Assembly (NCBI RefSeq): GCF_003148625.1
Contig: NZ_QGGO01000003.1
Location: forward strand, 1-64,000
Length of the DNA: 64,000 nt
Direction: 5' to 3'
DNA from: Arcicella aurantiaca
GTDB lineage: Bacteria > Bacteroidota > Bacteroidia > Cytophagales > Spirosomataceae
Below are positions 1 through 64,000 of the stretch, piece by piece. The position numbers and the translations under genes were made by a program. Numbering within the stretch: the first letter of the stretch is position 1; the number at the start of each line of letters is the position of its first letter. The notes beneath the pieces are model-generated. The model had not been told where the DNA came from. It saw only the letters and a program-made list of their open reading frames with translations, and did not search any database.

Positions 1-255
1 TTTAATAGGAATTAAAGCTAACAATAACTGAGCAATTATGTCAAAATCAATGGAAAATTCAGTAAAAAAACGCTGAATCCTGCGAAGATTTGTACACGTT
101 TCTCGGTTGTTAAGGGTTACCGCATTTTTACTGTAACTAATGTTTCTGTTACGAATTAGAGAAACAATAAATAAATTAAGAAACTTTAAACGGGCTTTAT
201 GCCACGGTAAATAGTTTTGTAATTGTAAATCAATGGTTGTATTTTTATCCTCCAT
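1..255 (-). CDS. IS transposase, N-terminal fragment (runs off the window)
   Basis: The minus strand is open from an ATG at 253-255 to base 1 without a stop, giving 85 codons of a protein that continues beyond the left edge. The segment reads LQNYLPWHKARLKFLNLF, then SLIRNRNISYSKNAVTLNN, then a basic LRRIQRFFTEF stretch. This resembles the N-terminal region of IS4-type transposases common in Bacteroidota. The catalytic DDE core would lie outside the window. The gene points away from the truncated PorU2-like gene that starts 7 bases away on the other strand. The likeliest reading is an IS inserted into that gene, but the exact IS end cannot be fixed because the other terminus is not visible. 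Confidence 0.6.
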   Translation of the reverse strand, partial: MEDKNTTIDLQLQNYLPWHKARLKFLNLFIVSLIRNRNISYSKNAVTLNNRETCTNLRRIQRFFTEFSIDFDIIAQLLLALIPIK

Positions 256-261
256 GAGCCA

Positions 262-3200
262 GTGCAATCTGTTTTATGTGTCTTGGTAAACCCATATTAC
301 AAATTGCTTGGCTCTTTTCAAAGTTTTGACATATACTCAGATATTTCAGACAAAAATAATATTCAAAAGATTGATTATCTTCAAAAAGAAAATAGCGTTG
401 AAGGTATCGTTTCGGGTACTCAAATTTTAGCCACTAATCAGTTCAAAAAGGTCATTTCTATTGAATTTGCTAATTTCAGAGACATCACAAATACAAAAGT
501 CAATTATCTGATAGTCAATCACAAATCATTATCAAAAACAGTAAAAGAATATACTTCTTATCGTGCTTCGGCACAAGGTGGAAAATATGATACGTTGAGT
601 GTAGAGATTGATTTATTGTATGATTTATTTACTTATGGCGACAAAAATCCACTGGCAATCAAACGTTTTTTGAATTATATGATGCGTAATTCAAAACCGC
701 AATTTGTCTTTTTGATTGGCACATCAAGCTATCCGCAAAAAGCCAGAAAAAGTGTAACAGATTATCAAATTGATTTAGTACCAAACGTTGGTTTTCCAAG
801 TGCTGATGTACCTTTTGTGATGGGATTAAATGGTACAGAATCTAATTTTATGAGTCTTGGAATTGGGCGTTTAGCAACTAATAATCCACAAACCGTTTTA
901 GATTATTTAAAGAAAGTAAAAGAACATGAATCTTCTCCAATGAATGCACTTTGGCGTAAAAAATCGCTAAAAATGTCGGGTGGAAGAACGCCTTATGAAA
1001 TCAATATTTTTAAAGAATATGTGAACGATTTTAAGCAGATTTATGAAGCAGGATTTTTGGGCGGAAAGGTAGATTTATTGGCTAAAAAAACAGATAATCC
1101 TGTGGAGTTTATCAACGTAACTGAGCGTGTAAACGAAGGCGTAGGCATGATTACATTATTCGGACACGCTTCTTCGGGGCAGGCAGATATGGACATTGGT
1201 TATTGCTCAAACGAACTTTTAGGCTATAAAAATAAAGGGAAATACCCCTTCGTTTTGGTGAATGGTTGCGATGCAGGTGATATTTTTGGCACTCGTTTAT
1301 CCTTCGGAACAGACTGGATAAACACGCCCGATAAGGGTGCAATTTTATTCTTAGCACATTCCAATTTGGGTTATCCATCAGTTTTGAAAACGTATTCTGA
1401 CGAAATTTATCACACTCTTTTTGTGGATTCTCTATTGGCTGATAAACCTTTTGGAACGGTCATGCGTGAAAGTGTAAATCGTTATTTGAAGAAATACCCT
1501 AACAGCATTTATGAATTAGCCAATGCCCAACAAATGACCCTTCAAGGCGACCCCGCAGTGGCACTTTTCCCAACACAAAACCCTGATTATGAAATAAATA
1601 ACGCATCAATTTTCTTGAAGAATGTAGATGTAAATTCACCTCTCAATAGCAAGGCAGACTCGCTGAAAGTTGGCATTGTGATTAGTAATTTAGGTCGAAT
1701 TTCTACCCCAAAATTTAATTTAAAACTGAATCGAATTTATACAAATGGTATCATGGACAGTTTTGAAAAACTCAATATCAATCCTATTAATTTTCAAGAT
1801 ACAGTTTATTTGAATATTAAAAATGATAAGAGTTTGGGCATTGGTAACAATCGTTTTGAAGTAAGATTAGACCCTGATAATCAAATCATTGAAACGAATA
1901 AAAGCAATAATTTAGGCATTTTAGAATACAATTTTCCCAGTGTCAACATAAGCGTTTTATCGCCTCGTGAGTTTTCTGTTGTCAATCAAAAAGAGGTGAA
2001 TTTCATTTTGCAAATTCCACACAATAATAATTTATCCGTGATTGTTGAATTGGATAGTTCTAAGAAATTTACTTCCAATTTTAAGAAAAAATTTACAGGA
2101 TTAGCAACTTCTTTACTTTATTGGAAAGCCGATTTATTAGAAAAAGATAGCGTAGTGTATTATGTTCGCACTAAGTTTACCAACGAAAATACTTGGACAG
2201 AAAGTTCATTTATTTATATCAAAAATGGTTTAGAAGGTTTTGCACAAAGTAGTATTCCACAGTTGATAAATACCACAACGGACAATCAAATTTTATTAGA
2301 AGAATCAGGTTGGAAATTTCCATCGTCATCATTAAAAATTTCTGCTAAAATTTATGGTGGAAATAGTGGATTTTTTCGCCCACATTTAGCTAATTATTTG
2401 ATTATTAACGACAAACAATTGATAGGTAATGGCGTTTGCTATCCGTGGAACAACCTCAACGCCGTTGCATTCAACCATACTTTAAAACCATATTCAGTCA
2501 TTTCATCTTTGGTTTGTGGCAATTCGCCATACTCCGTAAATTATCTTTCTACCGATGCAAAATCAACAGATTTAAGTGATTATCTAAACGCCACCGACAC
2601 AGGAAATTACGTCATGCTTTGGAACTCAGGCTATTTATATTACGATAATTTTGCGTTTGAAAACCTCCAAAAATTACAAGAAATAGGCGTTGATTCTGCT
2701 AAAATTCAGCGACTTAGTAAGGCTAACGGTTCACCATTTTTAGTGATTGGTCGGAAAGGAGCAAAAAAAGCTTTATTAGGATTATTCCCAGATTTTGACA
2801 AAAATCCGTCGGGAGAAATCTTGACTTTGAATAATTACGAAATCAAAGACCAATTTAATGAAGGCACAATTACGTCGCCACTTATTGGACCTGCATCAGA
2901 ATGGGGAGATATTTCGCTACAAATTCAAAAAGATAAAAATCAAACCTTTTTGTATGACATCGTGGGAGTAAATTTTCAAGGAAAAGAAACCATTTTGCAG
3001 AAAAATATTTCATATAATTCTCTAAAAATCAATCAAATAGATGCTAATAAATTCCCATTTCTAAAATTAAAACTTACCCTAAAAACAAATGAAGAGTTTG
3101 GAAAATCTCCACAATTAAAATCTTGGATGGTGACTTACAAAGGCGTTCCCGAAGGAATTATTGACGTTCAGAAATCTTCAAAAATTAGCGATAAACAAGA

Positions 3201-4152
3201 ATATGAAAATTTTGTAACCGATGTTTGGTTTAAGAATATTTCAGACAAATCTTTTAAAGATTCTATTACGATAAGACAAATTTTATCAAATCGTTCATTA
3301 GGAAAAACACAAAGTAAACTATTCAAAATCAGAGCATTAAACGCTTTGGATTCTATGAAGGTTAGCGTTCCAATTCAAACGGAAGGGCTTATTGGGGATA
3401 ATACTTTGAGTTTAGTTTTTAATCCACAAATGCAACCCGAACAATTGTATAATAACAATTCAATCGACTATCATTTCAAGGTAATTCCTGATAAAATCAA
3501 CCCAATTCTGAGCGTAACTTTCGACGGTCGGCAGATTCAGAATAATGAAATAGTTTCGGCAAAACCATTGATTCAAATTAACCTAAAAGACGAAAATTTA
3601 TTCAGCATTAGAACGGATACAACGGGTTTAGAAATGTCTTTAAAATCGTGTAATACTTGTTCTTTCAAACGAATTTATTTTAGTAATTCGGATATTTCTT
3701 GGAAGGCAAACCTTTCAATTAACAAATTCATTATCAATTATTTACCACAAAATTTAAAAGAAGACACGCTAACATTACAAGTGCAAGGACGAGATTTAGC
3801 AGGGAATTTATCGGGCAATCAGCCTTATCAAATTTCATTTAGAATTATTCAGAAAAACGAGTTGAAATCTTGGTTGGTTTATCCAAATCCGTTTGAGTTT
3901 TTCACTAAATTTTCATTCACATTAACAGGTTCAGAAATCCCGACTCATTACCGTATAGAAATTTACGATGAACAAGGCAGATTTATAAAAACACTCAATT
4001 TGGTAAGCCAACCTTTACATATTGGCATCAATGAATTTATTTGGGACGGGACTGATTCAACAGGAAAAAATCTTCCATCAGGAACGTATATTTATCGATT
4101 AAACGTAAATGATATAAACCCAAATAGCGGAAAAATAGTGATTTTGAGATAA
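262..4152 (+). CDS. PorU2-like C25 cysteine peptidase of the type IX secretion system, 5'-truncated
   Basis: Gingipain-family (C25) cysteine peptidase of the kind annotated as the putative type IX secretion sortase PorU2. The C25 domain spans about residues 80-440. The catalytic pair is visible as His302 (LFGHASSG) and Cys336 (VNGCDAGD), 34 residues apart as in gingipains. Long beta-sandwich regions follow, and the C-terminus (about 1210-1296) is FlgD-like (EIYDEQGRFIKTL, WDGTDSTGKNLPSGTYIYRL) with a YPNPF motif typical of T9SS sorting tails. The first codon is a GTG with no good leader and there is no signal peptide. Several hundred N-terminal residues usual in this family are missing, and an IS transposase starts 7 bases upstream on the other strand. 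The reading frame is therefore probably a disrupted remnant, although its catalytic domain is intact. Confidence 0.75.
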   Translation: MQSVLCVLVNPYYKLLGSFQSFDIYSDISDKNNIQKIDYLQKENSVEGIVSGTQILATNQFKKVISIEFANFRDITNTKVNYLIVNHKSLSKTVKEYTSYRASAQGGKYDTLSVEIDLLYDLFTYGDKNPLAIKRFLNYMMRNSKPQFVFLIGTSSYPQKARKSVTDYQIDLVPNVGFPSADVPFVMGLNGTESNFMSLGIGRLATNNPQTVLDYLKKVKEHESSPMNALWRKKSLKMSGGRTPYEINIFKEYVNDFKQIYEAGFLGGKVDLLAKKTDNPVEFINVTERVNEGVGMITLFGHASSGQADMDIGYCSNELLGYKNKGKYPFVLVNGCDAGDIFGTRLSFGTDWINTPDKGAILFLAHSNLGYPSVLKTYSDEIYHTLFVDSLLADKPFGTVMRESVNRYLKKYPNSIYELANAQQMTLQGDPAVALFPTQNPDYEINNASIFLKNVDVNSPLNSKADSLKVGIVISNLGRISTPKFNLKLNRIYTNGIMDSFEKLNINPINFQDTVYLNIKNDKSLGIGNNRFEVRLDPDNQIIETNKSNNLGILEYNFPSVNISVLSPREFSVVNQKEVNFILQIPHNNNLSVIVELDSSKKFTSNFKKKFTGLATSLLYWKADLLEKDSVVYYVRTKFTNENTWTESSFIYIKNGLEGFAQSSIPQLINTTTDNQILLEESGWKFPSSSLKISAKIYGGNSGFFRPHLANYLIINDKQLIGNGVCYPWNNLNAVAFNHTLKPYSVISSLVCGNSPYSVNYLSTDAKSTDLSDYLNATDTGNYVMLWNSGYLYYDNFAFENLQKLQEIGVDSAKIQRLSKANGSPFLVIGRKGAKKALLGLFPDFDKNPSGEILTLNNYEIKDQFNEGTITSPLIGPASEWGDISLQIQKDKNQTFLYDIVGVNFQGKETILQKNISYNSLKINQIDANKFPFLKLKLTLKTNEEFGKSPQLKSWMVTYKGVPEGIIDVQKSSKISDKQEYENFVTDVWFKNISDKSFKDSITIRQILSNRSLGKTQSKLFKIRALNALDSMKVSVPIQTEGLIGDNTLSLVFNPQMQPEQLYNNNSIDYHFKVIPDKINPILSVTFDGRQIQNNEIVSAKPLIQINLKDENLFSIRTDTTGLEMSLKSCNTCSFKRIYFSNSDISWKANLSINKFIINYLPQNLKEDTLTLQVQGRDLAGNLSGNQPYQISFRIIQKNELKSWLVYPNPFEFFTKFSFTLTGSEIPTHYRIEIYDEQGRFIKTLNLVSQPLHIGINEFIWDGTDSTGKNLPSGTYIYRLNVNDINPNSGKIVILR

Positions 4153-4236
4153 GTCAGATAAGTTAAAATAAATGACGTTTTTCAACGTTTCAGATAAAAG
4201 CATACATTCAAATTGTCCTCTATTTCAACACTTTAC

Positions 4237-5088
4237 ATGAAAAATCATCTACTCTTCGCACTCATTATTTTTGTTCTATTCGGTTATGAAACCTTAGCAC
4301 AAAACTACATTTTTACACCAATGGCTCTTAATCCTGCCTCAACAGGGAGTTCTGACAATCTAAGAATTAGTACAAATTATGGACTCGTAAAAGGCTATCA
4401 AAATACCTTTTTATTTACTGCTGATGCTCCTGTAACCAAAAACGGTAAACTTGCACTTGGCTTACAAGCTAATGTGTACGCCAGTGATGAAAGGCAAAAT
4501 TCCTTTGATGAACAAAAATATTTTGTGGGAAGTATTGCTTACCGAATAAAAATAAAAGGTGATAACTATTTGGCACTTGGTGTACAAGGAATGGATATTT
4601 ACAATAAAACGAATGGCGACTACACTCCAAATAGTAAAATCAATAAAACATTGCGAATGGGAATTGGATCTAATTTCTATGGAAAAAGAGGAGAAATCGG
4701 CATTTCAATTCCTTATTTTCATGAAGATTCAAGTCCTTTTAATATTCATGGGAATTTTGTTTCAGATGATTTAGGGAAAAATTCACACCTAAAGATTTCA
4801 GCAGTTTTATATCGTCCTTATCAAATATATTATGGACAAAGCAACCAACAATCAACCTTTCTTGATTTAGGCACAACGTTATATTTGAAGAATTTAGGGA
4901 TTGGAATTTGGGCAAATAGAATTTCGCAAGGCTCTCTATTTTCAACTTTTGCCGTTGACTACTCATTTAAAGATAATCTTAAATTGGGTTTGTACTTTAC
5001 TCCTAAAACACCTTATGAGGTCATCCAAATTCATGCGAAATACGATTTAAAGATTTATAACAGAGAAATTAAACGAAGATATTTTTAA
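4237..5088 (+). CDS. PorP/SprF-family type IX secretion membrane protein
   Basis: Outer-membrane beta-barrel of the PorP/SprF family, whose members accompany T9SS cargo or gliding components. I place the start at ATG 4237 and not at the in-frame TTG 4213, because the protein then begins with a clean signal peptide (MKNHLLFALIIFVLF, cleavage after LAQ). The mature N-terminus carries the family hallmark NYIFTPMALNPASTGSSDN (typically 'xPxxxNPAxaG'). The rest is alternating strands with glycine and aromatic residues. At 283 residues it is about normal for the family. It lies 84 bases after the PorU2-like gene on the same strand, and the two are probably functionally linked, as such pairs usually are. 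Confidence 0.85.
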   Translation: MKNHLLFALIIFVLFGYETLAQNYIFTPMALNPASTGSSDNLRISTNYGLVKGYQNTFLFTADAPVTKNGKLALGLQANVYASDERQNSFDEQKYFVGSIAYRIKIKGDNYLALGVQGMDIYNKTNGDYTPNSKINKTLRMGIGSNFYGKRGEIGISIPYFHEDSSPFNIHGNFVSDDLGKNSHLKISAVLYRPYQIYYGQSNQQSTFLDLGTTLYLKNLGIGIWANRISQGSLFSTFAVDYSFKDNLKLGLYFTPKTPYEVIQIHAKYDLKIYNREIKRRYF

Positions 5089-5228
5089 GACATCTCAAAA
5101 AAAATAAAACAACCCAATAATTTATTTTTTTCAGTCATAAGAAATTCGGTATTTTACGTTAATCAATAAAATACAATTTATGATTACTCAATTTTTTATC
5201 AATTGGTAGTCACAACAATGAATACTCT

Positions 5229-6425
5229 ATGATTTTAACCGTTGATATTTACAGTCGCAACACTTGGTGGAAAATTGCTTTTTTGGTCTTTTGTGTACTT
5301 GTGGGAGCCGCCTCTTTGTACATTACTGATAAATTGGTGAGCAAATTGGAAGAACGTGAAAAACAGCAAATTGAGTTGTACGCAGAGTCGTTTAAATACA
5401 CCATGACAAGCGACCCCAACCAAGACGTAAATTTTTTCTTTGATAAATTTAAGCAAGCCAATGAGAATAATACCATTCCTGTGATTTTGAAAAACGGAAC
5501 GGGTTATCTTGAATCTAACAATATTGAAATCCCGAAAGAGCTTTCATCTAAAGAAAAACAAGAATTCTTGAAAGAAAAATTAGATGAAATTATGAGAGAT
5601 GATAACGTTCCTATTGAGTTGGACATGGATTTTCATAAAGAATATATTTATTATGGGAATTCTCAACTGCTCAATATTTTAAGATACTACCCTCTTTTTC
5701 AACTACTTATTGTCTTAATATTCGGTTTTGCAGCCTATTTATTTTTTGATGCTTCGAGGCGTTCGGAGCAGAACCGTGTTTGGGTAGGTTTGGCAAAAGA
5801 AACTGCTCACCAATTAGGAACGCCATTGTCTTCACTGACGGCTTGGGTAGAATATTTCAAAACCGACCCAAGTTTTGACCCTGAAATTGTCAAAGAAATT
5901 GAAAAAGATGTTCAACGATTGGACGTTATTACCACTCGTTTCTCAAATATCGGTTCAGTTCCTGTCTTGAAAGACGAAAATGTGGTAGAAACCATCGAAA
6001 CATTTATGTCTTATTTACAGAAAAGAATCTCAACAAAAGTATCCTTTACCCTTGATAATCAGCTGCAAAGCCATACAACTATTAAACTAAATCGTTATTT
6101 ATTTGAATGGGTGATTGAAAATATCTGTAAAAATGCCGTTGATGCAATGGAAGGTGTTGGAGCTTTAACGGTTGTACTAAAAGAATTGAAAAATAACCAA
6201 ATTGCCATTGATATTACCGACACAGGCAAAGGCATTGCCAAAAAGAATTTAAGTAAGGTATTTAATCCCGGATTTAGCACCAAAAAACGGGGTTGGGGCT
6301 TAGGCTTAACACTTGCCAAACGTATTATTGAAAACTATCACGCAGGTAAATTATTTGTCAAACATTCAGAAGTGAACAAAGGAACAACATTCAGGATTTT
6401 GTTGGGAAGTGGTGAGACTGAATAA
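5229..6425 (+). CDS. sensor histidine kinase
   Basis: Membrane histidine kinase of 398 residues. One transmembrane helix lies at about residues 14-34 and a second at about 150-172, enclosing a sensor domain of roughly 115 residues. The H-box is KETAHQLGTPLSSL with His194 as the predicted phosphoacceptor. The usual Glu after the His is Gln, a variant common in Bacteroidota kinases. The ATPase part shows N-box ENICKNAVDAMEG, G1 DITDTGKGIA and F/G2 GFSTKKRGWGLGLTLAKRII. No response regulator is adjacent, so it is an orphan kinase by position. The ATG at 5229 overlaps a tiny upstream reading frame (ATG at 5218, four codons, ending in TGA at 5230-5232), which may or may not matter for translation. 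Confidence 0.85.
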   Translation: MILTVDIYSRNTWWKIAFLVFCVLVGAASLYITDKLVSKLEEREKQQIELYAESFKYTMTSDPNQDVNFFFDKFKQANENNTIPVILKNGTGYLESNNIEIPKELSSKEKQEFLKEKLDEIMRDDNVPIELDMDFHKEYIYYGNSQLLNILRYYPLFQLLIVLIFGFAAYLFFDASRRSEQNRVWVGLAKETAHQLGTPLSSLTAWVEYFKTDPSFDPEIVKEIEKDVQRLDVITTRFSNIGSVPVLKDENVVETIETFMSYLQKRISTKVSFTLDNQLQSHTTIKLNRYLFEWVIENICKNAVDAMEGVGALTVVLKELKNNQIAIDITDTGKGIAKKNLSKVFNPGFSTKKRGWGLGLTLAKRIIENYHAGKLFVKHSEVNKGTTFRILLGSGETE

Positions 6426-6431
6426 AAACCG

Positions 6432-6439
6432 TAACTTTG
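6432..6439 (+). promoter_or_regulatory. candidate -7 box TAACTTTG upstream of the glycosyltransferase gene
   Basis: TAACTTTG matches the Bacteroidota -7 consensus TAnnTTTG and lies 22 bases before the ATG at 6462. No TTG stands at the expected upstream distance, so the call rests on one box only. Confidence 0.35.
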
Positions 6440-6461
6440 TACGACCATATCAAATAATCAA

Positions 6462-7964
6462 ATGACCAAATATTTAGAAACACTCAATCTTAAAAAAATC
6501 TTATTACTCGGATTGTTTTTTAGATTATTAGCCATTATTTTTTCTAAAGGATACGCCTTTACAGACGACCATTTTGAAGTAATCGAAATCACTCAAAACC
6601 TATTAGATGGCTTAGAAACGCCATTTCCGAATTTTCCAAAAGGTACTATTTATCTCTTCAGTTTAGTTTATCCCGGCGTTCATTATGTGATATTTGGTTT
6701 ATGCGAATTCATGGGAATGTACAATCCAGAAGTTAAAATGTTTGTGGGGCGTTTAGTACACGGATTGTTCTCATTATTAACCATTTATTACGGTTACAAA
6801 ATCACGGAACGCCTGAGCAATCGTGTAAATGACGCCAAAATTGTAGGACTTTTATTAGCTATTTTCTGGGTTTTTCCGTTCTTATCTGTTCGTAATTTAC
6901 GTGAACTTGCCTGCGTTCCTCCGCTTTTGATTGGTTGTTATTATGCTCTTGAAAAAAACGTAACTACAAAACATATTTTATGGTCGGCGTGGTGGTTTAC
7001 CATTGCTTTTGTGTTTCGCTATCAGATTGTTTTTATTCCTTTTGTAATTGGTCTCAATTGGCTTTTGAGCAAGCAGAATTGGAAAAAAGCTGTCATTTTT
7101 GGAATTTTGATGAGTGTGTTTTTCATGCTCACACAAGGAGTTTTAGATTATTTTTATTGGGGAAATCCATTTGCATCCATTCAAGCATATATCGAATATA
7201 ATAGTAATTCTACCAATATTTCAATGTACCCAAATGGACCTTGGCATCGTTATATTGGTACAGTTGCGGGTTTATTTTTAGCATTTCCATTCCTTTTATT
7301 ATTGGCAGGATATTTCAAAACGGCTACACAAGGCGGTTATCGAGCAGTATTCTTTTGGGCTTCATTGTTCTTTTTTGCTTTTCATTCCTATTATGCCAAT
7401 AAGCAAGAACGTTTTATTATGCCTTTTTTGCCTTATTTTATCATTTTAGGAACAATCGGTTTTAGAGATTTATACGAACAATTTAGGGAGAAAAAATGGC
7501 TTCAAGGGTTTACCAAATTTGCCGTAATTTGGGGTGTAGTTTTGAATACCATTTTGCTTTGTGTTCTGTCGGTCACTTACACAAAACGGTCAAGAGTTGA
7601 AAGTATGAATTACCTTCGAGAGAAAGGCGATTTGAAAAACTTTGTCTTGCAGAATTATGAATTTTCTCAACCTGAAGCTCCTTTTTACCTACAAAAACGT
7701 TACGATTATTATACAGTAGATACCCACGAAAAAATGGCGGATTTGCCTAATCAGTTGAAATTAGGGGCAAAAACTAAACCAAATTATATTATTTTAGTTG
7801 GAAATTCTGACTTAGAAAAACGTGTAGCAGAGATGAAAGCGGTGTTCCCAACGATGGAACATGAAGTAGATATTGAGCCAAGTTTGGTCGATAATATTGC
7901 TTATTTACTCAATCCGTCGCATAATCATAATGAGACGTTTTATCTTTATAAGATTAGGAATTAG
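6462..7964 (+). CDS. polytopic mannosyltransferase-like glycosyltransferase (GT22/ALG9-like)
   Basis: Polytopic membrane protein of 500 residues with about nine or more hydrophobic segments, beginning with an N-terminal helix (KKILLLGLFFRLLAIIF). After the first helix comes a lumen-facing acidic motif (YAFTDDHFEVIE) at the place where GT-C glycosyltransferases carry their catalytic Asp pair. A later FRYQIVFIPF segment resembles the conserved FRFQ-type motif of the ALG9/PIG-B family, which uses lipid-linked sugars such as dolichyl- or polyprenyl-phosphate mannose. The last 130 residues form a soluble tail. Fold class is reasonably sure; the sugar and acceptor are not known. The stop codon falls in the TTAGGAATTAGGAG words that begin the following repeat. 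Confidence 0.65.
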   Translation: MTKYLETLNLKKILLLGLFFRLLAIIFSKGYAFTDDHFEVIEITQNLLDGLETPFPNFPKGTIYLFSLVYPGVHYVIFGLCEFMGMYNPEVKMFVGRLVHGLFSLLTIYYGYKITERLSNRVNDAKIVGLLLAIFWVFPFLSVRNLRELACVPPLLIGCYYALEKNVTTKHILWSAWWFTIAFVFRYQIVFIPFVIGLNWLLSKQNWKKAVIFGILMSVFFMLTQGVLDYFYWGNPFASIQAYIEYNSNSTNISMYPNGPWHRYIGTVAGLFLAFPFLLLLAGYFKTATQGGYRAVFFWASLFFFAFHSYYANKQERFIMPFLPYFIILGTIGFRDLYEQFREKKWLQGFTKFAVIWGVVLNTILLCVLSVTYTKRSRVESMNYLREKGDLKNFVLQNYEFSQPEAPFYLQKRYDYYTVDTHEKMADLPNQLKLGAKTKPNYIILVGNSDLEKRVAEMKAVFPTMEHEVDIEPSLVDNIAYLLNPSHNHNETFYLYKIRN

Positions 7965-7972
7965 GAGTCAGG

Positions 7973-8040
7973 TTTTAGGTGTTAGTTTTTAGGGTTTAGG
8001 GATTTTCTAACACCTAAAACCCAAAAACTAACACCTAAAA
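7973..8040. repeat. TTTTAGG-type word-repeat palindrome between converging genes
   Basis: The 18-base arms at 7973-7990 and 8023-8040 (TTTTAGGTGTTAGTTTTT and its complement) are perfect inverted repeats. The centre holds more of the same words. It fills the gap between a plus-strand glycosyltransferase gene and a minus-strand gene and could act as a bidirectional terminator. Confidence 0.8.
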
Positions 8041-8042
8041 TA

Positions 8043-8444
8043 TCAATCCTCAGGAAAAGGAATATAAATAAAACTGGCGAAATCTTTATCCAACACAAAA
8101 AGACAACAAAATTCGTCTGGGTCTTTATAACTCGACTTAAAAACTTCAACATTCTCCTCTGCAATAATTTCTCTTTGCACAAACTCCTCCATCATTGAAG
8201 CATGATAATTCCATTGATTTTCATTCATTTCACCAATTCCGATTAATCGCTGACCAACAGCAACAGGAGTTTGCGAAACAGCAAAAACAGGATATTTAGA
8301 AAAACCTCTCGTTCTGATTTGATAAGATGCTTCCTTTAAAAACTCAGCCACTAAGGCAAAGTCAGTTGAAATAATGCCCAAATATTTACCATTCAAATCT
8401 GGTGAATTGGGAGCATTGGATATGGCTTGATAATCTTCTAACAT
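8043..8444 (-). CDS. conserved protein of unknown function (Cytophagales-type)
   Basis: A 133-residue soluble protein with no signal peptide or membrane segment. Visible pieces include LNGKYLGIISTDFALVAEFL, SYQIRTRGFSKYPVFAVS, WNYHASMMEEFVQREII and a C-terminal YKDPDEFCCLFVLDKDFASF segment ending FIYIPFPED. I recognise this as a family found in related Bacteroidota genomes, but no function is known to me. It looks like a small alpha/beta protein. The ATG at 8442-8444 is the only sensible start. It stands alone between two repeat elements, upstream of which alanine dehydrogenase is encoded on the same strand. Confidence 0.65.
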   Translation of the reverse strand: MLEDYQAISNAPNSPDLNGKYLGIISTDFALVAEFLKEASYQIRTRGFSKYPVFAVSQTPVAVGQRLIGIGEMNENQWNYHASMMEEFVQREIIAEENVEVFKSSYKDPDEFCCLFVLDKDFASFIYIPFPED

Positions 8445-8446
8445 AA

Positions 8447-8686
8447 TTTTAGGGGTTAGGATTTAGTAATTAAAATTTAACGGAACTATCAACTATTTGT
8501 CGCAGACAAATTTAGACCACAGATTGAACGGATTTTACAGATTTACACTGGGACGCACAGTCTGAGAAGCACAGTCAGAAAAATCAGTGAAAATCAGTAC
8601 AATCTGTTTCATCTGTGGTCTATCGTTTGTCTTATGACAAACCATTTATAGTTCCGAAATTTAATACCTAAATCCTAAAATCTTGC
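8447..8686. repeat. three-layer concentric palindrome (TTTAGG / GGAACTAT / CACAGATT words)
   Basis: Outer layer: TTTTAGG-GGTTAGGATTTAG words at 8447-8466 mirrored by CTAAATCCTAAAA at about 8669-8682. Middle layer: an AATTTAACGGAACTAT arm at about 8474-8489 mirrored by ATAGTTCCGAAATTTAA at 8648-8664. Inner layer: ACCACAGATTGAACGGATT at about 8517-8535 mirrored by AATCTGTTTCATCTGTGGT at about 8600-8618, flanked by TTTGTC/GACAAA words. The stop codon of the alanine dehydrogenase gene (8675-8677) lies in the outer layer. Confidence 0.7.
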
Positions 8687-9895
8687 GGCACTTAGTAAAC
8701 TTAAATCTTTATAATTCATGCCAAATTTCTTGGCGATAATGGCATTGGTAACACTTCCTTTGTAAGAGTAAACACCTTTCATAAAAGATTTGTTCGCAAA
8801 GATAGCTTCTTCGATTCCGCCTGTTTTACCTGTTTTCAACAAAAACGATGTAAAAATATTACTCAACGCCTGACTGGCAGTGTGGGCTACTCGTGATGGA
8901 ATATTAGGTACACAATAATGAATAACGTCATGCTTCCGAAAAATTGGATTGTCATGCGTAGTCATTTCTGAGGACTCAAAACAACCGCCTTGGTCGATGC
9001 AAACATCAATAATAACAGAGTCTGGCTTCATTAACGACACCATTTCTTCGGTAACAATACACGGCGTAAAACCGTCTTCGGCTCTTAATGCACCAATCAC
9101 AACGTCAGCCTCAATAATTGCCTGTGTAAGTGTATTTGAGTCGATAATACAAGTATAAATATTTTGTCCGACAGAATATTTTAGGCGTTGAAGTTTGAAA
9201 ATATCTTTATCAAAAACCTTTAAATCTGCTCCTAAACCAATGGCAATTCTGGCGGTATATTCCGACACCGTTCCTGCTCCCAAAATCACCACTTTTGTTG
9301 GTGGTACACCCGTAATTCCACCTAAAATCACACCCATTCCATTATTGACACTGCTCAAACATTCTGCAGCAATCAGCATAACGGTACTTCCTGCAATTTC
9401 AGACATGGCTCTGATAATGGGCATTCCTCCGCCATTGTCTTCAATATATTCATAGCAAAGCCCTGTGATTTTTTTACGGTTCAATTTCTCAAAATATTCC
9501 TTCGTCATTCTTGGAAGATTCAGCGAAGAAATAACCGTAGAGCCATTTTTCAGATATTCTATTTCAGCATCTGTCAGAGGTTGAACTTTCAAAATAACAT
9601 CGGCATGAAAAACTTCTTCAGCAGAATAAGCAATTGTAGCTCCTGCATCCGAATACTGCGTATCAGTAAATTTTGCAGCTTGTCCTGCACCTGTTTCAAT
9701 CAACACTTGATGTCCATTACGCACTAAAAGACCAACGGCATCGGGCGTTAATGAGATACGGTGTTCCTGCATGGAAACCTCACGAGGAAGACCAATAAAT
9801 AAGCTTTTGGCATTTTGTTTTGTCCAAACCAATGCTTCTTGTGGCATCAATCCCGACTGAGCAAGCACTTCTTTAAAACCTGAAGGGTGAGGCAT
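8675..9895 (-). CDS. ald: alanine dehydrogenase
   Basis: NAD-dependent L-alanine dehydrogenase, interconverting alanine with pyruvate and ammonia. The N-terminal catalytic domain has GLPREVSMQEHRISLTP (substrate-binding Arg in the conserved KE..RV/I..TP motif), VLIETGAGQAAKFTD and VILKVQPL. The Rossmann domain carries VVILGAGTVSEYTARIAIGLGA, with DVVIGA and VIIDVCIDQGGCFE further on. At 406 residues it has the long N-terminal lead (about 30 residues) usual in Bacteroidota homologues. The C-terminus ends SAARF with a TAG stop supplied by the TTTTAGGATTTAGG words of the adjoining repeat. It appears to be a single-gene unit. Confidence 0.92.
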   Translation of the reverse strand: MPHPSGFKEVLAQSGLMPQEALVWTKQNAKSLFIGLPREVSMQEHRISLTPDAVGLLVRNGHQVLIETGAGQAAKFTDTQYSDAGATIAYSAEEVFHADVILKVQPLTDAEIEYLKNGSTVISSLNLPRMTKEYFEKLNRKKITGLCYEYIEDNGGGMPIIRAMSEIAGSTVMLIAAECLSSVNNGMGVILGGITGVPPTKVVILGAGTVSEYTARIAIGLGADLKVFDKDIFKLQRLKYSVGQNIYTCIIDSNTLTQAIIEADVVIGALRAEDGFTPCIVTEEMVSLMKPDSVIIDVCIDQGGCFESSEMTTHDNPIFRKHDVIHYCVPNIPSRVAHTASQALSNIFTSFLLKTGKTGGIEEAIFANKSFMKGVYSYKGSVTNAIIAKKFGMNYKDLSLLSAARF

Positions 9896-9930
9896 AATTT
9901 GATTTTAGAGTTTTATCTTTTTAGGGATAA

Positions 9931-10263
9931 TTAGATTTCATCTAAAGACTTCAAAGTCTTAGGATTGCGTTTAACGTGTTGAATATCACATAGAAAAATA
10001 GTATTATTGTCTATGTAATAAATCAAGTGGTAGCTTTTTTTGAAATTAATATGCCGATAGTTTCTTTTTGTATTGACTGTTCGCAAAATAGGGTAAGTGA
10101 GAGGATGAACATATAATTTATCAATACAACTAATAATATCTCTTTTAAAATTTTCGTGAGTTTTGAGTGAGACTTCTAATAAATATCGTAGAATTTCATC
10201 AAGACTATCATAAAACTGTGTACTAATTTCAATCTTGTATTCAGGCTCAATCCCTATTTCCAT
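9931..10263 (-). CDS. RelE/ParE-family toxin
   Basis: A 110-residue basic protein with the RelE/ParE pattern: an N-terminal strand (YKIEISTQFYDSLDEILRYL), two helices (NFKRDIISCIDKLYVHPLTYPIL), then strands with basic residues (KRNYRHINFKKSYHLIYYIDNNTIFLCDIQHVKRNP). The Y-x-I-Y-Y-I and D-I-Q-H-V-KRNP elements are typical of ParE-type toxins, which target gyrase or, in RelE-like members, mRNA on the ribosome; I cannot tell which. Its ATG overlaps the end of the upstream 80-residue antitoxin gene by 10 bases, as expected for a type II pair. It appears intact. Confidence 0.75.
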   Translation of the reverse strand: MEIGIEPEYKIEISTQFYDSLDEILRYLLEVSLKTHENFKRDIISCIDKLYVHPLTYPILRTVNTKRNYRHINFKKSYHLIYYIDNNTIFLCDIQHVKRNPKTLKSLDEI

Positions 10264-10496
10264 TGTTGCAATTTCTTTTTAAATTCATCGTAACTCATGG
10301 TATCATTTTTATCCGCAATTGCTTCAAGATGTTCCGACAACTGTTTCAAGGTAAAACTCTCTCCATTAATATTTTTTTCATAAGGAGTCACCAAATCATC
10401 TTCAAAGATTTTGCTTTTAATTTTGAGTTTTTGGGCTAATGACAAAATCATTTCCAAATGCTGTCGTGAGTTCGTTTCTAAAGCTATTGTTGTCAT
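10254..10496 (-). CDS. antitoxin partner of the RelE/ParE toxin
   Basis: An 80-residue protein encoded directly upstream of, and overlapping by 10 bases, the RelE/ParE-type toxin. The N-terminus starts with TTIALETNSRQHLEMILSLAQKLKI, and the charged C-terminal half (LKQLSEHLEAIADKN and DEFKKKLQQW) looks like the unstructured toxin-wrapping tail of type II antitoxins. I see no clear ribbon-helix-helix or HTH motif, so DNA binding is uncertain. The role is inferred from gene order, overlap and size. The pair lies downstream of tsaE on the same strand with a 33-base gap. Confidence 0.65.
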   Translation of the reverse strand: MTTIALETNSRQHLEMILSLAQKLKIKSKIFEDDLVTPYEKNINGESFTLKQLSEHLEAIADKNDTMSYDEFKKKLQQWK

Positions 10497-10529
10497 AAGT
10501 TCTCAGTTTATTTATTGCATAAAAATACG

Positions 10530-10964
10530 TTAAACCCCTACTTTTTCCAAATTTACAATTCTTCCACCATCTTCTTCCACTTGAATTTCAATTTTCATGT
10601 ATTTGGTTGGTAATAGATTGGCAATTTTTGAAGGCCATTCGATGAAACATCTTTCGCCCGAATACAAATAATCCTCCACGCCAATATCCATCGCTTCATC
10701 TTCGTTTTTGATTCGATAAAAATCAAAGTGATAGATATTTTCGCCACGTTTGGTAACGTATTCATTCACTAAAGAAAACGTTGGACTTTGGACATGACTT
10801 GTCACAATTAAAACTTCACAGATAGCTTTAATCATAGTTGTTTTGCCAGCTCCCATTTGTCCTTCAAAAATCCAAACAGGTGTTTTTTGTCCAAAATCAA
10901 TAATAGATTTGGCAACGGTTTTTATTTCTGATAGCGAATTGTATTGTATTGATTTTGTGTTCAT
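10530..10964 (-). CDS. tsaE: tRNA threonylcarbamoyladenosine biosynthesis ATPase TsaE
   Basis: TsaE is the P-loop ATPase that works with TsaB and TsaD to form N6-threonylcarbamoyladenosine at A37 of ANN-decoding tRNAs. The 144-residue protein has the Walker A motif FEGQMGAGKTTMIKAIC, the switch-like element VQSPTFSLVNEY, the conserved YHFDFYRI stretch, and the family signature CFIEWPSKIANLLP. Length is normal. It lies 9 bases after the PIN-type toxin gene and 33 bases before the RelE/ParE antitoxin gene, so this cellular gene is probably read on one transcript with two toxin-antitoxin pairs. Confidence 0.92.
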   Translation of the reverse strand: MNTKSIQYNSLSEIKTVAKSIIDFGQKTPVWIFEGQMGAGKTTMIKAICEVLIVTSHVQSPTFSLVNEYVTKRGENIYHFDFYRIKNEDEAMDIGVEDYLYSGERCFIEWPSKIANLLPTKYMKIEIQVEEDGGRIVNLEKVGV

Positions 10965-10973
10965 TGTGGTTTG

Positions 10974-11387
10974 TTAAATAGATTCTTTTAGAATTTCCAT
11001 AAAATCATCTATCGGAATAACATTAACTTGTGGAAAAGGTATTTCTTTTAAAACATTAAAATGCTCGTCATTCGTTACAATAAAATCGGCATTACTTGCA
11101 ATAGCACAATCTACAAACTTATTGTCGTCGGGGTCATTTTTAATAAGTTCAAAAGCGAAATAACGAGTGATTAATACTGAATTAGCAGCATTTTCAATTA
11201 CTTCAAGTGTATTAGTCGCTAAGAATTGACTGGAATATTTTGAAAGGATTTCTGCATATTCATCTAATATTTCAGTAGTTACACAAATTTCATAACGCTC
11301 TTCGATAAAAGATTTAAAAATGAGATGATAAGGAGAACGGTCGGAAACCGAAACCAATAAAATATTAGTATCTAAAACTATTCTCAT
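10974..11387 (-). CDS. PIN-domain toxin (PIN_3 family)
   Basis: A 137-residue PIN-domain ribonuclease-type toxin. The four acidic metal-binding positions are visible: Asp6 in VLDTNILLVS, Glu in the TTEILDEYAEIL helix, Asp in NDPDDNKFVDCAIASNADF, and Asp in FIVTNDEHF. These match the 'putative toxin component, PIN family' group, which usually cleaves RNA. Its ATG shares one base with the stop of the upstream 75-residue gene (TAATG arrangement at 11385-11389), which suggests translational coupling. It appears complete, and tsaE follows after 9 bases. Confidence 0.85.
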   Translation of the reverse strand: MRIVLDTNILLVSVSDRSPYHLIFKSFIEERYEICVTTEILDEYAEILSKYSSQFLATNTLEVIENAANSVLITRYFAFELIKNDPDDNKFVDCAIASNADFIVTNDEHFNVLKEIPFPQVNVIPIDDFMEILKESI

Positions 11388-11614
11388 TATTTTTTATAAG
11401 GTGTACGCAAATGACTGCTTAATAATTCTTGAATTTTAGCATTATCCCAACCTTCATTATCCCACACTTTATTGGCTTCTTCGATAGCCTTATCCGCAAA
11501 ATATTGGGTTATTATTACCTTAATATTTTGCCAATCTGCTACATCAACAGGACGAGCAAACATCTGGAGAAGTTCCAACTGAGGTTCAGTAAGGGGTGCT
11601 TGTATCTTTGTCAT
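11387..11614 (-). CDS. antitoxin partner of the PIN toxin
   Basis: A 75-residue protein in the antitoxin position, sharing one base with the PIN toxin start. Sequence includes LTEPQLELLQMFARPVDVADWQNIKVIITQYFADKAIEEANKVW and a C-terminal GWDNAKIQELLSSHLRTPYK tail. Proteins of this form (opening with a Q-L-E-LLQMF helix and a K-I--YFA--A--EA segment) regularly accompany PIN_3 toxins in Bacteroidota. The DNA-binding mode is not obvious. A promoter-like pair of boxes lies upstream at 11632-11662, consistent with this being the first gene of the antitoxin-toxin-tsaE run. Confidence 0.7.
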   Translation of the reverse strand: MTKIQAPLTEPQLELLQMFARPVDVADWQNIKVIITQYFADKAIEEANKVWDNEGWDNAKIQELLSSHLRTPYKK

Positions 11615-11631
11615 ATTGCCTTTATTTTAAA

Positions 11632-11662
11632 CAAACTTAGCTTTTTTCAAGTAAAAAATCAA
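11632..11662 (-). promoter_or_regulatory. candidate promoter of the PIN toxin-antitoxin/tsaE run
   Basis: On the minus strand a TTG (11660-11662) is followed after 20 bases by TAAGTTTG (11632-11639), which fits the Bacteroidota TTG-N19/20-TAnnTTTG pattern. The predicted start of transcription is about 10 bases before the antitoxin ATG. Confidence 0.5.
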
Positions 11663-11671
11663 GTTAAGAAA

Positions 11672-12592
11672 CTACCCCAAAAACTGATTCAAGTAATTTC
11701 TTGCCGTCAAAATAGCGGATTCTACATCTTCTGGCGAACCTTCGTAGGCTTTGTCTTCTACTTCAATAACAACTGGACCTCGATATCGAACGTCTGTCAA
11801 AGCAGCAAAGAATTTTCCCCACTGAATATCCCCAAGTCCCGGTAATTTAGGTGAATGATATTCCAATGGGTTCGCCATAATTCCCACTCGATTCAGTTTG
11901 TCGAGATATACTTTGGCATCTTTTAAGTGGATATGATGCAAACGTTCACGATAATCATAAATCGGGCGAGTGTAATCCATCATCTGCCACAGTAGATGCG
12001 ATGGGTCATAATTTAAGCCCAACGTTGCCGACGGAATCATTTCAAACATTTTATCCCAAATGGCGGGCGTTGTGGCTAAGTTTTTTCCACCCGGCCATTC
12101 GTCATTGGTAAAAAACATCGGGCAGTTTTCAATACCGATTTTCACGTTTTCTTCCTCCGCCAATTTCACAATATCCGTCCAAACTTCTTTAAATTTATCT
12201 AAATTATAAGCAACATTTTTCTGCGGGTCACGCCCTACAAAAGTGTTTACCACAGGAATACCCAATTTTGAAGCACCTTTGATAATCTTTTTTATATGGT
12301 CGATATAGACATTTGCCTTGTCTGTATCTGGGTCAAGTGGATTTGGGTAATATCCTAATCCAGAGATGGTTATATTTCTATCAGCAGTATATTTTTTGAT
12401 ATATGCCACTTGCGTATCGTCTAAGGCTTCAACATTTATGTGGCTTATACCTGCGTATCTGCGGGCGTCTGCATTATTGGCAGGCCAGCACATAATTTCA
12501 ACACATTTAAAATTTTTCTCTGAAACAAAGTCAATAACTTGTTCAAAAGTACGGTCGGCTAAAATAGCACTTACAATTCCGAGTTGTAACAT
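11672..12592 (-). CDS. sugar phosphate isomerase/epimerase (xylose isomerase-like TIM barrel)
   Basis: A 306-residue TIM-barrel protein of the AP endonuclease 2/xylose isomerase-like family. The metal-site pattern is present: Glu in the VEIMCWPA strand, a glutamate in NVKIGIENCPMFF, GLNYDPSHLLWQ with the Asp/His pair, HHIHLKDAKV, and GPVVIEVEDKAYEG at the end. Early GLGYYPNPLDPD and VVNTFVGRDPQK segments are also typical. There is no signal peptide, so it should be cytosolic. The substrate (a sugar, inositol derivative or related polyol) cannot be derived from sequence, and no catabolic neighbours help. Start ATG at 12590-12592 gives a complete N-terminal beta strand (MLQLGIVSAI). Confidence 0.8.
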   Translation of the reverse strand: MLQLGIVSAILADRTFEQVIDFVSEKNFKCVEIMCWPANNADARRYAGISHINVEALDDTQVAYIKKYTADRNITISGLGYYPNPLDPDTDKANVYIDHIKKIIKGASKLGIPVVNTFVGRDPQKNVAYNLDKFKEVWTDIVKLAEEENVKIGIENCPMFFTNDEWPGGKNLATTPAIWDKMFEMIPSATLGLNYDPSHLLWQMMDYTRPIYDYRERLHHIHLKDAKVYLDKLNRVGIMANPLEYHSPKLPGLGDIQWGKFFAALTDVRYRGPVVIEVEDKAYEGSPEDVESAILTARNYLNQFLG

Positions 12593-12920
12593 TTTTTAGT
12601 TTGTTTGTAGTAAGCGATTTGCGAAAAAGAGAATAGGTAAATCAGTAAAAACTAATAGCTCACTTCTACTTTGTCACTCTTGAAAAAGCCGTAGGCTTGA
12701 CTCATCTTGTAGCTCCAAAATTCATTTCGGGGTGAAAATGACTAAACAACCCATTGAGTTCCATAGGAACGGTTTGTGTAAATAAACCTTTAAATTTTCC
12801 ATTATTACTTTCCCCGCAATAAATTTCGGGGCTACAAAATTTTTTAAGACGAGAGTTAAAATGACCAAGGATAATTCATAGTTTCCTTTTTTTCAATCCT
12901 CAATCAGTTAAGTAGATTTA
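12593..12920. repeat. gene-free gap with inverted TGTAGC...CGGGG repeat
   Basis: This 328-base gap has no credible gene. It holds two inverted copies of a 25-base unit: TGTAGCTCCAAAATTCATTT followed by CGGGG at about 12711-12735, and, on the other strand, TGTAGCCCCGAAATTTATTG followed by CGGGG at about 12812-12836, with 20 of 25 positions alike. Between them is a short dyad GTTCCATAGGAAC near 12758-12770. Such units look like dispersed extragenic repeats. Confidence 0.6.
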
Positions 12921-13748
12921 TCAATAATCATAATCTAATCCCAACACATTTTTCAACTCAATCAATGCTGGATTTTTCTCTGCTAAAAATCTGAATTTAT
13001 CTGCTTGAGTATAAATCAAACTTTGGTTTTCTTGTTCCATTACAGTAGTTTCTAATTGTACTTTTGAGTTTTGAAGCGATTTCCGTAAATAGGTAATCAT
13101 TTCATTTCTCAACGTTCCAGAAACTTTCTCTAATTGAATTTCATTATCTACTTCCAAATGAATAACAGTTCCTTTTAATGTAAACTTTCGATTGAAAATT
13201 ACATATTCTGTCATTCGGTTTTCCATTTGCAAATCACTCGTAAATCTATTCCAAGCGGTTTGTAATTCATCAAAAGAAAACACTTTGTCTTGCTGAATGA
13301 CCGGCTCTTGTACACGAACTACCTCCTGAGCAACCTCTTGTTGAGCCAACGGTTTCCCAATGGTTGAGGTACTTCTCAATTTCCCAATATTGGCAATTGG
13401 AGGAATTGTTACTGGTAATTGGTTATTGGTTACTGGGGATTGGTTATTGGTTACTGGTAATTGGTTATTGGTTACTGGGGATTGGTTATTGGTTACTGGT
13501 AATTGGTAATTGGTTACTGGTAATTGGTAATTGGTTACTGGTAATTGGTTATTGGTTACTGGTAATTGGTTATTGGTTACTGGGGATTGGTTACTGCTAA
13601 CTGCTAACTGATTACTGTTTACTGCTAACTGATTACTGTTTACTGCTACCTGCTCCCTGTCAACTACTTTCCCACGCCATCGCCCTCCGTGGCGGGTAAT
13701 GTCGCTAAATTTAATACATGGGCAATATTTGCCATTTTCAACAGACAA
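12921..13748 (-). CDS. dnaX: DnaX tau-specific C-terminal part, read in the -1 frame
   Basis: This frame holds the second half of DnaX. The first codons overlap the end of the gamma frame by 85 bases. A linker of reiterated heptapeptides (PVTNNQL and variants, 13406-13648) is followed by a folded region (FDELQTAWNRFTSDLQ, VIFNRKFTLKGTVIHLEV, LRNEMITYLRKSLQNSKVQLE, FRFLAEKNPALIELKNVLGL) that fits the C-terminal domain of the Bacteroidota clamp-loader subunit. Entry is by a -1 slip at GGGAAAG (13667-13673); the joined product would be about 630 residues and is the only way this domain is translated as part of DnaX. An internal start is possible but unsupported. An accidental frameshift mutation or base error is the main alternative. 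Confidence 0.75.
   Translation of the reverse strand: MSVENGKYCPCIKFSDITRHGGRWRGKVVDREQVAVNSNQLAVNSNQLAVSSNQSPVTNNQLPVTNNQLPVTNYQLPVTNYQLPVTNNQSPVTNNQLPVTNNQSPVTNNQLPVTIPPIANIGKLRSTSTIGKPLAQQEVAQEVVRVQEPVIQQDKVFSFDELQTAWNRFTSDLQMENRMTEYVIFNRKFTLKGTVIHLEVDNEIQLEKVSGTLRNEMITYLRKSLQNSKVQLETTVMEQENQSLIYTQADKFRFLAEKNPALIELKNVLGLDYDY
13406..13648. repeat. 21-bp tandem repeat encoding the heptapeptide linker of DnaX tau
   Basis: About eleven 21-base units run through this stretch. On the plus strand the main unit is a permutation of TTACTGGTAATTGGTTATTGG. It encodes PVTNNQL, PVTNYQL or PVTNNQS in eight consecutive heptads, with three more diverged units (AVNSNQL, AVSSNQS) at the 5' side of the coding strand. 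Unit length divisible by three means copy-number change keeps the frame. The words CAGTTAGCAGTAAACAGTAA resemble the TAACTGATAACTG arrays at 18.1 and 19.7 kb. Confidence 0.85.
13664..13688 (-). promoter_or_regulatory. dnaX: candidate programmed -1 frameshift site in dnaX
   Basis: In the gamma frame the codons read GTG GGA AAG TAG. The heptamer G GGA AAG (13667-13673) has the X XXY YYZ form needed for a -1 slip and is followed at once by the stop. After slipping, the frame reads GTA and continues into the tau part. A Shine-Dalgarno-like GGAGGG (13683-13688) ends 9 bases upstream. E. coli dnaX has a similar layout (A AAA AAG with an upstream SD-like element), and phage lambda G/GT uses the same GGGAAAG heptamer. 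No strong downstream hairpin was seen. Confidence 0.65.
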
Positions 13749-14812
13749 ATCTCTACGTGTAGTTTTTGATTTTTGGCTGCCTTATAATTCAAATCACACG
13801 AAGAACCAATACTTAATGCAGATGCCAAAAACGAATATGGAGCAGACGCTGATTGGTCTAAATATTTCTTCTGAACAGACTCCGAAACCTGCATTAAACG
13901 AACCGTAACGGGGTCTTTACAAACTAAAAGATTTCTAAAATGCTCTAATAACCCAACGATAAATTGATGTCCGTCAAAACCTTTTTTCAAGATTTCATCA
14001 AACAACAAAAACGTATCTGACACATTTGATTTCAGTAAGGCTTCCGTCATTTTGAAATAATAATCATAATCCAAAATATGAAGATTATCAAGGACTTCGG
14101 CGTATTTCAAAACATTATCTTGCGAAAAGGTAACGTTCAAATCAAACATTGAAAGGGCATCACGCAAACCTCCATCTGCTTTTTGAGCAATGAGTTCAAG
14201 AGCTTCCAATTCCGCAGTGATACCTTCTTTGGCAGCGATATTTGCCAAATGGTGCGTCATGTCTGAAATCTGAATTCTATTGAAATCAAAAATTTGACAA
14301 CGAGATAAAATCGTTGGGAGAATTTTATGCTTTTCAGTAGTTGCCAAAATAAAAATGGCATACGAAGGCGGTTCTTCCAAGGTCTTCAAAAAGGCATTGA
14401 AGGCACTCGTTGAAAGCATGTGAACCTCATCAATGATATAAATTTTATATTTTCCTGACTGAGGAGGATAACGCACTTGGTCGATTAGGTTTCTAATATC
14501 ATCAACCGAGTTATTAGAAGCCGCATCTAATTCATGGATATTAAATGAGGCGTTATTCTGAAAAGATTTACACGATTCACATTCTCCACAGGCTTCAGCT
14601 TCTTGCGTAAGGTTCTGACAGTTAATGGTTTTGGCTAAAATTCTCGCACAGGTTGTTTTACCAACTCCACGAGGACCACAAAACAAAAAGGCTTGGGCTA
14701 AGTGATTGGTGCGAATAGCATTTTGAAGCGTTGTGGTTATATGCGATTGACCCACCACTGAGTCAAATAATTGCGGGCGATATTTACGGGCTGAAACTAC
14801 AAAATTTTCCAT
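13664..14812 (-). CDS. dnaX: DNA polymerase III clamp loader subunit gamma (DnaX, N-terminal part)
   Basis: AAA+ ATPase of the DNA polymerase III clamp loader. Visible motifs are RPQLFDSVVGQSH, Walker A FCGPRGVGKTTCARI, the four zinc-ligand cysteines C-x8-C-x2-C-x2-C (Cys in INCQNL and EACGECESCKS), Walker B IYIIDEVHMLS, sensor 1 FILATTEKHKI and the arginine finger ILSRCQIFDF, then GGLRDALSMFD. The start is ATG 14812 (MENFVVSARKYRP); a TTG two codons earlier is less likely. The frame stops at TAG 13664-13666 after 382 residues, directly behind a slippery heptamer, so the ordinary product would be a gamma form lacking the tau C-terminal domain. Confidence 0.92.
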   Translation of the reverse strand: MENFVVSARKYRPQLFDSVVGQSHITTTLQNAIRTNHLAQAFLFCGPRGVGKTTCARILAKTINCQNLTQEAEACGECESCKSFQNNASFNIHELDAASNNSVDDIRNLIDQVRYPPQSGKYKIYIIDEVHMLSTSAFNAFLKTLEEPPSYAIFILATTEKHKILPTILSRCQIFDFNRIQISDMTHHLANIAAKEGITAELEALELIAQKADGGLRDALSMFDLNVTFSQDNVLKYAEVLDNLHILDYDYYFKMTEALLKSNVSDTFLLFDEILKKGFDGHQFIVGLLEHFRNLLVCKDPVTVRLMQVSESVQKKYLDQSASAPYSFLASALSIGSSCDLNYKAAKNQKLHVEICLLKMANIAHVLNLATLPATEGDGVGK

Positions 14813-14870
14813 ACACAAATATAAAACAAAAGTTTATGAGTTTTAGATGTAAGTTGGTTGAATAGTATGT

Positions 14871-15071
14871 TTGGAAAATAAGGAAGCAAATGAAATTATT
14901 CTCGAAAATAATCTTATACTTAAATCATTAGAGGATAAAAGAGTATTTGTGGAAGCATTATTAAATCCACCAGCACCTAATGAAAAACTTAAACGAGCTC
15001 AATTAAATCATTTAAAATTTATTGAAGCTAATGATACTAAAAGTACAGAAATTAGAAAGTCTCCACATTAA
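14871..15071 (+). pseudogene. TacA/DUF1778-like antitoxin remnant lacking its DNA-binding N-terminus
   Basis: The frame encodes ANEIILENNLILKSLEDKR, then FVEALLNPPAPNEKLKRAQ. This is the C-terminal half of a DUF1778 (TacA) antitoxin, where the FV-ALLNPPAPN-KL segment is the toxin-binding element. The N-terminal ribbon-helix-helix of about 40 residues is absent: the frame is closed by a TGA at 14859-14861, and only a TTG at 14871 is available as start. It overlaps the TacT-like toxin gene by 41 bases, in the normal order. It may still make a neutralising peptide, but DNA-binding autoregulation should be lost. Confidence 0.65.
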
Positions 15072-15525
15072 AGAAAAATTTAGTTGTGGTTATGACTTGC
15101 TTGACAATTACCTTAAAAGACAAGCTAACCAAGATATAAAACGTAAATTGTCATCCTGTACGGTTTTAGTTGATGAACAAAACATTGTTAAAGGGTATTT
15201 TATATTATCTGCCAATTCAATTAGAAGACAAGATCTTCCTGATGAATTAATAAAAAAACTACCTCCGAGTTATTCAGATTTACCAGTAATACTTTTAGGA
15301 AGAATTGCAATTGATAAAAGTATTCAAGGAAATGGATTTGGAGAAATATTACTCTTTGATGCACTTAAAAAATGCTTAGATGTATCAAATCAACTCGATA
15401 TCTTAGCAGTAGTTGTTGACCCAATAGATAATAAAGCAATTAGCTTTTATAAATCTTACGGTTTTATAGAATTACCAACATCTGACAAAATGTTTTTGTC
15501 AATGAAAACTATCGAACAATTATAA
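15031..15525 (+). CDS. TacT-like GNAT acetyltransferase toxin
   Basis: A 164-residue GNAT-fold protein matching the TacT class of toxins that acetylate aminoacyl-tRNA. Typical segments are KEKFSCGYDLLDNYLKRQAN, KGYFILSANSI, LPVILLGRIAIDKSIQGNGFGEILLFDALKKC (the acetyl-CoA binding loop Q-G-x-G-x-G is QGNGFG), LAVVVDPIDNKAISFYKSYGF and a final strand. The active-site Tyr of TacT appears to be the Tyr in FYKSYGF. I choose ATG 15031 over the TTG at 15022. The toxin looks intact although its antitoxin upstream is truncated, so either expression is low or the residual antitoxin peptide suffices. Confidence 0.8.
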   Translation: MILKVQKLESLHIKEKFSCGYDLLDNYLKRQANQDIKRKLSSCTVLVDEQNIVKGYFILSANSIRRQDLPDELIKKLPPSYSDLPVILLGRIAIDKSIQGNGFGEILLFDALKKCLDVSNQLDILAVVVDPIDNKAISFYKSYGFIELPTSDKMFLSMKTIEQL

Positions 15526-15527
15526 AT

Positions 15528-15701
15528 AGACTTCCTGCGAAAGTGTTTTAAGTCGTAAAACAACATCTTTTCGGCTACAAATAGCGAAAATTTTTCAAGA
15601 TTGGGCATCCCCCCATTTCTCTGCTATGCTTTCAAAATTTCCGCTATTTTCACTCGAAAATATACCATTTTTCAATCATAAAACACTTTCGAAGGAAGTC
15701 T
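15528..15701. mobile_element. MITE-like element, 174 bp
   Basis: Terminal inverted repeats of 23 bases at 15528-15550 and 15679-15701 agree at 22 positions (AGACTTCCTKCGAAAGTGTT core, K being G on the left and T on the right). An inner pair, ATAGCGAAAATTTTT near 15581-15595 and its near-complement near 15633-15648, would extend the fold. No coding potential is seen. AAT on both flanks may be a 3-base target duplication. It starts 2 bases after the TacT-like gene. Confidence 0.65.
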
Positions 15702-15753
15702 AATATAAAAAGGGATAGTCATCATATATGGCTATCCCTTTTTATATTAGACT
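15697..15753. terminator. bidirectional terminator palindrome
   Basis: Perfect 22-base arms at 15697-15718 and 15732-15753 (ending AAAAAGGGATAG / CTATCCCTTTTT inside), loop of 13 bases, with A/T-rich flanks giving U-runs on both strands. It lies between the converging TacT-like and polyprenyl synthase genes. Confidence 0.8.
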
Positions 15754-15830
15754 TTAAACTCCCACCACTTCCTCCCATAATCCACTGGATTTTTTCCCTG
15801 AAATTCTGATCTCCCTTTCAATATTCTTGG
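15747..15830 (-). pseudogene. ghost 3' fragment of an RNase H (viroplasmin-type) gene
   Basis: On the minus strand a short frame reads ILKGRSEFQGKNPVDYGRK followed by WWEFKV and a stop. The intact RNase H gene at 21305-21943 ends ILKWETEFWGENPADYGRK, so 13 of 19 residues are the same, including the NP-DYGRK end that carries the last catalytic Asp. Nothing upstream continues the gene before the polyprenyl synthase stop at 15866. I read this as the last roughly 25 codons of a decayed homologue. Confidence 0.55.
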
Positions 15831-15865
15831 TAGGGGACAACTGAACTAATCAATTCTCCTAAAAA

Positions 15866-16840
15866 CTATTTACTTCTTTCAATTGTAAATTGAACCAAGC
15901 CAGCTAAAGATTGTCTAAATACAGTATCAGGAAAAGTATTAAGGATATTTTGTGCTTCGGTTACGATATTCTGCATCACTTTTGTAGCATATTCAATTCC
16001 TCCAGATTTTTTTACAAAATCAATTACCTCAGCTACTTTTTTAGGATTTTCCGATTCGTTCTTAATCGTATTAATTACTCGACGTTTTGTGAACCAATCC
16101 GCCTGATTTAGGGCATAAATCAGTGGTAAGGTCATTTTCTTTTCCTTAATGTCAATTCCTAAAGGTTTGCCAATTTCGGCATCGCCATAGTCAAATAAAT
16201 CATCTTTAATTTGGAAAGCTACACCCACTTTTTCGCCGAACAATCTTGCTTTCTCAACCGTTTCGTCGTCTGCTCCAACTGAACTTACGCCCATGGCACA
16301 ACAAGCAGCAATGAGGGTAGCGGTTTTTCTGCGGATAATTTCAAAATATACTTCTTCAGTGATGTCTAATTTACGAGCTTTTTCCATTTGCATTAATTCT
16401 CCTTCTGCCATTTCTTGAATGGCATTAGAACCAATTTTTAATAACTCAAAGTCGTTATTATTAACAGAAAGCAAAAGAGATTTTGATAATAAATAATCGC
16501 CAACTAAAACAGCAATTTTATTTTTCCAGAGAGCATTAACCGAAAAGAATCCACGACGATAATTGGAGTCATCCACTACGTCGTCGTGTACAAGTGTAGC
16601 AGTATGTAGAAGTTCTATAAGAGCCGCCCCACGATACGTTTTTTCAGTAATTTCACCACAAAGCCCCGCCGTCAAGAATACAAACATTGGTCTGATTTGC
16701 TTTCCTTTTCGTTGGACGATATAGTTCATAATCGTATCCAACAACATTACTTTGGTTTTCATCGACTGCCGAAACTTCCCTTCAAAAGCTCTCATTTCTT
16801 CGGCAATAGGAGCTTGTATTTCTTTAATTGATAAACTCAT
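15866..16840 (-). CDS. polyprenyl diphosphate synthase
   Basis: Long-chain trans-prenyl diphosphate synthase of 324 residues, making the polyprenyl chain used for menaquinone. The first Asp-rich motif is LVHDDVVDDSNYRRG and the second FQIKDDLFDYGD. The GKQIRP lysine/arginine element, the ELLHTATL helix and the GKPLGIDIKEKKMTLPLIYAL segment are also in place. The residues before the first DD motif (ELLHTATLVHDD) are small, which is usual for long-chain enzymes, but chain length cannot be set from sequence. Start ATG at 16838-16840 gives a normal N-terminus. It is monocistronic and faces the TacT-like locus across a strong terminator. Confidence 0.88.
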   Translation of the reverse strand: MSLSIKEIQAPIAEEMRAFEGKFRQSMKTKVMLLDTIMNYIVQRKGKQIRPMFVFLTAGLCGEITEKTYRGAALIELLHTATLVHDDVVDDSNYRRGFFSVNALWKNKIAVLVGDYLLSKSLLLSVNNNDFELLKIGSNAIQEMAEGELMQMEKARKLDITEEVYFEIIRRKTATLIAACCAMGVSSVGADDETVEKARLFGEKVGVAFQIKDDLFDYGDAEIGKPLGIDIKEKKMTLPLIYALNQADWFTKRRVINTIKNESENPKKVAEVIDFVKKSGGIEYATKVMQNIVTEAQNILNTFPDTVFRQSLAGLVQFTIERSK

Positions 16841-17198
16841 TATTTCTTAATTATGAGCGATTCACCGCTGCATCCATAAATTATCAACTATTGGAGTAAA
16901 TACATCAAAATAATACTTATTTACATTCAAGAATTGATAACTCTTCGCAAATTACACTTTTCTGTAAAAACTTGTATCTACTATATCTTTATTAACTTAT
17001 TTTTATTTTTTTAGTTCGATATTTGATGGAAAAGTCTGTAAGTTTATACATCATAAAACAATCAATTGCAATTAAGTAGGGGTTGGGATTTAGGGATTAG
17101 GATTTAGCACTTCCATTATTCTAATTATCAATGATTTATGAAATGTCAAAATGGTTCTTTATTTTGTTCTATTATTTAGGTAAACCACAAATAAACAA
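16841..17198. other. gene-free divergent gap
   Basis: A 358-base AT-rich region between divergent genes (polyprenyl synthase leftward, patatin rightward), presumably holding both promoters. I saw no perfect TAnnTTTG box. A run of direct TTTAGG-type words (GGGGTTGGGATTTAGGGATT) begins near 17078 without a mirrored arm. No coding frame is convincing. Confidence 0.4.
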
Positions 17199-18131
17199 AT
17201 GAGTAAAATTTTAGTTTTGGCAGGAGGTTCTGTCAAGGGAGCATATCAGGCGGGTGTTGTTAGAGCAGTTTTTGAATCAGGTTTTCGTCCAGACGCTATC
17301 TATGGAATATCAGCAGGGAGTATGAATGCTTCTTACTTGGTTAATGATTTTGGTTCACAGTTTATGAATAATAATGGAAGTGTGGATTATGCCCAAAGTT
17401 CGATTGACCTTTGTGATTTTTGGATTAACAATATCAATACACCTGATAGCCTTGCCCTCAGAAGAGGAACTTATGATTTAGGAATGAGTGCAATTCGTAG
17501 AAATTTTGAGGGATTATTGGATACTACGCCCTTACGAGAAATTCTTCATAACAATATTCATCTAAGAAACCTCAATGCCAGCCCGATACAGTTGAAAGTG
17601 GGAGCGGTGGATATTATTAATGGGAGTATTGTTTATGCTGACCCTACCTACGAGCATTTTTTAGACTATGTGATGGCATCGTCGGCTATTCCGATTTTGA
17701 TGCCTGTTGTTAATATTGGAGGATTACGAAAAATGGCTTTTCTGGATGGCGGTATGCGTGATGTTGCTCCAATTAAAAAAGCAATTTTAGACGGAGCTAC
17801 TGAAATTATTTGTATTGCTTGCCATACCAGAAATATTGACGGTGGATATTTTCCGTATGGAAACCTCTTGGCATTAGTTGACCGTGTGATGGATATTGCC
17901 GTAAATGAATGTCTTAATGCAGATTTGGATTGGGCGGAATTCAGAAATGAATGTTTACCAACGGATGGCTCGGAAGGAGAATTTGGAATATTAAAAGGGC
18001 AGAAAAGAATTAATCTAAAAATCATTCGTCCTCATAAAACTTTAAATATCGATATTCAAGATTTTGATAAAGAAGATATTCAACGATTAATTTTCTTGGG
18101 TTATCAGCAAGGGAGGGAGGAAATGAAATAA
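17199..18131 (+). CDS. patatin-like phospholipase
   Basis: Patatin-family lipid acyl hydrolase of 310 residues using a Ser-Asp dyad. The oxyanion segment is LAGGSVKGAYQAG (residues 7-19), the nucleophile elbow is GISAGS with Ser38, and the second catalytic residue is Asp183 in FLDGGMRD. The N-terminus starts directly with the first beta strand (MSKILVLAGG), and there is no signal peptide, so it is likely cytoplasmic or peripheral to the membrane. The natural lipid substrate is unknown. Its stop codon TAA overlaps the first CAGTTATCAG word of the following repeat array. Confidence 0.87.
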   Translation: MSKILVLAGGSVKGAYQAGVVRAVFESGFRPDAIYGISAGSMNASYLVNDFGSQFMNNNGSVDYAQSSIDLCDFWINNINTPDSLALRRGTYDLGMSAIRRNFEGLLDTTPLREILHNNIHLRNLNASPIQLKVGAVDIINGSIVYADPTYEHFLDYVMASSAIPILMPVVNIGGLRKMAFLDGGMRDVAPIKKAILDGATEIICIACHTRNIDGGYFPYGNLLALVDRVMDIAVNECLNADLDWAEFRNECLPTDGSEGEFGILKGQKRINLKIIRPHKTLNIDIQDFDKEDIQRLIFLGYQQGREEMK

Positions 18132-18294
18132 CAGTTATCAGTTATCAGTTATCAGTAAACAGTTATCAGTTAACAGTTAACAGTAACCGAAAATAAAAAA
18201 GTATTAAAAAAGCCAGTTAAGGAACTAACAATTCCAAAACTGGCTTTTTTACTGATAACTGATAACTGATAACTGATAACTGATAACTGATAAC
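18130..18294. repeat. CAGTTATCAGTT / AACTGATAACTG inverted word arrays around a terminator
   Basis: Direct CAGTTATCAGTTATCAG words (18130-18185) are mirrored by TAACTGATAACTGATAAC words (18251-18294). In the centre the arms AAAAAAGCCAGTT (18206-18218) and AACTGGCTTTTTT (18238-18250) make a classic terminator hairpin. The right-hand array continues beyond the IS at 19690-19742, so before IS insertion it formed one longer array. Confidence 0.85.
18206..18250. terminator. terminator hairpin between patatin and frr genes
   Basis: Arms of 13 bases, AAAAAAGCCAGTT and AACTGGCTTTTTT, are perfectly complementary with a 19-base loop and give a U-run on either strand. It probably ended patatin transcripts, and frr transcripts from the other side before the IS arrived. 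Confidence 0.8.
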
Positions 18295-18347
18295 TGTCCC
18301 GTCCTGACCTAAGTTGACCAAATTTTGAACCTAAAACGTATCAAAAG

Positions 18348-18719
18348 ATGGACAAAACCAAGAACACAGGTCAAAAATTTATTCGCCATTTTAGCGAAGA
18401 ATTCAAACGGCAAAAAGTAAAAGAACTTGATGCCAAAGTGCTGAGTATTTCCGATATTGTGAGATTATATGAGGTTTCATCCGTAAGCGTGTGTCGCTGG
18501 CGTAAGAAATACTCAGTTCACTATCAACAAGCCACCCGAGTGGTTGTCGAAATGGAATCAGAAGCTCAAAAGACCAAAGAACTCTTAGCACGTAATGCTG
18601 AATTAGAGCGTATCGTAGGGCAAAAACAAATGTCCATTGATTTTTTAGAAAAACTCCTTGAAATTGCTTCCAAGGAATTAAAGATGGATATAAAAAAAAG
18701 TTTTTCTATCCCACCTTAG
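18348..18719 (+). CDS. IS3-family transposase OrfA
   Basis: A 123-residue OrfA with an N-terminal helix-turn-helix (FKRQKVKELDAKVLSISDIV, then RLYEVSSVSVCRWRKKY) that binds the IS ends, followed by a leucine-zipper-like coiled coil (ELLARNAELERIVGQKQMSIDFLEKLLEIA). The stop lies 24 bases before the first start candidate of orfB. Near its end, eight A bases (18692-18699) provide an A AAA AAA slippery site; a -1 slip gives the continuous sequence KFFYPTLDYFRINRNVLSIR leading into OrfB, the normal way IS3 elements make the OrfAB transposase. Confidence 0.9.
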   Translation: MDKTKNTGQKFIRHFSEEFKRQKVKELDAKVLSISDIVRLYEVSSVSVCRWRKKYSVHYQQATRVVVEMESEAQKTKELLARNAELERIVGQKQMSIDFLEKLLEIASKELKMDIKKSFSIPP

Positions 18720-18742
18720 ACTATTTTAGGATTAATCGCAAT

Positions 18743-19645
18743 GTGTTGTCAATCCGATTAAGAGAACTTTATCAGATACTTGGTCTGAGTAAGCAAGCTC
18801 ATCATCAACATCAAATACAACACATTAAACAATCCTGTGATATTGAAAAGATTTTACAGGAAGTAGTTATTTTGAGAATAAATCATCCCGTGATGGGACT
18901 CAAAAAACTCTATCATAAGCTCAAATACAAACCCTTTGGTAGGGATAAATTTATTGCCATAGGAGTAGAAACTGGATTGAGTATTCCCAGACCTAAAAAC
19001 TATCAAAGAACAACGTTTTCAACGAAAAGTAACCGTTATCAGAATCTTTTAGTAGGGATAGAATTAGATGATATTGACCAACTTTGGGTTAGTGACATTA
19101 CTTACTTTTGGGTCAATAATCGTTTCTATTATATTACTTTGATTATGGATGTATATTCTCGTAAAATTGTAGGCTATTGTGGGGCTTCTACTTTGGAAGC
19201 ATCCGCTAATATGGAAGCCCTTACAATGGCACTAAAAATGCGTAAAAAGAAAACATTTGAAAACCTGATTCATCATTCAGACAAAGGTACTCAATACGTT
19301 TACAAAGACTATGTAGAGTTACTGGAAAGTCGAAAAATAAGAATCAGTATGTGTAATGTGGTCTATGAAAATACGCACAGTGAACGTTTAAATGGCATTA
19401 TCAAAAATGAGTATCTCAGGCATCGTTCTATCAATAGTTTGGCAGATTTGAAAAGGCATCTTGCCAAAGATATTGAACTTTATAATCAAGATAGACCACA
19501 TGATAATCTCAACAAAATGAGTCCCCATGAGTTTGAAAATTATTTACAAAATGTACCAAAAAAGCAAAGAGTAAAAATGAATATTTACGTTGATGAAAGG
19601 ACAATTAATAAACAGAAATTTGGACAACAACTTGTACTTTTCTAA
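18743..19645 (+). CDS. IS3-family transposase OrfB (DDE catalytic part)
   Basis: OrfB of 300 residues counted from GTG 18743, but probably made as an OrfAB fusion with the frame open from about 18699. The N-terminal part has the HTH_21-like HPVMGLKKLYHKLK segment. The integrase core carries the DDE residues: Asp in LWVSDITYF, Asp in LIHHSDKGTQYV, and Glu in NTHSERLNGIIKNEYL. The C-terminus shows the usual YNQDRPHDNLNKMSPHEFE. All parts appear intact, so the element may be active. No near neighbour shows a second copy within the window. Confidence 0.92.
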   Translation: MLSIRLRELYQILGLSKQAHHQHQIQHIKQSCDIEKILQEVVILRINHPVMGLKKLYHKLKYKPFGRDKFIAIGVETGLSIPRPKNYQRTTFSTKSNRYQNLLVGIELDDIDQLWVSDITYFWVNNRFYYITLIMDVYSRKIVGYCGASTLEASANMEALTMALKMRKKKTFENLIHHSDKGTQYVYKDYVELLESRKIRISMCNVVYENTHSERLNGIIKNEYLRHRSINSLADLKRHLAKDIELYNQDRPHDNLNKMSPHEFENYLQNVPKKQRVKMNIYVDERTINKQKFGQQLVLF

Positions 19646-19689
19646 GTTTACAAGTAAACAAAAAAGTCAACCTATTTCAGGACGGGACA

Positions 19690-19742
19690 AACTGATAACT
19701 GATAACTGATAACTGATAACTGATAACTGATAACTGATAACT
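19690..19742. repeat. continuation of the TAACTGATAACTG array right of the IS
   Basis: Seven-base TAACTGA words repeat up to the frr stop codon (complement of CTA at 19741-19743). The array is the severed right part of that at 18251-18294. Confidence 0.85.
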
Positions 19743-20301
19743 AAACCGACATAATATCTTTTTCTTTATCAGCAAAAGTAGCTTCAACTTTCACAATGTA
19801 GCTATCTGTTAACTTTTGTACACGTTCTTCACCACCTTTAATGGCATCTTCAGAAACGCCATCATTTTTTAATTTCTTGATGTTATTATTAGCGTCCTGA
19901 CGAACGTTTCTAACATTAATTTTGGCAGTTTCGATTTCTCCTTTTACACGCTTTACCAACTCTCTACGGCGTTCTTCTGTCAGTGGAGGAATATTCAAAC
20001 GAATATTTTCGCCATCATTCATTGGCGTAAGTCCAATATTTGAATTACGAATTGCTTTTTCACATTCTGCAATCATTTTTTTCTCGAATGGCTTTACAAC
20101 AATTGTACGAGCATCAGGAGTGTTAATAGAAGCAGCTCCAGTTAATGGAGTCATCATTCCATAATAATCAACCTGAATACCATCAAGCATTGAAGGTGTT
20201 GCTTTTCCTGCACGAATTTTTGATAATTCGATGGCTAAGTGTTTCAACGCTCCGTCCATTGTTTCTTTGGCAGCGTCAATATAAAATTCTATTTCCTCCA
20301 T
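19741..20301 (-). CDS. frr: ribosome recycling factor
   Basis: Ribosome recycling factor, which with EF-G splits the post-termination ribosome. At 186 residues it has normal length. Diagnostic segments are LAIELSKIRAGKATPSMLDGI, YYGMMTPL, the central SINTPDARTIVVKPFEKKMI, NIGLTPMNDGENIRLNIPPLTEERRRELVK and the C-terminal helix. It lies downstream of pyrH on the same strand, the conserved pyrH-frr order. The stop codon abuts the TAACTGA repeat array, and an IS3 element now sits 52 bases beyond the gene end, between frr and its likely terminator. Confidence 0.95.
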   Translation of the reverse strand: MEEIEFYIDAAKETMDGALKHLAIELSKIRAGKATPSMLDGIQVDYYGMMTPLTGAASINTPDARTIVVKPFEKKMIAECEKAIRNSNIGLTPMNDGENIRLNIPPLTEERRRELVKRVKGEIETAKINVRNVRQDANNNIKKLKNDGVSEDAIKGGEERVQKLTDSYIVKVEATFADKEKDIMSV

Positions 20302-20455
20302 TTTTCAATGAGTGATTTATGAATGAGTGATTAATTAAAATAAGTAGGGCTTTAGGCGTTAAGATTTAATATTGAAACTTGATATTATAATTGCTTGAAT
20401 AGTAGCAATAAAGGTCTATCTCAATGCCAAACACCTAAATCCTAATACCTATTTA

Positions 20456-21166
20456 TTAACTGATAAGCGTTCCTACTGATTCGCCTTGTGCTAAATTTAG
20501 AAGGTTGCTTGGTTTGTTCATATCAAATACGATGATAGGAACTTCATTTTCTTGGCATAAAGTAAATGCTGTTGTGTCCATAATTTTCAGACCTTTAGCA
20601 ATTGCCTCTGCAAAAGAAAGTGTGTCATATTTGGTAGCAGTTGGGTCTTTTTCAGGGTCGGCAGTATAAACACCGTCAACTCTTGTTCCTTTCAAAACAA
20701 CTTCTGCTTCAATTTCAACGGCACGAAGAGCAGCCGTTGAATCAGTTGTGAAGTAGGGATTTCCTGTTCCCGCTCCGAAAATTACGATACGACCTTTTTC
20801 TAAATGTCTCATTGCTCTGCGACGAATAAACGGTTCGCAAACGGCATCCATTTTAATTGCGGTCAATAAGCGAGTGAACATCCCGTTTTTTTCAAGAGCA
20901 GCTTGAATCGCCATGCCATTGATAACAGTGGCAAGCATTCCCATATAGTCGCCTTGCACACGGTCGATACCAACTTTAGCAGCGGCAGCACCACGAAAAA
21001 TATTGCCTCCACCAATCACAATTGCGATTTCTACGCCTAAATCTTTTACTTTCCTGATTTCTTGAGCGTATTGCTCCAAGATAGAAGGGTCAATAACTTC
21101 GCCGTCAGAACTAAGGGCTTCACCTGATAATTTAAGAAGAATACGTTTGTATTTGGGTTTGTCCAT
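20456..21166 (-). CDS. pyrH: UMP kinase
   Basis: Hexameric bacterial UMP kinase converting UMP and ATP to UDP and ADP, of the amino-acid kinase fold. I choose the ATG at 21164-21166 ([18 protein letters not shown]) instead of a start 96 bases earlier that adds an unrelated leader. Motifs: [75 protein letters not shown] and [11 protein letters not shown]. The length of 236 residues is usual. frr follows on the same strand after 154 bases containing TTTAGG-type words (TAGGATTTAGG on the coding strand near 20440). Confidence 0.95.
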
Positions 21167-21304
21167 GATGTAAGGTTTTTTGCGGAGGCAAAGATAGGAA
21201 AAAGGATTGAAAGGAGAAAAGAGGAGGGAGTGGAAATGGGGAAATGTAAAAACTCTCCCCAAAACTGAAAATTTAACTTAACACAGTTTAATGAAGACTC
21301 TCCA

Positions 21305-21943
21305 CTACTTTCGTCCATAATCAGCAGGGTTTTCTCCCCAAAATTCTGTTTCCCATTTCAATATTTTATTGGAATATGTATTGTCTTTTAGCCATTGCTC
21401 GCCACGGTCTAAAAGCTGAAAAAGCTCTTCGTTCTTTTTATTTCTCTCTAAATTGGTCTTGACTTTTTTGTTTTTTACCCAAGAAATTGCCGTTTTTGAA
21501 TCGGAATAAATAGGCAAGTCAGAATTGTGTTTTTTCAAGAATGCTAAGCCGTGAACGATGGCTAAAAATTCGCCAATATTTACTGTTCCTTGCGGAAAAG
21601 GGCCCATTGAAAAAAGCACTCTTTTTGTCCCCGTTTCTACGCCTTGATACTCTAATTTTCCGGGATTTCCCGCACAGGCAGCATCTACCGAAATACTTTC
21701 GGGATTGGGTTTCCCAACTAAAGTTGCAGATTTTGTTTGCGTCCCTGTTCCGCCTGTTTGTCCTTTTTGTACCGACTGCCAATAATTTCCTTTAAAAGCA
21801 TCTTCGGCTTCTTTTAAAGTATCAAATGATTTGTACTGAGCTTTCTCGAAGCCTTTTATTTGTTCTTCGGCTTCTGCCCAAGTATCAAAAACACCCGTTG
21901 TTCGTCCTTTCCAGACGGTATAAAATTTTGATTTTTTTGCCAA
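21305..21943 (-). CDS. viroplasmin-type ribonuclease H
   Basis: RNase H of the bacterial type with an N-terminal viroplasmin (caulimovirus) domain. The N-domain reads KFYTVWKGRTTGVFDTWAEA...VKGF-AQYKSFDTLKEAEDAF in pattern (residues 5-50). The catalytic RNase H core has Asp in ISVDAACAGNPG, Glu in NIGEFLAIVHGL, Asp in PIYSDSKTAISWV and a final Asp in NPADYGRK. All four acidic residues of the DEDD set are visible. Length is 212 residues. It degrades RNA in RNA/DNA hybrids. A decayed C-terminal copy of the same type of gene is visible at 15747-15830. Confidence 0.88.
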   Translation of the reverse strand: MAKKSKFYTVWKGRTTGVFDTWAEAEEQIKGFEKAQYKSFDTLKEAEDAFKGNYWQSVQKGQTGGTGTQTKSATLVGKPNPESISVDAACAGNPGKLEYQGVETGTKRVLFSMGPFPQGTVNIGEFLAIVHGLAFLKKHNSDLPIYSDSKTAISWVKNKKVKTNLERNKKNEELFQLLDRGEQWLKDNTYSNKILKWETEFWGENPADYGRK

Positions 21944-21988
21944 TGTTATTTGATTTTAGATATTTTAGTGAGGTCGTCTCTAATTATT

Positions 21989-22420
21989 TTAAAGTAATCT
22001 TCCTTTTTTATTTTTTACGATTCTCACAAATTTAACTTGGTCTTTGGGAATAATTGTAGCCTCTTTACGAATGGTATCGAATAGAAAATAATGAGCAGAA
22101 TTATCGCCTACATACACTAAACTATCCAAATTTTCAACTAAATCCTTGTCGATAGATAATTTATAATGGTATATATTCTTATCATGTAGCGTTTTATTTG
22201 CCCGATAAAATCCATATAATTCAGCTGCCAGAAGTAAATAAATTAAAATGGAAAACGATATATACAAAGGTGATTTCATGTATTTACTTATTTTCTTTCT
22301 ATCAGCTTTTCTACCCAACATCATAATTCTATAAGCAATTTGATAGCTTTTAAAATGCTTTTTCATCCAAAGAAAACTAAGATAACGTGAACTTTTCAAA
22401 ATCAGAGAAATTAAAAACAT
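21989..22420 (-). pseudogene. C-terminal half of a membrane-protein gene split by a MITE-like element
   Basis: This 143-codon frame starts on an ATG inside the inserted element; the first 12 or so residues (MFLISLILKSSR) are element-derived. The ancestral part begins YLSFLWMKKHFKSYQIAY and holds one transmembrane segment (YISFSILIYLLLAAELYGFY), then a soluble domain (HYKLSIDKDLVENLDSLVYV, AHYFLFDTIRKEATIIPKDQ). Removing the element with one target copy joins it in frame to the half at 22587-22892. The function of the complete 223-residue protein is unknown to me. It may still be translated as two peptides. Confidence 0.65.
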
Positions 22421-22610
22421 TTAATCTGCTGATAATTAGACAGTTAATCTCATTCATTTTTTTTCATGAAACACTAAAAGGCGAATTAGAGTACTAAATT
22501 TATCAAAAGTCATATTCCTTTGGTAAACGAATGTTCTGAAAACTCTGATTTAAGCGATTTAAGGCTATTTTCAGGGTTATTTAATGTCATTTTCTTGAAA
22601 AGTTCACGTT
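22384..22610. mobile_element. MITE-like element, 227 bp, with 5-bp target duplication
   Basis: The terminal repeats AACGTGAACTTTTCAA (22384-22399) and their complement (22595-22610) are perfect over 16 bases. Both flanks show AAGAT (22379-22383 and 22611-22615). There is no gene inside. Deleting the element plus one AAGAT restores one open frame across the two gene halves (CTA TAT TAT CTT AGT TTT CTT), which proves the junction to the base. Confidence 0.85.
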
Positions 22611-22892
22611 AAGATAATATAGCGTAATTAACATACCTATGCTAAGTATTGCTAATAGAATAACCAAAGGATTCGCCAAAGGTGCCATCAAGAAGTCATT
22701 AATCTCAGAAAAGAGGAAAATGTTAATTCTGAAAATTGAAAAGTAGAAAAAATTATAACTTATCCCCAAAAAAATAAGGAATAGATACCCCCCAACACTT
22801 AGAGAAATACCCCATTCAAAGTTTTTGAATGTATTTTTTAATCCATCTAATGGGTTTAAATGTTCTTCTTGGTCTAATAATTCTTCGTTCAT
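22587..22892 (-). pseudogene. N-terminal half of a membrane-protein gene split by a MITE-like element
   Basis: A 101-codon frame with two hydrophobic helices (LSVGGYLFLIFLGISYNFFY and NPLVILLAILSIGMLITLYY) after a soluble start (MNEELLDQEEHLNPLDGLKN). Residues 1-94 are ancestral; the last seven, NVNFSRK, are read from the end of the inserted element, which also supplies the stop. The complete gene, 22892 to 21989 minus 232 bases, would encode 223 residues with three membrane segments. No family is recognised. Its neighbours are marC upstream and the RNase H gene downstream, with no obvious link. Confidence 0.65.
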
Positions 22893-22969
22893 AATTGATT
22901 GTAGTTTTAGTTTAAATTTATTTGTTCATAGAATGAGTGCTTTTTTGTAAAACTCATTATACAATTAAA

Positions 22970-23548
22970 TTACCCTAATCTTGTTTTCAATATCTTAATT
23001 GAAATGGCTAACAGAATTACGCCAAAAACTTTACGAAGTACGTTCGCACCAACCTGTCCAAGTCGGTCTTCAATCCATTGTGAAGCCTTCAACACAAGAT
23101 AAATAAATACCAAATTCAATAAAATTCCGACTAAAATATTGACTTCTTCAAATTGAGATTTCAATGATAAAATGGTCGTCATTGTGCCTGCTCCTGCAAT
23201 AACAGGAAAAGCCAATGGCACAATTGAAGCGGCTTTGCTGGCTGCGGCATCCTCTGACTTGAAGATATTTCTGCCTAAAGTCATTTCCAAACCAATCAAG
23301 AAAATGATTAATGCCCCCGCAATAGCAAAAGAATTTATATCAACGCCGAAGAGGCTCAAAATAGATTTTCCTACATATAAAAAAGCAATCATAATTCCGC
23401 CTGAAACCAAAGTGGCTTGCTCGGCGTGAATGTCTCCTGTTTTTTTACGTAAATCAATCACTACGGGAATCGACCCTAAAATGTCAATTACTGAAAACAG
23501 GATAAGCGAAACCGAAATGATTTCTTTGAAGTTGAAGTTGAAATCCAT
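22970..23548 (-). CDS. MarC-family integral membrane protein
   Basis: A 192-residue protein with six hydrophobic helices in the MarC pattern. The start ISVSLILFSVIDILGSIPVV carries the conserved D-x-x-G-x-x-P motif in the first helix, and FPVIAGAGTMTTILSLKSQF in the second half contains the repeated P-x-x-x-G-P/A-G element. The length is typical. MarC proteins are inner-membrane proteins once linked to multiple antibiotic resistance; their transport function is not established. It has its own upstream space and is followed by the aminotransferase gene on the same strand in the upstream direction, with a 42-base gap. Confidence 0.87.
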   Translation of the reverse strand: MDFNFNFKEIISVSLILFSVIDILGSIPVVIDLRKKTGDIHAEQATLVSGGIMIAFLYVGKSILSLFGVDINSFAIAGALIIFLIGLEMTLGRNIFKSEDAAASKAASIVPLAFPVIAGAGTMTTILSLKSQFEEVNILVGILLNLVFIYLVLKASQWIEDRLGQVGANVLRKVFGVILLAISIKILKTRLG

Positions 23549-23590
23549 AGTGTTTTAGTTTATTGTACTACGGGAAAGATTCTCGTGGTA

Positions 23591-24652
23591 CTATTTTGTA
23601 AGTAATTCTTCCAAAGCTACGATTTCATTCTCTTCAATAGCAGGAAAATTGGCAATTCTGAAAGTTGTGTTTTTCCAAGAACCATATCCATTTCCGATAG
23701 TAATTCCATTTGCTTTGGTGATGTTTTTTATATCTTTGATTTGACTTTCATTTCCTTCAATCGTAATGACTGTATCTGAACGTACTTCTGGGTTTTGGAT
23801 TAGAGGTTTGGTAGCACAGACTTTAGTCTGTACTGCTGCATTTTTATCAAAGAAATTATACCAATGATGAGCTTGCAATTTTATTTTTTCAGAAAGTATT
23901 GTAATATCATTAATGTCTGCCATTATCTTATTTAAAAGATAAATATTCAGAACATTTGGGGTGTAGTGTGTTTGAAATTTCTGAAAATTATCATGAATAA
24001 ATAACAAACTATTATAATATTTTCGGTCGTTGATTTGCTCGGCTCGCTGAATTGCTTTGGGAGAGCATACCATAATTGCCATACCTGCTGGCAAGCCCAA
24101 ACACTTCTGAATTGAGGCAAACCAAACATCGCCTTGTTGCCAATCTAATGCAATTCCGCCTAAAGATGACGTCGCATCGACTGCAATGATAGCTTCTGGA
24201 AAAACATCTCTAAATGGTATTAAATCTTTAATTTGTGTTCCGTTTGAGGTTTCATTCTGCGTGATACAAACAACATCTCCCCCCGATTTAATCTGCTTTA
24301 AATCAGGTAGTTCTTCAATATTAAAAGTTACTCTTTCAACTTTTGGTACGAGCTTTTCGGCATAATCTGCCCATTTTTCACCGAATGCTCCATTGTAAAT
24401 ATGCAAACTTTCTTGCATTGTCAAAGATTGTGCAATAATCTCCCATGACTCCGTTGCCGATGAAACAAAGTAGATAAAATAGTCATCTGGAATATGGAGT
24501 TTTTGATGCAATCCTTCAATTGCTCCACGAGTAATTTCCATACATTCGGGGCTTCGATGATTGACACTCAGAATTCCCTCTGCAAAGGCATCTTGCAGAT
24601 ATTGAGCTACTTGTGGATAAACTTTGGATGGACCGGGATAGAAAGTTGTCAT
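23591..24652 (-). CDS. class V PLP-dependent aminotransferase (SerC/alanine-glyoxylate type)
   Basis: Fold type I aminotransferase of 353 residues. It starts MTTFYPGPSKVYPQV like SerC and alanine-glyoxylate enzymes. VSSATESWEIIAQSL is the PLP phosphate region, AIIAVDATSSLGGIALDW carries the PLP-ring Asp, and DVWFASIQKCLGLPAGMAIMV holds the Schiff-base Lys. Phosphoserine or alanine/glyoxylate are the likely substrates; the exact one is not decided. Odd feature: residues VQTKVCATK near position 275 are encoded by a mobile-looking palindrome (23816-23831) shared with an intergenic repeat at 59 kb. The frame is unbroken, so the enzyme may tolerate it as a loop insertion. Confidence 0.75.
   Translation of the reverse strand: MTTFYPGPSKVYPQVAQYLQDAFAEGILSVNHRSPECMEITRGAIEGLHQKLHIPDDYFIYFVSSATESWEIIAQSLTMQESLHIYNGAFGEKWADYAEKLVPKVERVTFNIEELPDLKQIKSGGDVVCITQNETSNGTQIKDLIPFRDVFPEAIIAVDATSSLGGIALDWQQGDVWFASIQKCLGLPAGMAIMVCSPKAIQRAEQINDRKYYNSLLFIHDNFQKFQTHYTPNVLNIYLLNKIMADINDITILSEKIKLQAHHWYNFFDKNAAVQTKVCATKPLIQNPEVRSDTVITIEGNESQIKDIKNITKANGITIGNGYGSWKNTTFRIANFPAIEENEIVALEELLTK
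23816..23831. repeat. ACAGACTTTAGTCTGT palindrome inside the aminotransferase gene
   Basis: A 16-base perfect palindrome except the TT centre. The same CAGACTTTAGTCTGTA word occurs as both arms of an intergenic repeat at 58984-59035. Confidence 0.75.
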
Positions 24653-24685
24653 ATTTTAGGGGTTAGGGGTTGGAGAATTGACGAT

Positions 24686-24741
24686 TTACGAATGACTTGA
24701 TTTACGATTGCGACTTTAATCGTAAATCAAATCATTCGTAA
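24686..24741. repeat. TTTACGATT-type palindrome between aroQ and aminotransferase genes
   Basis: Arms of 24 bases at 24686-24709 and 24718-24741 agree at 23 positions (TTACGAATGAYTTGATTTAC core), loop 8 bases. TTAGGGGTTAGGGGTTGG words precede it at 24656-24673. It could terminate aroQ transcripts. Confidence 0.8.
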
Positions 24742-24769
24742 TTATGATAATTAATTCCCCAACCACCTA

Positions 24770-25195
24770 TTATAAAAACGCTTGAATGGCAAAATCGTAG
24801 CCACGAAGACCAAAACCGATGATAATGCCCATTGCTTTTTTGCTAATGTAACTCTTATGACGGAATTCTTCACGAGCATATACATTAGAAATATGCACTT
24901 CAATCACAGGGGTTTTTACACCCGAAATAGCATCGGCAATGGCAATAGAAGTATGCGTAAATGCTCCTGCATTCATCACAATTCCATCGTAAGAGAAACC
25001 AATTTCGTGGATTTTATCAATCAAAAATCCTTCGTGGTTCGACTGGAAGTATTCTAAATCTACTAAATCTGAATACTTGTCTTTCAATACTTCAAAATAT
25101 TGGTCAAATGTTTGGTGTCCGTAAATTTCGGGTTCACGTTTGCCTAATAAATTCAAATTAGGCCCATTAATGATGATTATTTTTTTCTTTGACAT
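24770..25195 (-). CDS. aroQ: 3-dehydroquinate dehydratase, type II
   Basis: Type II dehydroquinase of the shikimate pathway, 141 residues, dodecameric in known members. The N-terminal [21 protein letters not shown] has the conserved Asn pair, the flexible-loop Arg and the catalytic Tyr. [38 protein letters not shown] and [19 protein letters not shown] (catalytic His and loop) follow, then [17 protein letters not shown]. The start ATG is at 25193-25195. The gene diverges from xerC/D across a 190-base gap containing TAGGTATTAGG-type words. Confidence 0.95.
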
Positions 25196-25313
25196 TGTTG
25201 TTTAGGTAGTAGGTATTAGATTGTAGGTATTAGGTTATTATGAATTAAATAACCTTTGATTGGGTAGATAAATGCAAAACGATTTTTTCCTGTCTAAAAA
25301 AGCATTTATAAAT

Positions 25314-25321
25314 TATCTTTG
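25314..25321 (+). promoter_or_regulatory. candidate -7 box TATCTTTG upstream of xerC/D
   Basis: TATCTTTG matches TAnnTTTG and lies 64 bases before the ATG at 25386. The leader would contain TCCTAAATTC-type words. No clear TTG upstream box. Confidence 0.4.
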
Positions 25322-25385
25322 CTTATATCTAATCCAATCCTAAATTCTTTAATCCTAAATTCCTAAATCCTAAACCGAATCCCCA

Positions 25386-26297
25386 ATGAATTGGCAAAGC
25401 TATTTAAAAAATTTCAAAAGCTATCTCACTTTAGAACGTTCTCTTTCAGAAAATTCGATAGAGGCATATTTACGTGACGTTCAGAAACTTTGGGAATACC
25501 TTGAAATTGCAGGAGAATTGGATATTCAACCCGAAACAGTGACGGATAAACACATTTTTAATTTCTTTTATTATATCGGAGAATTGGGTCTGGAAGCTAC
25601 CTCCCAAGCCAGAATGTTGTCGGGCTTGAAAGCATTTTTCAAGTATTTATTGTTGGAAGATATTATCAAAAATGACCCAATGGCGTTGATTGTTTCTCCC
25701 AAAATTGGAAGGAAATTACCCGCTACTTTGAGTTTCCCAGAAATTGAAAGAATGTTAGATTTAATAGACCTATCCACTAATGAAGGCACACGTAATCGGG
25801 CAATTTTGGAGGTGCTTTATAGTTCGGGTTTGCGGGTTTCTGAATTAGTAGAAATGAAATTGACGGAGTGTTTTTTTGATATTGGCTTTCTTAGAATCAT
25901 CGGAAAAGGCGATAAAGTTCGGCTCGTTCCTATCGGGCGAGATGCGTTGCATTATACCAAAATCTATTTAGAAAATATCCGTAATCAACAAAGCATAAAA
26001 CCAGAAGCAGAAAATCATGTTTTTTTGAATAGAAGGGGAAATAAATTAACCCGAGTGATGATTTTCTTGATTATCAAGGATTTAGCAGCTAAAGCAGGCG
26101 TGCAAAAAAATATTAGTCCGCATACATTTAGACATTCTTTTGCTACGCATTTGATTGAAGGTGGAGCAGATTTAAGAGCCGTCCAAGAAATGTTAGGTCA
26201 TGAATCTATCACAACGACCGAAATTTATACGCACTTGGATAGAGAATATTTGCAACAAACCATCGTAGATTTTCATCCGAGAAGCAGAAAAAGATAG
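25386..26297 (+). CDS. tyrosine recombinase XerC/XerD type
   Basis: Site-specific tyrosine recombinase of 303 residues, probably acting at the dif site in chromosome dimer resolution. The N-terminal SAM-like domain (LKNFKSYLTLERSLSENSIEAY) is followed by the catalytic domain with Arg150 (SSGLRVSEL), the GKGDKVRLVPI Lys strand, His and Arg in SPHTFRHSFATHL, His in LGHESITTTEIY and Tyr281 in EIYTHLD. Length and the C-terminal helix fit XerD/XerC and not phage integrases. There is no accompanying mobile element, which supports a housekeeping role. XerC and XerD cannot be told apart here. Confidence 0.9.
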   Translation: MNWQSYLKNFKSYLTLERSLSENSIEAYLRDVQKLWEYLEIAGELDIQPETVTDKHIFNFFYYIGELGLEATSQARMLSGLKAFFKYLLLEDIIKNDPMALIVSPKIGRKLPATLSFPEIERMLDLIDLSTNEGTRNRAILEVLYSSGLRVSELVEMKLTECFFDIGFLRIIGKGDKVRLVPIGRDALHYTKIYLENIRNQQSIKPEAENHVFLNRRGNKLTRVMIFLIIKDLAAKAGVQKNISPHTFRHSFATHLIEGGADLRAVQEMLGHESITTTEIYTHLDREYLQQTIVDFHPRSRKR

Positions 26298-26433
26298 TTT
26301 GTCGTTAAGTAGAGTCAATTGCCATTTTGATGTTTTATAACTGATTGGTAATCAGGTTTTTCGTAAATTTAAGTCGTAATCGCAACGGAGAATCGTATTT
26401 TAATTGTCACTGTACTTACCTCATAGAAAAATA

Positions 26434-27048
26434 TCACTTCGGACAACGGCTTCCCCATTTTTTAAATTTCGGAAATTCACTTTTCATAAAACAAGTTGTT
26501 AAGCCAAATTGTAAGAGACTTGTACTATTGAATCCAGATGAGGTTGAGAGAAATTCAACGTGAAAACCTGCGGTTTTTGTAATCATAGTGCGTAAACCAA
26601 TAAAAATACCAACGGCTGGATTAAAACTGCCTTGATATACTTCGCCACCCACAAAAGCACCAATATATGGGTCAAAATTTCCGCCAGAAGCATCGTCTGC
26701 ATAACCAAAATGTTGGTATCCTCTAACCGATAAATGATTATAATTATCAAAAACCTTTATAAAGCGATAAGCGTGTAAACCCAAACCATAGAAATCACTT
26801 TTGGGTAATCGTTTCTCAAAAGTTACGCTTAAAAAAGTAGGTGTTTGGGAAAGAATTTTATCTGGTTTTTCAAGATTTTGGTCAGCTCCATAAGACAAAC
26901 TGAGGTACATAGGTTTTTCGTTCTGGGCTTTTAGTACCAAAGAATACATGGAAAATAGTAAAGAAAGTAAAAAGCCTCTTTTCACGGATAGAGTTTTTAA
27001 AAATACTGCTTCAAGGTAATGAAGTAAGGAAGAAAAGCGAAAAATCAA
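26434..27048 (-). CDS. predicted outer-membrane beta-barrel protein
   Basis: A 204-residue protein with a signal-like hydrophobic stretch (RGFLLSLLFSMYSLVLKAQ) followed by alternating strands (YLSLSYGADQN, FLSVTFEKRL, YGLGLHAYRFI, LSVRGYQHFGYA, PAVGIFIGLRTMI, GFHVEFLSTSSGF). This is the pattern of a small barrel of about 8 strands. The first 20 or so residues before the signal are unusual, so the true start may be a non-ATG codon further in. No family or function is recognised. It converges with the xerC/D gene; a short CTGATTGGTAATCAG dyad (26341-26355) lies between. Confidence 0.5.
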   Translation of the reverse strand: MIFRFSSLLHYLEAVFLKTLSVKRGFLLSLLFSMYSLVLKAQNEKPMYLSLSYGADQNLEKPDKILSQTPTFLSVTFEKRLPKSDFYGLGLHAYRFIKVFDNYNHLSVRGYQHFGYADDASGGNFDPYIGAFVGGEVYQGSFNPAVGIFIGLRTMITKTAGFHVEFLSTSSGFNSTSLLQFGLTTCFMKSEFPKFKKWGSRCPK

Positions 27049-27259
27049 AACTGTATTATTTAGACAATAATGGCGTAACAGATTTGAATGATAGTTTGGC
27101 AGACTTGTTTACAAAATAACATCATAATTACGGATAAAAGAAAATTTCCCTCACTAAAAACATCAATTCACTCCTCAAATCATGAAGTTCATCTGAAAAT
27201 CATTCCATAAAATTTATTCCTACCCTTATTTTGAATCAGAAATTAAACAACATACGCAG

Positions 27260-29461
27260 ATGAAAACGCTTACAAATTTACTCGTCCTATTTTTTATTTT
27301 AATTACCGCATACTCTTTCGGACAAACAACCCTAAAAGGAAAGGTTGTCGATGAAAAAGGAATTGGCTTGCCAGGGGCAAATGTCTCTTTAAAAGGCTCT
27401 TATGATGGAGCAACAGCCGATGTAGAAGGTAATTTTCAATTTAAAACTACCGAAAAAGGGGAACAAATTATTCAATCTTCTTTTATAGGTTATGAGGCTT
27501 ACAATCAGACTATTATCTTGAAAAATGGTTTAATGGAATTGACTTTAAAAATGCGAGAAACTGCCAATGAATTGAATACAGTTACGGTTACGGCAGGAAC
27601 TTTTGAGGCTTCAGACGAAAAGAAAACAACCTTGATAAAACCGATTGATATTGTAACAACCGCAGGCGGAGGAGCCGATATTACGCAAACTATGACGCTT
27701 TTAACACCGGGTTCTCAACGAAATGGAGAATCAACAGGAATGTTTGTACGTGGTGGTTCTGCTCAAGAATCTAAAATTTTGATTGATGGAATTACGGTTC
27801 AAAATGCGTATAATACTGCTTCGCCAGATGTTGCTGCTCGTTCACGGTTTTCTCCCTTTCAATTTAAGGGTTCTGCCTTTTCAACGGGTGGATATTCTGC
27901 TCAATACGGACAAGCGTTATCGGCAGTTTTACAAATGAATACTACCGATTTAGCGACAGAATCAGGGTATGTAATCAACGCAAATTTAGCTCAATTATCG
28001 GCTGGATATACTCAATTGACTGATAATCATTCTATTAACGGAACAGTTGCATACAGTAATCTTACGCCTTTGTTTTCGGTTTATCCACAAAATATTGAGT
28101 GGAAGAAAATACCAGAACAATTGAATATTTCGACCTCTTACCGCTTGAAACCGTCATCTGGAGAAAACCTTAAATTTGATGCTATTTATGGAAAAAGTGC
28201 TTCGGGAATGTTGTTTAAAAACCCCGATAACAATAATGCTTTGACCGAATTTGGAATAAAAAATGATAACCTGTTATTGACAAGTAGTTATCAAAAGGCA
28301 TTGGATAAAGATGCCAATTGGGTTTTAAAATCAGGGGCGTCGTATTCTTATAATTTTGATAATTTAAACGCAGGGACATCAACTTTTGGGAAAACGGAAC
28401 AACGTTCTCAATTGCGAGCAACTTTAACACATTCTTTTGGTGAAAATAACAATATTTTGTTCGGAACGGAAGGACATTCTGCTCAATATGAATTGTCTGT
28501 TCAACAAAATGAAGAAAAAAATAATAACCGTTTGACTGATAATTTTGGGGCATTGTTTTCAGAATCAGAGTTTTATATTACTCGAAAATTAGCAGGTAGA
28601 ATTGGCGTGAGAGGTGAATATTCTTCTTTAGCATCGGGTTTCAACTTAGCTCCAAGATTTTCATTAGCTTATAAAACTGGACAATATTCGCAGGTATCAA
28701 TGGCAGGTGGAAAATTCTATCAAACCCCCGATTATAGATATTATTTCTACAACAAAAACTTGCAATATGAACAAGCCGCTCATGCCGTTTTGAACTACCA
28801 AATCATCAAAAACAAACGTACATTTAGAGTAGAAGGATATTATAAAAAATACGAAAATTTGGTAAGAGAATACCCAAGTACGGCAGGTTATTTTGATGCA
28901 AATCCACAACGCTTTCCGAATGGCAAAACAGACAATGCGGGTTATGGTTTTGCCCAAGGCGTAGATGTGTTTTTTAGAGATAGTAAAACTGTGAAAAACG
29001 GCGATTTATGGGTGAATTATAGCTATTGTGACTCTAAACGATTGTTTGCTAATTACTTGACAGAAGCTCAGCCAACCTTTGTTTCTAATCATAATTTGAA
29101 TGTGGTTTATAAACATTTTATCGCTAAACCAATGATGACTATTTCGGGTACATATTCATACACAAGTGGACGTCCGTATTACAATCCAAATGTAAAGGAA
29201 TTCTTGTCAGAACGTACTCCAGACGTGCATAATACCAGTGTTTGGCTCAATTATTTAACCAATATTAAAGGAAATTTTATGGTCATTTATTTGTCCGTAG
29301 ATAACATACTCGGTACTAAAAATGTCTATAATTACCGTTACTCAACCGACGGAAAAACTCGCACTGAAATAACACCAGCCGCTTACCGCACCATCATGAT
29401 TGGTACATACATTACCATTTCAAAAAAGAAAGTTTTGCCAGAAGATATGAGAAAGAATTAG
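27260..29461 (+). CDS. TonB-dependent outer-membrane receptor with CarboxypepD-like N-terminal domain
   Basis: A 733-residue TonB-dependent receptor. Signal peptide MKTLTNLLVLFFILITAYSFG; then a carboxypeptidase-regulatory-like domain (TLKGKVVDEKGIGLPGANVSLKG, residues 22-105). The plug domain follows (ITQTMTLLTPGSQRNGESTGMFVRGGSAQESKILIDGI; residues about 125-230), and a 22-strand barrel ends with a strand. It is not followed by a SusD partner, so it is more likely a siderophore, metal, vitamin or peptide receptor than a glycan-uptake SusC. The plug lacks obvious ligand clues. A clean hairpin terminator follows at 29494-29528. Confidence 0.88.
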   Translation: MKTLTNLLVLFFILITAYSFGQTTLKGKVVDEKGIGLPGANVSLKGSYDGATADVEGNFQFKTTEKGEQIIQSSFIGYEAYNQTIILKNGLMELTLKMRETANELNTVTVTAGTFEASDEKKTTLIKPIDIVTTAGGGADITQTMTLLTPGSQRNGESTGMFVRGGSAQESKILIDGITVQNAYNTASPDVAARSRFSPFQFKGSAFSTGGYSAQYGQALSAVLQMNTTDLATESGYVINANLAQLSAGYTQLTDNHSINGTVAYSNLTPLFSVYPQNIEWKKIPEQLNISTSYRLKPSSGENLKFDAIYGKSASGMLFKNPDNNNALTEFGIKNDNLLLTSSYQKALDKDANWVLKSGASYSYNFDNLNAGTSTFGKTEQRSQLRATLTHSFGENNNILFGTEGHSAQYELSVQQNEEKNNNRLTDNFGALFSESEFYITRKLAGRIGVRGEYSSLASGFNLAPRFSLAYKTGQYSQVSMAGGKFYQTPDYRYYFYNKNLQYEQAAHAVLNYQIIKNKRTFRVEGYYKKYENLVREYPSTAGYFDANPQRFPNGKTDNAGYGFAQGVDVFFRDSKTVKNGDLWVNYSYCDSKRLFANYLTEAQPTFVSNHNLNVVYKHFIAKPMMTISGTYSYTSGRPYYNPNVKEFLSERTPDVHNTSVWLNYLTNIKGNFMVIYLSVDNILGTKNVYNYRYSTDGKTRTEITPAAYRTIMIGTYITISKKKVLPEDMRKN

Positions 29462-29493
29462 GAGGTTTTAAGAAATAAATTTACCAAATTGTA

Positions 29494-29528
29494 AAACCCT
29501 TTCAAGTGTCAAAAACTTGAAAGGGTTT
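29494..29528 (+). terminator. terminator after the TonB receptor gene
   Basis: Arms AAACCCTTTCAAGT and ACTTGAAAGGGTTT are perfectly complementary with a 7-base loop. It sits 33 bases after the stop codon. Confidence 0.75.
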
Positions 29529-29647
29529 AAGTATTATGTCGAAATATAACACTGTTTTAAATTTTATAAGTTACTAATAATCAAGCCTATTGTGATGCTA
29601 AATTCTAACGCCTAAATCCCAACCCCTACTTAGTATTTAAAATGTTG

Positions 29648-29655
29648 TACTTTTG
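29648..29655 (+). promoter_or_regulatory. candidate -7 box TACTTTTG upstream of the aldose epimerase-like gene
   Basis: TACTTTTG fits TAnnTTTG and lies 22 bases before the ATG at 29678. TTTAGG-type words lie just upstream. The second box is not evident. Confidence 0.35.
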
Positions 29656-29677
29656 AGGAAATGTAAATTGAATTCCT

Positions 29678-30544
29678 ATGCAAACAATCAAAAATCAAAT
29701 CCTCACTGTAAAAATTAATCCGAAAGGAGCAGAATTAATTAGCCTTTTCAATCATGAAAATCAAACAGAATATATGTGGAATGCCGACCCTATTTTTTGG
29801 GGCAAGTCGTCGCCTGTTTTGTTTCCAATTGTTGGCTCGTTGAAAAATAATGTTTATCGTTTTGAAGGGAAAGAATATACTTTGCCCCGTCATGGTTTTG
29901 CTCGTGATAAGGAGTTTATCGTGGAGTCATTTTTTGAAGATAGCATAACTTTTTTACTTACTCACGATGAAAATTCTCTACAAGTTTTTCCTTTCAAATT
30001 TGAGTTTCGGCTCATTTATACTTTAACCAATAATACACTTTCTGTGACTTATTCCGTCAAAAATATTGGAGAAGGTGAAATGTTTTTTTCTGTGGGTGGA
30101 CATCCTGCTTTTGCTGTTCCAATGGCAGAAAATACCAACTATGAAAACTATTATTTAGCATTTAATAAAACGGAAACGTTCAAGCGTTGGGGACTTACCA
30201 ATGATGGTTTGATTCAGACAAAACCATTTGATTTTATGGTAAATACCAACACGTTGCCATTAACAAAAGAACTTTTTTATGATGATGCAATCGTCTTTAA
30301 AAATATAGATTCTGATGCCGTTACTTTAAAATCGGATAAAGTAAATCAACAACTAAGATTTGATTTTGCAGGATTCCCGTTTTTAGGAATTTGGGCTGCT
30401 AAAAATGCCAATTTTGTTTGCATTGAGCCTTGGTGTGGCATTGCAGATTCTGCCAATCATAACCAAGAATTAACCGAGAAAGAAGGAATTATTTGCTTAA
30501 TTCCCGACGAATTATTTGGTAGAACTTGGAGTGTTACAGTTTGA
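29678..30544 (+). CDS. aldose 1-epimerase family protein (LacX-like)
   Basis: A 288-residue galactose mutarotase-fold protein of the LacX/YeaD-like branch. It shows GAELISLFNHENQTEYMW at the start, then PVLFPIVGSLKNN, LPRHGFARDKEF with the conserved His, YSVKNIGEGEMFFSVGGHPAFAVP with the catalytic His, and CIEPWCGIADSANHNQEL with the Glu. It is cytosolic, as there is no signal peptide. These proteins interconvert anomers of sugars or hexose phosphates; the substrate is not defined by sequence. It stands alone between a TonB receptor and a secreted hydrolase. Confidence 0.85.
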   Translation: MQTIKNQILTVKINPKGAELISLFNHENQTEYMWNADPIFWGKSSPVLFPIVGSLKNNVYRFEGKEYTLPRHGFARDKEFIVESFFEDSITFLLTHDENSLQVFPFKFEFRLIYTLTNNTLSVTYSVKNIGEGEMFFSVGGHPAFAVPMAENTNYENYYLAFNKTETFKRWGLTNDGLIQTKPFDFMVNTNTLPLTKELFYDDAIVFKNIDSDAVTLKSDKVNQQLRFDFAGFPFLGIWAAKNANFVCIEPWCGIADSANHNQELTEKEGIICLIPDELFGRTWSVTV

Positions 30545-30616
30545 AATTCTTGAAAATTAGTAGGCTTACAACTACCATTTTTAATAGAAATATTCAACAT
30601 AAATCCCTATTCAATC

Positions 30617-31702
30617 ATGAAAAAAATATTGTTTACACTCACTACTTTTTGTTTGATATTTCAAGCAAAAGCACAGGATAAAAATTATACAGAAGAGGAA
30701 GTCAGTTATTGGAATACCGTTGATTCTGTGAAAATTGGCGGAACATTGTCTATTCCCAAAAGTGGCTCTAAATTCCCTGTGGTGCTATTTATCACGGGGT
30801 CGGGGCAACAAGACAGAGACGAAAGCATTTTAATCCACAAACCTTTTAAAGTCATTGCTGAATATCTTGCTGAGAAAGGAATTGCGTCGTTGAGAGTAGA
30901 TGATAGAGGCATCGGAAAAACAACAGGCAATATGGCGAAATCCACAGGAAAGGATTTTGTGAAAGATATTTTGTCGGGAGTTGAATATCTGAAAAATCGA
31001 AACGAATTTGATGCAAAAAAAATCGGATTGATTGGGCATAGTGAAGGTGGCTGTCTTGCTCCCGAAGTAGCCGTCAAATCTGGGAATGTCGCATTTATCG
31101 TTTCGTTAGCTGGTGGAGGCGTTGATGGATTAAGTTTATTGAAGAAGCAAAATTTTGAAATTTATAAAGCTGCCAAAGTCGATACCAATGTAATACGTAA
31201 ATATTTAGATACATTTTTTGAGCCATCCGTTCATGATATTTTAGAGGAAAAAGATAAAAAAGCAATGATTGCCAAAACGGTTTCGCACATGAGGCGTTTT
31301 AAAAATGAAGTAGGAGAGAAAGATTATAAAAACCTGTTGCCTGTGAGTCCGTATGATTCTGTTTTTGCCAAACAAGTGGTTGGACAAATTAATAATGTTT
31401 GGTTTCGAGATTTTCTAATTTCTAATCCTGCTGATAATTGGAAACAAGTAAAATGTCCTGTTTTGGCATTAAATGGCACAAAAGATTTACAAGTAGATGC
31501 TGATTTAAACTTAACAGGTATTGAACAAAGTTTGAAAATTGCTAAGAATCAGCAATACAAAATAGTTCGTTTGCCAAACCTTAATCATCTATTTCAATAT
31601 ACTGAAACTGGACGAGTTGCTGAGTATGGAAATCAAACTGATACACCCACAAAAGAGACTTTAGAAATTATCGAGAAATGGATTTTAGAGGTGATTAAAT
31701 AA
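30617..31702 (+). CDS. secreted alpha/beta hydrolase
   Basis: A 361-residue alpha/beta hydrolase with signal peptide MKKILFTLTTFCLIFQAKAQ, so likely periplasmic. The core starts KFPVVLFITGSGQQDRDES (oxyanion loop) and VDDRGIGKTTG. The nucleophile elbow is IGLIGHSEGG with Ser; the acid is likely Asp in ALNGTKDLQVD and the base His in LPNLNHLFQ. The layout resembles the secreted serine aminopeptidase/esterase group found in Bacteroidota. The substrate is unknown. It is transcribed in the same direction as the epimerase-like gene with a 72-base gap, but a shared role is not evident. Confidence 0.83.
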   Translation: MKKILFTLTTFCLIFQAKAQDKNYTEEEVSYWNTVDSVKIGGTLSIPKSGSKFPVVLFITGSGQQDRDESILIHKPFKVIAEYLAEKGIASLRVDDRGIGKTTGNMAKSTGKDFVKDILSGVEYLKNRNEFDAKKIGLIGHSEGGCLAPEVAVKSGNVAFIVSLAGGGVDGLSLLKKQNFEIYKAAKVDTNVIRKYLDTFFEPSVHDILEEKDKKAMIAKTVSHMRRFKNEVGEKDYKNLLPVSPYDSVFAKQVVGQINNVWFRDFLISNPADNWKQVKCPVLALNGTKDLQVDADLNLTGIEQSLKIAKNQQYKIVRLPNLNHLFQYTETGRVAEYGNQTDTPTKETLEIIEKWILEVIK

Positions 31703-31892
31703 GGCATACTTATCAAAGCTCTATTACTTGATAATTTAAACTAATTCAGTACATTCTTAGCGATTTTTTCTTGTAAAAATGCCAATATGAGCAAATATGC
31801 TATAAAAGGGCTTTTGACCTATAAATCGTAAATAATTACGAAGAATTAAGATAAAACAGATATAAAATATGATTTTAATCGGTATCGTGTTG

Positions 31893-31900
31893 TACATTTG
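31893..31900 (+). promoter_or_regulatory. candidate -7 box TACATTTG upstream of maeB
   Basis: TACATTTG fits TAnnTTTG and lies 41 bases before the ATG at 31942, within an otherwise gene-free 239-base gap (31703-31941). Confidence 0.4.
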
Positions 31901-31941
31901 CAGGGTACAACTTTAGTAAACTTCTCGCAAATAAATACCCC

Positions 31942-34215
31942 ATGAGCCAAAAACCAATCCGAAAACAGGACGCTTTAGACTATCATTCTAAAGGTCGCCC
32001 TGGAAAAATTGCCGTCATTTCCACCAAAGAAACTGAAACCCAACGTGACCTTTCTTTAGCGTATTCTCCGGGGGTGGCAGAGCCATGTTTGGAAATTGCC
32101 GCTAATAAAGAAAATGTTTATAAATACACTGCCAAAGGAAATTTAGTAGCTGTTATTTCTAACGGAACAGCCGTTTTAGGTTTAGGAAATATTGGTCCAG
32201 AAGCCTCAAAACCCGTAATGGAAGGGAAGGGCGTCTTATTCAAAATTTTTGCTGATATTGACGTTTTCGATATTGAATTAAACACTGAAGACCCAGAGGA
32301 GGTTATTCGTACTGTTAAGATTTTAGAGCCAACTTTTGGCGGTGTAAACTTAGAAGACATCAAATCGCCTGAGTGTTTTGAAATTGAAGAAAGACTTCGC
32401 AAAGACCTCAATATTCCCATTATGCACGACGACCAACACGGTACTGCTATCATTTCGGGAGCGGCTTTGTTGAACGCTTTGGAAATTGTTGATAAGAAAA
32501 TCGAAGAATGCCGTTTTGTGGTATCGGGTGCGGGAGCAGCGGCGTTGTCTTGTATGAAATTGTATTTGGGACTTGGTGCTAAAGTTGAAAACCTTTTGAT
32601 GTTTGATAAAGACGGTTTGGTCTCAAAAAGTCGTACCGATTTAAACAAATATGTTCAACCTTTTGCTTCCGACCGTACCGATATTCATTCACTTGCCGAT
32701 GCAATGGTGGGTGCAGATGTATTTTTAGGTTTATCCGTTGGAAATATTGTTTCGCAAGATATGATTAAAACTATGGCAAAAGATGCCGTAGTTTTTGCCA
32801 TGGCAAACCCAACGCCTGAGATTGCTTATGAAGATGCCGTAGCCGCTCGTGAAGATATTATCATGGCAACAGGACGTTCTGATTATCCAAACCAAGTGAA
32901 TAACGTTTTAGGTTTTCCATATATTTTCAGAGGTGCGTTAGATGTTCGTGCCACAGAAATTGACGAAAATATGAAAATGGCTGCCGCTAAAGCCTTAGCT
33001 GAATTAGCCAAAAAGCCTGTTCCTGATATTGTGAATTTGGCTTATAATGAGAAAAACCTCACTTTCGGAAGAAATTATATTATTCCAAAGCCTGTTGACC
33101 CACGTCTTATTACAACGGTTGCTCCTGCGGTAGCACGTGCTGCAATGGAGTCAGGTTTAGCTCAAAGCCCAATTGCCGATTGGGACGCTTACGAATTAGA
33201 ATTAAGCAAGCGTTTAGGACTTGACAATCAATTGATGAAATATATCGTCAATCGTGCAAAACGTTCTCCAAAACGTGTTGTTTTTGCAGATGCTGAAAAT
33301 TTAAAGGTATTAAAAGCCGTTCAGCAGTCAAAAGACGAAAGAATTTGTATTCCGATTTTATTAGGAGATGTTCAAAAAATTAAGGGAATCATTGAAACTA
33401 ATAACCTTGATTTATGTGATGTTGAAATTATTGATACTCGTTCTCCAGAAACCGCAGAACGTTTAAAACATTACGGAGATTTATTTTTTGAAAAAAGAAA
33501 ACGTAAAGGCTATAACCATTACGAAGCCCACAAACAGATGCAGGTACGTAGCTATTTTGCCGCAATGATGGTAGAAACGGGCGATGCTGACTGTGTGATT
33601 TCTGGTTTGACTCGTAATTATCCAGATGCTATTCGTCCTGCTTTACAAATTATTGGTCGTGAAGATGGCGTGAAAAAAGTGTCAGGGATGTACATTCTTC
33701 TCACAAAGAAAGGACCGATTTTCTTCTCAGATACAACTATCAATTTCGACCCAACTGTTGAAGATATTGTAGAAATTACAGAATTGACGGCTAAAGCAGT
33801 GGAACAATTCAACTTAAAACCAAGAATTGCTCTATTGACTTATTCTAACTTTGGAACTGCCAATGGTGACGATGCCGTAAAAATGCGTGAAGCAACCGCA
33901 ATTTTACAGAAAAAACACCCAGAAATGATTGTGGAAGGTGAAATGCAAGCTCACTTAGCCTTTGATAATGAGTTGATTAAAGAAAATTATCCATTCTCGA
34001 AATTGGCAGAAGAAGGAGCAAATACCCTTATTTTTCCAAATCTTTCGGCAGCAAATATTGCTTACAACTTATTGAAAGAAACTTCTGATATTGAATATAT
34101 TGGACCAATCTTATTAGGATTACGCAAACCTGTACACGTTTTACAGTTGGGTTCGTCAGTTCGTGAAATTGTGAACATGGTGGCAATTGCCGTTGTAGAA
34201 GCACAAGGAAAATAA
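31942..34215 (+). CDS. maeB: NADP-dependent malic enzyme with phosphotransacetylase-like C-terminal domain
   Basis: MaeB-type malic enzyme, 757 residues, which decarboxylates malate to pyruvate with NADPH. Malic domain (1-430): the catalytic Tyr is in LAYSPGVAEPC, the Lys in GNIGPEASKPVMEGKGVLFK, and the metal-site residues in EIEERLRKDLNIPIMHDDQHGTA; the NAD(P) site is FVVSGAGAAALS. C-terminal half (about 440-757): a phosphate acetyltransferase-like domain (RVVFADAENLKVLKA, CVISGLTRNYPDAIRP, LIFPNLSAANIAYNL). This second domain is usually regulatory in such enzymes, binding acetyl-CoA. The full length is normal. The repeat palindrome begins at the base after the stop. Confidence 0.95.
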   Translation: MSQKPIRKQDALDYHSKGRPGKIAVISTKETETQRDLSLAYSPGVAEPCLEIAANKENVYKYTAKGNLVAVISNGTAVLGLGNIGPEASKPVMEGKGVLFKIFADIDVFDIELNTEDPEEVIRTVKILEPTFGGVNLEDIKSPECFEIEERLRKDLNIPIMHDDQHGTAIISGAALLNALEIVDKKIEECRFVVSGAGAAALSCMKLYLGLGAKVENLLMFDKDGLVSKSRTDLNKYVQPFASDRTDIHSLADAMVGADVFLGLSVGNIVSQDMIKTMAKDAVVFAMANPTPEIAYEDAVAAREDIIMATGRSDYPNQVNNVLGFPYIFRGALDVRATEIDENMKMAAAKALAELAKKPVPDIVNLAYNEKNLTFGRNYIIPKPVDPRLITTVAPAVARAAMESGLAQSPIADWDAYELELSKRLGLDNQLMKYIVNRAKRSPKRVVFADAENLKVLKAVQQSKDERICIPILLGDVQKIKGIIETNNLDLCDVEIIDTRSPETAERLKHYGDLFFEKRKRKGYNHYEAHKQMQVRSYFAAMMVETGDADCVISGLTRNYPDAIRPALQIIGREDGVKKVSGMYILLTKKGPIFFSDTTINFDPTVEDIVEITELTAKAVEQFNLKPRIALLTYSNFGTANGDDAVKMREATAILQKKHPEMIVEGEMQAHLAFDNELIKENYPFSKLAEEGANTLIFPNLSAANIAYNLLKETSDIEYIGPILLGLRKPVHVLQLGSSVREIVNMVAIAVVEAQGK

Positions 34216-34287
34216 GAGGTCGTAGGTATGAGGTCGTAGATATGGGAGTATAATTTTATACCTCATACCTACGACCTCATACCTATT
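34216..34287. repeat. GGTATGAGGTCGTA-type word-repeat palindrome between converging genes
   Basis: AGGTATGAGGTCGTAGATATG words from 34224 are mirrored by CATACCTACGACCTCATACCT ending near 34284, with a centre at TATAATTTTATA. It fills nearly the whole gap between maeB and the family 2 glycosyltransferase gene. Confidence 0.8.
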
Positions 34288-34290
34288 TAA

Positions 34291-35301
34291 CTATTCAAAC
34301 AAATCTCCTAATAAAGCTAAATAAACCCCGTACCAATCTGAACCTAAATGTTGGTAACGATGATAATTTCCTCTATAAAAATTTCTTAAAATAGGAAATA
34401 TTCGCTTCCATCTATTTTCTTCTAAATTTCCTCTAACTTGATAATGCTCTACAATGATTTGCAAAGCTTTAGTCCTACTTTTTAGCTCTGGATAATTGTT
34501 GTGGATGTGATTAAGAAGATTTGTGTATAAAGACTCCTTTTCGAGAAATGGCTTTAATTTTTCTTGTCGTGGACGAGATATTCTTGATGAAACATGAATT
34601 TTTTCCCGTTCTCTTTCAACAATTCCTACCTGTTGATTATCATGTTGGCGATACAAAACCAAAGATTCGTTGATAAAACCAATTTGATTGGTCAAAGATG
34701 CCAATAAAGCAATCCAACCATCATGAATGAAATTTGGGTGAATATGTGTCGGAAAAGGAATCGCTTTTTTTGCGAACGATTTTCTCATAGCAACCGTACA
34801 GCCTGTTACTCTGTTACTAATTAAAAGAACATCTAAAGCTTTTCCTTTTTGCCAGAGTTCAATTTCTTCTTCCTTAAAATGAATTTTTTCCCACATCGTT
34901 AAATTCAGTGGTTGTAAATTTTCATCAACAAGAGCGGCATTTGAAAAAACAACGTCATGGTTTGCGTGTGTCTCTAAGTAATTTGCTAACTTCTCAATTT
35001 TGTTTGGAAGCCAAAAATCGTCTTGGTCAGAAAGGAAAATGAAATCAGAATTACATTTACTAATGGCATATTCAAAGTTTTTGACTGTACCAAGAGCAGG
35101 ACTATTCTGATAAAATGTAATGGGTAATATCTCTGCAAATTGTTTAATTATTGCAACTGTATCATCTGAAGAGTCGTCGTCACAAATAATTATTTCGTTG
35201 GGTTTTAGCGTTTGGTCTTGAATACTTCGTAATTGTTCTCTAATAAATTTACCACCATTGTGAGTACACAAGGCAATCGAAATGGTTGAAATTGGTATCA
35301 T
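34291..35301 (-). CDS. family 2 glycosyltransferase
   Basis: A GT-A fold glycosyltransferase of 336 residues. The start ISIALCTHNGGKFIREQLRSI carries the nucleotide-binding strand, NEIIICDDDSSDDTVAII the first Asp cluster and FIFLSDQDDFWLPNKIE the DxD-type motif (SDQDD). GCTVAMRKSF and HDGWIALLAS are typical of the rhamnosyl/galactosyl-transferase subgroup working on surface polysaccharides. The C-terminal 100 residues are helical and basic. It follows a family 4 glycosyltransferase gene in the same direction after 102 bases, and both probably belong to a surface glycan pathway, although no larger cluster is present. Confidence 0.85.
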   Translation of the reverse strand: MIPISTISIALCTHNGGKFIREQLRSIQDQTLKPNEIIICDDDSSDDTVAIIKQFAEILPITFYQNSPALGTVKNFEYAISKCNSDFIFLSDQDDFWLPNKIEKLANYLETHANHDVVFSNAALVDENLQPLNLTMWEKIHFKEEEIELWQKGKALDVLLISNRVTGCTVAMRKSFAKKAIPFPTHIHPNFIHDGWIALLASLTNQIGFINESLVLYRQHDNQQVGIVEREREKIHVSSRISRPRQEKLKPFLEKESLYTNLLNHIHNNYPELKSRTKALQIIVEHYQVRGNLEENRWKRIFPILRNFYRGNYHRYQHLGSDWYGVYLALLGDLFE

Positions 35302-35403
35302 GATGTTATCATTTTTAGTGGTTATCGAATGATTCTAAGCACGAGTGAAATTTATTTGAGAATGAAAATTTTAGGTTAACATGAATTTGATACTCGTCCA
35401 TAT

Positions 35404-36522
35404 TTATGGCAAAGTATCCATCAATTTTTCCCATTCAAGATACATTTTTGAAGAGTCAAAGTCTAATGCTCTTTGTCTCATCGTTTCTTTATTAATTTCA
35501 ATTCGTCCTTCCATTAAATCAATCATCGAATTTACTAAATCTTCTACATTCCAACTTTCAACAATCTTACCCATTCCTTCACGCATAATATCAATTACAC
35601 CTCCAGAGTTGAAAGTAATGATTGGTTTTCCCAAATAAGCAGCTTCTACATTTACCATGCCAAAGGTTTCTTCGTGAGATGGTAATAAAAAAGCATTTGC
35701 CAAATCGAAGTAATCATAATACTCCTCACTCAACGCTCCTGTTAGAAGCACATTATCACATTGATAATATGCTAATTCTTTCCTGAAATAATATTCTGAG
35801 GCACTACCCGTTTTACCACCCATCCAGATAAAATAGCATTTTTTGTCTTTTTCACGCATTAAACGAACAATTTGTGGAAGATAGTCGATACCTTTTCGAT
35901 ATATTAAACTTCCCGACATTGCCCATATATAAGCATCTGACGGAATATTTAGTTTCGATTTAATGATTTTTTTGTTCGACTCGGAAGGGCGGATACTTTG
36001 TAAGTCAACGAGTGGGTATAGAATTTTGATGTTGTTTGCCTCTAATATTTCAAGAGAATGTCTGCCTGCTTCTGATGAACACAAAGTCATTTCAGCTTTA
36101 AGCATAGGTTTTATATCCTTTTCAGCTAAAGATTCATAGAGTAAATAGGGCATTTCAGAAATATGAGAAATAATTTTTACCCCTAATTTTTCTGCAAGTT
36201 CTACAAAATGTCCCGAAAGATTGGTATTTAAGTACCAATAATCGGGTTTTAGTTCTTCGTGAATCTTGATAAGGTTTTTTTCATAAACCGAATACCCAAA
36301 TTTCGTTAATAATTTCTTTGTTAATAGCGAAATGCCTGAACAATTAAATGGCGAAGTGTAATAGGGAATGTGAGAAGGTAAGTCATTTTTCAGACTACCA
36401 ACCTTATCACTATAAACTGCTACTTGAAATTTATCAGTATTTAGATGCTTAAAAATGTTCCATATCAACATTTCAGAGCCTGTTCTACCCCCAAAAGGAG
36501 TGAAAAATAGTATTTTTTTCAT
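35404..36522 (-). CDS. family 4 glycosyltransferase
   Basis: A GT-B fold glycosyltransferase of 372 residues. The N-terminus (ILFFTPFGGRTGSEMLIWNI) has the glycine-rich loop. The C-terminal Rossmann half carries IWAMSGSLIYRKGIDYLPQI, DNVLLTGALSEEYYDYFDLANAFLLPSHEETFGMVNVEAAYLGKPI, in which the E-x7-E motif (EETFGMVNVE) binds the nucleotide sugar. The sugar is not known. The ATG lies 20 bases after the argH stop on the same strand, so co-transcription with argH is likely, an odd mixing of functions. Confidence 0.85.
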   Translation of the reverse strand: MKKILFFTPFGGRTGSEMLIWNIFKHLNTDKFQVAVYSDKVGSLKNDLPSHIPYYTSPFNCSGISLLTKKLLTKFGYSVYEKNLIKIHEELKPDYWYLNTNLSGHFVELAEKLGVKIISHISEMPYLLYESLAEKDIKPMLKAEMTLCSSEAGRHSLEILEANNIKILYPLVDLQSIRPSESNKKIIKSKLNIPSDAYIWAMSGSLIYRKGIDYLPQIVRLMREKDKKCYFIWMGGKTGSASEYYFRKELAYYQCDNVLLTGALSEEYYDYFDLANAFLLPSHEETFGMVNVEAAYLGKPIITFNSGGVIDIMREGMGKIVESWNVEDLVNSMIDLMEGRIEINKETMRQRALDFDSSKMYLEWEKLMDTLP

Positions 36523-36542
36523 TAAATTTTAGAACAGTTAAA

Positions 36543-37880
36543 TTACTTTAACAAGTCTGAAATGGCTGTTTCTACTTTGTCAAAACCAAATCTACCAACC
36601 ACTTCTTTCATCATAACAGTAATTTGGTCATTGCATAAATTACCAATACTTCCTTCGTGATTATGATTTAGATTTCTGTTTGGCGAATATGTACCTCCGT
36701 TGATTTCATGTCCAATTATTTTATAGGCTTCACGGAATGGAACACCTTGTAAAACCAATTCATTGACTCTTTCTACTGAAAATAATAAATCATATTTTGG
36801 GTCGTCCAAAATTCCATCTTTCACTTGAATATTTGAAAGCATGAAATAAGTCATGTCTAAGCAGTTTAAAATTTCATCGAAAGCGGGCATAAGCACTTCC
36901 TTCAAAATCTGCATTTCACGATGATAACCCGACGGAAGATTTCCCATAACTAATTGAATTTCATTGGGTAAGCCTTTCATTCTATTCGTTTTACCTCTCA
37001 ATAATTCTGCCACATCTGGATTTTTTTTGTGAGGCATAATAGAACTTCCTGTCGTCATTTCATCGGGTAATTTGATGAAACCAAAGTTTTGAGAATTGTA
37101 CAAACAAATGTCCATTGCCAAACGTGAAAGCGTCGAAGCAACCTGTGCAATGGCAGTTGTTGCAAACAATTCAGTTTTTCCACGAGACATTTGTGCATAA
37201 ACAACATTATAATGAAGTTCTTGAAAACCAAGCAATTGCGTAGTCATTGTACGGTTCAATGGAAAAGAAGAACCATAACCCGCACCCGAACCCAATGGAT
37301 TTTTATTGGCAATTTTATAAGCCGTTTGAAGCATCTCCATATCGTCCACAAGTCCTTCGGCATACGCTCCAAACCACAAACCAAAACTTGATGGCATTGC
37401 AATTTGCAGGTGTGTATAACCCGGCAAAAGCACGTCTTTGAACTTATCACTTAAAGAAATCAATAATTCAAATAGACGATTGGTTGCTTCTGCCACTTCT
37501 TGTAAACGAGAGCGTGTGAAAAGTTTTAAGTCCACCAAAACTTGGTCATTACGTGAACGCCCTGAGTGGATTTTTTTGCCTGCTTCGCCTAATTTTCGAG
37601 TCAAAAGTAGTTCTACTTGTGAGTGAACGTCTTCAATTCCTGCTTCAATTTCAAATTCTCCTGCTTGAATTGTGGCATAAATATTTTTGAGTTCTTGTTG
37701 AATTTCAACCAACTCAGAAGACTCTAAAAGACCAATGCTTTCTAACATTTGGGTATGAGCCAAAGAACCCAATACGTCAAATTGTGCAAGTAAAAGGTCA
37801 AATTCGGGGTCACGCCCGACGGTGAATTTTTCAATTTTTTCGTTTACCGAAACGTTATCTTTTTGCCAGAGTTTGCTCAC
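36543..37880 (-). CDS. argH: argininosuccinate lyase
   Basis: Last enzyme of arginine synthesis, splitting argininosuccinate to arginine and fumarate, 445 residues. Signature segments include SGRSRNDQVLVDLKLFTR, LLPGYTHLQIAMPSSFGLW, GSGAGYGSSFPLNRTM and the mobile active-site loop GSSIMPHKKNPDVAELLRGK. The N-terminal KLWQKDNVSVNEKIEKFTVGRDPEFD is slightly shorter than usual but fits Bacteroidota forms. Upstream lies an array of four 21-22-base palindromic units (37886-37970), a plausible operator. The other pathway genes on the same strand are at 38882, 41654 and 42520. Confidence 0.93.
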   Translation of the reverse strand: MSKLWQKDNVSVNEKIEKFTVGRDPEFDLLLAQFDVLGSLAHTQMLESIGLLESSELVEIQQELKNIYATIQAGEFEIEAGIEDVHSQVELLLTRKLGEAGKKIHSGRSRNDQVLVDLKLFTRSRLQEVAEATNRLFELLISLSDKFKDVLLPGYTHLQIAMPSSFGLWFGAYAEGLVDDMEMLQTAYKIANKNPLGSGAGYGSSFPLNRTMTTQLLGFQELHYNVVYAQMSRGKTELFATTAIAQVASTLSRLAMDICLYNSQNFGFIKLPDEMTTGSSIMPHKKNPDVAELLRGKTNRMKGLPNEIQLVMGNLPSGYHREMQILKEVLMPAFDEILNCLDMTYFMLSNIQVKDGILDDPKYDLLFSVERVNELVLQGVPFREAYKIIGHEINGGTYSPNRNLNHNHEGSIGNLCNDQITVMMKEVVGRFGFDKVETAISDLLK

Positions 37881-37885
37881 GATTG

Positions 37886-37970
37886 ATATTAAAATGTTTT
37901 GTTTTTATATTAAAATGTTTTGTTTTTTACATTATAATGTGTTGTTTTTACATTATAATGTATTATTTTT
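37886..37970. promoter_or_regulatory. four tandem 21-bp units with ACATTATAATGT dyads upstream of argH
   Basis: Units at 37886-37906, 37907-37928, 37929-37949 and 37950-37970. Two contain the perfect dyad ACATTATAATGT and two a weaker form (ATATTAAAATGT), each followed by a GTTTTGTTTTT-like spacer. Spacing of two helical turns would place bound dimers on one face. It lies 6 to 90 bases upstream of the argH start codon. The binding protein is unknown; ArgR-type control would fit the neighbour but the dyad is shorter than a full ARG box. Confidence 0.5.
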
Positions 37971-38062
37971 GTATCAGCTAAAGAGTTTATCGCTTCTATA
38001 TCTCATCACGTGATGGGTGATACCAGTATTGGTACGAGGGCGACGGGATTTTTTAGCTTTTT

Positions 38063-38782
38063 TTATTGCTCTCCGTATAACTCTAAAATTGTCCCATATT
38101 TTTCTTTAAGTGCCTCAAAATATCTCTCTTCGCCTTTCAAAAGTTTTCTCTGTATAGCCCACATCAAATAATCAATAACACTTAATTCAGGCATATCTTC
38201 ACTTGGAACAATCTCTAATGAATAGTTGATTTCTTGATTTTCACCAGATTTAATTGCATCAGCTTTTAAGGCTTTTGCTACTGCTTCACTAAATCTATTC
38301 ATCGAATTATTACCTCTTTGTGATAAAAAGAGTCTATAATGTGTATTGCAATCAATTAATTTATTTTCTAACAAATGATGTAACACATCAAAATAAAATT
38401 CGGAAGGATTGTTATTATGTTTGCGATTGAATATAGATAAATCTTTTCGAGCAATGACTATATGTGCTTTATAATCAGGTAATTGTCTTAATAATTCAAT
38501 GAATTTAATTCTGATTTCGGGATGATCTACACGTGCATGAACATACCAAGCCTTTTTTGTATTTATTGACGGAATAGTGTTATAAAGAACATCAGATTTG
38601 ATAGAATCCATAAACTCTACAACTTTTTTGCGTAGTTTTTTTCTATTGGGTGTCTCAATCATTCCAATAATCAGATATGGTTGAAAGCCTACCGTACCAA
38701 CCAATAATCTTTTCCCAGAACCATAGAAAGTGGGGTCTCCACTTTCATCTATAAAAATATACTTTGTAGGTGTATTTGTCAT
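38063..38782 (-). CDS. DUF3800-family protein
   Basis: A 239-residue DUF3800 protein, a family with an RNase H-like fold and usually DE residues. The start TPTKYIFIDESGDPTFYGSG shows the hallmark F-x-D-E-S-G-D. LVGTVGFQP, AHIVIARKDLS and SLEIVPSEDMPELSVIDYLMWAIQRKLLKGEERYF with the conserved D-YL-WA segment follow. Its function is unproven, although the family is common in mobile or defence neighbourhoods. Here it stands alone between argH and an argE-like gene. A TATCTTTG box lies upstream and a small AAACCACT/AGTGGTTT hairpin lies beyond that. Confidence 0.8.
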   Translation of the reverse strand: MTNTPTKYIFIDESGDPTFYGSGKRLLVGTVGFQPYLIIGMIETPNRKKLRKKVVEFMDSIKSDVLYNTIPSINTKKAWYVHARVDHPEIRIKFIELLRQLPDYKAHIVIARKDLSIFNRKHNNNPSEFYFDVLHHLLENKLIDCNTHYRLFLSQRGNNSMNRFSEAVAKALKADAIKSGENQEINYSLEIVPSEDMPELSVIDYLMWAIQRKLLKGEERYFEALKEKYGTILELYGEQ

Positions 38783-38803
38783 GTAGTCTTATGGTTATTT
38801 TTA

Positions 38804-38811
38804 CAAAGATA
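38804..38811 (-). promoter_or_regulatory. candidate -7 box TATCTTTG upstream of the DUF3800 gene
   Basis: On the minus strand TATCTTTG fits TAnnTTTG and lies 21 bases before the ATG at 38782. No exact TTG at the -33 position. Confidence 0.45.
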
Positions 38812-38881
38812 CCCATATAGGAAGACATATAAAAAAAACCACTAAAAAGTGGTTTAAAATGTTTTATCGAATACCATGAGT

Positions 38882-39961
38882 TTATGAAGCAATTATTACT
38901 TTACCCAACATTTTGATGTACAAATCAATTCCTTCTTCAATTTCAGAAAGATAAATAAATTCATCGGCAGTATGAGAACGTTCTGAATGCCCAGGTCCCA
39001 TTTTAAGTGATTGACAATCTAAAACGGCTTGGTCTGACGTGGTTGGTGAGCCATACGTTTTTCTACCCATCGCCAAACCTGCTTGAACAATGGGATGCTC
39101 CAACGGAATTGATGAAGGTTTTAAACGTATAGAACGGGCATGAGCGTCTGATTCAATATTTTGTTGAATAGTTGCCAAAGTTTCTTCCAAAGTATATTGC
39201 TCTGTCACTCGGCAGTCAATCGTGAAAGTACACGTATCGGGTACAACGTTATGTTGTTTTCCCGCATTGATAATGGTCACCGACATTTTCATTTTGCCTA
39301 AAACTGGCGAAACCTTCGGGAATTCATAATTCTGAATCCAATTAATATCTCTGATAGCTTTATAAATGGCATTATCTCCTTCTTCACGTGCGGCGTGTCC
39401 AGCTACGCCATGAGCAGTACAATCAACCACCATCAAACCTTTTTCGGCAATGGCTAAGTGCATTTCAGTTGGTTCGCCCACGATGGCAAACGAGATTTCG
39501 GGCAAATCATTTTCTTTCAAAAGCAATTCTAATCCATTTTTTCCCGAAATCTCCTCTTCTGCTGATGCCACGAAAAGAACATTGAAAGTCAGGTCTGAAC
39601 GATGATAGAAATAACAGAAAGTTGCCAATAAACTCACCAAACAACCGCCTGCATCGTTGCTGCCCAAACCATAAAGTATTCCATCTTTTACCAATGGTTC
39701 AAACGGATTTAATGTCCAAGAAGGATTGGGTTTTACAGTATCGTGATGTGAGTTTAATAAAACAGTTGGGAGTTCGTGATTGAAGTGTTTATTCTTTGCC
39801 CAAATATTATTGATTTTTCTACGGAAAGGCATATTTCTCTCTCTAAAAAACTCTTCGAGAATATCGCCTGTAAGATTTTCTTCACGACTAAAAGACTGTG
39901 TAGCAATGAGTTGCTTTAAAAGAACAATTGCGTCCTGCGTGAGTTGTTGTTGTAATGTCAT
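38882..39961 (-). CDS. argE: M20-family deacylase, acetyl/succinylornithine deacylase type
   Basis: Zinc-dependent M20 peptidase-family enzyme of 359 residues, probably removing the N-acyl group from acylornithine or acylcitrulline. First metal His in VLLNSHHDTVKP, bridging Asp in YGLGSNDAGGC, catalytic Glu pair in FVASAEEEISGKNG, and IVGEPTEMHLAIAEKGLM, the dimerisation domain (HGVAGHAAREEGDNAIY) and a late HSERSHTADEFIYLSEIE with the final His. In Bacteroidota with an N-succinylornithine carbamoyltransferase, the enzyme must act on the succinylated intermediate. The assignment is supported by the arg genes around it, but other M20 substrates are possible. The ATG is followed upstream by TTTAGG-type words. 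Confidence 0.8.
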   Translation of the reverse strand: MTLQQQLTQDAIVLLKQLIATQSFSREENLTGDILEEFFRERNMPFRRKINNIWAKNKHFNHELPTVLLNSHHDTVKPNPSWTLNPFEPLVKDGILYGLGSNDAGGCLVSLLATFCYFYHRSDLTFNVLFVASAEEEISGKNGLELLLKENDLPEISFAIVGEPTEMHLAIAEKGLMVVDCTAHGVAGHAAREEGDNAIYKAIRDINWIQNYEFPKVSPVLGKMKMSVTIINAGKQHNVVPDTCTFTIDCRVTEQYTLEETLATIQQNIESDAHARSIRLKPSSIPLEHPIVQAGLAMGRKTYGSPTTSDQAVLDCQSLKMGPGHSERSHTADEFIYLSEIEEGIDLYIKMLGKVIIAS

Positions 39962-39967
39962 TTTTTC

Positions 39968-40048
39968 GTAGGGGTTGGGTGTTAGGTTTTAGGGGTTAGT
40001 TTACTGAGATTTTACCTAAAACCTAATTCCTGAAACCTATCACCTAAT
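39968..40048. repeat. TTTTAGGGGTTAG-type palindrome overlapping the 3' end of the ADP-ribosylglycohydrolase gene
   Basis: GGGGTTGGGTGTTAGGTTTT words at 39971-39990 are mirrored by ACCTAAAACCTAATTCCTG and AAACCTATCACCTAA up to 40048. The right arm encodes the last residues (DRFQELGFR) and the stop of the gene to the right. Confidence 0.7.
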
Positions 40049-40944
40049 TCATCTATATCTTCTTTTTTTACCAAAGTATTTACCCATTCTTCAGGAATTT
40101 GCTCGAAACCGTAAAATAGTCCAGCCAAACCTCCTGTTACAGACCCAATTGTATCGGCATCATCGCCTAAATTTACTGCTTTCAAAACGGCATCTTTAAA
40201 ATTATCCGTTGTCAAGAAAGCCCATAAACTGGCTTCAAGCGTGTGGAGAATGTAACCCGAAGAATAAATGTCTTCTTGTGGAATTCTTGAAATATCGTCG
40301 AACAAAATTCGGTTATATAATTCTATTTCAGAAGTTTTAATATTAATTAAATGTAAATAATCACGAACGATGTTCTGTGTTTCGGCGTAAGCATCACATT
40401 TGTCCTTGTTTTTCAAGAGGTTAATGACAAATTCTACGGCAAAAAAACACCCAATAATTGAACGAATATGTGAGTGTGTAACCGAAGAAACTTCTTTCAC
40501 AATTCTAAAACGTTCGTCGATTGGTTTATTTTGAAGGTAAACAGCTAAGGGTAAAATACGCATTAAAGAGCCATTTCCGTTGGAATAATCGTCGCATTCG
40601 CCTGATGATGAGGCAGGTACACCTTTGGCAAGTTTGTCCATAGCATTACGAGTAGCAACGCCCATATCAAAAATTTCTCCGTGTGGAGTCCACTGATTAT
40701 ATTGATACCAATGGCAAAAACGATTGGCTAATTTTTGTACATCGTAACCTTCAATCAATTGTTCAACCAAAAGCATCGACATCGCCGTATCGTCTGACCA
40801 CGTACCTGCGGGCTGATGATGCGTACCATACGCACGCATACACGTTACGGGATTTGCCTGTAAGTGTTTACGACTCATAAACTCAACGGGTACGCCCAAT
40901 GCGTCGCCGATTGCTATGCCAAAAAGGAGTCCTTTGGTGTGCAT
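40012..40944 (-). CDS. ADP-ribosylglycohydrolase family protein
   Basis: DraG/ARH-fold hydrolase of 310 residues. The dinuclear metal residues are visible: GIAIGDALGVPVEFM at the start, the Thr-Asp-Asp motif in GTWSDDTAMSMLL, and the C-terminal NLGDDADTIGSVTGGLAGLFYG. GNGSLMRILPLAVY and VTHSHIRSIIG are further family marks. It removes ADP-ribose or related groups from a target; the target is unknown, and no partner ADP-ribosyltransferase is near. The last ten codons lie in a word-repeat palindrome. A TATTTTTG box (40978-40985, minus) stands 33 bases before the ATG and could be its promoter. Confidence 0.88.
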   Translation of the reverse strand: MHTKGLLFGIAIGDALGVPVEFMSRKHLQANPVTCMRAYGTHHQPAGTWSDDTAMSMLLVEQLIEGYDVQKLANRFCHWYQYNQWTPHGEIFDMGVATRNAMDKLAKGVPASSSGECDDYSNGNGSLMRILPLAVYLQNKPIDERFRIVKEVSSVTHSHIRSIIGCFFAVEFVINLLKNKDKCDAYAETQNIVRDYLHLINIKTSEIELYNRILFDDISRIPQEDIYSSGYILHTLEASLWAFLTTDNFKDAVLKAVNLGDDADTIGSVTGGLAGLFYGFEQIPEEWVNTLVKKEDIDELGDRFQELGFR

Positions 40945-41024
40945 TTGTGGGTTGGTTATTTTTGGGTAATATTTCTACAAAAATAAATAAAATGCTTAGA
41001 TTTGTGGAATTAAACAACACGATT

Positions 41025-41228
41025 ATGACAACAGCGAGAGCATATTTTGAAATCTATAAATCTTTGCCCGTTTCAGTAAAGAGTAAGGTCTTTTCTATGA
41101 TTATTAAAGAAGAAAGTCCTTTGTTATCTGAAATAGAAAATAGTCTTATCGATGTTCAGCAAATGAAGAAAGGATTGAAACCTAAAAGAAACGTTAAAGA
41201 TTTAATTGCCAGTCTTCGTAATGAATAA
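41025..41228 (+). CDS. antitoxin-like small protein
   Basis: A 67-residue protein read from ATG 41025 (MTTARAYFEIYKSLPVSVKS). A second ATG at 40992 would add 11 residues, but a TAGATTTG box (40997-41004) that fits TAnnTTTG lies between the two and favours the later one. It has a helical middle (FSMIIKEESPLLSEIENSLI) and a basic tail (KPKRNVKDLIASLRNE), usual for type II antitoxins. Its stop shares a base with the ATG of the damaged RelE-like toxin gene (TAATG). Identity rests on size and context; no DNA-binding motif is clear. Confidence 0.6.
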   Translation: MTTARAYFEIYKSLPVSVKSKVFSMIIKEESPLLSEIENSLIDVQQMKKGLKPKRNVKDLIASLRNE

Positions 41229-41555
41229 TGTATCTACTCAGATGCTTTTGAATCAAAATTAAAACGTTTTGCTAAGAAATTTCCTTCAATTTTAGATGAA
41301 ATAGAGGAATTAGCAGAACAATTGGAAGAAGATGCTCATTTAGGTACTTCTCTTGGTTCAGGACTTTACAAAATTCGTTTATCAGTTGAAAGCAAAGGCA
41401 GCGGTAAAAGTGGCGGATTCAGAGTCATTACTTACATTGTTTATCAAGAACCTGAATCAAGTGATGTTTACCTACTTACGATGTACGACAAATCGGAGGA
41501 TAGTTCCTTCAAAAAAGAGTCTTTGGTGAAACTTGTTAAAAAGATAATCAGATAA
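41228..41555 (+). pseudogene. RelE-like toxin gene, frameshifted just after its start
   Basis: The ATG at 41228-41230 overlaps the antitoxin stop, yet its own frame ends after seven codons. The frame one base later is open to 41555 and encodes IYSDAFESKLKRFAKKFPSI, then LDEIEELAEQLEEDAHLGTS, LGSGLYKIRLSVESKGSGKS and GGFRVITYIVYQEP...DVYLLTMYDKSE in order. This is a complete RelE-like addiction toxin (the GS-Y-KIRL and KGSGKSGG-R-ITY segments are typical). One extra base, or two missing, after the ATG explains the break. The only in-frame start left is a late TTG at 41322, which would drop a third of the protein. Confidence 0.7.
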
Positions 41556-41573
41556 TCTTCGTCCCAGCCGTAC

Positions 41574-41647
41574 CCTTGATGCCGTCGTCTGTGTCTTCAC
41601 AGACGACCAAAGTAGTTGTCTGTGAAGACACAGACAACGGCAAGGGG
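41574..41647. repeat. GTCTGTGTCTTCACAGAC nested palindrome between converging genes
   Basis: The left part (CCTTGATGCCGTCGTCTGTG...) is mirrored by the right (...CACAGACAACGGCAAGGGG). Each half also contains its own dyad: GTCGTCTGTG/CACAGACGAC on the left and GTTGTCTGTG/CACAGACAAC on the right. It lies between the broken toxin gene and argB. Confidence 0.8.
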
Positions 41648-41653
41648 ATATAA

Positions 41654-42433
41654 CTAAACAATCTTAGTCCCAGCCGTCCCCTCATTTACTGCTAATCTCA
41701 CCTCCGCCGCATGGCAAATGGTTACTTGCGAAACCCCTTCTGAAATGGCTTTAAAAGCATTATCCAATTTCGGAATCATGCCTGTATGAATAGCTCCGTC
41801 TGTTTTTAATTGCTCGTAATAAGGTTTTTGTAGTTCTGGGATTACCGAATTATCATCGTCCACATCAGTCAAAACACCTTTTTTCTCGAAACAATAAACC
41901 AAATTTACCTCATAATCTTTTGCCATCGCTACGGCTATGGCTTGGGCTTGGGTGTCGGCATTGGTATTGAGCATATTTCCTTCTTTATCGAAGGTCAAAG
42001 GAGCAAAAATAGGTACAAGATTTTGCTTTAAAAGACTGTCAATGAAAGCGTTATTTACTTTTTCAATATCGCCTACAAAACCGTAGTCAATTTCTTTGAC
42101 AGGACGTTTTTTAGATAAAATTACGCCTGCATCCGCACCCGTTAAACCGATGGTATTTACGCCTCTACTTTGTAATTGAGCCACTAAGGTTTTATTTACC
42201 AAACCGCCATAAACCATCGTAACCACGTCCAACATGGCTTTATCGGTGATTCTTCTGCCTTCCACCATGACGGTTTCAACGTCTAATTTTACGGCAACTT
42301 GCGTGGCAATTTTTCCTCCACCATGAACCAAAATTTTCGGAGAAGGTATTTGTGCAAAATCGTTAAGGAAATTCTCTCTAAGAGTTGGATTATCAACAAC
42401 GTTTCCGCCAATTTTTATAATAGTTAATTTCAT
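41654..42433 (-). CDS. argB: N-acetylglutamate (N-acylglutamate) kinase
   Basis: Amino-acid kinase-fold enzyme of 259 residues, second step of arginine synthesis. Motifs: IIKIGGNVVDNP at the phosphate site, ILVHGGGKIATQVAV, VEGRRITDKAMLDVV (substrate Arg), NTIGLTGADAGVI, NTNADTQAQAIAVAMA and a C-terminal TIRLAVNEGTAGT-like stretch (EVRLAVNEGTAGTKIV). Because the carbamoyltransferase upstream carries the succinyl-specific proline, the true substrate may be N-succinylglutamate. It is downstream of the carbamoyltransferase on the same strand, separated by 86 bases of TTTAGG-word palindrome. Confidence 0.92.
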   Translation of the reverse strand: MKLTIIKIGGNVVDNPTLRENFLNDFAQIPSPKILVHGGGKIATQVAVKLDVETVMVEGRRITDKAMLDVVTMVYGGLVNKTLVAQLQSRGVNTIGLTGADAGVILSKKRPVKEIDYGFVGDIEKVNNAFIDSLLKQNLVPIFAPLTFDKEGNMLNTNADTQAQAIAVAMAKDYEVNLVYCFEKKGVLTDVDDDNSVIPELQKPYYEQLKTDGAIHTGMIPKLDNAFKAISEGVSQVTICHAAEVRLAVNEGTAGTKIV

Positions 42434-42527
42434 ATTAGGGGTTAGGGTTTAGGGGTTGGGGATTAGGGACAAAAGCTAAATACTCACTTTGCTAACCCCT
42501 AAAACCTAATCCCTAAAACCTAAAATA
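42434..42527. repeat. TTTAGGGGTTAGGG palindrome between carbamoyltransferase gene and argB
   Basis: ATTAGGGGTTAGGGTTTAGG words (42434-42468) are mirrored by CTAACCCCTAAAACCTAATC words (42492-42525). The arm reaches into the end of the carbamoyltransferase gene and supplies its TTT-TAG end. Confidence 0.8.
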
Positions 42528-43494
42528 AATAAGGGCTTTCTTCTCTGATTATTTTTAATAAAATCTGCTTCAAAACCACTTGGGCTGCCCAAACACGGTT
42601 TCCTGCTTGTTGAATTACAACCGAATTTGGCGAGTCTAAAACGGCATCATCAACCACTACGTTTCTACGAACTGGCAAACAGTGCATAAATTTGGCATTA
42701 TCGGTCAATGCCATTTTTTCTGTCGTAATCTTCCAAGATGGGTCTTGACTCAAAATTTTACCATATTCATTGTATGACGACCAGTTTTTGGCATAAATAA
42801 AATCTGCATCTTTAAATGCTTCCTCTTGATTATGCGTTACTTTGGCGTTCCCTGCAAATTCTGGTGCGAGTTCATAACCTTCTGGGTGTGTAATGACAAA
42901 GTCAACGTCGGCAGCGTTCATCCATTCAGCAAATGAATTTGGAACGGCTTGTGGAAGTGCTTTTACGTGTGGAGCCCACGAAAGAACTACTTTCGGACGT
43001 GGTTTGGTTTTCAATTCTTCAATGGTGATTAAATCCGTTAAAGATTGTAATGGGTGACGAGTTGCCGATTCTAAACTGACAATCGGGCGACCTGTATGTT
43101 TTACAAATTGATTTAATACATTTTCAGAATAGTCTTCTTCACGGTCAAGAAGTCCGGGAAAACTACGAATACCCACGATGTCACAATATTGTCCAACAAC
43201 TGGAGCCGCTTCTCTGATATGTTCAGCTTTGTTGCCGTCCATAATAGCACCATCTTCAAATTCCAAGCCCCAACCGTCTTGCCCAACGTTCATGACAATA
43301 AGTTCAAGTCCTAAATTTTGAGCAGCTCTTTGTGTACTCAAACGTGTACGAAGACTGGAGTTGAAAAATAATAACCCCATGGTTCGGTTTTTCCCGATGT
43401 GCTTATCAGCATAAGGAGTTTTTTTATATAATAAGGCCTCTTTTACTAAAGCCTGAACATCAATAGCATCTTTGACAGATAGAAAGTGTTGCAT
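42520..43494 (-). CDS. N-succinylornithine carbamoyltransferase (SOTCase type)
   Basis: Carbamoyltransferase of 324 residues of the Bacteroidota type. The carbamoyl phosphate motif is FFNSSLRTRLSTQ (S-x-R-T-R), and the trans-subunit loop GDK equivalent is MDGNKAEHIREAAPVVGQYCDI. The proline in EAAPVVG matches the Pro that defines N-succinylornithine specificity in the Bacteroides fragilis enzyme (N-acetylornithine enzymes have Glu). ATRHPLQSLTDLITI, WAPHVKALPQAVPNS and FMHCLPVRRNVVV complete the active site. The stop lies in the TTTAGG-type repeat that separates it from argB. Arginine synthesis here probably runs on succinylated intermediates. Confidence 0.88.
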   Translation of the reverse strand: MQHFLSVKDAIDVQALVKEALLYKKTPYADKHIGKNRTMGLLFFNSSLRTRLSTQRAAQNLGLELIVMNVGQDGWGLEFEDGAIMDGNKAEHIREAAPVVGQYCDIVGIRSFPGLLDREEDYSENVLNQFVKHTGRPIVSLESATRHPLQSLTDLITIEELKTKPRPKVVLSWAPHVKALPQAVPNSFAEWMNAADVDFVITHPEGYELAPEFAGNAKVTHNQEEAFKDADFIYAKNWSSYNEYGKILSQDPSWKITTEKMALTDNAKFMHCLPVRRNVVVDDAVLDSPNSVVIQQAGNRVWAAQVVLKQILLKIIREESPYLF

Positions 43495-43783
43495 GGAAAT
43501 TTATTAAGTCTGTTAGTCGTGGGTCGTAAGTTTGTAAGTCATAAGTATTTTGTAGATAAGTTAAAAATGGACTATTCAAAACCCATTGTTCTATACTTAC
43601 GCCTTATGTCTTAACGTCTTATGACTTATTTCCCACAAAGTTAATCCAAATGTTAAAATATTGCATTATTTTGTTAAAACTGTTAAGAGGTGTTAAAATT
43701 GAAAATGGTGTTAGAATAATAAAGTACATGATTGCGTAATAGAGTGGAAGAATATTTTTTCACTAAACTCTTTTAATAAAATC
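43495..43783. repeat. gene-free divergent gap with GTCGTAAGT / ACTTACG word palindrome
   Basis: GTTAGTCGTGGGTCGTAAGT and TTGTAAGTCATAAG words (43510-43547) are mirrored by ATACTTACGCCTTATGTC and TTAACGTCTTATGACTTAT (43592-43630). The rest, 43631-43783, is AT-rich and should contain the promoter for the beta-barrel gene; TGTTAAAA words recur three times near 43650-43700. No coding frame is seen. Confidence 0.6.
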
Positions 43784-44476
43784 ATGCAAAATCTACGTAA
43801 ACCTTTTATCATACGCTTGGCGTATTTAACTATGGCAATTGTTTGCACCAATTATGTTTCAATTTTGGCTCAGGACGAGCAAAAAGCTTTTAAAGAAGGG
43901 GATAAAACTCTTTCGGTGGGAGTTGGAGGAGGAATGGGTTCTTTGGGTTATTCTCAAGTTACCCCTTCTATATCATTTGATTATGGACTTCCCGGTACAC
44001 GTGGAATTGTAAGTTTGGGTGGTTTTTTTAGCTATTCACAAGTAAAAAATCCTTACGGAAGCAGTTATCCAAGTTATAATAATACGGATAGTCTCTATAC
44101 AATTTATAAAAATGTAGGCGACCAAAGGAAACAAACAATTACTGCGGGACTTCGCTTTGGTTTACATTATGCTACTCGTAAATGGGATTTGTACGCAGGT
44201 GCGATGATTGGTTATCAAAAAACATTTGTTGACGAGTATTCAAATACAGTTGAACAGTATAAAGGTTCTCCTTCTACCATTCCACCATTTTACGGAATTT
44301 TACCTACCGATGCAAAGCTAATTAATAAGGGGACTGTTACTCAACAAGGGTACAATGTGGGACAGATGATTTTTAGTCCATACGTTGGAACAAAATATTA
44401 TGTTACGAAGAAGGTTTCTCTCAACTTGGAAGTTGGGCAATATACTGGTAATGTTGGTATAGGGTTCAAATTCTAA
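43784..44476 (+). CDS. predicted outer-membrane beta-barrel protein
   Basis: A 230-residue protein with a hydrophobic leader (FIIRLAYLTMAIVCTNYVSI, cleavage near LAQ) and then strands with alternating glycine and aromatics: KTLSVGVGGGMGSLGYSQVT, ISFDYGLPGTRGIVSLGGFF, ITAGLRFGLHYATRKWDLYA, GYQKTF, SPYVGTKYYVTKKVSLNLEV and a final GNVGIGFKF strand ending in Phe, the usual end of outer-membrane barrels. About 8 strands are expected. The function is unknown. It diverges from the carbamoyltransferase gene and is followed by a hairpin terminator. Confidence 0.7.
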   Translation: MQNLRKPFIIRLAYLTMAIVCTNYVSILAQDEQKAFKEGDKTLSVGVGGGMGSLGYSQVTPSISFDYGLPGTRGIVSLGGFFSYSQVKNPYGSSYPSYNNTDSLYTIYKNVGDQRKQTITAGLRFGLHYATRKWDLYAGAMIGYQKTFVDEYSNTVEQYKGSPSTIPPFYGILPTDAKLINKGTVTQQGYNVGQMIFSPYVGTKYYVTKKVSLNLEVGQYTGNVGIGFKF

Positions 44477-44484
44477 ACAAAAAA

Positions 44485-44513
44485 TTAGGCGAACCTCACA
44501 AAGGCTCGCCTAA
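44485..44513. terminator. TTAGGCGA hairpin between converging genes
   Basis: TTAGGCGAACC and GGCTCGCCTAA pair with one mismatch around a 7-base loop, starting 8 bases after the stop of the beta-barrel gene. Confidence 0.7.
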
Positions 44514-44627
44514 AAATATCACTAACACACCAAAATATAATTAAGTATTCTGATAAGAACACAAAATGTATTTCTTAGTTATAGAACGATAACTTTTGCA
44601 AAAAGTCACACCAAATAGAAAAAAAAC

Positions 44628-45590
44628 TTAAATTTTTCTGAAATATGTTTTCTTTTCAGATAATTGTCCGCCTAAACTTCTTTTAAATCTTGCTAAACCT
44701 TCATTTAAAATTCCCTTATCTGTGGCAATCCCTAAATCTAAAATTTTATAACTTTCCTTTTGTGCGTATTTGTAAATACTTGACAATAAGGATATTGTTG
44801 GACTTATTTTTAAATAGTCTTCATGGTCAGCTAAGTAAAAAGTATATATAATGTCTGAATTAATTTTAATGGTAACGCCAATGGCTATTAATACATCAAT
44901 ATCATAAACTGAGAATATTTGGAAATTATCAGGGAATTTATGGAAGTGTTCTGTCAATTGTTCCAAAGTCATCGTCATCGGACGGTTTTTTCGTAATCGA
45001 GAATTAGCAATGAAAGCATGAATTGTTAAGAAATCAGGATTTAGTTCTTTGTTGAAGATTAAACCATTTCTTATTGATTTTTTAAGTAATTGCTTGGCTC
45101 TTGGAGAAACAATAGTATCTAAAAAAGATTTTTCGGCAATATCAATTTCGTAATTATGTTCTGTATATTTTATTTGGAAATGTAATTTCTGAAGGCAGTT
45201 TTCAAGAATATATTTTTGTTGTACCGATAAATATTTTTCAGGATATGAATTGATATGGATTTCAGAAATATTTTTTGAAATAAGAAAAGATACAACTTGT
45301 TCTAAGAATTGATGTAAAGAAATTTCAGAAAGAGATTCACTAAATTCTATTCCTCCAAAAGTTGCTCTGAGAGGAGAGTAGGCAATTTTATTGTTGATAA
45401 TTACGCTAAACCGTGCCTCAATCGTTTGAGAATTAATATTTTGCCAATAAAAAGTAAATAAAGTATCTCCGCCTTGATGTTCTAAATGTTGAATCTCATT
45501 AAAGAAATATTCCTGAAAATTAAAAGAATTATCAGGAACAGGATGAGCATTTTCGGAGATAATTAATTGATATTTCATGAGTTGATTCAT
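44628..45590 (-). CDS. FemAB/GNAT-like acyltransferase-fold protein
   Basis: A 320-residue cytosolic protein. The second half has the look of a FemAB- or GNAT-type acyltransferase: a helix with RAKQLLKKSIRNGLIFNKEL, FIANSRLRKNRPMTMTLEQL, then IFSVYDIDVLIAIGVTIKIN, YTFYLADHEDYLKISPTISL, KYAQKESYKILDLGIATDKG and LARFKRSLGGQLSEKKTYF. The K-x-SLGG end of the last helix is typical of Fem-like proteins that act on cell-wall or surface glycan precursors. The N-terminal half likely forms the paired domain. Exact substrate is unknown. The true start may be the second Met (MKYQL) four residues later. A hairpin lies just upstream at 45597-45629. Confidence 0.6.
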   Translation of the reverse strand: MNQLMKYQLIISENAHPVPDNSFNFQEYFFNEIQHLEHQGGDTLFTFYWQNINSQTIEARFSVIINNKIAYSPLRATFGGIEFSESLSEISLHQFLEQVVSFLISKNISEIHINSYPEKYLSVQQKYILENCLQKLHFQIKYTEHNYEIDIAEKSFLDTIVSPRAKQLLKKSIRNGLIFNKELNPDFLTIHAFIANSRLRKNRPMTMTLEQLTEHFHKFPDNFQIFSVYDIDVLIAIGVTIKINSDIIYTFYLADHEDYLKISPTISLLSSIYKYAQKESYKILDLGIATDKGILNEGLARFKRSLGGQLSEKKTYFRKI

Positions 45591-45596
45591 AAAAAT

Positions 45597-45629
45597 AAAA
45601 GGATTCCAAAATTAGTTTGAAATCCTTTT
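45597..45629 (-). terminator. terminator after the beta-barrel gene at 45.7 kb
   Basis: Arms AAAAGGATTCCAAA and TTTGAAATCCTTTT pair with one mismatch around ATTAG, 27 bases beyond the stop of the minus-strand gene at 45657. Confidence 0.7.
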
Positions 45630-45656
45630 ATTGTCCCTTTCTAAATGTTTTATTTT

Positions 45657-46226
45657 CTAAGGAATGTATATTTGGAGTCCTGCTTGTAGTGCAAATACTC
45701 CAATTGAAGGACCCATTAAATTGGAGGTTGCTCCATACGGAATACCTCCTAATGAATAGCTATTTCCATAGGTTGCTATCATGTCAATACTAACATTTTT
45801 GCTTAGAAAATTAGCTAATCCAGCACCTAAATTATAACCAGCACTTCCTCCATTGGTATTAACTGTAACTTCTCCCAATAAAAAAGGCATAGCAGGTTTG
45901 TTATTATTGAAATAATAGCGAGCCATTGGTCCAAGAATTGCAGCTCCTGTATTTGATGAGTTTACATAAGTTATTTTACCACCAATCGCAATATTGGGAG
46001 TAACCATATTTGCAGCCGAAATTGAACCTAAAAAGAGTCCATTTGAATACGATTGACTTGCGTATTTGGTTGAAACATTGATATAAGAAAGATTGCCACC
46101 TAATAACCAAGTCCCTTTCTCAAGATATGTGTTTTCATCTTTTTGAGGGGATTCTTTAGCTTGACCATTAGAAATAATAGGAGTGACGAAAAGGCATAAA
46201 GCCACGAAGATTTGTTTTTTAAACAT
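45657..46226 (-). CDS. predicted outer-membrane beta-barrel protein
   Basis: A 189-residue protein read from the ATG at 46224-46226, which gives a good signal peptide (MFKKQIFVALCLFVTPIISNG); an ATG 60 bases earlier adds an unlikely leader. The mature part is glycine-rich strands: KGTWLLGGNLSYINVSTKYA, AIGGKITYVN, ARYYFNNNKPAMPFLLGEVT, GYNLGAGLANFLSKNVSIDM, and a final VFALQAGLQIYIP. The pattern matches small OmpW/OprF-like barrels often seen in Bacteroidota, function unknown. It follows no obvious operon and has its own terminator. Confidence 0.65.
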   Translation of the reverse strand: MFKKQIFVALCLFVTPIISNGQAKESPQKDENTYLEKGTWLLGGNLSYINVSTKYASQSYSNGLFLGSISAANMVTPNIAIGGKITYVNSSNTGAAILGPMARYYFNNNKPAMPFLLGEVTVNTNGGSAGYNLGAGLANFLSKNVSIDMIATYGNSYSLGGIPYGATSNLMGPSIGVFALQAGLQIYIP

Positions 46227-46423
46227 GGTATGAGAGTTTAAGATGTAAGAAAACTTTAATTGAGGATATTTATAGAGTAGGGACAATAGGTAAAGTTTTC
46301 AGAAGGCAAGATATAATTTCTTACTTAGCAGTTGTACTTTTGTAGTATAAAATGCTAAAATAGATTTATCAAAAGGTAAACCTTATTCTAATAATTTGTG
46401 TTAGAAAAAATAAAAGCAAAGAT

Positions 46424-46576
46424 TTGGAAACTCAACAACCTCCTCAAAATAAAATTATAGCATGGCTCAAGCGACTTGGTTGGGCTGGTTTTTTCTTTTT
46501 CTTGATAAAAGGCGTAACACTTTATATTGTTTTGCCATATCTAATTGCAAAAGGTGTAATTAGTTGTGATAAATAA
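46424..46576 (+). CDS. small single-span membrane protein
   Basis: A 50-codon frame from TTG 46424: a short polar head (ETQQPPQNK), an amphipathic stretch IIAWLKRLGWAGFFFFLIKG and a hydrophobic tail VTLYIVLPYLIAKGVI. The pattern W-KxLG-AGF-FFLIKG is shared with small proteins I know from related Bacteroidota, which argues that it is real although short and without an ATG. The stop TAA touches the first arm of the following palindrome. Function unknown. Confidence 0.5.
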   Translation: METQQPPQNKIIAWLKRLGWAGFFFFLIKGVTLYIVLPYLIAKGVISCDK

Positions 46577-46623
46577 GGTTTTAGGTTTAAGAAGTGGAAA
46601 AGCTATCTTAAACCTAAAACCTT
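46575..46623. terminator. AAGGTTTTAGGTTTAAGA palindrome between converging genes
   Basis: Perfect 18-base arms at 46575-46592 and 46606-46623 around a 13-base loop. It lies between the small membrane-protein gene and the YtxH-type gene, and belongs to the TTTTAGG word family. Confidence 0.8.
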
Positions 46624-46627
46624 ACCA

Positions 46628-46924
46628 CTACTTCACTTCTTCAGCACCCGTTGTAGGTTTTATTCCTCCCATTAAATCCTGTAAAAACTTCTCAATATCA
46701 GGGAATTGCTCTTTTAAAGCTGCGGCACCTTCCGTTTTTAATTTCTCAAAATATTCTGGTGCTTTATCAATAGCACCTTCTGCTTCAGTTTTCAATTGAG
46801 ACGCTTTATCTTTCAAATCAGCAAGCGTTTTTTCGCCTTCTTCTGTTTGTAAATATTTGTTGAGGGCAACGCCTGCGGCTGCACCCAAAAGAAATGTTGC
46901 AATGTGTTTTGCGTTTACTGACAT
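46628..46924 (-). CDS. YtxH-domain protein
   Basis: A 98-residue protein with a single N-terminal membrane or membrane-associated helix (HIATFLLGAAAGVALNKYLQ; the small-residue LLGAAAG is typical of YtxH) and a long charged helix (EEGEKTLADLKDKASQLKTE, AIDKAPEYFEKLKTEGAAAL). YtxH-domain proteins are small general-stress proteins of unclear function. It lies 12 bases after the Uma2-type gene on the same strand and could share its transcript. Confidence 0.75.
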   Translation of the reverse strand: MSVNAKHIATFLLGAAAGVALNKYLQTEEGEKTLADLKDKASQLKTEAEGAIDKAPEYFEKLKTEGAAALKEQFPDIEKFLQDLMGGIKPTTGAEEVK

Positions 46925-46935
46925 GGTTTTATGGT

Positions 46936-47538
46936 TTAAAAATTAACTCCTGATTTTTCTAAATATTGTGAAATATTAAACTTAATTCCATCTATAATTT
47001 CAATGTCTTTCGACCAATCTATTAATAGCCAATCTTTGCCTTGTTCTGCCACAATAACCTTTTTTGAAGCCGATAAAACCCAAATAACTTTCTCAACTCC
47101 CCAAGATAATAAACGGTCAGTTTTTTGATAAATATAGGTTTGTTCCGTAAAATCAGTGGTATCAATACTGACATCAATTTCAATGTCTATTTTGGGAGGA
47201 ACATCTAAATAATGAGTGTCAATCTTAGAAATAGGCAATTTGTTTTGCTCATAAATCATCACATCTCCCGAAAGGTTATTGTTTACATCAAGGTGCATTC
47301 CACCCTCTCCAGTAAATACAAAATACTGATTTTCATCTAATTGGCGAATTAATAAGTATGAAAAATAGCGTAAAATAAAAACCTGTAATCCACTTGCACC
47401 CATAATACTTTCTAATGTTTTTTCTTTCCGTAAAACTGCTTTATAGCCTTTATAATAGATAGGAATACCGTTCAATATCTCTTTGATGAGATAGGCAGGT
47501 ACTTTCCGAGGAACTTTTCTTTGTGCGGTACTTGTCAT
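46936..47538 (-). CDS. Uma2-family (DUF820) endonuclease-like protein
   Basis: A 200-residue protein of the Uma2/DUF820 family, which has a PD-(D/E)xK nuclease fold. The N-terminal helix region is KVPAYLIKEILNGIPIYYKG; the core has GDVMIYEQNKLPISKIDTHY, LDVPPKIDIEIDVSIDTTDF, YIYQKTDRLLSWGVEKVIWV and LSASKKVIVAEQGKDWLLID. The acidic pair followed by K-x-D-RLL-WGVEKVIWV matches the family pattern of a conserved Lys helix. The first conserved acidic strand (usually PDVVFEV) reads KIDIEIDV. The family's biological role is not established. It is downstream of the YpdA-like gene by 17 bases on the same strand. Confidence 0.7.
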   Translation of the reverse strand: MTSTAQRKVPRKVPAYLIKEILNGIPIYYKGYKAVLRKEKTLESIMGASGLQVFILRYFSYLLIRQLDENQYFVFTGEGGMHLDVNNNLSGDVMIYEQNKLPISKIDTHYLDVPPKIDIEIDVSIDTTDFTEQTYIYQKTDRLLSWGVEKVIWVLSASKKVIVAEQGKDWLLIDWSKDIEIIDGIKFNISQYLEKSGVNF

Positions 47539-47555
47539 AATATTGCGTGTAAATT

Positions 47556-48518
47556 TTATTGTGAATTTACGATTTTTTCAATGATTTTCACGGCATGGAT
47601 TCTTGAATTTTCAATAAATAATGAGTGCGTATTCATCCCTCCACATATTACACCCGCAAGGAAAATGTTAGGTAAATTAGTCTCTTGCGTTTCATCATCG
47701 TAAGTCGGTTTCATAATTTCATCGGCTGATAGAGTGATGCCTATTTTACGTAAAAAATTGAGGTTTGGCTGATAACCTGTCATGGCAATTACGTAATCAT
47801 TTTCTATCGTAACAATTCCTTCTGGTGTTTTTATATCTATTTCATTTTCACGGATTTCTGCTACTTCTGAATGATAATATGCTTTAATTGAACCTTCTAA
47901 AATACGATTTTCAATATCTGGTTTTGCCCAATATTTTACTCTGTTTCCAATCCCCGCATCACGAATAATCATCGTAACTTCAGCACCTTTTCTCCACGTT
48001 TCAAGAGCGGCATCTACGGCTGAATTATTCGCTCCCACAACTACCACTTTTTGCAAAGCATAAAAATGCGGTTCTTCATAATAATGGGTTACTTTTGGAA
48101 GGTTTTCGCCTTCAACATTCATTAAGTACGGAATGTCATAAAAACCTGTGGCAATTACGATATTTTTGGTTTCGTAGGATGCTTTTTTGGTATGAATGGT
48201 GTAAATGCCGTCTGATTTGGGCGAAATATTATCTACTTCTTCAAACAACTTCATGTTTAATTTACGGTGCAAAGCCACTCGACGATAATATTCTAAAGCT
48301 TCTGAACGAGTGGGTTTTGCGTTATTCGATACAAAGGGAACGTCGCCAATTTCAAGACGGTCTGACGTACTGAAAAAAGTCATGTTTGCTGGATAATTAT
48401 ACAGCGAATTGACCAAGCATCCTTTTTCTAAAATCAAATAATTAAGTCCTGCTGTTTGAGCTTCAAGTCCACACGCCAAGCCAATTGGACCACCACCGAT
48501 GATAATTAAGTCGTACAT
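47556..48518 (-). CDS. YpdA-type flavin disulfide reductase (putative bacillithiol reductase)
   Basis: FAD/NAD(P)-dependent two-dinucleotide-fold reductase of 320 residues. The FAD site is LIIIGGGPIGLACGLEAQ, and the second site KVVVVGANNSAVDAALETWR binds NADPH. YPANMTFFSTSDRLEIGDVPF is the segment that separates YpdA-like proteins from thioredoxin reductases, and there is no CxxC pair. Also VIAMTGYQPNLNFLRKIGI and IFLAGVICGGMNTHSLFIENS at the end. YpdA proteins reduce bacillithiol disulfide in organisms with that thiol; no bacillithiol synthesis gene is in view. Three hairpins lie between it and the next gene upstream. Confidence 0.85.
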   Translation of the reverse strand: MYDLIIIGGGPIGLACGLEAQTAGLNYLILEKGCLVNSLYNYPANMTFFSTSDRLEIGDVPFVSNNAKPTRSEALEYYRRVALHRKLNMKLFEEVDNISPKSDGIYTIHTKKASYETKNIVIATGFYDIPYLMNVEGENLPKVTHYYEEPHFYALQKVVVVGANNSAVDAALETWRKGAEVTMIIRDAGIGNRVKYWAKPDIENRILEGSIKAYYHSEVAEIRENEIDIKTPEGIVTIENDYVIAMTGYQPNLNFLRKIGITLSADEIMKPTYDDETQETNLPNIFLAGVICGGMNTHSLFIENSRIHAVKIIEKIVNSQ

Positions 48519-48535
48519 TTTTTGAGGTAGGACAG

Positions 48536-48770
48536 TTTTCTAAACTGTCTTTTAGGATTTATCAACAGCTTGGGAAGCTGTTCTACTAACAAAGAAACGC
48601 AAAAAAAATCCCATCAGGTTCATTTCTGATGGGATTTTTCTATTTGAACTTGGATTTGCTTGATTAAGAGATTTTAAGATTTTACTTTGTTTAAACCTGG
48701 ATTGTAGAAACTTATGATATCTGAATAACCCTAAAATCCTCTAATCAAATAAATCTAAGTTCAGACAATT
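48536..48770. terminator. cluster of hairpins upstream of the YpdA-like gene
   Basis: Three stem-loops in a row: GACAGTTTTCTAAACTGTC (48530-48548), AACAGCTTGGGAAGCTGTT (48561-48579) and AAAAAATCCCATCAG / CTGATGGGATTTTT (48603-48617 and 48626-48639, the strong terminator). Then an imperfect pair TTTGAACTTGGATTTGCTTG (from about 48644) and AATAAATCTAAGTTCAGAC (to about 48766). The terminator would end the DUF2807 transcript. Confidence 0.7.
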
Positions 48771-49479
48771 ACTCACTTTTTACCGAACTCGCTCCAGAAA
48801 CATCTGATTTTACAGAGGGTTGCCCACGATAACGAAGAGAAGATGCACCGCTGGCTTCAACGGTCAATGTTTTTGACGCATTTACTTTTACAGAACTTGC
48901 TCCCGAAAGGTCAGCATCAATGTCACGAGCAACAAAATTGTAACAGTTTACATTACTTGCTCCTGACACATCATAATTCATTTTTGAAGTATTGCCGTTC
49001 ATTTTGATTGACGACGCTCCCGAGCAATCTAAATTTACTTTATCAGCTTTAATGTTAATTTCTGAGTTAGAAGCTCCTGAGAATTTTAAAGAAACTTCTT
49101 CTAAATCATTAAATCCTGAGATTTTAGATTTTGTAGCACCCGAAAAATCTACCATTTTAAGCGTTGGCATAACAATGGTGAAAGTAACTCTTTTACGATT
49201 TTTGTTCCAACCCCAGCCTGTGCTACTGCGGTATTTTGCGATGAGTGTTCCACCACTAATTTTAACTTCTAAGTCTTCAAGGTCTTCTGCACGCTCAGCA
49301 TCTACTGCTACTTTATAACTTGAACCCTGTGTTACATCAATCTGAAATGCGTTTGACATATCTAATTTGTCGAACCCTTTTAACGAATAATCTTTTCTGT
49401 TTTGAGCAACTAATAAATTTGTAACGAATAATAAAGTTACAAGAGCAAATAAATTTCGGAGGTTGAGTTTCATTTTCAT
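48769..49479 (-). CDS. DUF2807 head GIN domain protein, exported
   Basis: A 236-residue exported protein with signal peptide (MKLNLRNLFALVTLLFVTNLLVAQ). The body is a right-handed beta-helix-like repeat of the DUF2807/head-GIN type, with recurrent SGAS turns: VDFSGATKS, LKFSGASNS, LDCSGASSI, YDVSGASNV, ADLSGASSV, VEASGASSL and SDVSGASSV. Such proteins are thought to act in the periplasm as adaptor or adhesive domains; function unproven. It lies downstream of the PspC-DUF2807 gene, whose C-terminus has the same fold, so both likely respond to the same PadR-controlled promoter. Confidence 0.82.
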   Translation of the reverse strand: MKMKLNLRNLFALVTLLFVTNLLVAQNRKDYSLKGFDKLDMSNAFQIDVTQGSSYKVAVDAERAEDLEDLEVKISGGTLIAKYRSSTGWGWNKNRKRVTFTIVMPTLKMVDFSGATKSKISGFNDLEEVSLKFSGASNSEINIKADKVNLDCSGASSIKMNGNTSKMNYDVSGASNVNCYNFVARDIDADLSGASSVKVNASKTLTVEASGASSLRYRGQPSVKSDVSGASSVKSE

Positions 49480-49544
49480 ATTGTTTTAGTTTATTTATCA
49501 GATGCAAGTTTAGAGATTAAGGTTGCATTAGGTTGGAAAATTGT

Positions 49545-49635
49545 TTGAACTATGATTTATTTGATTTAGCGATTTTAGGATTATCTTACTGAATGAAAAT
49601 CCCACCATCTTTTAATCAAATAAATCATAGTTCAG
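49545..49635. repeat. AACTATGATTTATTTGATT palindrome between DUF2807 and PspC genes
   Basis: TTGAACTATGATTTATTTGA from 49545 is mirrored by TCAAATAAATCATAGTTCAG ending at 49635, with CGATTTTAGGATTATC and a partial mirror between. It resembles the outer words of the palindrome at 48644-48766 (GAACTTGGATTTGCTTGATTA). Confidence 0.7.
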
Positions 49636-49638
49636 ACC

Positions 49639-52071
49639 TTATTCCTTCTCAACCGAGCCGCCTTCTTGTTGTACCGAACGACTTACAGAAGGTTCGCCAC
49701 GATAGCGAATTTGTGCGTGAGAAAATGTTTTTGCTTCCATTTTTTCTTTCACGTTTATTTCTGCGGAGGTATTGTCTTTTGCTTCTACTTTTACCGAAAG
49801 TGCTTCAAAATCAAAGGCTTGTAATTTTGCATTTGAGGCTAATTTTGCCGTTAATGATTGTGCATTTCCGCTAATATTTAACGAATTATTATCAGATAAA
49901 TCAACCGTGAAATTGTCAGTTGAGAAATTATGAATTGAACTTTCTCCATTTCCGCCTTTCATGGTGATGCCTTTTAAAGTTGGCATTGTGATATGAACTT
50001 CCAAAACTCTATTGTCTTTTTGTTCAATATTTAAGGTATTATTGGCAACAGAATATTTAAGTTGGTCGAGGTTTTCAACACCGCCAACTTCCACTTTAAA
50101 TTCTCCGCCCTGACGAATAATGATATTGCATGAACCATTTTGTCCGTTCGTTTTTACGTATTCAAAACCTTTTACATCAAGTGTTCTGATAGGCGTTCCT
50201 GTTGTAAAATCGTCCTCACGGTAAGTATTATCATTGTTTTCGTCTTCAACCTTAATAATTCTATTGATACAAACCAAATCACCCTCTTTAGTGAATTTCC
50301 AAAGTGAACCTTTAAATTTATCACCTTCGGCATCTTCCCAATATTCTCTTTCAATGGAATTGTCGATAAATTCTGCAAATCCACGAGTCATAGAAAATGG
50401 TTTTTCGTAAGGAATATAAACCTTCATTCTGATGTGTTGGTCACGGAAACGAGCATTGTCTTTAAATTCTAAGCGGTCATCAAATTTCAAGATGGAATCT
50501 TTTTGAACAATATTATAGCTAACCGCCAAAGCATTTTTTTCAGCTTCTTGTTTGTCTGGGCCATCAGCTCTAAAGACCTGCTCAACTCTGATATTTGTGC
50601 CATCGTAGCCAATTATTTCCGTTGAAGGCTCCCAATCTTGTCCCAATCCTGTATAGTTAAGCTCAAATAATGGGGTTTTAGGGTCAATTGTATAGTTGGT
50701 AATTCTTTCAATTGATGCGGTTTTAGCAAAATTACGAGCGTAACGTACGCCTGTGTACATAGTTGTGAGAAGTCCGACGATGAAAACACCTAAAGCACTT
50801 TGCCAAACAGTTGGCGTAAATAGATTTTTGCGAATCAACAGTGATAAACCCGCCCAAGCAACCACAAATGCAGGAACTGCTGAGGCTAAAAATGCACCAA
50901 TTAGCATTAATGGAGAAGCATCACGACCAATTAAACCTACTGGAACGTGGTCGCCAAAATAGATATTGGCATTTTCTAAAGCCGTCATTCCCACAAAAAG
51001 AGCGAAGAATAAAGCTACAATGAAAACTACCCCCACAAAGGTCATCATACCACCAATGAAAACTTTTCCTGCCGAAATCAAAAACTCTGCAAAAGGTCCT
51101 AAAGCTTTGAAAACCTGCGAGATAATTCTGAAAGGCAATAATAAAAGTTTCGTTACAGAATCTTCTGGTTTGTTTTCAACATTAAATGTTTTCTTGATGT
51201 TCGACTCGATATTTTCAAGTGTAATCGGTTCGCCAGACATTTGCATTTTGTCCGTCAATGTTTTTGCTTCTGGAGCTATTGCCCACAAAATCAAATAGAT
51301 AACAATTCCAGAGCCGAAAATAAAGATACTTAAAACTGATACAAAACGTAGCATTCCCAAATCCCAACCTGTGTATGAGGCAATTCCGCTGACAACACCG
51401 CCCAATACTTTTCCGTCGGGATTACGGTAAAATTTACGAATACGGTCGTCTTCTTCCAACATCGCATTGGCAGGAAACGCAATCCAGCAAGCAATGTATA
51501 AAACGAACGAAATTCCTGATAAAACCCCCGCTGTGATTGGTCCAATTCCTAAAAACAAGAATAAAAATGCCAAACGAACCCAAAGTGGGTCGAAGCCCAA
51601 ATTATAAGCTAAACCTGCACAAACACCACCTAAAATTTTACGTCGAGTATCACGGTATAATTTTTTAGGAGCGGAGTAATGTTTATAATCAAAAGTCTGT
51701 TTATGTTGTTGATTATGAGGTTCTTCAGTAGTTGTTGATTCTGAAGCGTTGCTCGGATTTTCTTGTTTCGTTTCGCCTGCCATTGCCAAATCTTCATCTT
51801 CTTCGATGGCGGCAAAGTCAGAAACTGAACCCATTGAGGCAATTAAACCTTCTACATCTTCCAAAGAAATAGCTTGTTTGTCCTCAGATTTTTGTTTGTC
51901 CCAAAACTTTTCGGCAATGCGTGCTTCAATGTCCTCAACGATTTCTTTTGAGCCTTCGTAAGAGGAAAAATATTTCTGAATGGCTTTCAGATAGGCATTC
52001 AATTTATCGAATCCGTCATCTTCGATATAAAAAACGATGCCTGCGATATTGATTGATATTGTCTTTTTCAT
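49639..52071 (-). CDS. PspC-domain protein with C-terminal DUF2807 domain
   Basis: An 810-residue envelope protein. The N-terminal 70 residues (SINIAGIVFYIEDDGFDKLN...EDIEARIAEKF) form a small soluble domain common at the start of these proteins. Two PspC-like units follow: KKLYRDTRRKILGGVCAGLA and RKFYRNPDGKVLGGVVSGIA, each with a hydrophobic pair (to about residue 270). Three more membrane helices (FIGGMMTFVGVVFIVALFFA, SPLMLIGAFLASAVPAFVVA, ALGVFIVGLLTTMYTGV) reach residue 450. The periplasmic rest ends in a DUF2807-like beta-helix (TMKGGNGESSIHNFSTDNFT). PspC units take part in phage-shock-type envelope stress responses. It is directly downstream of the PadR-type regulator gene. Confidence 0.85.
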   Translation of the reverse strand: MKKTISINIAGIVFYIEDDGFDKLNAYLKAIQKYFSSYEGSKEIVEDIEARIAEKFWDKQKSEDKQAISLEDVEGLIASMGSVSDFAAIEEDEDLAMAGETKQENPSNASESTTTEEPHNQQHKQTFDYKHYSAPKKLYRDTRRKILGGVCAGLAYNLGFDPLWVRLAFLFLFLGIGPITAGVLSGISFVLYIACWIAFPANAMLEEDDRIRKFYRNPDGKVLGGVVSGIASYTGWDLGMLRFVSVLSIFIFGSGIVIYLILWAIAPEAKTLTDKMQMSGEPITLENIESNIKKTFNVENKPEDSVTKLLLLPFRIISQVFKALGPFAEFLISAGKVFIGGMMTFVGVVFIVALFFALFVGMTALENANIYFGDHVPVGLIGRDASPLMLIGAFLASAVPAFVVAWAGLSLLIRKNLFTPTVWQSALGVFIVGLLTTMYTGVRYARNFAKTASIERITNYTIDPKTPLFELNYTGLGQDWEPSTEIIGYDGTNIRVEQVFRADGPDKQEAEKNALAVSYNIVQKDSILKFDDRLEFKDNARFRDQHIRMKVYIPYEKPFSMTRGFAEFIDNSIEREYWEDAEGDKFKGSLWKFTKEGDLVCINRIIKVEDENNDNTYREDDFTTGTPIRTLDVKGFEYVKTNGQNGSCNIIIRQGGEFKVEVGGVENLDQLKYSVANNTLNIEQKDNRVLEVHITMPTLKGITMKGGNGESSIHNFSTDNFTVDLSDNNSLNISGNAQSLTAKLASNAKLQAFDFEALSVKVEAKDNTSAEINVKEKMEAKTFSHAQIRYRGEPSVSRSVQQEGGSVEKE

Positions 52072-52080
52072 TGGAGTATT

Positions 52081-52152
52081 TTTAAATTCTCAATTTCAAA
52101 TGTTCATTGAATTATTTGAACACTGAGCATTGAACATTGTGGATTGAAAATT
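52081..52152. repeat. TTCAATGTTCA-type word palindrome between PspC and PadR genes
   Basis: CAATTTCAAATGTTCATTGA at about 52090-52109 is mirrored by TTTGAACACTGAGCATTGAA and CATTGTGGATTG up to 52145, with several TTCA/TGAA words. The PadR stop codon (complement of TTA at 52153-52155) adjoins it. Confidence 0.6.
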
Positions 52153-52518
52153 TTACGCTTGACCTTGGTCTTGTTGATGATGATGATGAAATGAATCTTG
52201 GATTATTTGAGCAACAGAGGCTTGGAGGTCTGTCCATGTTTCCTCAAATTGTGTCAGAAAGACTCTACCAGTGTCTGTCAAAACATAGTATTTTCGAGGA
52301 GGTCCAGATGCCGACTCAACCCATTTATAATCTAAAAGTCCTGAGTTTTTTAGGCGGGTAAGTAGCGGATATAATGTGCCTTCCACAACCATAATTTTTG
52401 CCGAAGTGAGTTCTTCAAGCATATCAGAGGCATACACTTCACCTCTTGAAATAATGTGCAGAATGCAGAATTCAAGAATTCCTTTTCGCATTTGCACTTT
52501 GGCGTTTTCTAAATCCAT
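52153..52518 (-). CDS. PadR-family transcriptional regulator
   Basis: A 121-residue PadR-type winged-helix repressor. The helix-turn-helix region is MRKGILEFCILHIISRGEVY (helices 1-2), ASDMLEELTSAKIMVVEGTL (recognition helix), YPLLTRLKNSGLLDYKWVES, ASGPPRKYYVLTDTGRVFL (wing), then the C-terminal dimerisation helix FEETWTDLQASVAQIIQDSF. The last residues are His-rich (HHHHQQDQGQA), which could bind metal but may be a low-complexity tail. In Bacteroidota such genes often head PspC/DUF2807 operons. A promoter with overlapping direct repeats (52706-52744) suggests autorepression. Confidence 0.9.
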   Translation of the reverse strand: MDLENAKVQMRKGILEFCILHIISRGEVYASDMLEELTSAKIMVVEGTLYPLLTRLKNSGLLDYKWVESASGPPRKYYVLTDTGRVFLTQFEETWTDLQASVAQIIQDSFHHHHQQDQGQA

Positions 52519-52705
52519 ATTAATTAACGGTAAATGGTGAACGGTTGACGGTGAATAAGCATTAACTTAAAACCTCAAAAATGTATTTAAAAGATTCAAT
52601 TTTTTCATTTAAAACACTGATAATTAATTAGATTGCTTTACTCGCTTTTCGCAAATCGCTCTTCGCTTATTATTTAACTAACCTTTTTTTCTTAAATTAT
52701 TATTA

Positions 52706-52744
52706 CAAAGATATAATAAGGTACTATGTAAAGCAAGGTACTAT
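52706..52744 (-). promoter_or_regulatory. promoter with overlapping AAGGTACTAT direct repeats (putative PadR operator)
   Basis: On the minus strand TTG (52734-52736) is followed after 20 bases by TATCTTTG (52706-52713), a full Bacteroidota promoter pattern. Two direct copies of AAGGTACTAT (52718-52727 and 52735-52744, 17 bases apart) cover the spacer and the -33 box, a position suited to repression by the PadR-type protein encoded downstream. The leader of about 190 bases is long. Confidence 0.5.
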
Positions 52745-52846
52745 AAGAATAAATTATCTTTTATGGATAAATGGTAGAAATTGCAGGATTAAAGGTTGAT
52801 GAATATTTTGTTTTTCTTCCAAAACAAGATTTCAAACTTGAATATG

Positions 52847-52854
52847 TTAATTTT
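52847..52854 (+). promoter_or_regulatory. candidate -7 box TAATTTTG upstream of queE
   Basis: TAATTTTG fits TAnnTTTG and lies 71 bases before the ATG at 52926. No -33 partner was identified. Confidence 0.3.
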
Positions 52855-52925
52855 GCGGTGGTCTAATAATATTCTGAGAATAAAAATTATGTTGTATAAG
52901 TCAATATAATTTCAAAAAGGAGAAA

Positions 52926-53555
52926 ATGGTAACTGAAAATATACAATCAACAACGCAAGCCTTGCCAGTCATGGAGGCTTTTTATACACTTCAAGGAGAA
53001 GGTTTTCATCAAGGACGTGCCGCCTATTTTATCCGTTTGGGCGGTTGTGATGTTGGTTGCCATTGGTGCGACGTAAAGGAATCATGGGATATAAACGCCC
53101 ATCCAAAATTAAGTCTCGAACAAATTGTGGAGGAGGCTTCTCAACACCAAGGACGTTTGGCAGTGGTGACGGGCGGCGAACCACTCATGCACAATTTAGA
53201 AGAATTGACAACTGCTTTACATCAAGCAGGTTTTGAAACCAATATTGAAACCTCTGGCGTATGCGAGCAAGTGACAGGTGATTGGGATTGGATTTGTTTT
53301 TCACCGAAGAAATTCAAAAAGCCCAATCCAGAAATATACCCAAGAGCCAACGAATTGAAAGTAATTATCTACAATCAATCAGATTTTGAATGGGCAGAAA
53401 GTTTTGCGGACGTAATTTCTTCAAATTGTATGCTGTATCTACAACCTGAATGGAGTAGGATGGAAACGATGTTACCCGAAATAATTGAGTACATCAAGAA
53501 CAATCCGAAGTGGAGAATTTCGTTACAGGTGCATAAGTTTATGGATATTCCATAG
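52926..53555 (+). CDS. queE: 7-carboxy-7-deazaguanine synthase QueE
   Basis: Radical SAM enzyme of queuosine/7-deazaguanine synthesis, turning 6-carboxytetrahydropterin into 7-carboxy-7-deazaguanine. The 209-residue protein has the substrate-binding start VMEAFYTLQGEGFHQGRAAY and the cluster cysteines Cys41-x3-Cys45-x2-Cys48 (RLGGCDVGCHWCDVKESW). AVVTGGEPLMHN is the GGE motif of SAM binding, then NIETSGVCEQ and CFSPKKFKKPNPEI. Short length fits the QueE class. Other queuosine genes are not in the window. Ends cleanly 31 bases before the TPR gene. Confidence 0.92.
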   Translation: MVTENIQSTTQALPVMEAFYTLQGEGFHQGRAAYFIRLGGCDVGCHWCDVKESWDINAHPKLSLEQIVEEASQHQGRLAVVTGGEPLMHNLEELTTALHQAGFETNIETSGVCEQVTGDWDWICFSPKKFKKPNPEIYPRANELKVIIYNQSDFEWAESFADVISSNCMLYLQPEWSRMETMLPEIIEYIKNNPKWRISLQVHKFMDIP

Positions 53556-53586
53556 AACATCTATTTTTGAATATTAATCAAATTTT

Positions 53587-55992
53587 ATGAAGCAATTTTT
53601 GCTATTTTTTATCGTGTTTACTACTCATTTTTCTTGGGGACAGGAAGAGTTTAGAATACGTGTATGTGAAAACTATAAAGATGGAAAAGGTTTAAAAGAT
53701 GTAAGTATTCGTATAGATGGAATTGGAAGTGTATCCTCAGATAATGATGGATTTGTAGTGTTTCCAAATCTTAGAAAGTCTCATAATAAGGTTACTGGTG
53801 ATGTTATAAAAATTACTACCATTATTAATGGATACTCCGTTGTTAATAGCCTTGAAACTACTTCTTACACATTAAAAAAAGATAGAACCGCATTTTTGGA
53901 AATAATTCTTTCAAAGGATAAAGTGAGAGATCTATTTGCATCTAAATATTATCAGCGACAAGCATCCTTTACAATTGATGCTAAACAATCTGGACAAATA
54001 GAAAATATAACCAATGTTGTTAATGATTATTTAAAGAAAATACAAACGTTAAATGATAGTCATAAAAAAGAAAAAGATGCTCTTATTTTCAAAATTGATT
54101 CATTAAACGATATAATTACTAAAATTCATATTCAACGTGAAAATCAACTTGAAACAGCTCAAAAAATAGCAAGTTTATTATCAAGTATTCCACCAAATGT
54201 AGATGACGACGTCCTTAAAAATGCTTATAGTCTTTTTATAAAGGGTGAATTTGAACAATCTCTGAAAGTTCTTAGTAATGAAAATCTTGAAAAAGATAGA
54301 CTTGAATATTTGCAAGAAGAAAAATTAGCTGAATTACTAAAAAGAGATGCTTTTAAAAAGAAGAGTATTTACATCCAAAAATGTTTATTTAAAGCAGACT
54401 TATCGGAACTTATATATGATTTCAAAGGTACAGAATTCTGGTATAAAAAAGCATACGAAGCTGATTCTAATAATATTGATGTTCTAATTAATTTTGGTAA
54501 TTTTTGGAATAATCAAAATGAATTTGAGAAGTCGAAACCTTTATATATTAGAGGATTAGCTGTAAATCCTGACAGTTCCTTTAAGGCTACGCTATTACAT
54601 AATTTGGGTAATTATTATATCCATGCTGATGACAAAGATAGTGCACTAATTTGCTTCGAGGCTTCATTAGCAATTAGAAAATGTTTTGCTTTTTATAATC
54701 CAGAATATCTTCCAAGTGTTGCTAATACACTGAGTAGCATTGGAATTGTATATCTCAATGAAGAAGAAGATGAAAAAGCACAAAAATATTTTCAAGAAGC
54801 ATTTGCTTTATATGAAAGTCTTTTAATTGTTGACCGAAAGAATAGATACAGGTATTTGCTGGATGTTGCGAGAAGTTCAAACCATTTAGGTAGCATTATG
54901 ATTGGTCGAGGGAATAAGGTTGCAAGAGAAAAACTTCAATATGCCTTAGAAATATGCGACTATTTAGAAAAAGAAAAGCCTTCTACGTTTAATACAGATA
55001 TTAAGGCTTTAGTTTTAAATAATTTGGGTTCATTATATGCAAATCTTGAAAAATGTGATTCATCAATAATCTATCTTGAAAAATCTTTGAAAATAAAAAC
55101 TGAGTTAGCGAAAAAGAATCCAAGCGGTTATGAAAAAGACCTTATTGAAATCTATTTGAATTTAGGAATTTGTAACGAAAAAATTAAGCAAAATAATAAA
55201 GCTGAAATCAACTATAATCAAGCATTAAATATTAGTAGAAAATTGTTCTTATCTAATCCTATACCTTATGCTAAAAAACATCATATATTACTCGATAATT
55301 TGAGTCAATTTTACCTAAATATTCAAAATAAAGAACAATTGCACAATGTATTTGAACAAAGTTTAAACGATTTTGATTTTTTAGAAAAAAAAGATTCTAT
55401 TAAATATTTAGAAATAAAAACTCAATTTATACACCTATACCAAGTTTTTTGTTTCAGGGATTCTACAGAATATAGTAAGTTGATAGATTTATTAATTATG
55501 ATGGTTAATACTTATGAAAAAATAGCATTAACTAATCCGAATTCAACTACTCAAAATGATTATTGGCAACGTTCTTATGAAATTATAAAAACATTTCCTG
55601 AGATTATAAAAGATGACTCTACCGCTACTCGTAGAGTTTTATTACAGAAAGAAATTGTTCATTTCTTTAAAATTAAGCCTTTTAAAGAACCAAAAATATT
55701 ATCTTTAAATCTTAATAATTTGTCTTGGTATCAATTATTAGCAAAGGATTTTAAAAGTGCTGAACAATCTGCAAGAGAAAGTTCTTTTGCTAATAATCAA
55801 GATACGTCAATAAATTCAAACTTAGCATTTGCTTTATTATTTCAAGGTAAGTTTGAAGAATCTAAAGCAATTTTTTCTAAAATTGATATTCAAACTGAAA
55901 AAAGATTAATTTTAAGGGATTTGCTAATATTTGAAAGAAAGGGTATTACTCATAAGGAGGTTAGTAAAATCCGTAAAATGTTAGAGAAATAA
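53587..55992 (+). CDS. exported tetratricopeptide-repeat protein
   Basis: An 801-residue exported protein. Signal peptide MKQFLLFFIVFTTHFSWGQ; residues 20-115 look like a beta-sandwich (FRIRVCENYKDGKGLKDVSI, SDNDGFVVFPNLRK), akin to a carboxypeptidase-regulatory or CNA-B-like domain. A coiled coil follows (about 140-195). From residue 215 there are many TPR units, e.g. ANTLSSIGIVYLNEEEDEKA, VLNNLGSLYANLEKCDSSII, IYLNLGICNEKIKQNNKAEI. The C-terminus has a last TPR-like pair. Codon use is more AT-rich and Lys/Asn-rich than in flanking genes, which hints at transfer. It is followed after 26 bases by a small membrane-protein gene. No function is assigned. Confidence 0.75.
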   Translation: MKQFLLFFIVFTTHFSWGQEEFRIRVCENYKDGKGLKDVSIRIDGIGSVSSDNDGFVVFPNLRKSHNKVTGDVIKITTIINGYSVVNSLETTSYTLKKDRTAFLEIILSKDKVRDLFASKYYQRQASFTIDAKQSGQIENITNVVNDYLKKIQTLNDSHKKEKDALIFKIDSLNDIITKIHIQRENQLETAQKIASLLSSIPPNVDDDVLKNAYSLFIKGEFEQSLKVLSNENLEKDRLEYLQEEKLAELLKRDAFKKKSIYIQKCLFKADLSELIYDFKGTEFWYKKAYEADSNNIDVLINFGNFWNNQNEFEKSKPLYIRGLAVNPDSSFKATLLHNLGNYYIHADDKDSALICFEASLAIRKCFAFYNPEYLPSVANTLSSIGIVYLNEEEDEKAQKYFQEAFALYESLLIVDRKNRYRYLLDVARSSNHLGSIMIGRGNKVAREKLQYALEICDYLEKEKPSTFNTDIKALVLNNLGSLYANLEKCDSSIIYLEKSLKIKTELAKKNPSGYEKDLIEIYLNLGICNEKIKQNNKAEINYNQALNISRKLFLSNPIPYAKKHHILLDNLSQFYLNIQNKEQLHNVFEQSLNDFDFLEKKDSIKYLEIKTQFIHLYQVFCFRDSTEYSKLIDLLIMMVNTYEKIALTNPNSTTQNDYWQRSYEIIKTFPEIIKDDSTATRRVLLQKEIVHFFKIKPFKEPKILSLNLNNLSWYQLLAKDFKSAEQSARESSFANNQDTSINSNLAFALLFQGKFEESKAIFSKIDIQTEKRLILRDLLIFERKGITHKEVSKIRKMLEK

Positions 55993-56018
55993 TAAACCCA
56001 TTTTCAAATACCCTAATC

Positions 56019-56834
56019 TTGTTAAACAGTATGCCAAAAATTTCATCTAAATTCATAATTAGTGCAATAATAGGAATAGGATTACTTATCTGGTTGACAT
56101 ATTTTTTAAGAGAAAATATATCCAATTCTCTCCAATATTTTATTACAATTGCTATTCTTTCATTATCATCAGGGATATTAGCAACAACAATTTCAGGTAA
56201 AATAATTTACAATGATGGCAAAATATATGCAACGCATGGATTAGCGGCTTTTATGGTCATTTTTTCAAGTGGACTGTGGTTTTGGTTCTATAATAAAAAT
56301 GATTCCTCATCTTTCAATTATAGCATCTTCTTAGAAAATAAAGATGGAGATTCACCTTTAAAAAATAGTAAAATTAATTTTAGGTATGGAACTGCTAATA
56401 ATCCATACGATATTGATTCGAAAGGAGGAATATCAATTCCAAGTATTGCTGCAAAGTATAAAGATGGAGAAGCATATATTCAATTACCTTCTGATGGGGA
56501 TTGGCAGTTTGATAATGGTACTAAAAAAGATACTATAAAGCTTAGGGAGGAGAAAGCTACATTAATTATTGAACCTGAAAGTTCTCGTTGCTGTCTGAAA
56601 GGAAAGATTTGGTTTGCAGATAGAAGAAATCATATTCTTGAAGGTATTACTATCGAAGCAGGAGAGTCTAATGTAAAGACAGACGTAAATGGCAAATTCA
56701 TTTTATTGTTACCCGAAAAATTAAGATTGGAAAATAATATTAAAATTGAAGCATTTATTGGCAAGTATAAAGGAAGTATTTATGGAAATACTGCATCAAT
56801 CAATGACATAAGACTGGAATTAACAAATAATTAA
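56019..56834 (+). CDS. membrane protein with two periplasmic beta-sandwich domains, unknown
   Basis: A 271-residue protein with three hydrophobic helices at residues 9-28 (FIISAIIGIGLLIWLTYFL), 34-55 (LQYFITIAILSLSSGILATT) and 67-88 (THGLAAFMVIFSSGLWFWFY), then about 180 soluble residues. The soluble part reads as two carboxypeptidase-regulatory-like sandwiches (KINFRYGTANNPYDIDSKGG, and LEGITIEAGESNVKTDVNGK with the GxxxTD-x-GKF signature). The ATG used is the likely start; a TTG eight codons upstream is in frame. It lies 26 bases behind the TPR gene and 96 bases before the ATG chosen for the OmpA-type gene. Family not recognised. Confidence 0.6.
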   Translation: MLNSMPKISSKFIISAIIGIGLLIWLTYFLRENISNSLQYFITIAILSLSSGILATTISGKIIYNDGKIYATHGLAAFMVIFSSGLWFWFYNKNDSSSFNYSIFLENKDGDSPLKNSKINFRYGTANNPYDIDSKGGISIPSIAAKYKDGEAYIQLPSDGDWQFDNGTKKDTIKLREEKATLIIEPESSRCCLKGKIWFADRRNHILEGITIEAGESNVKTDVNGKFILLLPEKLRLENNIKIEAFIGKYKGSIYGNTASINDIRLELTNN

Positions 56835-56930
56835 AGAGAATTAAGAATGAATAGTTTGTATGTAGATTTAAAACAATACAAACCAAAAAATCTCGTTAAT
56901 TCAAAGTTCAAAGACAATTCCAAAAGAACT

Positions 56931-58838
56931 ATGAAAATCATTTTTAGCCTATTCTTTTTAGCCTTTTTATTGCCCAAAATTTATTCTCAAGTTCCTCTTT
57001 CGTCCAATAATAAAAAAGCCATTGATGCCTATGAAAAAGGTATGAATGCACTTCAAAACCGCAATATTGAAATGGCTTTTTCAGAATTTGAGGAAGCCAT
57101 TGAACGAGATAAATTATTTGCTGAACCGTATTTTCAATTAGGGAAATTATATGAACAAAATCGTCAATTTGGGAATGCGATTTTGAATTATGAGAAATCA
57201 ATTAATTCTAATGATGGTTCAAGCATTACGATGAACGCTATTCAAAACGTAGCTAATTTGTATGTAAAAAAAGGCGATTATGAAAGAGCATTACCTTATT
57301 TGAGAAGGTACATGGAAAGAATGAAAACGAGTTCTGGGTATCCTACCAAGCGAGTTACAAAGCAATTGGAAAATTGTCTCTTTGCTTTAGAAATGAAAAA
57401 TAAACCTTTAGTTATCAATCCTTTAGAATTACCCAAAACGGTCAATAGATTTCAATCTCAATATTTTCCTGCCCTTACTGCCGACCGTGAAACGCTCATT
57501 TTTACGGGAAATCAAGATAGTGAGGAGAATCTGTATGTTTCTACTAGAAAAGATTCTGTTTGGTCAGCTCCAATCTCAATTTCTGATAAAATTAATACGC
57601 CACAAAACGAAGGAACTGCTACAATTTCTGCGGATGGTCGCACATTGGTTTTTACTTCTTGCGGAGGTCGTAAAGGTTTTGGAAGTTGCGATTTATTCAT
57701 TTCTTATAAACAAGGAGAAAATTGGACTTCACCCCAAAATTTAGGTTCAAATATTAATTCTAACGAATGGGAATCTCAGCCTTCATTGTCCGCCGATGGT
57801 CGCACATTATACTTTGTTTCGGATAGAAAAGGTAGTTTGGGAAAACGGGATATTTGGGTTTCTAAAATTGATTCGACGAATGCTTGGGGGAAAGCTGTTA
57901 ATTTAGGCACAACCATTAATACTATCGAAGACGACCTTTCGCCTTTTATTCATGCCAACGGAAAAACGCTTTTTTATTCGTCCGAAGGACTCGTGGGAAT
58001 GGGCGGTTTAGATTTGTATTTTTCTGAAAATCAGAATGGTAAATGGACAAATCCCGAAAATTTAGGTTTCCCTCTTAACACCCACGAAGACCAAGTTGCT
58101 TTGTTTATTACTGCCGATGGCAAAAAGGCCTATTATTCTTTGGAACGTGACCAAGATGATAAATATCGTCGGGCAAAGATTGTAGAAATTGACGTTCCAG
58201 AAAGTTTACAAGCAAAGTTTAGAGCAACATCGTTCTTGAAAGGAACAGTTTATGATGCTCAAACCAAGCAAAAATTACAGGCAGATATTGAGTTGATTTT
58301 GTTGAAAAATAATGAATTAGTGGGCAAAATAAACTCAGATTCGCAAACAGGAACATACACTTCCGTATTGCCGAGTGGGGGAGAATACGCCGTTTTTGTG
58401 AGTAAAAAAGGCTATTTTTTCAAGAGTTTAAATTTTGATTTTTCCGATAAAATTGGTCGGGATAAAGTGCTTGATATTCCGCTTGAACCTATCAAGCAAA
58501 ACGCCAAAGAAATTCTAAATAATATCTTTTTTGATACGGCAAAATGGGATTTAAAGCCCGAATCAACCGTTGAATTGGATAAATTGGTGACTTTACTCAA
58601 AACAAACCCTGATATACCTATCGAAATTTCTGGACATACCGACGACGTTGGAAAAGATGCTGATAACGTAATTCTATCACAAAAAAGAGCAAAATCAGTG
58701 GTGAATTATTTGGTTGAAAAAGGTATAAATCCTACCAAAATGAAATCGGAAGGTTACGGAAAAAATCGTCCATATTTACCCAATACTTCTGACGAAAACC
58801 GAAAATTGAACCGTAGAATAGAAGTGAAGTTTTTGTAA
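56931..58838 (+). CDS. TPR-PD40-OmpA family outer-membrane protein
   Basis: A 635-residue envelope protein in the layout of T9SS PorE-like OmpA proteins. I choose ATG 56931, which starts a signal peptide (MKIIFSLFFLAFLLPKIYSQ); an ATG at 56847 adds 28 polar residues. Order: TPR units (AIDAYEKGMNALQNRNIEMA, residues 25-140), a PD40/WD40-like propeller (residues about 165-430; FTGNQDSEENLYVSTRKDSV, ATISADGRTLVFTSCGG, PSLSADGRTLYFVSDRKGS), a carboxypeptidase-regulatory-like domain (LKGTVYDAQTKQKLQADIEL) and an OmpA domain (NIFFDTAKWDLKPESTVELD, ISGHTDDVGKDADNVILSQK, GYGKNRPYLPNTSDENRKLN) that binds peptidoglycan. A direct T9SS role is inferred from the layout only. Confidence 0.85.
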   Translation: MKIIFSLFFLAFLLPKIYSQVPLSSNNKKAIDAYEKGMNALQNRNIEMAFSEFEEAIERDKLFAEPYFQLGKLYEQNRQFGNAILNYEKSINSNDGSSITMNAIQNVANLYVKKGDYERALPYLRRYMERMKTSSGYPTKRVTKQLENCLFALEMKNKPLVINPLELPKTVNRFQSQYFPALTADRETLIFTGNQDSEENLYVSTRKDSVWSAPISISDKINTPQNEGTATISADGRTLVFTSCGGRKGFGSCDLFISYKQGENWTSPQNLGSNINSNEWESQPSLSADGRTLYFVSDRKGSLGKRDIWVSKIDSTNAWGKAVNLGTTINTIEDDLSPFIHANGKTLFYSSEGLVGMGGLDLYFSENQNGKWTNPENLGFPLNTHEDQVALFITADGKKAYYSLERDQDDKYRRAKIVEIDVPESLQAKFRATSFLKGTVYDAQTKQKLQADIELILLKNNELVGKINSDSQTGTYTSVLPSGGEYAVFVSKKGYFFKSLNFDFSDKIGRDKVLDIPLEPIKQNAKEILNNIFFDTAKWDLKPESTVELDKLVTLLKTNPDIPIEISGHTDDVGKDADNVILSQKRAKSVVNYLVEKGINPTKMKSEGYGKNRPYLPNTSDENRKLNRRIEVKFL

Positions 58839-58849
58839 AATGAATTTTG

Positions 58850-58883
58850 AAAGTTGTTAACTTTTAAGAAAGTTAGCAACTTT
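58850..58883 (+). terminator. hairpin after the OmpA-type gene
   Basis: AAAGTTGTTAACTTT and AAAGTTAGCAACTTT pair with one mismatch around AAG, beginning 11 bases after the stop. Confidence 0.6.
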
Positions 58884-58914
58884 GGCTATTAAAATCTAAT
58901 ATTAAAATTACCTT

Positions 58915-58952
58915 AAAAACGGACTCAAATCACTGTATTTGAATCCGTTTTT
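58915..58952. terminator. second terminator hairpin after the OmpA-type gene
   Basis: AAAAACGGACTCAAAT and ATTTGAATCCGTTTTT pair with one mismatch around a 6-base loop, with T-runs on both strands. Confidence 0.75.
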
Positions 58953-58983
58953 CTATTTAATTGCCTAATTTTGAGGGTAGTTC

Positions 58984-59035
58984 GTAACGCAGACTTTAGT
59001 CTGTATAATCATTTACAGACTAAAGTCTGTGTTAC
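58984..59035. repeat. GTAAC-CAGACTTTAGTCTG palindrome upstream of the response regulator
   Basis: GTAACGCAGACTTTAGTCTG (58984-59003) is mirrored by CAGACTAAAGTCTGTGTTAC (59016-59035), and each arm is itself palindromic (CAGACTttAGTCTG). The same word lies inside the aminotransferase gene at 23816-23831. Confidence 0.8.
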
Positions 59036-59060
59036 TTTTAATAACGCACAAATTAAGCAG

Positions 59061-59738
59061 ATGAAAATTTTAGTAATTGAAGACGAAGTAAAAACGCTAC
59101 AACTCATCAAACAAGGTTTGGAGGAACAGCAATGGGAGGTTGATATTGCCTACGATGGTTCGATGGGTTTTCAGTTGGCAACTCGTCATCAATATGCTCT
59201 AATTATTTCTGATATTATCCTACCGATGCTCAACGGTTTGGAACTCTGCAAAAAACTTCGCCAAGAAGGCGTCGATACGCCAATTCTTCTCTTAACTGCT
59301 TTAGGAACTACCGACGATAAAATTACGGGATTAGATGCTGGAGCTGATGATTATTTAGCTAAACCATTTGAATTCAAAGAGTTAATGGCAAGAGTTCGTG
59401 CTTTAACTCGCAGAATGGGAAGTATTGTTCATACAAATTTGTTGAAAGTTGCCGATTTAGAAATGGATTTAGATACTAAAACCGTTGTACGTGCGGGCAA
59501 AGAAATTCCATTGACAGCCAAAGAATTTACTTTGTTAGAATATTTTATCCGTCATCAAGGTCGAGTAATTTCTAAGGTTGAATTAGCCGAAAAAATCTGG
59601 GATATTACTTTTGATACAGGTACCAATGTGATTGAAGTTTACATGAATTTTTTACGTAAAAAAATTGATAAAGACTTCGATACGAAATTACTTCATACAC
59701 AAATAGGCATGGGTTATGTACTAAAAATTGTCTCGTAA
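59061..59738 (+). CDS. OmpR-family response regulator
   Basis: A 225-residue response regulator. The ATG at 59061 (MKILVIEDEVKTLQLIKQGL) is chosen because an upstream in-frame start at 58971 would run through the palindromic repeat. Receiver: acidic pocket IEDE, phosphoacceptor Asp in ALIISDIILPMLNG, Thr in ILLLTALGTTDD, Lys in DYLAKPFEFKEL. The winged helix has LTAKEFTLLEYFIRHQGRVI, SKVELAEKIWDITFDTGTNV and EVYMNFLRKKID. Its stop shares one base with the kinase ATG (TAATG at 59736-59740), the classic translational coupling of such pairs. The heavy-metal type CusR/CusS arrangement is similar, but the signal is unknown. Confidence 0.93.
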   Translation: MKILVIEDEVKTLQLIKQGLEEQQWEVDIAYDGSMGFQLATRHQYALIISDIILPMLNGLELCKKLRQEGVDTPILLLTALGTTDDKITGLDAGADDYLAKPFEFKELMARVRALTRRMGSIVHTNLLKVADLEMDLDTKTVVRAGKEIPLTAKEFTLLEYFIRHQGRVISKVELAEKIWDITFDTGTNVIEVYMNFLRKKIDKDFDTKLLHTQIGMGYVLKIVS

Positions 59739-61126
59739 TGCTCAACATTCGCTCACGACTTACTTATCAATTTATGGCATTGGCTACGGCTATTTTGCTG
59801 ATTTTTTCTGTGGGCGTTTATTTTTTTAGCAGATTATATCTTGAAAAACGCTTTTACAAACGTCTCCAAGAACGTGCCATTACTACCACTACGCTACTTT
59901 TTGACCTCAATGCTGCGGATACAACGGTTATGAAATTGGTCAATATTTCTGACCGAGAATTACTCACTGATGAAAGTATTGCCGTTTATAATGAACGCCT
60001 CAAAAAAGTTGTTTTCTCTGCCAATCAAGCAAATTCATTGACAGCCGAAGTATTTATTCCACTGCTTCAAGGCAATCCCCAAACTATTTACAAGCGTTTT
60101 AATCAGTACCAAATTATTGGCGTAAAAGTAAAAAATGGTAACGATACCAATTGGGTTTTTGTGAGTGCCATTGATACGAACGGTAACGATGCTTTGGAAG
60201 ATTTACGGAAAATTCTGCTTGTCATGATTTTGGTCGGAATCCTTTTATTAGGGATTTCGGGCTGGTTTTTTGCTGATAAAGCACTCGCTCCAATGTCGGG
60301 AATTATTAAACAAGTAAATCAGATTTTTCCAGACAATATTGAAAATCGAGTAGAACACCCCAACCGTTCAGATGAAATTGGTTTGTTGGTTGCCACTTTC
60401 AATCAATTGCTCGACAGAACGGAAGATGCACTTGTCATGCAAAAAATGTTTATCGCCAATGTCTCGCACGAGTTGAAAAATCCATTGACAAAAATTTATT
60501 CTCAAATTGAAGTTACTTTATTGCAAAAACGAAACGTAGAAGATTATGAACAAGACTTTCGGTCGCTGCAACAGGATACCAGAACGTTAATTCAACTAAC
60601 GAATACTTTATTGAATTTGGCAAATACCGTTGTTAGTCCAGATAGTATTCAAAAAGCCCCAATTAGAGTTGATGAATTACTTTGGGATGCTAAAATGCAA
60701 TTGAAAAAATGGCATGATGATTATGTAATTGAGCTAAATTTCAACGATTTCCCTGATAATGAAGAGTTACTGATTGTACAAGGAAGTGAGGCTTCTTTGA
60801 AAATTGTATTCATGAATTTAATGGATAATGCTTGTAAATTTTCGGAGAATAATTCTGCCAAAGTTGATTTCTCTGTGACAAATACTCACATTATCATTCA
60901 AGTCTTTAATAAAGGTGCTGTCATTCCAGAAGCTGATTTACCGTATATTTTCCGACCTTTTTACAGAAGCAACGCCACCGCAAAAGCTGCTCATGGACAC
61001 GGTGTTGGACTCGCCATTGTGTCTCAAATTCTTCGTTTGCATCAAGGCGAAATCTCAGTAACTTCCGTAAAAGAAGGCACAACGTTTAAGGTTGTGTTGC
61101 CAAATCAGTCAAGTAGTGGCGAATAG
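59738..61126 (+). CDS. sensor histidine kinase, partner of the OmpR-type regulator
   Basis: A 462-residue two-span sensor kinase. Helix 1 at about residues 10-32 (FMALATAILLIFSVGVYFFS), a periplasmic domain of about 125 residues, helix 2 at about 157-178 (LLVMILVGILLLGISGWFFA), then a HAMP region (NRVEHPNRSDEIGLLVATFN). H-box IANVSHELKNPLTKIYSQIE, N-box MNLMDNACKFSEN, the G1-like motif VFNKGAVIP (weak, the usual D-x-G-x-G is not clear) and G2 HGHGVGLAIVSQI. The final residues SSSGE and the TAG stop are encoded in the left arm of a palindrome at 61113-61173, so the original C-terminus may have been altered. Confidence 0.9.
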   Translation: MLNIRSRLTYQFMALATAILLIFSVGVYFFSRLYLEKRFYKRLQERAITTTTLLFDLNAADTTVMKLVNISDRELLTDESIAVYNERLKKVVFSANQANSLTAEVFIPLLQGNPQTIYKRFNQYQIIGVKVKNGNDTNWVFVSAIDTNGNDALEDLRKILLVMILVGILLLGISGWFFADKALAPMSGIIKQVNQIFPDNIENRVEHPNRSDEIGLLVATFNQLLDRTEDALVMQKMFIANVSHELKNPLTKIYSQIEVTLLQKRNVEDYEQDFRSLQQDTRTLIQLTNTLLNLANTVVSPDSIQKAPIRVDELLWDAKMQLKKWHDDYVIELNFNDFPDNEELLIVQGSEASLKIVFMNLMDNACKFSENNSAKVDFSVTNTHIIIQVFNKGAVIPEADLPYIFRPFYRSNATAKAAHGHGVGLAIVSQILRLHQGEISVTSVKEGTTFKVVLPNQSSSGE

Positions 61127-61173
61127 TATTTGCCAGTAGAATTATACAATTGGCGAATGCTATTCGCCACTAC
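61113..61173. repeat. GTAGTGGCGAATAG palindrome overlapping the kinase 3' end
   Basis: GTAGTGGCGAATAGTATTTG (61113-61132) is mirrored by CGAATGCTATTCGCCACTAC (61154-61173), with a GCCAG...TTGGC inner part. The kinase stop (61124-61126) lies in the left arm. Confidence 0.8.
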
Positions 61174-61293
61174 CTAATAATTTATCATGCTCAGCTACAC
61201 TTTAAGCTAATTTTAATTTGGCTTTAACCCCTCTTTAACTTCCATTTTGTTGATTTGTATTGTAAAACAAAACCATCTCAAAATCAACTCAAC

Positions 61294-62235
61294 ATGGAAT
61301 CTAACAACAATCAAGGTATTTTTAAAATTGCCATTGGCGTATTAATTGGAGTAGTCGCTTTATTAAGTTATTTGTTCATGGGAGCAAGAAACGAGACTTT
61401 TGAACTCCAAAAATCATTAACTACTAAAGTTGAAGAATTGTCATCAACTCAAATTAAACTTGATTCAATTTCACGTGCATTAGATACTAAAATTGCCGAA
61501 GTGAAACAATTAGGTGGAAATATTAAAGAATTAGAAAACGTAAAAGCTCAATTAGAAGCAGATAAGAAAAAATTGAAGTCAGATTTCAATTTCTCAGTGG
61601 CTAAATACGATGCAAAAATCAAAGAATACGAAAACTTCTTAGTAGTAAAAGATGATGACATCAGAAAATTGAAAGAAGAAAACGGTACTCTTTTGGCTCG
61701 TACAAAAACACTTGAAGAAGAGAAACAACAAGTAATTACTGAAAATACAGGTTTGAAAACTGAGAAAGAAGGCTTAACACAAACGGTTGCTTCTTATACT
61801 GCTCAGAATGACGATTTGAAACGTAAAGTAACTTTAGCAACTGCCATGAAAGCAATTAATGTACAAGTGGCTGCAATGGCATCTAATGGAAAACTTCGTG
61901 AAGGTGGATTGTATAAATCTTCAAAAGTTGACCGTTTGAAAATCTCATTTATCATGCCTTCAAATCCTGTTGCTGAGAAAAACACAAAGGATATTTTTGT
62001 AAGAATTCTTGACCAAAATGGTGCAGTTGTTAGCGAAGACGGAAAAGGTGGAACATTGCAATTTGATGGAAAAGAAGTTGGATATAGCGTAAAACAAGGA
62101 ATTCCATTTGAAAATAATGACCAAAAAGTAGATATTCTTTACGGAAAAGGTTCGCCTTACAAAGCAGGAAAATATAGCATTGAGTTATATTCAGAAGGTT
62201 TTAAGATTGGAAATGGAGCTTTTGAAGTAAAATAA
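61294..62235 (+). CDS. membrane-anchored coiled-coil protein, unknown
   Basis: A 313-residue protein. ATG 61294 (MESNNNQGIFKIAIGVLIG) is chosen over an ATG 39 bases earlier. One membrane helix (FKIAIGVLIGVVALLSYLFMG, residues about 9-29) is followed by a long coiled coil to about residue 180 (TTKVEELSSTQIKLDSISRA, IKELENVKAQLEADKKKLKS, LKEENGTLLARTKTLEEEKQ). A C-terminal beta-rich domain follows (DRLKISFIMPSNPVAEKNTK, DIFVRILDQNGAVVSEDGKG, GKYSIELYSEGFKIGNGAFE). I know this type as a conserved unknown of Cytophagales. The location is probably inner membrane with the rest in the periplasm. A terminator-like hairpin follows at 62251-62306. Confidence 0.7.
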   Translation: MESNNNQGIFKIAIGVLIGVVALLSYLFMGARNETFELQKSLTTKVEELSSTQIKLDSISRALDTKIAEVKQLGGNIKELENVKAQLEADKKKLKSDFNFSVAKYDAKIKEYENFLVVKDDDIRKLKEENGTLLARTKTLEEEKQQVITENTGLKTEKEGLTQTVASYTAQNDDLKRKVTLATAMKAINVQVAAMASNGKLREGGLYKSSKVDRLKISFIMPSNPVAEKNTKDIFVRILDQNGAVVSEDGKGGTLQFDGKEVGYSVKQGIPFENNDQKVDILYGKGSPYKAGKYSIELYSEGFKIGNGAFEVK

Positions 62236-62250
62236 TGAAGCGTAATTTTT

Positions 62251-62306
62251 AAGTCCTAAATAATCTTTCTCTCGCTCAAAAGCTAAAGATTTATTATTTA
62301 GGACTT
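62251..62306 (+). terminator. AAGTCCTAAATAATCTTT hairpin
   Basis: AAGTCCTAAATAATCTTT (62251-62268) pairs with AAAGATTTATTATTTAGGAC (62285-62304) with a small bulge, 15 bases after the stop of the coiled-coil protein gene. Confidence 0.7.
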
Positions 62307-62339
62307 ATTTCTTTTTTGATAAAATAAATTCCCCAAAAT

Positions 62340-63494
62340 ATGTTGCCGTCAATTCATCATTATAAAAGTTTCCTCTTGCAGTTTTGCAAAGAGTTGTCAA
62401 GAGGTACTTTTGATGGATTAAAAAACGCATTTTACTTCTTTAATCAATATCCAAAAGCCTATTCTTGCTTAATTTACCTTTTCGTTTCGATGTCCTTTTG
62501 CTACCATCCCATTTTCAATCATTGGATAGCAGGTTTCATCATGATGTCTTTGCCTTTTGCATTAATCCTTGCCACATTTGCCTTTGTTTATTTATGGCTT
62601 AAAAAACAAAAAATGATGGCTACAATTGGTATTGTGTGGGTTTTATGTGCCTTGCCAATTCTTAAAAGATTTGTAGGTATTAGCAACGAAAAGACACAAA
62701 ATATTACTACCAATTCTTTAAATGTATTGAGCTTTAATAGTGAAAGTTTTTCAAGATTTGCAGACAATAATTTAACTGATTTGCAAGCAGATATTGCCTG
62801 TTTTCAGGAATATTCACCTAACCAACAAATTGAAAATCAGTACAATAATAAAGTGGTAAAATTGACCAATTTCTCAGCAGATAGAGCGGTTGGCTTAGCC
62901 ATTTTTACCAAATATCCCATCGTGAAACAATACGCTAAAATTTGGGATAGAGAAAATGCTCCTAATATCAATGGCTTTATTTGTATGGATATTGTTTACA
63001 GAAATGATACTGTCAGAATTGTAAACACACATCTTTGGTCGATGGGAGTGAGGATAAACAAGGCTTTTGATGCCTTCAAACAAGGAGATGTTAAACGTTT
63101 CTTTTTTGAAATTGCCGATACCATGACACGTTTGAAAGAAGGTTTTAATGCTCGTGATGAACAAGTGGCGGAAGTAGAATCTTACGTAGTTGGTAGTAAA
63201 TACCCTGTTATTATTTGTGGAGATTTTAATGAAACGCCATTCAGTTATACTTATGGTAAATTGAGTTTAAATTTCAGAAATGCCTTTGAAGAAGCTGGAC
63301 AAGGACTTGGCTTTACGCTCAATCGTCATCCGTATTGTGTGCGGATTGACCAACAATTTTTTAGTTCAGATTGGCAAGTTCAATCTTGTAAAACCATTCC
63401 AACTATTAATTTCTCCGACCATTTTCCTGTAATGGCTCAATATATTTTGAAAAAACCGAGTATTGCTTCAATGGCTTTGGTAGCTCAACGATAA
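62340..63494 (+). CDS. membrane-anchored endonuclease/exonuclease/phosphatase-family protein
   Basis: A 384-residue protein. Three membrane helices in the first 110 residues (YSCLIYLFVSMSFCYHPIF, HWIAGFIMMSLPFALILATF, MMATIGIVWVLCALPIL), then an EEP-fold domain: NVLSFNSESFSRFADN (Asn strand), DIACFQEYSPNQQ (metal Glu), RIVNTHLWSMGVR (His), PVIICGDFNETPFSYTYGKL (DFN motif) and INFSDHFPVMAQY (SDH motif). All catalytic positions are kept, so a phosphodiesterase is expected, acting on a nucleic acid, phospholipid or other phosphoester on the periplasmic side. The substrate is not known. Confidence 0.85.
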   Translation: MLPSIHHYKSFLLQFCKELSRGTFDGLKNAFYFFNQYPKAYSCLIYLFVSMSFCYHPIFNHWIAGFIMMSLPFALILATFAFVYLWLKKQKMMATIGIVWVLCALPILKRFVGISNEKTQNITTNSLNVLSFNSESFSRFADNNLTDLQADIACFQEYSPNQQIENQYNNKVVKLTNFSADRAVGLAIFTKYPIVKQYAKIWDRENAPNINGFICMDIVYRNDTVRIVNTHLWSMGVRINKAFDAFKQGDVKRFFFEIADTMTRLKEGFNARDEQVAEVESYVVGSKYPVIICGDFNETPFSYTYGKLSLNFRNAFEEAGQGLGFTLNRHPYCVRIDQQFFSSDWQVQSCKTIPTINFSDHFPVMAQYILKKPSIASMALVAQR

Positions 63495-63548
63495 TTTTAA
63501 TCAAAGCAACTCATTAAATTTGTCATTAATAAATTAGACCCAAATTTA

Positions 63549-64000
63549 ATGAATCTGAAAGACACGCTTCCCGAATACAATTCTCAGGCTGAAACCCAAA
63601 GAATTCTTCATTGGATTGATGGTTCTCCACAACATTTTGCGGAATTAATGGACGTATTTTTTGATGGAAATACTCGTAAAAATCAATATGCGGCGGGTAT
63701 CATGATTCATTGTATCGACCGTTGGGATTTTTTGATAACACCTTATATCGAAAAACTCATTTTGAATTTACGAAGTGACGGGCTACACGATGCTATAAAA
63801 CGCAATACGGTGAGGGTTTTGCAAAACATTGAGATTCCAGAAGATTTACATGGAATATTGGCAGAAATTTGTTTTACTTATTTGAGTAATCCTACTGAAG
63901 CGGTAGCCATTAAGGTTTTTTCGATGACAATTATTGATAATTTGACCCAATTTTATCCTGAATTAAAAGAAGAATTACACTTTATTTTGGAAGAACAATT
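63549..64000 (+). CDS. HEAT/ARM-like repeat protein, partial (runs off the window)
   Basis: From ATG 63549 the frame is open to the end of the window, 150 codons. The sequence is wholly helical: ETQRILHWIDGSPQHFAELM, RKNQYAAGIMIHCIDRWDFL, ITPYIEKLILNLRSDGLHDA, IKRNTVRVLQNIEIPEDLHG, then AEICFTYLSNPTEAVAIKVF and TMIID-like helices. This looks like HEAT-type paired helices, as in DNA-alkylation-repair or adaptor-like proteins. No enzyme motif is seen in the visible part. It has no recognised family name from me. Confidence 0.6.
   Translation, partial: MNLKDTLPEYNSQAETQRILHWIDGSPQHFAELMDVFFDGNTRKNQYAAGIMIHCIDRWDFLITPYIEKLILNLRSDGLHDAIKRNTVRVLQNIEIPEDLHGILAEICFTYLSNPTEAVAIKVFSMTIIDNLTQFYPELKEELHFILEEQ

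Follow-up and report, generated by a model that had tools for sequence, protein, structure and literature searches.

A probable programmed −1 ribosomal frameshift in dnaX of Arcicella aurantiaca, with tau as the product of the slip

Introduction

Is the dnaX gene of Arcicella aurantiaca broken, or is a ribosomal slip needed for its longer product? In the window (the whole stretch of DNA analysed, 64,000 nucleotides of contig NZ_QGGO01000003.1), the frame coding for the gamma form closes at a stop codon, and the part proper to tau lies in another frame. The initial annotation of the sequence proposed that tau is made by a −1 frameshift at the heptamer GGGAAAG, with the stop directly behind it. 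The same heptamer is used by phage lambda G/GT. Here, we analysed the junction in the window, in the genus and in a wider set of Bacteroidia, and we compared it with the frameshift systems already described.

Results

The dnaX gene lies in two frames

The features of the junction are collected in Table 1. The NCBIfam model NF011531 (DnaX, 614 positions) spans the junction, matching the gamma open reading frame (ORF) with 754 bits (cut-off 685) and the tau-frame ORF with 97 bits; gamma is also matched by TIGR02397, with 432.6 bits. On these profile matches, the pair of ORFs is the DnaX clamp-loader subunit. The Pfam search of the tau part named no domain. Searching the genome for a second dnaX gave none: one match was full and the other three were partial (E 1.5e-10 or worse).

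Gamma starts at an ATG (14812-14810), with a TTG two codons 5' of it, and its 3' end on the minus strand reads ACG-GAG-GGC-GAT-GGC-GTG-GGA-AAG-TAG, in which GTG GGA AAG TAG occupies 13675-13664. The tau frame is exactly −1 to it and is entered at the last G of AAG, for a total length of 630 aa. The two frames, the X XXY YYZ form of the heptamer, the GGAGGG nine bases upstream of it and the sizes of about 382 and 630 residues are thus as first annotated.

Table 1. Features of the dnaX junction in the window
Feature	Position	Strand	Basis or remark
dnaX zero frame, gamma, 382 aa	14812..13664	minus	NF011531 positions 1-364; TIGR02397
Tau part, −1 frame, 248 codons and stop, first codons GTA GTT	13667..12921	minus	NF011531 positions 359-613
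Candidate slippery heptamer G GGA AAG	13673..13667	minus	X XXY YYZ phase
TAG stop of gamma, directly 3' of the heptamer	13666..13664	minus	TAG in 8/8 distinct reversed sequences
GGAGGG, Shine-Dalgarno-like, 9-nt spacer to the heptamer	13688..13683	minus	Conserved spacing and codon-choice test
Possible upstream hairpin around GGAGGG, weak	13696..13672	minus	34-nt fold, z −2.04
Array of 7/21-bp units coding the tau linker	13654..13408	minus	Open in the tau frame only

The combination of GGAGGG and GGGAAAG separated by 5 to 13 nt has a single occurrence in the 64-kb window and none in 100 shuffles; by itself, GGGAAAG is about as frequent as expected (6 sites vs 6.9). Two other candidates were rejected. 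UAG is not a rare stop, as TAG closes 17 of the window's 51 long ORFs, and CGCCACGGAGGGCGATGGC is not a dispersed repeat, having a single copy in the genome even when two mismatches are allowed.

The break is conserved in the genus

The search of the genus covered eight genomes and found nine full dnaX copies. The same break at GGGAAAGTAGTT, with GGAGGG 9 nt upstream, is present in eight of the nine copies, from seven of the eight genomes, and tau is at −1 wherever its part is readable among these eight (hereafter, the reversed copies). In genome G003, the tau part is found on a second contig (L031), which overlaps the junction. Over the stretch compared, the copy of an Arcicella MAG (L054) does not differ from L012, one of the copies of genome G004. 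The heptamer is identical and in phase in all eight distinct reversed sequences, as well as in seven relatives in which tau is the default product.

A sequencing or assembly error in a gene that truly has one frame has to be considered, since runs of G and A are common places for errors and the assemblies of the group are drafts; with the same bases, and the same stop behind the heptamer, in eight distinct sequences from seven genomes, we regard it as close to impossible. The relatives, in which the initial annotation suggested looking for a continuous frame, do not refute the proposal of a −1 shift that would make tau, as the break is conserved with the same bases; in the genus, a single copy, L011, has tau in the zero frame, and it keeps both the heptamer and GGAGG.

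Another possibility is that the C-terminal part of tau is a separate protein, made by re-initiation behind the TAG. In three of the eight sequences, a tau-frame ATG, GTG or TTG lies 17 nt past the stop; however, the other five, including that of the window, have none within 60 nt 5' or 90 nt 3' of it, and the presence of the heptamer and its phase would require a separate reason. We consider re-initiation highly improbable.

The tau part appears to be under selection

Between 13667 and 13400, a stretch that takes in the linker array of tau, stops are absent from the tau frame; the other two frames have 15 and 11. For the C-terminal part, the dN/dS among the reversed sequences ranged from 0.05 to 0.13 in the six measurable pairs of eight (two were saturated), ratios that are rough because five of these six pairs have synonymous distances close to 1 or higher. 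The low dN/dS and the absence of stops in the tau frame of the array indicate that tau is most likely translated, and subjected to purifying selection beyond the break. The opposite reading, that tau is dead or dispensable and gamma is the sole product, agrees with the proper stop that ends the zero frame; yet it has very little probability given those ratios, an array open in the tau frame only, and a tau frame open at −1 in all eight reversed rows with readable tau (seven loci and the fragment L031).

The array could make tau phase-variable, since adding or losing a single unit would disrupt tau and leave gamma intact. Tandem arrays of 7-bp units (ACTGATA and its relatives) are found at 13408-13654, 18129-18184, 18251-18296 and 19690-19742, and there are 14-bp units at 42434-42523. 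Counted with overlaps, the exact 21-mer made of three ACTGATA units matches 80 times in this genome; of the genus mates, three have 27, 18 and 14 matches and four have none. Between two of the 7-mer arrays lies an IS3-like element (18295-19689; family assigned by eye), with ends TGTCCCGTCCTGA and TCAGGACGGGACA and two transposase ORFs (18348-18719 and 18743-19645), the first of which ends just past an A8G run, a likely slip site.

The product requiring the slip differs among relatives

Outside the reversed copies, the signal is found with tau in the zero frame. This is the case of L011 (genome G001), in the same genus, and of six copies from two neighbouring genera (L032-L037; five from g11 and one from g12), all with the same heptamer and GGAGG. 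In these seven copies, a stop closes the −1 frame 1 to 5 codons past the heptamer, as in Escherichia coli. Furthermore, L038 (genus g24) and 33 distinct sequences of the g2 group combine GGAGG with A AAA AAG, the heptamer of E. coli, and with a TGA in the −1 frame one codon later; loci of g2 do not differ from named Aquirufa records over the stretch compared. The arrangement with tau in the zero frame and gamma by slip is thus that of L011 and L032-L038. Considering all 41 heptamer sequences with tau as default, the −1 frame stops after exactly one codon in 38 (background rate 0.134) and within five codons in all 41 (background rate 0.364).

On the DNA tree of the gamma part, the eight reversed sequences form one clade (support 94/95, not starred), so one reversal suffices; on the protein tree, the reversed clade is not resolved. 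These sequences suggest that one genus reversed which dnaX product needs the slip, by an indel behind the heptamer that would be a net −1 or a net +2, both of which fit. The roles would have been swapped inside a single genus with the signal unchanged, and the unswapped member provides a natural control. The initial comparison with E. coli, the same principle with another heptamer, stands for the −1 slip and the Shine-Dalgarno (SD)-like element, whereas the roles are the opposite: in E. coli the slip makes gamma, here it would make tau.

The SD-like element and its codons

The family search gave a dnaX match in 213 of 222 genomes, and the loci were taken among the matches listed; the dnaX loci examined are best matches plus hand-chosen ones, and not a random sample. 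The 179 loci were reduced to 162 distinct sequences by dropping L031 (a contig fragment that carries the 3' half of the G003 gene) and merging 16 that are identical over the compared stretch, and L231, a 10-base filler region, was kept outside the scoring. A short phased heptamer (GGGAAAG or AAAAAAG) is present in 49 of the 162 sequences and a run of A7-A11 in 110; the remaining three (L068, L082 and L084) are without a slip site of the kinds sought.

All 49 heptamer sequences have GGAGG at one distance, its first base being exactly 15 nt upstream of the heptamer. Among the 110 sequences with an A-run, GGAGG lies 5 to 30 nt upstream of the run in eight, and at 15 nt in one. In the window, the 9-nt spacer falls within the range of 8-11 nt upstream at which an SD is stimulating according to PMC6321510.

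It could be argued that the slip is real and that GGAGGG is there merely as coding sequence, without stimulating anything. Indeed, the protein has Glu at the element in 49/49 heptamer sequences and Gly next to it in 43/49, the anti-SD is occluded in Bacteroidia (PMC9976891), and related sequences share history: on the tree, the comparison of SD presence with heptamer type offers only one or two independent contrasts with the A-run relatives, thus no power. The choice of codons argues in the other direction. The Glu codon is GAG in 49/49, although GAG makes up 27-33% of the Glu codons of these genes, and the preceding codon ends in G in 49/49 even if its residue varies (Thr, Val, Ala, Gln or Lys) and the codons used are 12-38% of those for their residue. 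Similarly, the first base of the heptamer is contributed, in the 15 sequences with G GGA AAG, by a codon for Val, Gly, Met, Leu or Ala that always ends in G. The G-ending codons and the choice of GAG point to selection on the RNA, and the distance is the same with two different heptamers, whose groups are separate in the tree. We conclude that GGAGGG probably acts as a stimulator of the slip, and that a purely coding role, though conceivable, is unlikely.

Regarding RNA structure, a possible, weak hairpin around GGAGGG (8 of 200 shuffles were as good) has a 5' arm that, by eye, is not conserved in L011. The downstream fold gave z 0.73 in the window and −0.15 in the E. coli control, and z fell below −2.5 in 4 of 18 sequences (eight reversed and ten others), namely L005, L009, L033 and L094. 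No conserved downstream stem-loop was found by this test, a weak one in which the E. coli control did not stand out either. The Rfam search returned two weak miRNA matches, far below the cut-offs, and no frameshift element.

As for the decoding machinery, the only tRNA-Lys anticodon found is UUU, in two copies, among 35 tRNA hits (150 of 567 candidates were scored, so CUU could be missed). The gene for bS21 is present in the same genome, and its prfB (L185, G000:C18) carries AGGAGGTATCTTTGAC, a standard SD-helped +1 frameshift site. A search of this assembly for the 16S family was negative, as was that for the 16S tail pattern in the eight genus genomes; hence, the anti-SD was taken from the literature.

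A-runs at the end of gamma in other Bacteroidia

The initial annotation held that dnaX of Bacteroidota is normally a single frame, and this did not stand up to a draw of 148 genomes of the phylum, in which 36 genomes besides that of the window belong to its class. Among the 146 with a dnaX match, the open frame is shorter than 480 aa in 45, one of which (G317) lies at a contig end. The 29 loci examined besides the window are the best 29 of the 146 and all belong to the same class, Bacteroidia. A run of A9-A11 is found at the end of gamma in 28 of them, and a run of A7 in the remaining one; nine of the 29 have a short frame, with a tau part of 192-232 codons in another frame (−1 in eight, +1 in one). 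A slip site at the end of gamma appears to be the rule in the Bacteroidia loci examined.

Of the 179 loci, 136 have tau in the zero frame, 35 at −1 and two at +1, and in six it could not be placed. The trait changed at least nine times on the tree, and the whole clade around Algoriphagus has tau at −1. Closely related A-run loci can also differ in the frame of tau (L074, L075, L166, L167 and L169; L167, with A8, is at +1): for instance, the two Siphonobacter loci have A10 with tau in frame (L074) and A9 with tau at −1 (L075). Single flips among A-run loci may in some cases be sequencing slips.

By analogy with Thermus, the A-runs would work by slippage of the RNA polymerase, and their wide spread suggests that they are the older state. 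The frame change in Arcicella might then be ascribed to the same process, as A9-A11 runs occupy the same place in most of the relatives examined; but neither the window nor the reversed relatives have a run of six or more A at the junction, and the GGG and AAA runs are short, so polymerase slippage is extremely improbable here.

Discussion

The sequences examined suggest that dnaX of Arcicella very probably contains a programmed −1 ribosomal frameshift with the usual roles reversed, in which the long form, tau, is apparently obtained only when the ribosome slips back by one base. Ribosomes would translate gamma and arrive at G GGA AAG with UAG next. A share of them would terminate there, releasing gamma, and the others would slip back by one base, the tRNAs on GGA and AAG re-pairing on GGG and AAA, after which decoding would resume with GTA GTT to give tau. 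The slip would be aided by the pairing of GGAGGG with the anti-SD of the 16S rRNA, and we guess that RF1 competes with it at UAG. The occurrence of the slip, its frequency, the action of the SD and the competition of RF1 are all inferred from sequence. In E. coli, G_GGA_AAG is highly prone to shifting, according to PMC5009743.

The involvement of the anti-SD deserves attention. In Bacteroidia it is occluded by bS21, bS18 and bS6 (PMC9976891); in spite of this, frameshifting in prfB concerns 523 of 726 Bacteroidia (PMC8710568). In Flavobacterium johnsoniae, the slipping at prfB is reportedly low (PMC12421855), which speaks against an efficient help from the SD. With the dnaX site, it can be tested directly whether the ribosomes of Bacteroidia, with their occluded anti-SD, are able to pair with an internal SD while elongating.

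Taken together, the data allow a joint reading that we consider neither probable nor improbable: the Arcicella group and Aquirufa would have traded an older poly-A slip, probably by the RNA polymerase, for an SD-driven ribosomal slip at fixed distance, and Arcicella would then have swapped the default and the slipped product by one small indel, keeping the signal. If this is true, dnaX joins prfB as a gene in which elongating Bacteroidia ribosomes use the occluded anti-SD, and in the unswapped relatives they do so at a site without a zero-frame stop codon. At a practical level, the dnaX of this genus may easily be annotated as broken.

Genes of this kind have been in print since 2013. Antonov et al. 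(PMC3711429) list 17 dnaX genes in which tau needs a frameshift, 12 of them with poly-A; the review by Atkins et al. of 2016 (PMC5009743) places tau by frameshift, with the gamma stop directly behind the site, in many fewer bacteria, and adds that, with a slip of about 50% efficiency, gamma and tau could exchange roles through a change of one nucleotide. Likewise, PMC4066793 mentions a limited number of bacteria in which the longer DnaX product is the one obtained by frameshifting. The literature search, on texts partly available, found no paper on dnaX of Arcicella or on dnaX with G_GGA_AAG. As far as these sources go, Arcicella represents a known type, in a new form and lineage.

With the reversed genes of PMC3711429 and PMC5009743, dnaX of Arcicella shares the two ORFs, the need of a frameshift for tau and a zero-frame stop of gamma directly behind the site. 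The difference lies in the signal: 12 of the 17 genes of PMC3711429 have poly-A, interpreted as transcriptional slippage, whereas Arcicella has a ribosomal heptamer and an SD-like element; one of the other five could be like that of Arcicella. The Thermus type, based on transcriptional slippage, has in common the gene, the place and the product pair, and the relatives with A-runs resemble it, but it needs a long run (about eight or more A) that is absent in the window and in the reversed relatives.

With E. coli dnaX, the site shares an X XXY YYZ heptamer ending in AAG, decoded by tRNA-Lys(UUU), and the distance of the SD-like element: counted from its first base to the heptamer, this is 15 nt for GGGAG and 14 nt for GGAG in E. 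coli, and also 15 nt for GGAGG in Arcicella. In E. coli, gamma is obtained by the slip, at A AAA AAG and with a downstream stem-loop, while in Arcicella it would be tau, at G GGA AAG, with no stem-loop found by our fold test.

Finally, the +1 frameshift of Bacteroidia prfB (PMC8710568) resembles the Arcicella site in that an SD-like element lies inside the gene and the slip takes place at a stop codon, again in a phylum whose anti-SD is occluded. There, the shift is +1, with a shorter spacing, UGA as the stop and feedback by RF2; in the dnaX of Arcicella it would be −1, at UAG.
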